Virus record (IMG/VR): IMGVR_UViG_3300042564_003785
Location: 1-21,248 of that record
From: a virus
Direction: 5' to 3' (one strand)
Length of the DNA stretch: 21,248 bases
Below are positions 1 to 21,248 of this stretch, in pieces. The number at the start of each line of letters is the position of its first letter. The first letter of the stretch is position 1. The position numbers and the translations under genes are program-made. The notes beneath the pieces are model-generated. The model was not told the DNA's origin and made no database searches. It saw nothing but the letters and a program-made list of their open reading frames with translations.

Positions 1-11
1 TTGGTTTCAAT

Positions 12-2309
12 ATGAAAAAATTAATGAATGTAAAGAAAAGAAGCGGCGAAGTTGAAAAATTCGATGCTGACAAAATCAATAAAGTTTTAGCTTGGGCTTG
101 CGAGGGTATTAGCAATACTTCTTTTGAGGAAGTTGGCATCAATGCAAACCTATCTTTCTTTGACGGAATATCTTCCAAAGATGTTCACAATACTTTGATC
201 GAGTCTGCCGCTAATCTTATTTCCGAGGAAAAGCCTCAGTATCAATACGTTGCTTCTCGTTTGCAAAACTATCAGCTTCGTAAAGAAGTTTGGGGTGGCA
301 GAAACGCGCCAAAACTTATTGATTTCGTAAAGGAAAACATTAATTCGGGCATTTATGATGCTGAGATTCTTAAGTGGTACGATGAAAGAGAGTTCCATAA
401 GATCGACGAGTATTTAAAACATGACCGTGATTTTTCGTTCACTTATGCTGGTATTAAACAGTTGTGCGAGAAATACTTAGTTCAAAACCGCACTACGAAG
501 AAAATCTACGAAACACCGCAATTTGCTTATATGCTTATTGCTATGACTCTGTTTAAGAATTATAGCTCAAACAGACTCCAGTACGTTAAACGTGCCTACA
601 ATTACTTTAGCCAACACAAGATCAATCTTCCTACGCCAATTATGGCGGGCGTTCGCACAACTTTGAAATCTTACGCTTCGTGCGCTTTGTTCACTGTTGA
701 CGATACATTAGATTCGATTTTCGGTAATAATACCGCCGTTGGCCTAGCTACCGCCAACCGTTACGGTATTGGCATGAATATCAGCCGTATTCGCGCCGTA
801 AATAGCCCAGTTAAAGGCGGCATGGTCAGTCATACTGGCCCAATTCCGTTCTTGAAGATGTTTGAGTCCACCGTTAAGTCGTGCCATCAAAACGGCATCC
901 GTGGCGGCTCTGCAACCGTTAATGTTGCGTGGTTCCATCACGACATTGAAGACATTATGGTTTTAAAGAACAACGCTGGCACAGACGATAATCGCGTTCG
1001 TAAGCTCGATTACTGCATTGGCTTTGATCGTTTGTTCTATGATCGCGCCATGTCCAATAAGACAGTTACCCTTTTCTCGTACCATGAAGCTCCTGAATTG
1101 TGGAATAACTTTGGTATGGAAGGCTTCAAAGAACTTTACGAAGCCGCCGAAAAGAACAATAAAATTAAATTTAAAAAGGTAGTTAATGCCAGAGATCTTC
1201 TTTTTTTGTTCTCTAAAGAACGCGTTGAGACTGGCCGCATTTACTTGATGAATGTTGACCATGCTAACTCTCATGGTTCTTGGACTGAACAAGTTGATAC
1301 TGCTAACCTCTGCTTGGAAGTTAACCATCCTTTAACTGCAATCAAAGACGTTAATGATAAAGACGGCGAAATCGGCGTCTGCATCCTTTCTGCCGTTAAT
1401 CTTCTGGAAATCTCGGAAGATGAAATGGAATCAGTATGCGATGTTATCGTTCGTATGCTTGAAGAATTGATCGACCATCAAAACTACTTTGTTCCTGCTG
1501 CCGAAAACTTTGCCAAGAAACGTCGCAGTCTTGGTGTTGGCGTAACCAATTTGGCCGCTTGGTTAGCTAAACGCGAAATGAAGTATTTTGATAAGCAAGC
1601 TCCTAATAAGGTAGCCGCGCTTATGGAATCTGTTAGTTATAATCTTATCAAAGCCTCTGTTGAAGTCGCTAAAGAAAAAGGTAAGTGCGAGAAGTTCCAT
1701 CTGACCAAATTCTCTCAAGGCATCTTGCCGATTGATACTTACTGCAAGAACGTCGATGAGTTCGTGACGGAGAAACTTCATTTCGATTGGGAAGGTCTTC
1801 GTAAAGAAATCGCCCAACACGGTATGCGTCACAGTACTTTGACGGCGATTATGCCTGTTGAATCTAGCTCCGTAATTCAGTCTTCAACAAATGGTATTGA
1901 GCCTCCTCGTTCTCTTATTTCGTTCAAGCGTTCTAAGTCTGGAGTTATTTCGGTTGTCGTGCCAAATATTAAAGAGCATAAACAGCACTACACAATCGCT
2001 TCTGAAATGCCAAGCAATGACGGTTATCTTAAAGTCGCCGCCGCAATTCAAAAGTTCGTTGATATGAGTATGTCAACTAACCTGTATTATAATACAGCAG
2101 CTTATCCAAACAAAGTTCCGCCACAAACAGAACTTGTTCGTGATATTCTCCTCGCTTACAAATACGGCATCAAAAATCTTTATTACACAAACACATTCGA
2201 TGGTGACACACAAACTGTGCTTGGTTCAGCCACCGAAGTTAAAAAAGTAGAGCCAGAAACACAACCAGAAGAAGTAGATAACTGCTCCAGTGGAGCTTGC
2301 ACCCTATAA
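12..2309 (+). CDS. nrdA: Class Ia ribonucleoside-diphosphate reductase, alpha (large) subunit
   Basis: Catalytic subunit that reduces ribonucleoside diphosphates to deoxyribonucleotides with NrdB; cytoplasmic, supplying dNTPs for phage replication. Seen: 765 residues, close to the E. coli NrdA length (761). An ATP-cone-like N-terminus (about 6-95) precedes the ten-stranded barrel. By position, C224 and C457 are the active-site redox pair and C434 (in NLCLEVN) the thiyl-radical cysteine with E436. The 23-residue spacing C434 to C457 equals that of E. coli C439/C462. Y724-Y725 form the radical relay pair, and the tail ends in C758-SSGA-C763, the shuttle cysteines. No intein or frameshift is seen. 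ATG at 12 is used; only 11 upstream bases are present, so the start and promoter cannot be judged, and a second ATG lies at 24. The stop is 4 nt before nrdB. Arginine codons are mostly CGT/CGC, unlike the tail genes. Confidence 0.97.
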   Translation: MKKLMNVKKRSGEVEKFDADKINKVLAWACEGISNTSFEEVGINANLSFFDGISSKDVHNTLIESAANLISEEKPQYQYVASRLQNYQLRKEVWGGRNAPKLIDFVKENINSGIYDAEILKWYDEREFHKIDEYLKHDRDFSFTYAGIKQLCEKYLVQNRTTKKIYETPQFAYMLIAMTLFKNYSSNRLQYVKRAYNYFSQHKINLPTPIMAGVRTTLKSYASCALFTVDDTLDSIFGNNTAVGLATANRYGIGMNISRIRAVNSPVKGGMVSHTGPIPFLKMFESTVKSCHQNGIRGGSATVNVAWFHHDIEDIMVLKNNAGTDDNRVRKLDYCIGFDRLFYDRAMSNKTVTLFSYHEAPELWNNFGMEGFKELYEAAEKNNKIKFKKVVNARDLLFLFSKERVETGRIYLMNVDHANSHGSWTEQVDTANLCLEVNHPLTAIKDVNDKDGEIGVCILSAVNLLEISEDEMESVCDVIVRMLEELIDHQNYFVPAAENFAKKRRSLGVGVTNLAAWLAKREMKYFDKQAPNKVAALMESVSYNLIKASVEVAKEKGKCEKFHLTKFSQGILPIDTYCKNVDEFVTEKLHFDWEGLRKEIAQHGMRHSTLTAIMPVESSSVIQSSTNGIEPPRSLISFKRSKSGVISVVVPNIKEHKQHYTIASEMPSNDGYLKVAAAIQKFVDMSMSTNLYYNTAAYPNKVPPQTELVRDILLAYKYGIKNLYYTNTFDGDTQTVLGSATEVKKVEPETQPEEVDNCSSGACTL

Positions 2310-2313
2310 AAAA

Positions 2314-3369
2314 ATGAAAACAGTATTAAACACCGTAAACACAGATTCTCTTAAACAGCCGATCTTCCTTGGCGAAGATTTAGCTATTCAGCGTTATGAC
2401 CGCTTGAAGTATCCAAAGTTCTATGATCTATATGATCAACAGATGAACTTCTTCTGGCGTCCACAAGAAATCAATCTGACTAAAGATTCTGCTGACTATA
2501 AGAATTTGTCTCCAGAAGAACGCTTTGTCTTCGATAGCAACCTCCGTTTTCAAACGATGACGGACTCTATGCTTTCTCGCAGCATCAATTCTCTCGCTGA
2601 TTATGTCAGCAATCCAGAACTTGAAATCTGCATGAATGTATGGTCTTTCTTTGAAACTGTTCACAGCAACAGCTATACTTATATTCTTCAAAACGTTCAT
2701 CCAGACGCGACCAAGTTCTTTGACTCTATCTTAGAAGATAAGGAGATTGTTAAGCGCGCAGAAGCTATTTCTAGCCGCTACGACGCTCTCTTGAATACCA
2801 AGAGCGAAGACCCAAAGCAACAGATTTTTGACGCTCTGTTGGCTACTCAAATCACCGAAGGTCTTACTTTCTATGTTTCGTTTGCTTGCTCGTTTTATTT
2901 CGGTTATCGGGGCAAGATGGAAGGGAACGCTAAGATCATCAACTTGATCTCTAGAGATGAAAATCTCCACGTCGCTATTACTCAAAATATCTTTAAGATT
3001 CTCCGTGATAACCCGAAAGAAGGCTTTCAAGAAATCGTAAAGAAGAATGAAGATCGCGTTTACGAAGCATATCGTATGGCAGTAGATGCTGAAAAAGAAT
3101 GGGCCGACTATCTTTTCTCTCGCGGGAACTTGATTGGACTCACATCTGATTCGCTCAAGAACTATGTTGAATGGCTCGCTGACAGCCGCTTAACTTCTAT
3201 GGGTTACAAGAAAATCTACAACGTTAAAAGCAATCCTCTTTCTGGATGGCTGGATAGCTTCTACGACAGCAAGAAGATTCAAGTAGCTCCACAAGAAACA
3301 GAAATCTCGTCCTACGTTAAAGGCGTAGATAACAAGATGGACGAATCTGTGTTCCAGATGAATCTTTAA
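2314..3369 (+). CDS. nrdB: Class Ia ribonucleoside-diphosphate reductase, beta (small, radical-bearing) subunit
   Basis: Di-iron tyrosyl-radical subunit partnering NrdA. Numbering from the ATG at 2314 (351 residues): iron ligands D84, E114 and H117 (in WSFFETVHSNSY), radical tyrosine Y121, further ligands E182, E216 and H219 (RDENLH), and the mobile C-terminal tyrosine Y334 in SSYVKG. All match the E. coli scheme. The roughly 20-residue insertion that E. coli NrdB has before its fourth iron ligand is absent here. An in-frame GTG at 2290 would add eight residues inside the nrdA tail. I prefer ATG 2314 because its N-terminus resembles family members and it lies 4 nt after the nrdA stop. No Shine-Dalgarno is seen, only an A-rich run. 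Translation is probably coupled to nrdA. The stop shares bases with the convergent tail gene's stop. Confidence 0.96.
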   Translation: MKTVLNTVNTDSLKQPIFLGEDLAIQRYDRLKYPKFYDLYDQQMNFFWRPQEINLTKDSADYKNLSPEERFVFDSNLRFQTMTDSMLSRSINSLADYVSNPELEICMNVWSFFETVHSNSYTYILQNVHPDATKFFDSILEDKEIVKRAEAISSRYDALLNTKSEDPKQQIFDALLATQITEGLTFYVSFACSFYFGYRGKMEGNAKIINLISRDENLHVAITQNIFKILRDNPKEGFQEIVKKNEDRVYEAYRMAVDAEKEWADYLFSRGNLIGLTSDSLKNYVEWLADSRLTSMGYKKIYNVKSNPLSGWLDSFYDSKKIQVAPQETEISSYVKGVDNKMDESVFQMNL

Positions 3370-6300
3370 TCTAAGTAGAGGTTATCACCTCTTGAGTCGA
3401 TCCATTCATCTCCTATTCTCATAATCTCGGTTCTTTCACCGGGTTTGAGAATAGTTATTGTTTCGCCACCAGCGGAACCAGCAGCAGAGGATGTTTTTAT
3501 ATAAATATCCTCTTTTCCGTTGTTCATCATGTTGTATGACGAACCTTCTTCTAAATCTTCTGGAAGTGTTACAGTAGATTTAGTTTGTGCTTTCATATTC
3601 AAAAGCGAACTGGTTTCTGTCTCTGTCAAAGCTACAACTTCCTCAACTCTCTTGACTGTTCCAGCTGTAGTTCCGCTGTAAGTTTCGCCAGAATATTTAA
3701 ATTCTGTACCGATAACGTATTGAGTTGGCGCTCCTAAAGTAGTCCAGTTAACGTTCACTCCAAAGGTAACGATTTTAAATTTCAAACCTTTATTACTAGC
3801 TTGAGCCATTTGATTTACTAATATCACGTCGTTTTGATCAGCCCCTCCATTTAGAGGTAGTTCGATAGGCTTTGCGACTGGAGCCTTATCGGCTTTATCT
3901 TCTAGATAGCCGCTAACAACAGGAGACATAGCTCCTTTGCCAAAATCGTCGTAAGGTTGGAATTTAAAATAATACCATTTCTTTCTTTCGATAGTTGAAC
4001 TAGAAAGTCTTATAGTATTTGAATAAGCTCTTGTTTCATTAAGACCTTGTTCTTTGTGAAGATTCGTGAAATCAGTTGTGTCTGGCGTAAAACCAACAGT
4101 ATCTCCACTATATATATCTACTTTATATACGTCTTTATTTGACGTTGGAGAATAGCAGTTAAATACTAGCTCATTATATGAAACAGCTTCTGGAAATACT
4201 GTAATATGTAATCCAGAGAATCCTACTTTGTTATTTGGTACTTGATTTAAGTCAGCGTCACCAAATGTTCCATCGTTTAATTTAAATAATTCGCGGCCTT
4301 CGTTAAGTCCGTATTGGCTGTAATGTTCTTGACCCCAAACTTCTTTTGATTTGTTTGTTTGCAAGATATTATTATCGTAGTATTTAACTAAATCTTCATA
4401 ATAATTGACGTAAGCAGTATAATCTGGATCAGATCCTCTATAATTAATTGTGATTCCGTTGCCAACTGGTTTTGCGTAAACATTTCTAACAGAACCTTCT
4501 GCAACTCCGTTAAATCCGTCAGCTGATTTAAACGCTTCTACAATATTTTCATATGCAATTTCTCCTGTTTCGCTTCTAATTAATAGAGAATCAGATCCTT
4601 TGATTCCAGAACCAGTGATCACGTTATCGTAGCCGCTATTCCATACAGCTAATTTGACTCCATCTGCGTTGCCGAAGAAACCAGACAAGACATAGTAAGG
4701 AGAATCTTGGAAAGAATCAATAACATCAATCTTGCTATATTCTGGCAATACGTTAAAAGAATTAAATCTTCCGTAGCTATCTAGACCGTTAACGCCTTCA
4801 ACTGTTACTCTTAATGAAAGATTTCTTGTTGGAACAACATTCTTGTAGTTAACTGTTTCTCTGCTTATCAATCTCTTGTTTGTATCTTGGTCGATTCTAT
4901 AAGATAGTCCTTGATAATTTTCTACACTGTCTAATACGTTGCCGCCTTGATCTAAAACTTCAACTTTAACTTTTGGCGGGAACGATATAAAAGGATTGTT
5001 ACGCATTTTTTCCACAGTGGAGATTACTCCGCCCGTCGGATCAATGTACTTCCATCTGAATGTTACGTCAGAAGATGTAAAGTTACCTTGTCCATATCCA
5101 ACTAGTTCTTCTGGTTCAGCTGGATCGTCTTCTCTTGGATACCAAATAACATTATAGTCCAAACTCTTTATATCAGCAGTATCTACTTTCATTCCAGTTA
5201 CAAGTAGTCTATCTACTGTATGGCTTCCATTATTATTAACTACTAAAGTAGGCGTAGGAAGAACGTGGAATGTTTTTGAAGCCGCAGAATTAGATAAGAA
5301 TTTATATGGCGCTTTTCCTTGCGCGTAAACATCAATGTCGTATTGACCGTAAATATCATTAATAGGAATACCTGTACTTAAAGCTGTTTTTGGAACAAAG
5401 AAAAACTCAGTTAAAGCCGAATCGTGTTCAGTTGAGTAATCTGGTCTGCTAACATATATCTTATACCCAGTAAAATCAGCAAGATCAGTTGTTGTAGCAG
5501 TCCAAGACAATGAAATACCTGTTCCTCCGTGAACGCCATTATAAAGTAAGTTAGTTGGCGCTTCTGGTTTTAAAACAATATCATAAGGTGATTTTACATA
5601 GATAGTAGATGAAGTATCATCAATCTCTCTTTCTACATAGTCTTCTTTATTTGGATGGTATTCTAATCCAACAATGCCATAAAGATTAGCTTCCTCTTCT
5701 TTTGTAGCGATTGTCTTATAGAATTTAGGCTCAACACCAGAGCCGCTCAAGACATAAAGACTACCAGGTTCTAATGAACTTAAATTTTGCGGGCTTGTGC
5801 TTAAATCTAAGTTGTAGAATCCAATTGGATAACCAGTTCCATAAATTAATCCACTGTAACCTATTCCATCAATTTCGGCCAAGTTTCGTAAATCAGTTTG
5901 ACCTAATGGACCGGGTCCTTCGTACATTTCAATTCCGATAGAATTAAACGCATCTACAACATGAGCTGTGGTTAAAGCTTCTGAAACTGCAACTTTAGTT
6001 CCGCCAAAAAAGTCTTTCGGGAAACCAACTGTAGAATATCCTAAGTTACTTCCTAGCGACCATTTCGAGAATGTTGGACTATCTGGTCTATAATCAAAGC
6101 CTTGCCATGTACTAGATACGTGATCAACTTTAGCGTAGTATGGCTTTGAATCTACTTGAACATAAGCTCCTCTTTTATAAGTAGTGCCAGTTTTCCAAGA
6201 TTGAAAACTAGATTGCTGTTGATTGCCTACGTCAGCTTGAATAATTGTGTAGTAAGGCTGAAGCTTACTCATTGCGAGTAAATCTCTGTATATAAATTTA

Positions 6301-9047
6301 ACGCTTCCAATATCGTTTAAGGTCTTGGATGCTCTTTCTAAGATTCTGGTTCCTCCTTTGATCAATGCCGCACAATATCCAAACGCAGAAGAAGAACCGT
6401 TATGCGATCTTCCAATTTTGAACACTTCTGTTGCTGCGTAAGTATTCCAAGTTGAGCTTGGAGTAAATGAATTGCTTATCTGAGAACCATTAGAAAATAC
6501 AATAACAACGTCACCATTTGAAGCGCCTGTAAATACAGCATTTGACCATAAATCATTCAACGAAGAAATCGCTGATCCCGTAATTAAAGCTCCAGCAGAA
6601 CTTAATCTTACTGCTCTAATTTCTGAAGTGGCAGTAGCTACTGAAGAATTATTGACTGTAACTGCACTCGCTGTACCAATTCCATAAGAAACAACTCCAG
6701 TCCAAGTTGCTACTGAGCCAACAACTTGACCATATGCCGCACCTCCAACCATATCTAGATCAATCTCTAAGTCAGAAAATACACCAGATATATTGCTAAA
6801 GGTTAAAGAATCCCATCTTGGATTTCCAGAAGCGACTGTATTAGCTGGAAATTGATAAGGAATTCCGCTTAAAAGTGTTTCGCCAGTTGTTGTCGCCCCC
6901 GATATTCTTCCTTCAACTGTGTGAACATCAACAATTGCAGACTTCAATAAAAATTCTCCTGTAACGGTAATTACAGAACCATATCCAGCATTATTATAAC
7001 CAGATATGTTGAGTTTTTTTACTTGAGTTTGGCGTCTCGCTCTAATTTGCTCAAGTGTTCCTGTGAAGCCTCCATCTGCGCCTGTTAAAGCATTTAAGTC
7101 TGAAACAGCATAATTTCCAGACGGAATGTGAACATAGATTCCAGAATCTAAACCGTCTTTAAACTCGCCATCAACTTTGATTGTTGAAGCGTTAGCATCG
7201 ACTTCCAAGATGCGTCCGAATGTTCTTGCGACGTTTCTAATCTCGTCGCTTACGGTGAACAAGTCGCCGGGTTGAAGATAAGCCGCTTCCAAGCCTCCAA
7301 CGAAGCTAACCGTATCAACCTCAAATATAGAGGTGCTAATGACGTATCTGCCAATTCTCTTTGCTTCTGATCTAGAAGTGCAACCAGCAGCGTTAATTTT
7401 AAATGGATTTAAACCATATTTTCTGATACCATCGGTATCTTCAATGTATTCGATTTTTGTTTTATAAGAATCGTATCTATCGTTATACGTCACTTCAACG
7501 GAAGTGTAACGCATATTTCTAGCTGTTTCTGTATAATTGAACACTCCGTCCTTAACAGACGAGTTGCTGAAATTCATTAACTGTTCTTTTGGTCTATCAA
7601 CAAAGAATGAGAATCCTTCTGTGTTCCAAAATACAATCCCTTTAAAGATTGCGGCGATATCTTTTAGAATATTATAAGCTTGATCTTTGTTGTAGAAGAT
7701 GATGTTACAAGTGTATCTTGGTTCTAATCCACCTTGACCGTCTGGCACGCCTTTAAACCTTCCGTCGTCATCAACAGCATCGCAATAACGCCCAATATCA
7801 TAAAGGTTCCATTTATCAACAGAAGATGAATCAATGTAATTACCTAAACCATAATTCGGATCAGTAATGATGTCATATAAAACCCAAGCAGGATTATCTG
7901 TCCAACCAATCTTAAATGTTCCGTCCCAATTACCATAGTAAATTTTATTGCTATCGTAGAAATTAGAATCACAGAACTGACTCAGTTTAGAGTCAGAATC
8001 GTGAATCATACAGAACTTTCCGCCGCCAGTATCTTCCGACAGCTCTCTCAAAGTTCTTGTGCCAGCGAAATCCGAATCGCTATGAAGATAATAGAAATTA
8101 ATGCAGTTCTCTCTAGCGTGAGACAACAATGTATCATATGTTTCTGGAGACATTACTTCTGGAACTGTACCAGAAAAATATACCACTTTTCTTACAGTAT
8201 TAGTCCAAAGACGCTTAGTTACATTAGATTCAGAGGCTTTGCCAACTTGATCGCTAATGCTAAACTGACTCTTTCTCAAAAAGAAATTTGCGATAATAGT
8301 TTCCGCAATATTCTCTGCGGACACTGATATTGGAGATGAGCTTAACGCATCAAATAACTTTTTGTACAAATTGGTTTGATTTGCTCCAACAGAATCTGGA
8401 GTCTCTACTTCTGTGAATGTTTCGTCTCCAAGATAAGCGCCAAAATAAGATACTGTATCTCCTGTTGACTCATTAATTTTATAAGACCCACTAGCTTTTG
8501 TTTCCCAAATCGAGAATCTTACATACTTATATCCAGAAATGATTTTCGCAATCATATCCTTTAAGTTTCTCTTTAAAAGAGAGCGAGTAGCAAAATCCAT
8601 GTTCTGATCGACCATGAATACAACATCCAAGTCGTTAGGGTTTCCATCGTAATCTGGATTAGCGTAAACATAACGGCGATCTAATCCATTTCCACCTAAA
8701 GGATAATAATTAGAAGGAATCTTAACTTTCTTCATCTTTACGTCATATTCTCTTTTTGGAGGACTAGAGAATGTTCTTGAGTCAAACTTCAGCCCAGCGT
8801 GCGCCGTCATTGGATACGAAAAACTTCTATCAACAATTTCGATTACAGACTCTACGCTAAGATCTCTTTTAACTAATGGAGAAATAGTTTCTGGCGTAAT
8901 TTTCTCAATAGTCAAGTATCTATCTCTGCCATTGAATGAATCAGGCAATATAATCTCTTCATTATCAGCAGCTATAGATACTGATACTGGATCAACTGGT
9001 CCATTTTCTCCGCCTTCACTATTAGGATCGTTTGGGTCGTATGACAT
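3366..9047 (-). CDS. Giant tail-tip / host-specificity protein, C-terminal part of a split lambda gpJ homologue
   Basis: Distal tail-tip protein that binds the host surface. Residues 41-117 and about 369-600 align with lambda gpJ: KIPSNYYP, then GNWDGTFKIGW, DPNYGLGN, DKWNLYDIGRYCD, EPRYTCN, RYGLNPF-type and GCTSRSEAKR motifs. Lambda gpJ is about 1130 residues; this protein alone is 1893. Between the IPSNY motif (110-114) and GNWDGTF (372-378) sits a VWA-like domain (139-350) with D147/N149/D151 and T225. Further modules: possible ILEI-like region (790-915), CBM5/12-like motif (950-997), FN3-like domains (about 1158-1262, 1605-1716), a Y-D-L...W...HY...YG..EGR motif (1542-1590), a Y-I-G-W-G-T-F module (1753-1803) and a beta-rich C-terminus (1810-1893). 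The first ~190 residues of lambda gpJ are encoded separately at 9630-10529. The start ATG has no Shine-Dalgarno. Arginine is mostly AGA. Confidence 0.93.
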   Translation of the reverse strand: MSYDPNDPNSEGGENGPVDPVSVSIAADNEEIILPDSFNGRDRYLTIEKITPETISPLVKRDLSVESVIEIVDRSFSYPMTAHAGLKFDSRTFSSPPKREYDVKMKKVKIPSNYYPLGGNGLDRRYVYANPDYDGNPNDLDVVFMVDQNMDFATRSLLKRNLKDMIAKIISGYKYVRFSIWETKASGSYKINESTGDTVSYFGAYLGDETFTEVETPDSVGANQTNLYKKLFDALSSSPISVSAENIAETIIANFFLRKSQFSISDQVGKASESNVTKRLWTNTVRKVVYFSGTVPEVMSPETYDTLLSHARENCINFYYLHSDSDFAGTRTLRELSEDTGGGKFCMIHDSDSKLSQFCDSNFYDSNKIYYGNWDGTFKIGWTDNPAWVLYDIITDPNYGLGNYIDSSSVDKWNLYDIGRYCDAVDDDGRFKGVPDGQGGLEPRYTCNIIFYNKDQAYNILKDIAAIFKGIVFWNTEGFSFFVDRPKEQLMNFSNSSVKDGVFNYTETARNMRYTSVEVTYNDRYDSYKTKIEYIEDTDGIRKYGLNPFKINAAGCTSRSEAKRIGRYVISTSIFEVDTVSFVGGLEAAYLQPGDLFTVSDEIRNVARTFGRILEVDANASTIKVDGEFKDGLDSGIYVHIPSGNYAVSDLNALTGADGGFTGTLEQIRARRQTQVKKLNISGYNNAGYGSVITVTGEFLLKSAIVDVHTVEGRISGATTTGETLLSGIPYQFPANTVASGNPRWDSLTFSNISGVFSDLEIDLDMVGGAAYGQVVGSVATWTGVVSYGIGTASAVTVNNSSVATATSEIRAVRLSSAGALITGSAISSLNDLWSNAVFTGASNGDVVIVFSNGSQISNSFTPSSTWNTYAATEVFKIGRSHNGSSSAFGYCAALIKGGTRILERASKTLNDIGSVKFIYRDLLAMSKLQPYYTIIQADVGNQQQSSFQSWKTGTTYKRGAYVQVDSKPYYAKVDHVSSTWQGFDYRPDSPTFSKWSLGSNLGYSTVGFPKDFFGGTKVAVSEALTTAHVVDAFNSIGIEMYEGPGPLGQTDLRNLAEIDGIGYSGLIYGTGYPIGFYNLDLSTSPQNLSSLEPGSLYVLSGSGVEPKFYKTIATKEEEANLYGIVGLEYHPNKEDYVEREIDDTSSTIYVKSPYDIVLKPEAPTNLLYNGVHGGTGISLSWTATTTDLADFTGYKIYVSRPDYSTEHDSALTEFFFVPKTALSTGIPINDIYGQYDIDVYAQGKAPYKFLSNSAASKTFHVLPTPTLVVNNNGSHTVDRLLVTGMKVDTADIKSLDYNVIWYPREDDPAEPEELVGYGQGNFTSSDVTFRWKYIDPTGGVISTVEKMRNNPFISFPPKVKVEVLDQGGNVLDSVENYQGLSYRIDQDTNKRLISRETVNYKNVVPTRNLSLRVTVEGVNGLDSYGRFNSFNVLPEYSKIDVIDSFQDSPYYVLSGFFGNADGVKLAVWNSGYDNVITGSGIKGSDSLLIRSETGEIAYENIVEAFKSADGFNGVAEGSVRNVYAKPVGNGITINYRGSDPDYTAYVNYYEDLVKYYDNNILQTNKSKEVWGQEHYSQYGLNEGRELFKLNDGTFGDADLNQVPNNKVGFSGLHITVFPEAVSYNELVFNCYSPTSNKDVYKVDIYSGDTVGFTPDTTDFTNLHKEQGLNETRAYSNTIRLSSSTIERKKWYYFKFQPYDDFGKGAMSPVVSGYLEDKADKAPVAKPIELPLNGGADQNDVILVNQMAQASNKGLKFKIVTFGVNVNWTTLGAPTQYVIGTEFKYSGETYSGTTAGTVKRVEEVVALTETETSSLLNMKAQTKSTVTLPEDLEEGSSYNMMNNGKEDIYIKTSSAAGSAGGETITILKPGERTEIMRIGDEWIDSRGDNLYLD
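3377..3392 (+). terminator. Short hairpin just after nrdB; weak terminator or mRNA 3' end candidate
   Basis: A perfect 6-bp inverted repeat, AGAGGT-TATC-ACCTCT, lies 7 nt after the nrdB stop and also inside the last codons of the convergent gpJ-C gene. No T-run follows it on the + strand, so it is not a typical intrinsic terminator. It may stabilise the nrdAB transcript end, or be chance. It is the only hairpin I see near this convergent junction. Confidence 0.25.
7998..8633 (-). other. VWA-like domain inserted in the gpJ homologue (residues 139-350)
   Basis: Sub-gene region. Seen: hydrophobic strand DVVFMV followed by D147-Q-N149-M-D151, where VWA domains carry the DxSxS metal site. Then NQTNLYKKLFDAL with the conserved MIDAS threonine (T225), strand KVVYFSG where the usual TDG is found, and INFYYLHSDSDF...TLRELSEDTGGG, the typical last strand and helix of VWA proteins. 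The MIDAS is altered (Asn and Asp for the serines, and Ser-Gly in place of Asp-Gly), so metal binding may be weak or changed. The domain interrupts a stretch that is continuous in lambda gpJ. Function as an adhesive module is inferred. Confidence 0.7.
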
Positions 9048-9063
9048 AAATTATTATATTTTA

Positions 9064-9618
9064 TTATGCTGTTATTGCAAATGTTCTAATGTTGTTTGTC
9101 GCATTTTGCCCAGAAGCCGTTAAAACTACCATAGAATTATCTGGTGAAGTCGCGTTTACATATATAGAATGAAGTCCAACAGCTAACTTTGATGTAATTT
9201 CAGCTGGAATAGTAAAACTGAATACTCCAGTAGTTGAATTTATTTGAATTGCTGTCGCCTCTACTTGATAAGCTGGATAAGTTGAAGTTGTTCTAGCTAC
9301 ATCTATTTGAGCAATTACTTTTATAGCTGGCATTACTGTATTGTTTGTTCCATCAGATAACAAATAGGTTGCCGTTCCGCTAATTGTAATAGCTGCTCCT
9401 TTTGCGTAGGTTACACTAGCTAATTCATTAAACGTTTTAGCTGTTCCAGCTCCAGTTCCTACTGAACCAGCAGTATAGTTTAATCTATTAACTGCTTTTG
9501 GGACATAGTCGATCATCTTTCTTTTCGTCAAGAAATTAATCAAAGACAAAACGCTAGAGTAGTTTCTAGGTTTAATCTTTAACGCTTTATCTTCTTGAGC
9601 TGTTCTTATGATAGGCAT
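9064..9618 (-). CDS. Small beta-rich protein encoded between the two gpJ halves, function unknown
   Basis: 184 residues, no family recognised. A basic N-terminus (about 1-45, many Lys/Arg) is followed by a Thr/Ala/Val/Ile-rich region of alternating hydrophobic strands (about 60-184). That region contains GAAITISGTATYLLSDG and GVFSFTIPAEI stretches that look like an Ig-like sandwich. No signal peptide, cysteines or catalytic motif is seen. It sits 11 nt after the gpJ-N stop and 16 nt before the gpJ-C start, so all three should be co-transcribed. A structural tail-tip role (linker or decoration between gpJ-N and gpJ-C) is inferred from position only. No Shine-Dalgarno is visible. It may represent a module that in other phages lies inside gpJ. 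Confidence 0.75.
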   Translation of the reverse strand: MPIIRTAQEDKALKIKPRNYSSVLSLINFLTKRKMIDYVPKAVNRLNYTAGSVGTGAGTAKTFNELASVTYAKGAAITISGTATYLLSDGTNNTVMPAIKVIAQIDVARTTSTYPAYQVEATAIQINSTTGVFSFTIPAEITSKLAVGLHSIYVNATSPDNSMVVLTASGQNATNNIRTFAITA

Positions 9619-9629
9619 TGGTTATAATT

Positions 9630-10529
9630 TTAATCGTAATTGATTATTTCTACAGCATTATTTGTCGCTTTTGTTTCTGTAGCTGGATTGCTTCCTGCGT
9701 TTACTGATACTGTCGCTCCGTTGTTTCTGTTTACTAATGGATTAGAAGAGCTTGCCGCAACAGTAGATGTTGTTGGCGCTTGCGTATAACTTGTGCTTCC
9801 ATTTCCAATCATATAAGCCCAAGGACTCTGAACTAATCCTGAAATCGGGATTCGTTTTGAAGAGTAATTAGGGCTTCCTTCTACGCCCCATTTAAATATT
9901 AAATCTAAACTTGATGCTTTATTCATACCCATTTCTCCAGCATCCCCCTTTCCTCTTCCTTCTGAAACAGTATCCATTAAAGACTCCACAACTAAACTTA
10001 CTTTTAGTTTTTTAACGTCTCTGTTTTTAATTTTATGAATAAATAAATAAGGATCTTGCGCTTTATCTGGCCACCCTTCCGAATTAATAGCCCATAGGGT
10101 GAAATTTCTTGATTCAACTCCAGCTCTTGGGGTTAATGGTCTTATATCTTGTTGCGTTGTTATTGGTCCAAGCAGTTTAAAATTAACTGGTTTTGCAATA
10201 TGAACATTTTTAAAATTAACTAACGGCTTTTGATTTTCGGTTCCAAAATTAATCTCCATCATAACGTTTCTATAATTGTATTCGCCTTTATAGTTCATTA
10301 CTGCATTTCCATTAAGATATATTCCTTTTAACATGTCTAAACCGTAAACCTTTTTACCGTATTGATCTACTAGTCCATAAATTGGCCCTTCGCAAATCAA
10401 ATCGACGCATTCATATATAGATATTGATTTCTTTAAATTTTGTCCATTAGGAGGCGGGACAAGAGCAGGTATAGGAGCACTACTTCCTCCAGCTCCTTTT
10501 ATAAATCTTAATGGGTTTAATATTTTCAT
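9630..10529 (-). CDS. Tail-tip protein, N-terminal part of a split lambda gpJ homologue
   Basis: 299 residues. The segment about 35-80 (SISIYECVDLICEGPIYGLV followed by a KGIYLNGNAV motif) matches the lambda gpJ N-terminus, where ISEGPIEG leads into SVLLN. Residues 160-245 continue the gpJ-like beta domain (KKLKVSLVVESL, then IPISGLVQSP), corresponding to the gpJ part that contacts the tail tube and gpL/gpI. The last ~55 residues are a low-complexity Ser/Thr/Ala/Asn tail. It begins 1 nt after the gpI stop, with only a weak purine-rich leader. Together with gpJ-C it covers the lambda gpJ core, so I read this as a true gene split rather than decay: both parts have their own starts and intact frames. 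The assembled tip would need both proteins to associate. Confidence 0.85.
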   Translation of the reverse strand: MKILNPLRFIKGAGGSSAPIPALVPPPNGQNLKKSISIYECVDLICEGPIYGLVDQYGKKVYGLDMLKGIYLNGNAVMNYKGEYNYRNVMMEINFGTENQKPLVNFKNVHIAKPVNFKLLGPITTQQDIRPLTPRAGVESRNFTLWAINSEGWPDKAQDPYLFIHKIKNRDVKKLKVSLVVESLMDTVSEGRGKGDAGEMGMNKASSLDLIFKWGVEGSPNYSSKRIPISGLVQSPWAYMIGNGSTSYTQAPTTSTVAASSSNPLVNRNNGATVSVNAGSNPATETKATNNAVEIINYD

Positions 10530-10530
10530 C

Positions 10531-13500
10531 TTATTTATCTTTTCTTATGGGCGGATCGTTATAAGATAACGTTGGATCTATTGCTCCTCTTGCAGATGTA
10601 TTTGCAAGTGTTTCGTTAAATGTTATAGAAATTTTTACTGGCGCTGATTTTAATTCTAAAGCTCCTATTTTTGCAGAGCATTGCCATTGAGAGTTATATA
10701 CAGAAAGTCCTGATTTTGAGGCTTGTGGTCTTTGAGATACAAATCTAACCAACCGATTAGAAGTAGCGGAAGTTTGTTGCGCGTAACTTAATAAATCTTC
10801 AAAAACAAAACCGCCGCTACCAGTTACTGATGTTGCTGTTTTAAAGAACACTGTTCCAACTGAAGAAGATGAAGCACCAATAGCTGTCCAGTTTGTTGTA
10901 CCAGAAGTAATAATCTTATATTTTCTTCCAAACTTCATAGCTGACGCTGCAATCGGCAATACTTTGCTTCTAAACTTCGCTGATTTAGAAACGTTTAAAT
11001 CATTTAAAACTGAATAAAATAATTTATCTTTTGCAATCAATGCGTAAGAAGAATAAGAGCCGCCATCTAATTTTGATTTGCTGTACAAACTAATACCATC
11101 GGAACCAATGCCATCTTGAAACCTTGCATATAAACGATGATAGCCAAGAGTAAGGGTAACTTCTTGAGTTGTTGAACTTAAATCATTTATTGCTGGAGGC
11201 GGAACTAACTGCATACCAAATCCGTGATTTCCGTAAAAAGAACTTGCGAGTTGGCCATCAAGATAAAGATCAGCAGCGTCATCTGAGTCTATTTTAAATG
11301 AATATTTATTGACTGGATATATCTTTCCATTTCCCAAAGAAGATGGCAGAGAAGCATTTTTGGTGAACGTCATGCCTAGTTCCGGTATTATTGGAGCGCC
11401 TCCAACTCCAGTTAATCCTAATTCAGCCCATTGTCCAGTATCGCCTATCTTTACAATTTCGTAAGTAACTCCTTCTTGCGCGTCATAAGAGTTAATGACT
11501 TTAGTTTTGTCCATTTCCACATACAAGTATCCATAAAACTCCATCGCATAATTATCTAAAGAGTTTCTATCAAGAGTTGATCTTGTTATTGTTCTTAGGT
11601 TAGTCATGTTCAGCTCTTGATCATAAACTCCCTGAACAGTATATGCTGGGAAATTATCAATTAGCGAATCAAAATCTGTTTTATTTTCTGGAGATGTTGA
11701 TGGCCCAGCAACAACAGACCAAGCAGAAGCCCAATCGCCACCTAAAGCGCCCAATTCTGGAATAACTCCAGCATTAGCTTTTAATGCTTTATATGTTGAC
11801 TGGAAAGCTGGAGCAGTTATCTCTGCCCAAAAAGAAGTATTGACTGCGTTATTTACTATAGGAAATGGCTGCGATTCTCTTATCGCATTTGCTGTTGAAG
11901 CAGTAGTGTATGTTTCCGTTGATGTTGCTCCTGAGATTACAAACTTAAATGTATTTGTAGCTACTTCTGTAATTGTTCTTGTTCCGTTTGCATAAACAGT
12001 TCCCGTTAAACCATCAACGACTACAACGTTGCCAACACTTAACCCATGAGAAGAGCTTGTTACCGTTACTGTATCTAAATTTCTTGTCGCAGCAGTAATT
12101 GGTTTTGGAGAATATCCTGATTCAGTAGCTACAAAATAACGCGTCACTACAGCTGTAGCGTTATTAGCTGCTGCATATGAGCCGTCTCCAGTTCCACTAG
12201 CTAAAACATAAGTAAAAGTGTTTGATGCTGGAGTAGATGTTATTGTTTTCGATCCATTTACATTTGGGCTTCCAGTTATTCCTGTTACCTCCACAATGTT
12301 TCCAGCCGCATATCCGTGATTTGTTTTCGTTGTTACCGTAACAGTCAAACTTGATATAGTCGCTCCAGAAATATAATTTGTGTGAAGGTATTTCGTAACT
12401 TCTTTCTTTACGAATTTGTACGATGAATCAAATGTTGGGAAGTTTAAATTAGCAAATTCTGTTGGACCCCATTTTATCAAAGTGTTAAGTGGGTATGTAA
12501 CAAAGTAATTTGCGGAAGTATTGATTGCGTTTGTTGCCTTTGTCTTTAACTGAAATGGAATTGGATCATACGATCTATACGCCAAACCATTTTGAAACGC
12601 AAACGCTGTTTCTATTGCGATTGCGCCTTTCTTTGTCGCGGACAATTCTTTCCAATCATAAACAATATCAGGATTGTAAGTAGATATATCAGGATTAGAT
12701 ACAACTTCTCCATTTGTTTTAACAATAACTTCAACTGGATCAGTAGCAACTTTTGCAGCTGAACTTGTAATAACATTAATATAGGAGTTTAATATATTAA
12801 TGCTTGAGAATGTTTCGCTTTCAGAGTCGTTTGCTGATTGGTTGGTAGAGAATCCATCGGCATTTAAATTATAAGGAGATGGAGCTTCATCTTCTGAAAC
12901 CAATTCAGTATAATCATTGATCGCCTTATCAGCAGGAGTCATCAACTGTTTAATGTCTGTGGCTAATGGATAATGGTTGGTTGCCGCACTAATTTGCGAT
13001 GATCCCACTAACAATCTTCCATATCCAACAGGAACAGCTTGTCCTTGAGATACGTTGCTAGGTTTGTTGCCAAAAAGATAAGATTTGCCGCCAGCAGCTA
13101 CTTCCTGATTAAAGTCTGGTTTAGGCTGCGGAAACAACAAAGTCATAACTCCTTGAATAGCCAATCCAGCTCCTATTGCCGCCACAGCGCCGCTCAACCC
13201 AGCTAAAGAACCAGCCGCTGTAGTTGCTACCGCTCCAGCAACACCCGCTGTGGTTCCTGCTGAAAAAATACCCAAACCAGCAAAACCAAGTCCTCCAGTC
13301 ATTGCGATTAAAGCTACGCCAGCAGCCAACATCAATATGCCTCCTGAATTGCTTCCAGCGCCCCAAACAACAGGAACGATGTGCATTTCTTTTGGAGCCT
13401 TTTCAATATAAAGCTCTTTAGGATTACTTAATACTTCATCATCTATAACTATTCTGTATAAAACTCCTTTGATAGCTAATTTTTTAACAGTATTAGCAAA

Positions 13501-13614
13501 GTTTTTTTTATTAGCGTTGATAGCTGAAAATACTTCTTTTGGAGAACTAATGTTTAAATTAAAACATTCTCCAAATAAGTTACGCAACTCTCCATGTAAA
13601 TATACGTTAGTCAT
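10531..13614 (-). CDS. Expanded tail assembly / tip protein, lambda gpI-like N-terminus with PA14-like module
   Basis: 1027 residues against about 220 for lambda gpI. Residues 1-85 are ubiquitin-like and gpI-type (YLHGELRNLFGECF, ending HIVPVVWGA). A Gly/Ala hydrophobic region follows (92-161), then KSYLFGNKPSNVSQGQAVPVGYGRL-type residues (177-201), matching the gpI segment ending in VLPVLYG. The remaining ~800 residues are additions: two related H-G...G..V.V.G....NG...IT...NTF repeats (431-471, 521-560), a Y-I-G-W-G-F module (717-751), a PA14-like domain (about 765-860: SDDAADLYLDG, then TLGYHRLYARF), and a second Y-I-G-W-G-T-F module (896-936). Lambda gpI is needed for tail-tip assembly. 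Here the extra domains suggest it stays in the virion and binds sugars (inferred). It overlaps gpK by 8 nt and has no Shine-Dalgarno. Confidence 0.88.
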   Translation of the reverse strand: MTNVYLHGELRNLFGECFNLNISSPKEVFSAINANKKNFANTVKKLAIKGVLYRIVIDDEVLSNPKELYIEKAPKEMHIVPVVWGAGSNSGGILMLAAGVALIAMTGGLGFAGLGIFSAGTTAGVAGAVATTAAGSLAGLSGAVAAIGAGLAIQGVMTLLFPQPKPDFNQEVAAGGKSYLFGNKPSNVSQGQAVPVGYGRLLVGSSQISAATNHYPLATDIKQLMTPADKAINDYTELVSEDEAPSPYNLNADGFSTNQSANDSESETFSSINILNSYINVITSSAAKVATDPVEVIVKTNGEVVSNPDISTYNPDIVYDWKELSATKKGAIAIETAFAFQNGLAYRSYDPIPFQLKTKATNAINTSANYFVTYPLNTLIKWGPTEFANLNFPTFDSSYKFVKKEVTKYLHTNYISGATISSLTVTVTTKTNHGYAAGNIVEVTGITGSPNVNGSKTITSTPASNTFTYVLASGTGDGSYAAANNATAVVTRYFVATESGYSPKPITAATRNLDTVTVTSSSHGLSVGNVVVVDGLTGTVYANGTRTITEVATNTFKFVISGATSTETYTTASTANAIRESQPFPIVNNAVNTSFWAEITAPAFQSTYKALKANAGVIPELGALGGDWASAWSVVAGPSTSPENKTDFDSLIDNFPAYTVQGVYDQELNMTNLRTITRSTLDRNSLDNYAMEFYGYLYVEMDKTKVINSYDAQEGVTYEIVKIGDTGQWAELGLTGVGGAPIIPELGMTFTKNASLPSSLGNGKIYPVNKYSFKIDSDDAADLYLDGQLASSFYGNHGFGMQLVPPPAINDLSSTTQEVTLTLGYHRLYARFQDGIGSDGISLYSKSKLDGGSYSSYALIAKDKLFYSVLNDLNVSKSAKFRSKVLPIAASAMKFGRKYKIITSGTTNWTAIGASSSSVGTVFFKTATSVTGSGGFVFEDLLSYAQQTSATSNRLVRFVSQRPQASKSGLSVYNSQWQCSAKIGALELKSAPVKISITFNETLANTSARGAIDPTLSYNDPPIRKDK
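11035..11322 (-). other. PA14-like domain in the gpI homologue (residues ~765-860)
   Basis: Sub-gene region. The strand pattern Y-S-F-K-I-D-S-D-D-A-A-D-L-Y-L-D-G, then L-T-L-G-Y-H-R-L-Y-A-R-F, and G-S-D-G-I-S-L-Y is typical of the PA14/GLEYA sugar-binding fold. The gpL homologue holds a second copy (14434-14706) with the same landmarks. Carbohydrate binding is the usual role in the family but is inferred here. Confidence 0.65.
11935..12324 (-). repeat. Two diverged tandem protein repeats inside the gpI homologue
   Basis: Residues 431-471 and 521-560 share the pattern H-G, then A/S-x-G-N-I/V-V-x-V-x-G-L/I-T-G, x-N-G-x-x-T-I-T, N-T-F. They are 90 residues apart and each is followed by a Thr/Ala-rich segment. 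The nucleotide sequences have diverged, so this is an old domain duplication, not a recent DNA repeat. Such small beta modules are frequent in phage virion proteins; their role is unknown. Confidence 0.6.
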
Positions 13615-13969
13615 AGTATTTTTTGAGCATTTCTATATACTCTTTATTTACATGAGGAACCTTGGGAACGATAAGATTAAATTTTTCTGTTTGTTTGCTG
13701 TAAATCAAGTAAGGAATACATGAATTTTCGCAGTTGAATCTATCAAATTTAGATTCATCTTCTTCTGTCTTTGGATGAGTATGATAAATAGCAGCAAGCT
13801 TTCCGCTTTTGATTTGCTTGATAACTTCTAAAGGATGAATCTCAAATACGTCGTTTTCGTAAACAGCGATATTTTTTGCTGGTTCAGTTTTGATTTCGCC
13901 GTTTTCAATATAGACGAATCCACAAACCTCAACACTAGATGTAGCTGCGTGATCAATAATAGATTTCAT
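13607..13969 (-). CDS. JAB/MPN (JAMM) metallopeptidase-type tail protein, lambda gpK-like, without NlpC/P60 domain
   Basis: 120 residues. A full JAMM zinc motif is visible: E14 in SSVEVCGFV, then H63-T-H65-P, S73 and D76, with the exact H-x-H-x7-S-x2-D spacing. Lambda gpK carries a JAB-like N-terminal domain plus a C-terminal NlpC/P60 peptidase; here only the JAB part exists. The position between gpL and gpI is that of gpK. The likely role is in tail-tip assembly or processing, possibly as a metallopeptidase; the substrate is unknown. Its start lies 2 nt after the gpL stop and it overlaps gpI by 8 nt, so translation is probably coupled. The missing NlpC/P60 domain may be encoded elsewhere or be dispensable. 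Confidence 0.9.
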   Translation of the reverse strand: MKSIIDHAATSSVEVCGFVYIENGEIKTEPAKNIAVYENDVFEIHPLEVIKQIKSGKLAAIYHTHPKTEEDESKFDRFNCENSCIPYLIYSKQTEKFNLIVPKVPHVNKEYIEMLKKYYD

Positions 13970-13971
13970 GG

Positions 13972-15489
13972 TTATTGTTGAGACATTCCGTATTCTTCTG
14001 TACCGGGGAATCCGCCAAAAGGAAGTCCATCTTGATTTCCAAATCTCAATTTGCAGCCTTTAATACTCTTGGAGCATTGGTCGGGAATCCAATATTCTTT
14101 ATTGAAGTATGGATCTTTTGTACTGCTAGATGTATGGTTTTTAGCGCAAACAAATACTTTATGAATCGGCTCCCAATTTGGAATTGCGTTAATATCAGAT
14201 TTAGTTACTTTGATATTGTGATTTTCTCTATAAACATAATCGCCAACTTTGTAATTATAGTTAGAAATCCATTTGTCCCTGTTGACTAATAAACCAAAAG
14301 TTGATTCATTAATGCCTACATATCTAGAGATTGCGGAGTCTGTTCCAAATCTTTGAGCGCTTGTTAATGTTGAAGCCTCATCCGCATCGTAGTAGTACCT
14401 AGAAACAGGAACAGCTGCCCATGATGTAACCGCTGGCGGTTTATAGTAAATAGTTAAAGCTCCACCATCTCCTTGATTATACCATCTAATTAAAACTCTA
14501 TGATAACCTTCTTTTAAGAAAATAGTTCCTTCTTCTTGTGGAGCGGTTGTATTTTGTGGACCACTACCATAATCTCCAGCAATTACGTCGCCATCAATAA
14601 ATAATTCAGCAGCATCATCAGGATCAACTCCAAGAGAGTAGCTTCCAGCTTGCCCTTTATCTACTTTGAAGTAACCGAGAAATTCAGTAAATACATAAGT
14701 ATCGTTTGTCACTGTAACAGAACTAACGGCAGATTCAGAAGAGAATGTCGCTTGAGCAATTTTGGTAGTAAACTCAGAAGAATTTGCTGGAGAATCTGGA
14801 CTACCAGTAGTTGTGTAAACTCTTTTTAAAAGACCTGCTCTAAAATCAGTTGCAACAGAAAGTCTTAAATCGTTCTCGTCCGCAACAGGCGCGCCCATAT
14901 AACGGCATCCGTTACCTCTATAATGAAAAGAACAATAACGAGACATTACAATTCTTTTTGGGAAATTTACTCCATCAAGTTCAAGCGGCGAAGCTAACTC
15001 AAATTCTACAACAGCTTTATTTTCACTAGAGCGTCTTAGAATAAAGAAAACTTGATCTTCTAAGCCCGCTTTTGGATCGGCGCTTCCATAAGGATTAGCT
15101 CCAAGTGGTTTAGCCGCTGTTGGCGAAAAGTTTTTATCGTCAAGAAATTTAACAAATGTGCGCTTTCTTACCACTTTTGCGCCAACTAAGTTGTTATATC
15201 TTCTGATTAAGTTAGATACGAAGAAGTCTTGATTAGAAACTGCTAATTTTGGTCTAGGAAGTGTTCCGTCGCCTTTACTCTCAAACCCAGAACTTTGAAT
15301 TGGAAATGGCGCATACTCTTCACCTTGCCAATAAACCGAACCTTCTATTCCATTAGTGCCGCCATGAATGTAAAGTTTCTCATCAGGAAAGTTAACGTAA
15401 TCATAGTAAATGACAAAAAACTCTAGCAGCGCGGATGGTTCCAGCGAGAATAGAGCAGTATTGACTAAATGGTTAGATTCCCTTGACAT
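13972..15489 (-). CDS. Tail-tip protein, lambda gpL-like, with [4Fe-4S] cysteines separated by a large inserted region
   Basis: 505 residues against about 230 for lambda gpL. Residues 20-210 follow gpL: YWQGEEYAPFPIQSSGFE, LPRPKLAVSN, LVGAKVVRKRTFVKFLD, FELASPLELDG, then C186-x8-C195 and PVADEND. The C-terminus gives C472-x6-C479 and GGF. These two cysteine pairs have the same internal spacing as the four iron-sulfur ligands of lambda gpL. Between the pairs about 276 residues are inserted, including a PA14-like domain (262-352: SLGVDPDDAAELFIDGD, KEGYHRVLIRW) and a CBM5/12-like motif (409-470: YKVGDYVY, FVCAKNH, KEYW). It is the first gene of the tail block on this strand. The start is preceded by GGTAAAAGGAA very close to the ATG, a weak Shine-Dalgarno. 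Product placement at the tail tip, below the tube, is known for gpL. Confidence 0.92.
   Translation of the reverse strand: MSRESNHLVNTALFSLEPSALLEFFVIYYDYVNFPDEKLYIHGGTNGIEGSVYWQGEEYAPFPIQSSGFESKGDGTLPRPKLAVSNQDFFVSNLIRRYNNLVGAKVVRKRTFVKFLDDKNFSPTAAKPLGANPYGSADPKAGLEDQVFFILRRSSENKAVVEFELASPLELDGVNFPKRIVMSRYCSFHYRGNGCRYMGAPVADENDLRLSVATDFRAGLLKRVYTTTGSPDSPANSSEFTTKIAQATFSSESAVSSVTVTNDTYVFTEFLGYFKVDKGQAGSYSLGVDPDDAAELFIDGDVIAGDYGSGPQNTTAPQEEGTIFLKEGYHRVLIRWYNQGDGGALTIYYKPPAVTSWAAVPVSRYYYDADEASTLTSAQRFGTDSAISRYVGINESTFGLLVNRDKWISNYNYKVGDYVYRENHNIKVTKSDINAIPNWEPIHKVFVCAKNHTSSSTKDPYFNKEYWIPDQCSKSIKGCKLRFGNQDGLPFGGFPGTEEYGMSQQ
14434..14706 (-). other. PA14-like domain in the gpL homologue (residues ~262-352)
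   Basis: Sub-gene region. It shows F-L-G-Y-F near the start, the D-P-D-D-A-A-E-L-F-I-D-G turn, the K-E-G-Y-H-R-V-L-I-R-W strand and a G-G-A-L-T-I-Y-Y-K-P-P end, all landmarks of PA14-type beta sandwiches. It lies inside the insertion that separates the two iron-sulfur cysteine pairs of gpL. The sister copy is in gpI. Confidence 0.65.
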
Positions 15490-15519
15490 TTCCTTTTACC
15501 TTTAGATTATATTACACCC
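15490..15519. promoter_or_regulatory. 30-bp divergent intergenic region between the tail block and the + strand block
   Basis: The only divergent junction in the window; leftward tail genes and rightward genes both start from it. It is AT-rich. Read leftward it has TAATATAAT about 15 nt before the gpL ATG, followed by AAAGG. Read rightward it has ATTATATTA just before the acetyltransferase-like ATG. Either could be a -10-like or T4-late-like element. With so few bases, at least one promoter probably overlaps the opposite coding region. Assignment is tentative. Confidence 0.35.
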
Positions 15520-16002
15520 ATGAGTCAGAAAAACCATATAAAAATAGACTCTTTCAAAATAACTAGAATGTATTTAAACGACATTCCAGAAGTTCTAAAA
15601 CTCGCCATATCAGCGCAATCCAAATTCGGAGTTACTTCAACAGTAGCTCCTTCTTTGTTTTTTAGGGAAATCGGCGCGATACTTCAAAAAAACGCCATCA
15701 CTTCATTTGTTTTCAGAGACATGAAAGATAGAATTTTTGCCGCTTTCGTTATCTCTCCAATTACAACAGCATCGGCTGAGATTGCTCACGTTTTCGTTGA
15801 CAGTCGAGTTATCCAAACTACAGAGATGCAGCAAGCGTTTAAAGACAAACTTGAAGAACTCAAATACAAAGAGATCGCCGCAAATGTAATGAAAAGCCGT
15901 AAAAGATACAGTATCTACGTTAAATTTTTAAATACTTACGGTTTCAATGAAATAGCAAATGACAATGATGCTTATTTAAAACTTATTTATAGAAAAAGTT
16001 AA
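15520..16002 (+). CDS. Possible GNAT-fold acetyltransferase
   Basis: 160 residues. The order of elements is suggestive of GNAT N-acyltransferases: strand-helix (FKITRMYLNDIPEVLKLAIS, 12-31), strands around FVFRDMKDRIFAAFVIS (63-79), a central strand EIAHVFVDSRV (87-97), a helix, then MKSRKRYSIYVKFLNTYGFNEI (119-140). The last resembles the C-terminal helix and GF-E-strand of the fold. The acetyl-CoA loop (Q/R-x-x-G-x-G/A) is not clear, so activity is uncertain. It starts a rightward block, diverging from the tail operon, with no Shine-Dalgarno. A role in modifying phage or host protein is possible, but nothing in the sequence names a substrate. An alternative is a small unrelated alpha/beta phage protein. 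Confidence 0.45.
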   Translation: MSQKNHIKIDSFKITRMYLNDIPEVLKLAISAQSKFGVTSTVAPSLFFREIGAILQKNAITSFVFRDMKDRIFAAFVISPITTASAEIAHVFVDSRVIQTTEMQQAFKDKLEELKYKEIAANVMKSRKRYSIYVKFLNTYGFNEIANDNDAYLKLIYRKS

Positions 16003-16012
16003 AGTTAATGTA

Positions 16013-16029
16013 ATAATCATAATGATTAT
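16013..16029. promoter_or_regulatory. 17-bp perfect palindrome covering the start of the exported-protein gene
   Basis: ATAATCAT-A-ATGATTAT, two 8-bp arms around one A. It spans the first ATG (16022) and abuts the second (16028). It could be an operator for a dimeric regulator or, in mRNA, a weak AT-only hairpin over the start codon. AT-richness makes chance possible. Confidence 0.3.
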
Positions 16030-16408
16030 GAACAAAATTAAATTATTCATCGTTTCGTTAACTCTAGCTCTTTTGGCTACCAATGCTCAGGCTGGTATCC
16101 CATTTTATCTTGAGTCCAAGAATAACACCTCCGCTACTAACTGGAATACCCAAACATATTCCCATGAAGCTCGCGTTGGCGTAGCTTATCCTTGGGTTTA
16201 TGCCGAAGTTGGCAAAGGTCGCCAATACGTCAACTCCTTTAACAAGGGCGAAAACATGGACACCTTTGAAGTTGGTACGAAGATCACCGTCAAAAAGGTT
16301 GATGTTAAGCTCAAGTTTGAAGGAAGCAACGGCAAGCGTTTAAATTCTAAATTGCCGTCAAAATTCCTTGACACAGGCGGCGAAGTCCGCATTAGATATA
16401 ACTTCTAA
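16028..16408 (+). CDS. Small exported beta-rich protein, possible outer-membrane or periplasmic protein
   Basis: From ATG 16028, 126 residues; an earlier in-frame ATG at 16022 would add Met-Ile. A clear Sec signal peptide is seen: MNKIKLFIVSLTLALLATNAQA, with AxA cleavage before GIPF. The mature part is about 104 residues. It has amphipathic strands (ARVGVAYPWVYAEVGKG, FEVGTKITVKKVDVKLKFEG, GGEVRIRYNF) and ends in Phe, as outer-membrane barrels often do. It seems short for a standard eight-stranded barrel, so it may be a half barrel that oligomerises, a periplasmic sandwich, or a lysogenic-conversion-type protein in the spirit of lambda Lom (analogy only). A palindrome covers its start, and its stop overlaps the deaminase ATG by 1 nt. 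A strong hairpin plus T-run lies 46 nt past its stop. Confidence 0.75.
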   Translation: MNKIKLFIVSLTLALLATNAQAGIPFYLESKNNTSATNWNTQTYSHEARVGVAYPWVYAEVGKGRQYVNSFNKGENMDTFEVGTKITVKKVDVKLKFEGSNGKRLNSKLPSKFLDTGGEVRIRYNF

Positions 16409-16833
16409 TGAAGTTTGATCGTCTCGTAAACCTAGCAAAAAACCTAATTATCTATGACGACACTGGAATCCGGTGTCGTCATTTTGCTTTTATACTGCAC
16501 AAGAATCGTGTCGTTTCCATCGGAAGAAACTCAAATAAGTCTCATCCGATAAACAGAAAGTACGGTTACTTTGAAGGAAGCGGCATCCATGCCGAAGCGT
16601 GCGCCGTCATTAAATCTGGCAAGGTTGATCACTCAAAAAATACTTTAGTTACATTTCGTATTGACAGAAACGAAAAAATAGCTATGGGTAAACCTTGCAA
16701 ACACTGCCAAAAGCTTTTGGGCGATGTAATTTTCAAAGAAATTTACTACTCAAATGAACAAGGCGAATTCACAAAATTTAATGAAAATCTTAATCATCGA
16801 AAGCACAAGCAAGAGAAAGCCGCTGTCAAATGA
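16408..16833 (+). CDS. Cytidine/deoxycytidylate deaminase-family zinc enzyme
   Basis: 141 residues. Zinc-deaminase signature: H61-A-E63 (zinc ligand and proton shuttle), and P96-C97-K-H-C100 (two cysteine ligands). An N-terminal helix and the RHFAFILHKNRVVSIGRN strand pair (24-41) match the family fold. The likely reaction is dCMP to dUMP, feeding dTMP synthesis, but length and motifs do not separate dCMP, cytidine or nucleic-acid deaminases. It lacks the extra zinc-binding region of T4 dCMP deaminase. The ATG overlaps the previous stop (TAATG). Codons 16-25 (YDDTGIRCRH) are encoded by a near-perfect hairpin with a downstream T-run, so the 5' end of the gene doubles as a terminator-like structure. 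The 3' end overlaps the glycosyltransferase gene by 53 nt. Confidence 0.85.
   Translation: MKFDRLVNLAKNLIIYDDTGIRCRHFAFILHKNRVVSIGRNSNKSHPINRKYGYFEGSGIHAEACAVIKSGKVDHSKNTLVTFRIDRNEKIAMGKPCKHCQKLLGDVIFKEIYYSNEQGEFTKFNENLNHRKHKQEKAAVK
16454..16490 (+). terminator. Strong intrinsic-terminator-like hairpin inside the deaminase gene
   Basis: Left arm ATGACGACACTGG (16454-16466), loop AAT, right arm CCGGTGTCGTCAT (16470-16482): 13 pairs, with one T-G wobble, followed by TTTGCTTTT. It looks like a rho-independent terminator on the + strand, placed 46 nt after the exported-protein stop and 46 nt into the deaminase frame. It may cut transcription of the deaminase-to-curli block (attenuation) or be tolerated through antitermination or translating ribosomes. 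Confidence 0.6.
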
Positions 16834-17770
16834 GTTTGACGATACATCAATCGTTCATTGCCGTAACAGCTTGATTCTGGCCGAGGCACTCGGCGCAGAC
16901 TTATTGGATGGCGAATACAAACTGCCACAAATCTTAGCCAACCAGTATGACGTAATCATTTGCGCGTATGCGTCGCCGTATATGCCTCATGTTCCTTACC
17001 GCGAGATTCTAACAAAGAATCCAAACGCGAGGTATGTTTGGCTAGTTAACGACCATGACATTGAAGACAATCAGCTTCTTCGTTACGGCGTAATCAATCA
17101 TGGATTAAAGTATGACATGATCTGCAATAATCCTCGTAGCGGTTATCGCCACTGGATTCTCAACAAGAACATCGCGGGCAAAAAGCTGAATGACTTTATC
17201 ATTGAGTGGCTCACTGTCAATCTCAACTCCTTGATTATGGATACGCGCAATCCTACGAATCCTGCCGACAAGGACGGCATCATTTATTACGGCACTTATC
17301 GCAAGCACCGCCAAGTTTCTTTCGAGAAGTTCTTAACAGAAGGCGTTTCTCTTTCTTGCTCGCCAAAAAACGTCAAGAAATTCCAAGCGATCAACTGCAA
17401 ATGCACTTACGTTGAAAAGTTATCTTGGAAGAAGAACGAAGAGGATTTACGCAAATATAAATACTCGATCTACATTGAAGATTTGCACACTCATTCAAAC
17501 TACGCTTTCTTGGCGAATCGTTTCTATGAGTCTTTAATGAATGATGTTGTTATGTTGTTCGACGCTGGATGCGAAAATACTATTAAAAACTGCGGCTATA
17601 ACTTATCTCCTAATATCATTATTGATGAAAAAAGATTGTCAAAAGGCTTGACAAATTATGTTTCATCATTGAACTACGAGGAAGAACTTAAACATCAACG
17701 GCAGTTTGTCCAACAAGCTTTCCTTGAAAAAACCACAGCCATTCAAAACATTAAAGATTTCTTAACATGA
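16781..17770 (+). CDS. GT-B glycosyltransferase resembling T4 DNA beta-glucosyltransferase
   Basis: 329 residues from ATG 16781 (MKILIIES, a typical first Rossmann strand). An earlier in-frame ATG at 16754 adds nine residues unlike a GT start. The layout follows T4 beta-glucosyltransferase: an N-terminal domain with QYDVIICAYASPY and NARYVWLVNDHDI strands. The C-terminal domain opens with IIYYGTYRKHR (T4: IYGGSFRSGQR, holding UDP-binding Arg191) and contains NRFYESLMNDVVMLFD (T4: RVWETMASDAVMLID, with Arg269/Glu272). R247 and E250 would be the matching UDP-contacting pair. It probably transfers a sugar from a nucleotide donor, perhaps to modified bases in phage DNA; the acceptor is not proven and no hydroxymethylase is in the window. 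It overlaps the deaminase by 53 nt and the next gene by 4 nt (ATGA). No Shine-Dalgarno is seen. Confidence 0.68.
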   Translation: MKILIIESTSKRKPLSNEFDDTSIVHCRNSLILAEALGADLLDGEYKLPQILANQYDVIICAYASPYMPHVPYREILTKNPNARYVWLVNDHDIEDNQLLRYGVINHGLKYDMICNNPRSGYRHWILNKNIAGKKLNDFIIEWLTVNLNSLIMDTRNPTNPADKDGIIYYGTYRKHRQVSFEKFLTEGVSLSCSPKNVKKFQAINCKCTYVEKLSWKKNEEDLRKYKYSIYIEDLHTHSNYAFLANRFYESLMNDVVMLFDAGCENTIKNCGYNLSPNIIIDEKRLSKGLTNYVSSLNYEEELKHQRQFVQQAFLEKTTAIQNIKDFLT

Positions 17771-18081
17771 AATACGAAGTTACATTCGCCCTCACAGAAA
17801 AGTCGCGCAAGCATCTTAACCTTCAAGAACTTACGCTTTATAAAGCCTCGATTATTTCCACAAATGATCTCGATGATACAAAACTAATGCTTCTTATCAC
17901 CTTGTCCGAAGAAGGTCTTCCAATCGAAACCCCAAGAAGATTTGAAATGGAAGTTAAGAATATTGGATTCGGCCTTGAGAAATTAAGAATTCTCGGCTGG
18001 CTCGCAACAACCGATTATGTTTGCGACTGTATGATTACCCTTCACTCTTTTCAACAGCCTGAAACCGGATGGAAAAGCTAA
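17767..18081 (+). CDS. Small protein of unknown function
   Basis: 104 residues, family not recognised. It is predicted mixed alpha/beta: an N-terminal strand MKYEVTFALTE, a central KLMLLITLSEEG strand, a helix around 63-80, and a C-terminal WLATTDYVCDCMITLHSF segment with two close cysteines. It has no signal peptide or transmembrane segment. It starts within the glycosyltransferase stop (ATGA overlap) and its own stop overlaps the next ATG (TAATG). It is therefore in the same translationally coupled operon and may serve the same process. No Shine-Dalgarno is seen. Confidence 0.8.
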   Translation: MKYEVTFALTEKSRKHLNLQELTLYKASIISTNDLDDTKLMLLITLSEEGLPIETPRRFEMEVKNIGFGLEKLRILGWLATTDYVCDCMITLHSFQQPETGWKS

Positions 18082-18299
18082 TGAGTAAATACCTCGTTAA
18101 AAAAACCCACACTCTTCATTGTTTTAATTACGGCGAAAATATTCAAACTGTTCTTCCTGTATTTTCAGGAGACATTCTTAATGTTTTCTCTAAGTCTAAA
18201 GACTTATTCGATCAAGGAGTAGAGTATTGGGACTTTACAAAAAATTGGAGCGCAAAGATCGACGCTGAAACACTATCTGCTTTGGAGGAAATACAATGA
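18081..18299 (+). CDS. Very small protein of unknown function
   Basis: 72 residues from ATG 18081, which sits in TAATG with the preceding stop; an in-frame ATG at 18069 would add four residues. No family is recognised. It has a basic N-terminus (SKYLVKKTHTLHCF), a hydrophobic centre and an acidic C-terminal helix (DAETLSALEEIQ). It has no export signal. The 3' end carries a good GGAGG for the next gene, and its TGA overlaps that gene's ATGATG. Confidence 0.7.
   Translation: MSKYLVKKTHTLHCFNYGENIQTVLPVFSGDILNVFSKSKDLFDQGVEYWDFTKNWSAKIDAETLSALEEIQ
18284..18288 (+). promoter_or_regulatory. Strong Shine-Dalgarno (GGAGG) for the 217-residue gene
   Basis: GGAGG lies 7 nt before ATG 18296 and 10 nt before the alternative ATG 18299. 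It is one of only two strong Shine-Dalgarno sites I see in the window, so it marks this gene as independently well initiated. Confidence 0.6.
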
Positions 18300-18949
18300 T
18301 GACTTACGAAGAACAAGAAACAATTTTGTTTACAGAATTTTCTAAAGTAAAAAAAGATTTTGAATCTGTTTTAAAAAAGAAAATTACTCGTAAAAACTTT
18401 AAAGAAGCTATTGTTGATTTAACTAAAATCGCAGTCAACACTCAATTTGATTCAGAGATTGATGCGGACATTAGAGAAAGACTATCTGTATTTTTCGCTG
18501 TTTGCCAGCCTTATCTTGGTGAGGTTATTTGGTCCAAGATAAAAGAAAAAACTCTTAAGATCAGTATTGATTACGGTGATGACGCAATGGTTAGCTGGAA
18601 TATTCCAGTAGAAACATTTTTTATAAATCAAAAACAATTTGAACTATCTCTTGGAATGTTAATCAGCAGCTTTAAGGATTGCTTCCTTGGTCTTTTCCTG
18701 TGCCCAGAATTGCGCGAAGCAGTTATGCAGGGCGACGAACTAGCGGTTAAAGCTCTTTACTCCTCCTTCTCCAGACCATCTATGGAATCAACAGTTATTA
18801 ATCTCAAGCTGTTTAAAGAATGTTTCCCTGATTTCTATGAGCATATCACTACCAAGTTAGATATTATGAAGGTAGAAGATATGAACGAGTTTATCAAAAA
18901 TAAAAATAAAGAGTCCAAAGCCCCAGCAAAAAAGCGTAAAAAGAAGTAA
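18296..18949 (+). CDS. Protein of unknown function with a lysine-rich C-terminus
   Basis: 217 residues, mostly predicted helical; family not recognised. The N-terminal half is rich in Lys/Glu helices (1-70), the middle holds FFINQKQFELSLGMLISSF and FLGLFLCPELREAV amphipathic helices, and the last ~20 residues form a basic tail ending APAKKRKKK. That tail could bind nucleic acid or acidic partners (inferred). No signal peptide is seen; the hydrophobic stretches are too short and interrupted for clear membrane spans. Two ATGs occur in tandem (18296, 18299) after a good GGAGG. The stop overlaps the next start (TAATG). Confidence 0.85.
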   Translation: MMTYEEQETILFTEFSKVKKDFESVLKKKITRKNFKEAIVDLTKIAVNTQFDSEIDADIRERLSVFFAVCQPYLGEVIWSKIKEKTLKISIDYGDDAMVSWNIPVETFFINQKQFELSLGMLISSFKDCFLGLFLCPELREAVMQGDELAVKALYSSFSRPSMESTVINLKLFKECFPDFYEHITTKLDIMKVEDMNEFIKNKNKESKAPAKKRKKK

Positions 18950-19611
18950 TGCCATACTTAAACGCCAACATTCCTGTTTTTCATGCTTATTTAAGCAGTG
19001 ATTTTCTTTATAATCATACTAAAGCTGAAAAAGAGTATATTTCGTGTGAAGTTTTCGGAGTTACCTCATTAACTCGCCGCTGCCTTACATTTCAAGTAAT
19101 GACGGAGTATGGCTCTAGACATGATAGAGTTCCTATTCAATATCTGACACTAGAACCTAAACACTCTAACTATCCTTTAGATTGGCTGCAACTTTGGGAT
19201 TGTTACTCAAATGTCTTGTCTGTAACAAGATATGAGTATCATAAGAACGCCGCTGTTGAAGTTCAGCTCAAGAATCACGAATGGGTTAAGGGCAAATACT
19301 TATTCACAATAGACTGGCATGACAATCCTGATTGCGCTCTAGGTTATTCTGAAATGGCTGGAGGACACAAATGCGGCCATCTTATTTGGGGTCTTCAAGA
19401 CTCAACAGGTAAAGAATGTAATCAATTATTCTTTCAGCCAAATAATAGAGTTGTTTGGAGAGATGGTGGCGCTTTTATCGCTAAAAAATTAGAGAAACCA
19501 GATTGGAAAGTCTTTGATAAAGAGTTCACTTGCGAAGGTAAAGGCAAGTGGGTCGCTTTAGATAACGACGATTACTTCTATCAATTCAAAGAATCTGATA
19601 AAAAAGTGTAA
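18949..19611 (+). CDS. Phage-type hypothetical protein, function unknown
   Basis: 220 residues with many aromatic residues (Trp/Tyr/Phe) and a beta-rich look. The N-terminus NANIPVFHAYLSSDFLYNHT and the segment SCEVFGVTSLTRRCLTFQVM look like a conserved phage protein type that I cannot name functionally. A cluster of polar motifs (TIDWHDNPD, GGHKCGHLIW, QPNNRVVWRDGG) could hold metal or catalytic residues: H, D and C are close together around residues 125-147. That is speculative. No signal peptide is seen. It begins in the TAATG overlap with the previous gene and ends 11 nt before the GTG start of csgF, so it is the last non-curli gene of the run. Confidence 0.8.
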   Translation: MPYLNANIPVFHAYLSSDFLYNHTKAEKEYISCEVFGVTSLTRRCLTFQVMTEYGSRHDRVPIQYLTLEPKHSNYPLDWLQLWDCYSNVLSVTRYEYHKNAAVEVQLKNHEWVKGKYLFTIDWHDNPDCALGYSEMAGGHKCGHLIWGLQDSTGKECNQLFFQPNNRVVWRDGGAFIAKKLEKPDWKVFDKEFTCEGKGKWVALDNDDYFYQFKESDKKV

Positions 19612-19622
19612 TGGTATGATAA

Positions 19623-20078
19623 GTGAAGAAGGCATTTTTTCTAATTTTATTTATTTTTATTTCCAGCTTGCGTGGAAGCGAGATGGTTCATGCCTTCAAG
19701 TCTCCGTTTTTCAATGGAGTTAACTATTCTGGACACGCTCTTACAGTAGAGAATTTAGCTCGTACCCGCAAGCAAGCCGTTAAAGATAACTTAAAGGCTG
19801 ATCTTGAACAGAAGAAGATTCAAGAGACAAACACTCCGCTCAATACTTTCATAAATAACTTACAAGCAAGAATTTATTCTCAGCTTGCTTCTCAAGTTAC
19901 AGATCAGATTTTTAATTCAAACGGCGAAACGTTTGGGATTATCAACTTACAAGGTGGCGCAACCGTTACTTGGCAAAAGAACGGCGACTTAGTAACGCTT
20001 TATATCAATGACCCAGCAACAGGCAGTTCGACACAGATTCAGCTTCCTGTTGGAGTCCTCAAACCAGGAGGTGGTTAA
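19623..20078 (+). CDS. csgF: CsgF-like curli secretion accessory protein
   Basis: In bacteria CsgF is exported, plugs into the CsgG pore from outside and couples secretion to curlin nucleation. 151 residues. Start is GTG at 19623; no in-frame ATG would preserve the signal peptide MKKAFFLILFIFISS...VHA, cut before residue 25. The mature N-terminus FKSPFFNGVNYSG matches the CsgF motif FRNPNFGG-4x-G that inserts in the CsgG barrel. Residues 71-97 (TPLNTFINNLQARIYSQLAS...) form the conserved helix and 103-142 the strands ending STQIQLP, as in E. coli (STIQV). A charged segment (45-68) between motif and helix is longer than I recall for E. coli. The gene ends 2 nt before csgG, giving strong operon evidence. 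Its last codons carry the Shine-Dalgarno for csgG. Confidence 0.88.
   Translation: MKKAFFLILFIFISSLRGSEMVHAFKSPFFNGVNYSGHALTVENLARTRKQAVKDNLKADLEQKKIQETNTPLNTFINNLQARIYSQLASQVTDQIFNSNGETFGIINLQGGATVTWQKNGDLVTLYINDPATGSSTQIQLPVGVLKPGGG
20066..20074 (+). promoter_or_regulatory. Strong Shine-Dalgarno for csgG inside the csgF 3' end
   Basis: AGGAGGTGG ends 6 nt before the csgG ATG (20081). It also encodes the glycine-rich end of CsgF. It suggests that CsgG, the nonameric pore, is made at a higher rate than its neighbours, which mostly lack Shine-Dalgarno sites. Confidence 0.65.
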
Positions 20079-20080
20079 GA

Positions 20081-20875
20081 ATGAAATGGGTAATGCCATT
20101 TTTAATTCTTTTCTTGGCTGGTTGCTCATCTTTCCCGCAAAAACCCGCCATATTAGAAAAGCCGAAGCTGCAAGCTCCACCCTTGGAGCAGCAGCTAAAG
20201 AACTTGCCGCCGCCTGAAAGCCCAAGAATCAGCATTGCTGTTTATTCCTTCGTCGATAAGACTGGACAGCGCAAGACGGTAGATTCTTACGCCTCTTTCT
20301 CATCTGCCGTTACGCAAGGAGCGGAAAGCTGGCTTATAGACGCTTTGCGCGTGGCTGGCAGTGGCAAATGGTTTCAGGTGCTAGAGCGCACCAGTTTGGA
20401 TAATATCATTAGAGAACGGCAGCTAATCAACCAAACAAGAGAAACATTTCAAGGTAGAGACGCCGAAAAGCTAACTCCTATGCTTTTTGCTGGCATTATT
20501 GCGGAAGGCGGCATCATCGGATATGACACCAACATAATTACTGGTGGTGCTGGCGCAAGCGTTCTTGGTATATCTGCAAGCTCGCAGTACCGTAAAGACG
20601 TTGTTACAGTTTCGCTTCGTTTCGTTAGCGTACAAACAGGCGAGATATTACTTAGTGTAGCTGTAACTAAAACAATTTCTAGTGTCGCGGTTTCAGGCAA
20701 CCTATTCAAGTTCTATGAACACGGCGTAACTCCTGTGGAATCTGAACTTGGATTAACTGCCAATGAACCAAATACAATAGCTGTTAGAAGTGCTATCGAA
20801 CAAGCAGTGATAGAAATAGTAGATCAAGGAGATAAATCGGGACTCTGGAAATATAAAACCCCACAAAAACAATGA
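20081..20875 (+). CDS. csgG: CsgG-like curli export pore lipoprotein
   Basis: 264 residues, close to E. coli CsgG (277). The known family forms a nine-subunit outer-membrane channel that exports curlin subunits. Seen: signal peptide with lipobox L-A-G-C15 (lipidated cysteine), IAVYSFVDKTGQ (52-63; E. coli VSVYNIQDETGQ), the constriction loop with F73, corresponding to the E. coli pore Phe, and FQVLERTSLDNIIRERQLI (98-116). These are followed by GGIIGYDTNI and TGGAGA (143-159), VSVQTGEIL (182-190), NLFKFYEHG, LGLTANEP (224-230) and GLWKYK. The tyrosine of the E. coli constriction appears shifted (Y70), and Asn is replaced by Ser72, so the eyelet may differ. A strong Shine-Dalgarno precedes it. 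The stop overlaps the next ATG by 4 nt. Confidence 0.95.
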   Translation: MKWVMPFLILFLAGCSSFPQKPAILEKPKLQAPPLEQQLKNLPPPESPRISIAVYSFVDKTGQRKTVDSYASFSSAVTQGAESWLIDALRVAGSGKWFQVLERTSLDNIIRERQLINQTRETFQGRDAEKLTPMLFAGIIAEGGIIGYDTNIITGGAGASVLGISASSQYRKDVVTVSLRFVSVQTGEILLSVAVTKTISSVAVSGNLFKFYEHGVTPVESELGLTANEPNTIAVRSAIEQAVIEIVDQGDKSGLWKYKTPQKQ

Positions 20876-21248
20876 AAATCAAACTCTTAGCCTTATATGT
20901 ATTTTTATCCGCCCTTTGCTTTGGGCAGAATCAAATCTACATCAACCAAATCACCACTACTGGTACAACAACTATTGTTCAAACTGGTAGCGTTAATAAA
21001 ATTGGTTCGTCTGGCACACCCAGCGAAATAACATCCGACAACCTCTCTTTTGAGATGAGACAAGTTGGAGACAACAACGATGCTAACTTTTCCATGATCG
21101 GTAACAACTTGACCCTTAAATCTATTACTACTGGTAATAGCAATAACCTAAAGATGTTCACAAATGGAGCAAATAACGATATTGATCTTACCTTCACTGG
21201 CAACTCAAATACATTCTTGCTTAATAAAGACGCTATCGCCAACAGCAC
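20872..21248 (+). CDS. Secreted curlin-repeat (CsgA/CsgB-like) protein, 3' end beyond window
   Basis: 125 codons are visible with no stop, so the gene is cut by the window end. The ATG lies in the csgG stop (ATGA). The Sec signal MKIKLLALYVFLSALCFG is followed by QNQIYINQI. The mature protein holds curlin-type units: VQTGSVN (36-42), RQVGDNN (63-69), MIGNN, TTGNSN, TNGANN, FTGNSN. G66, G77, G88, G99 and G110 are exactly 11 residues apart, usually followed by N at +3, the G-x-x-N rhythm of curlin half-repeats that form amyloid beta-solenoids. Repeats begin almost at once after the signal; the Gly-rich N22 secretion tag of E. coli CsgA is absent. Family Gln positions are partly replaced by Thr, Met or Phe. 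It is the probable cargo of the CsgG/CsgF pore encoded just upstream (inferred). Confidence 0.75.
   Translation, partial: MKIKLLALYVFLSALCFGQNQIYINQITTTGTTTIVQTGSVNKIGSSGTPSEITSDNLSFEMRQVGDNNDANFSMIGNNLTLKSITTGNSNNLKMFTNGANNDIDLTFTGNSNTFLLNKDAIANS

Follow-up and report, generated by a model that had tools for sequence, protein, structure and literature searches.

The window analysed here is a 21,248-base uncultured virus record. Its minus strand carries a gene run made up of gpL, gpK-like, gpI, gpJ-N, a 184-aa gene and gpJ-C. The order L-K-I-J of lambda is thus kept, with pieces added (Table 1). gpJ-C matches PHROG 31 at E 3e-108 and PF13550 at E 2e-19 in profile searches, and gpJ-type chains from the PDB match it at E 1e-64 to 5e-51. 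The PF13550/PHROG 31 core and both the PSNY and the WDGTF motifs are present, which places the protein among the lambda gpJ-type tail hubs. The gpK-like protein matches JAB only, with no match to NlpC/P60. The gpI-like protein has 850-1030 aa in relatives and shows weak PA14 similarity besides E1_FCCH. Elsewhere in the window, at 16022-16408 (+), a small protein matches PF24653, a cyanophage outer-membrane-like beta barrel, just under the cut-off (E 8.6e-6).

Table 1 Features of the gpJ-C locus in the window
Feature	Coordinates	Strand	Evidence or remark
gpJ-C, C-terminal part of split gpJ-like tail hub/central fibre protein, 1893 aa	3366..9047	(-)	PHROG 31, 1727, 2589; PF13550; PDB gpJ chains
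Phage-tail_3 (PF13550) match, residues 455-609	7221..7685	(-)	
KIYYGNWDGTF, right border of insert; WDGTF from residue 374	7914..7949	(-)	Conserved gpJ core begins
Insert with linkers, residues 117-366, ~250 aa	7950..8699	(-)	Missing from canonical gpJ; gpJ alignments (lambda, F2-pyocin, other chains) break here; survey
VWA-like alpha/beta domain, residues 139-362	7962..8633	(-)	AlphaFold2 models; Foldseek PDB
MIDAS motif 3, S292-G293 (canonical Asp-Gly)	8169..8174	(-)	Ser invariant
Segment IANFFLRKSQFSI..., residues 252-272	8232..8294	(-)	Highly conserved; second half modelled poorly in isolation; might contact a partner
MIDAS motif 2, T225	8373..8375	(-)	Invariant
Long beta2-beta3 ribbon, residues 175-204	8436..8525	(-)	Tip is most variable part of domain
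MIDAS motif 1, D147-Q-N-M-D151 (canonical DxSxS)	8595..8609	(-)	
N-terminal linker GGNGLDRRY..., residues 117-138	8634..8699	(-)	Nearly invariant; mean conservation 0.90 for segment 1-28
PSNYYP motif, residues 111-116, left border of insert	8700..8717	(-)	
184-aa protein between both gpJ pieces	9064..9618	(-)	Ig-like by eye; ORF kept in 9 aligned family members
gpJ-N, N-terminal gpJ piece, 299 aa	9630..10529	(-)	PHROG 31 E 1e-11; gpJ N-termini of Pmp14, H2 and KS9 by blastp
gpI-like tail assembly protein, 1027 aa, with a long extension at its C-terminus	10531..13614	(-)	PHROG 32 E 3e-32 at 1-211; E1_FCCH matches
gpK-like JAB-domain gene (PF14464), 120 aa	13969-13607	(-)	
gpL-like protein with PA14-type insertion	13972..15489	(-)	PF05100 E 2e-55; PA14 E 1.6e-5

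The printed alignments of the PDB gpJ chains to gpJ-C break at residue 116 and restart at 367-369, although the chains themselves are contiguous there. When residues 117-366 are deleted, the flanks align to the gpJ of lambda, KS9, vB_VaM_H2 and Pmp14 with a 1-residue gap. Thus, a whole domain has been added to a lambda gpJ-type hub, in the turn that links PSNY to WDGTF. The first-pass annotation had placed about 255 residues between VPSNY and WDGTF, motifs that lie close together in lambda, and this holds with about 250 residues here against a lambda spacing of 15. Its range for the domain, 7998-8633, is right at the high end; the low end loses the last helix, since the fold reaches 7962. The gpJ-C of this clade also has an 8-residue insertion (DDGRFKG region) ahead of VPDG, at about residues 426-435, relative to canonical gpJ.

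We compared the PSNY-to-WDGTF spacing across fetched gpJ genes and distinct IMG/VR gpJ genes. It is 15 residues in lambda and in five other fetched genes. Among the 107 distinct canonical IMG/VR genes it is 15-23 (15 in 100 and 18-23 in three; four outside the pattern read as 15, in three of them, or 23, in one), and none holds a domain at this site, which bears out the proposal that the site is unusual for a tail hub. The clade of the window has a spacing of about 261-272 in all 37 distinct members. An 8-residue loop extension occurs at the same place in two surveyed genes, which suggests that this turn accepts insertions. The insert itself is encoded by at least 109 IMG/VR viral contigs, 31 of the inserts being distinct at 97% identity, with one copy per record in the ten records tested; because it recurs in so many contigs, a chimeric assembly or assembly artefact is ruled out. 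We found no relative of it in INPHARED (tblastn), no cellular or prophage relative in the genome collection (contig scan), and no account of such a gpJ insertion in the open-licence papers searched.

The fold of the insert was assessed with AlphaFold2. Modelled with 21 relatives (residues 20-653), the insert is folded with pLDDT of about 75-80 and the gpJ core is mostly below 50. Modelled alone with 31 relatives, it reaches pTM 0.75 and a mean pLDDT of 69.6, with the element order E-H-E-E-H-H-H-E-H-E-H-E-H. Both models give the strand and helix order of the VWA superfamily (beta1-alpha1-beta2-beta3-alpha-beta4-alpha-beta5-alpha-beta6-alpha), so the Rossmann-like VWA fold suspected at first reading is indeed predicted. 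The pLDDT is below 50 at segment 150-173, while conservation is 0.84 over segment 142-162. Foldseek against the PDB returns 181 matches at E<=0.001, down to 4e-6, with target-normalised TM up to 0.63. The 50 of them that are listed are VWA-fold proteins, namely TFIIH subunits, VWF A1, Sec23/24, inter-alpha-inhibitor and integrins; one of the 50 is filed under a B19V capsid entry title. Many VWFA-annotated proteins of the Foldseek viral library match the insert as well. At the sequence level the window insert has no significant match in Pfam, PHROGs, the PDB (phmmer and profile) or INPHARED (tblastn), and a few of the 31 inserts match VWA, VWA_3 or Sec23_trunk weakly, below threshold (E 0.017-0.12). 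Hence, the VWA assignment rests on the fold. Matches to haemagglutinin, DHFR and RNase P were set aside as chance. We conclude that an insertion with a predicted VWA fold is real, occupies an otherwise unoccupied site of the gpJ hub, and is a property of one phage clade.

The canonical MIDAS reads D-x-S-x-S ... T ... D. Judged from sequence and secondary structure, the insert reads D-x-(N/K)-x-(N/D/G/S) ... T ... S, and the window insert has lost three of the five canonical residues; the altered motif first described (D-x-N-x-D, T225, Ser-Gly for Asp-Gly) corresponds to D147-Q-N-M-D151, T225 and S292-G293. Neither the first Asp nor the Thr varies among the 31 distinct inserts, nor does the final Ser, which stands in place of Asp; both canonical Ser positions are replaced in nearly all of them. 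Position 2 is Asn, with Lys in 2 of the 31, and position 3 is Asn, Asp, Gly or Ser, with Gly in two. The invariant Asp and Thr would suit a working metal-dependent VWA, in which a divalent ion is held by the altered ligands Asp147, Asn149, residue 151, Thr225 and Ser292. However, we consider this very improbable, given that the second ligand is Lys in two distinct inserts and the third is Gly in two. The VWA of TFIIH p34 carries the same substitutions: A1 and A4 are kept, A2 and A3 are replaced and A5 is Ser, metal binding was judged unlikely, and no bound ligand was seen (PMC4094531). By analogy, the degenerate MIDAS of the insert is probably metal-free.

In pairwise comparison, identity averages 0.69 over the VWA, 0.83 over residues 367-560 and 0.48-0.59 over residues 1161-1893, the last 730. 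The dN/dS of the VWA is 0.04-0.12; that of the core is lower and that of the C-terminal part mostly higher. Within the insert the linkers are the most conserved (0.90 and 0.96, vs 0.79 overall), and the top loops exceed the bottom loops (0.82 vs 0.73). The VWA and core trees have 13 of 17-18 splits in common, with a distance r of 0.85, and free module swapping between phages was rejected because the trees are congruent. The insert is thus inherited vertically under purifying selection, and identity, dN/dS, congruent trees and conserved linkers together argue that the VWA is an integrated part of the hub rather than a freely exchanged cassette. Between the window and two relatives (L031 and L034), over gpJ-C residues 117-350, third positions diverge about twice as much in the VWA as in the following core, possibly from local recombination.

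The hub of this clade also comes in pieces. By alignment, the break falls around lambda residues 165-174 and within FNIII-A, which spans residues 72-215 of lambda gpJ (PMC10721106). The stretch from the HDII-insertion to the receptor-binding domain therefore does not lie on a single chain but on ORFs of 299 and 1893 aa, with the 184-aa ORF between them. A gene of 178-195 aa fills this gap in most relatives examined, and a 350-aa version does so in one. Its 184-aa product in the window, probably Ig-like as judged by eye, has no INPHARED match, and a scan with a single member of this protein group recovered only that member's own contig. The VWA and the split gpJ are both present in 37 of 37 distinct family members, and gpJ is unsplit in 99 of 101 canonical genes. 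Because the two traits occur together in a single clade, their association may be one historical coincidence. In two gpJ genes without the VWA (L189 and L139) the open frames begin unusually close to WDGTF, at 173 and 78 residues, and gpJ may be either split or frameshifted there.

The gpL of the clade holds a nested domain as well. It keeps the four Fe-S cysteines (186, 195 and 472, 479), the two pairs being separated by about 240 extra residues, and a PA14-type domain lies at residues ~209-446, nested in the 4Fe-4S domain. The gap between the cysteine pairs is 280-349 residues in 8 of 8 loci measured, and a PA14 match falls within it in 7 of 7 loci scanned, with E from 1e-8 to 1e-3; some of these matches miss the Pfam cut-off. 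The VWA and PA14 may therefore lie side by side on the outer surface of the tail tip.

We tentatively favour, at close to even chances, a metal-independent docking role of the VWA in the tail tip over direct receptor binding. Since AlphaFold2 modelled the gpJ core poorly, the position of the domain is inferred from lambda numbering. It would lie on the outer side of the cone of the tail tip, close to the HDII-insertion/FNIII-A region, where the near-invariant linkers would hold it rigidly. Its conserved top face and segment 252-272 would dock a virion partner, which may be gpJ-N, the 184-aa protein, gpI, gpL or a neighbouring gpJ, much as TFIIH p34 and other metal-free VWAs do. Once docked, the VWA would help to keep a tail tip with gpJ in pieces assembled, and to trigger it. 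We favour docking because of the p34-type MIDAS, the near-invariant linkers, the conserved top face, segment 252-272 and the hub in pieces. A wider scheme, less likely than not, is a distinct tail-tip architecture in this clade of uncultured phages: gpJ-N, the small protein encoded between the pieces and gpJ-C would form a multi-chain hub, the metal-free VWA nested in gpJ-C would clamp it, PA14 would be nested in the gpL Fe-S loop, and inter-chain VWA contacts would control tail opening.

The conserved face of the VWA could just as well recognise a conserved receptor on the host. VWA and PA14 modules are in general use in bacterial adhesins. The VWA and the PA14 domain present in the clade gpL, perhaps with gpI, might form an adhesion ring around the tip that touches the host ahead of the central fibre or together with it, the beta2-beta3 ribbon, whose tip is the most variable stretch of the VWA, serving for recognition. 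Receptor binding stays a serious rival because both modules act in adhesion elsewhere: phage 0305phi8-36 has a VWA swapped into a baseplate/fibre gene (PMC2147016), and a study of bacterial RTX adhesins describes ligand-binding domains that emerge from split host domains (PMC12077191). However, the MIDAS is degenerate, purifying selection and congruent trees speak for neither swapping nor diversification, and the C-terminal half of gpJ-C is more variable than the VWA. We therefore hold this receptor or co-receptor role to be possible, though not the likelier outcome. The first-pass annotation had taken the VWA as a candidate receptor-binding module; its VWA fold, unusual site and altered MIDAS stand, while the adhesin role that it drew from the VWA stays a candidate one, the domain being conserved, vertically inherited, short of three of five MIDAS residues and less variable than the C-terminal half. 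Inserted domains are frequent in tail hubs, such as FNIII-A and the OB/beta-sandwich of lambda gpJ (PMC10721106, PMC11101478), and the VWA might do no more than make the hub bulkier or stiffer, without contacting any particular partner. We find this improbable, as invariant loop residues and linkers, and a domain fixed in every clade member, would be difficult to account for if nothing specific were contacted.

Phage tail parts studied as well as gpJ-type hubs are few, and the core of these hubs is regarded as fixed. Here one turn of that core accepts a whole 250-residue domain, and the clade has retained the VWA along with two other features, a hub split over genes and a domain lodged in the Fe-S loop of gpL. 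The locus thus offers a testable case for the entry of VWA and PA14 modules into viral tail machines. It is also a warning that such domains escape profile searches.

Among known systems, lambda gpJ (PDB 8iyk, 9e7m) shares the hub core, with 38% identity over 273 residues, as well as PSNY, WDGTF and PF13550. However, in lambda PSNY and WDGTF are spaced by 15 residues, there is no VWA, and gpJ is one chain with an intact FNIII-A, whereas here the protein is split over separate genes. The domains inserted in lambda gpJ (FNIII-A and the HDIV beta-sandwich/OB) are likewise nested in the hub scaffold, but they have other folds and lie at other sites (PMC10721106, PMC11101478). The VWA within gp164 of 0305phi8-36 is likewise placed in a phage tail protein, which it reached through domain swapping (PMC2147016); unlike the present insert, it belongs to another gene and phage lineage, is recognised by sequence and is not an insertion in a gpJ core. 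VWF A1 and the integrin I domains have the same fold, yet the integrin I metal site is intact and that of the insert is not. TFIIH p34/p44 VWA domains are among the best fold matches, and the p34 MIDAS is degenerate in the same way. They belong, however, to a eukaryotic transcription/repair factor, are not nested in a phage hub and have no significant sequence similarity to the insert.
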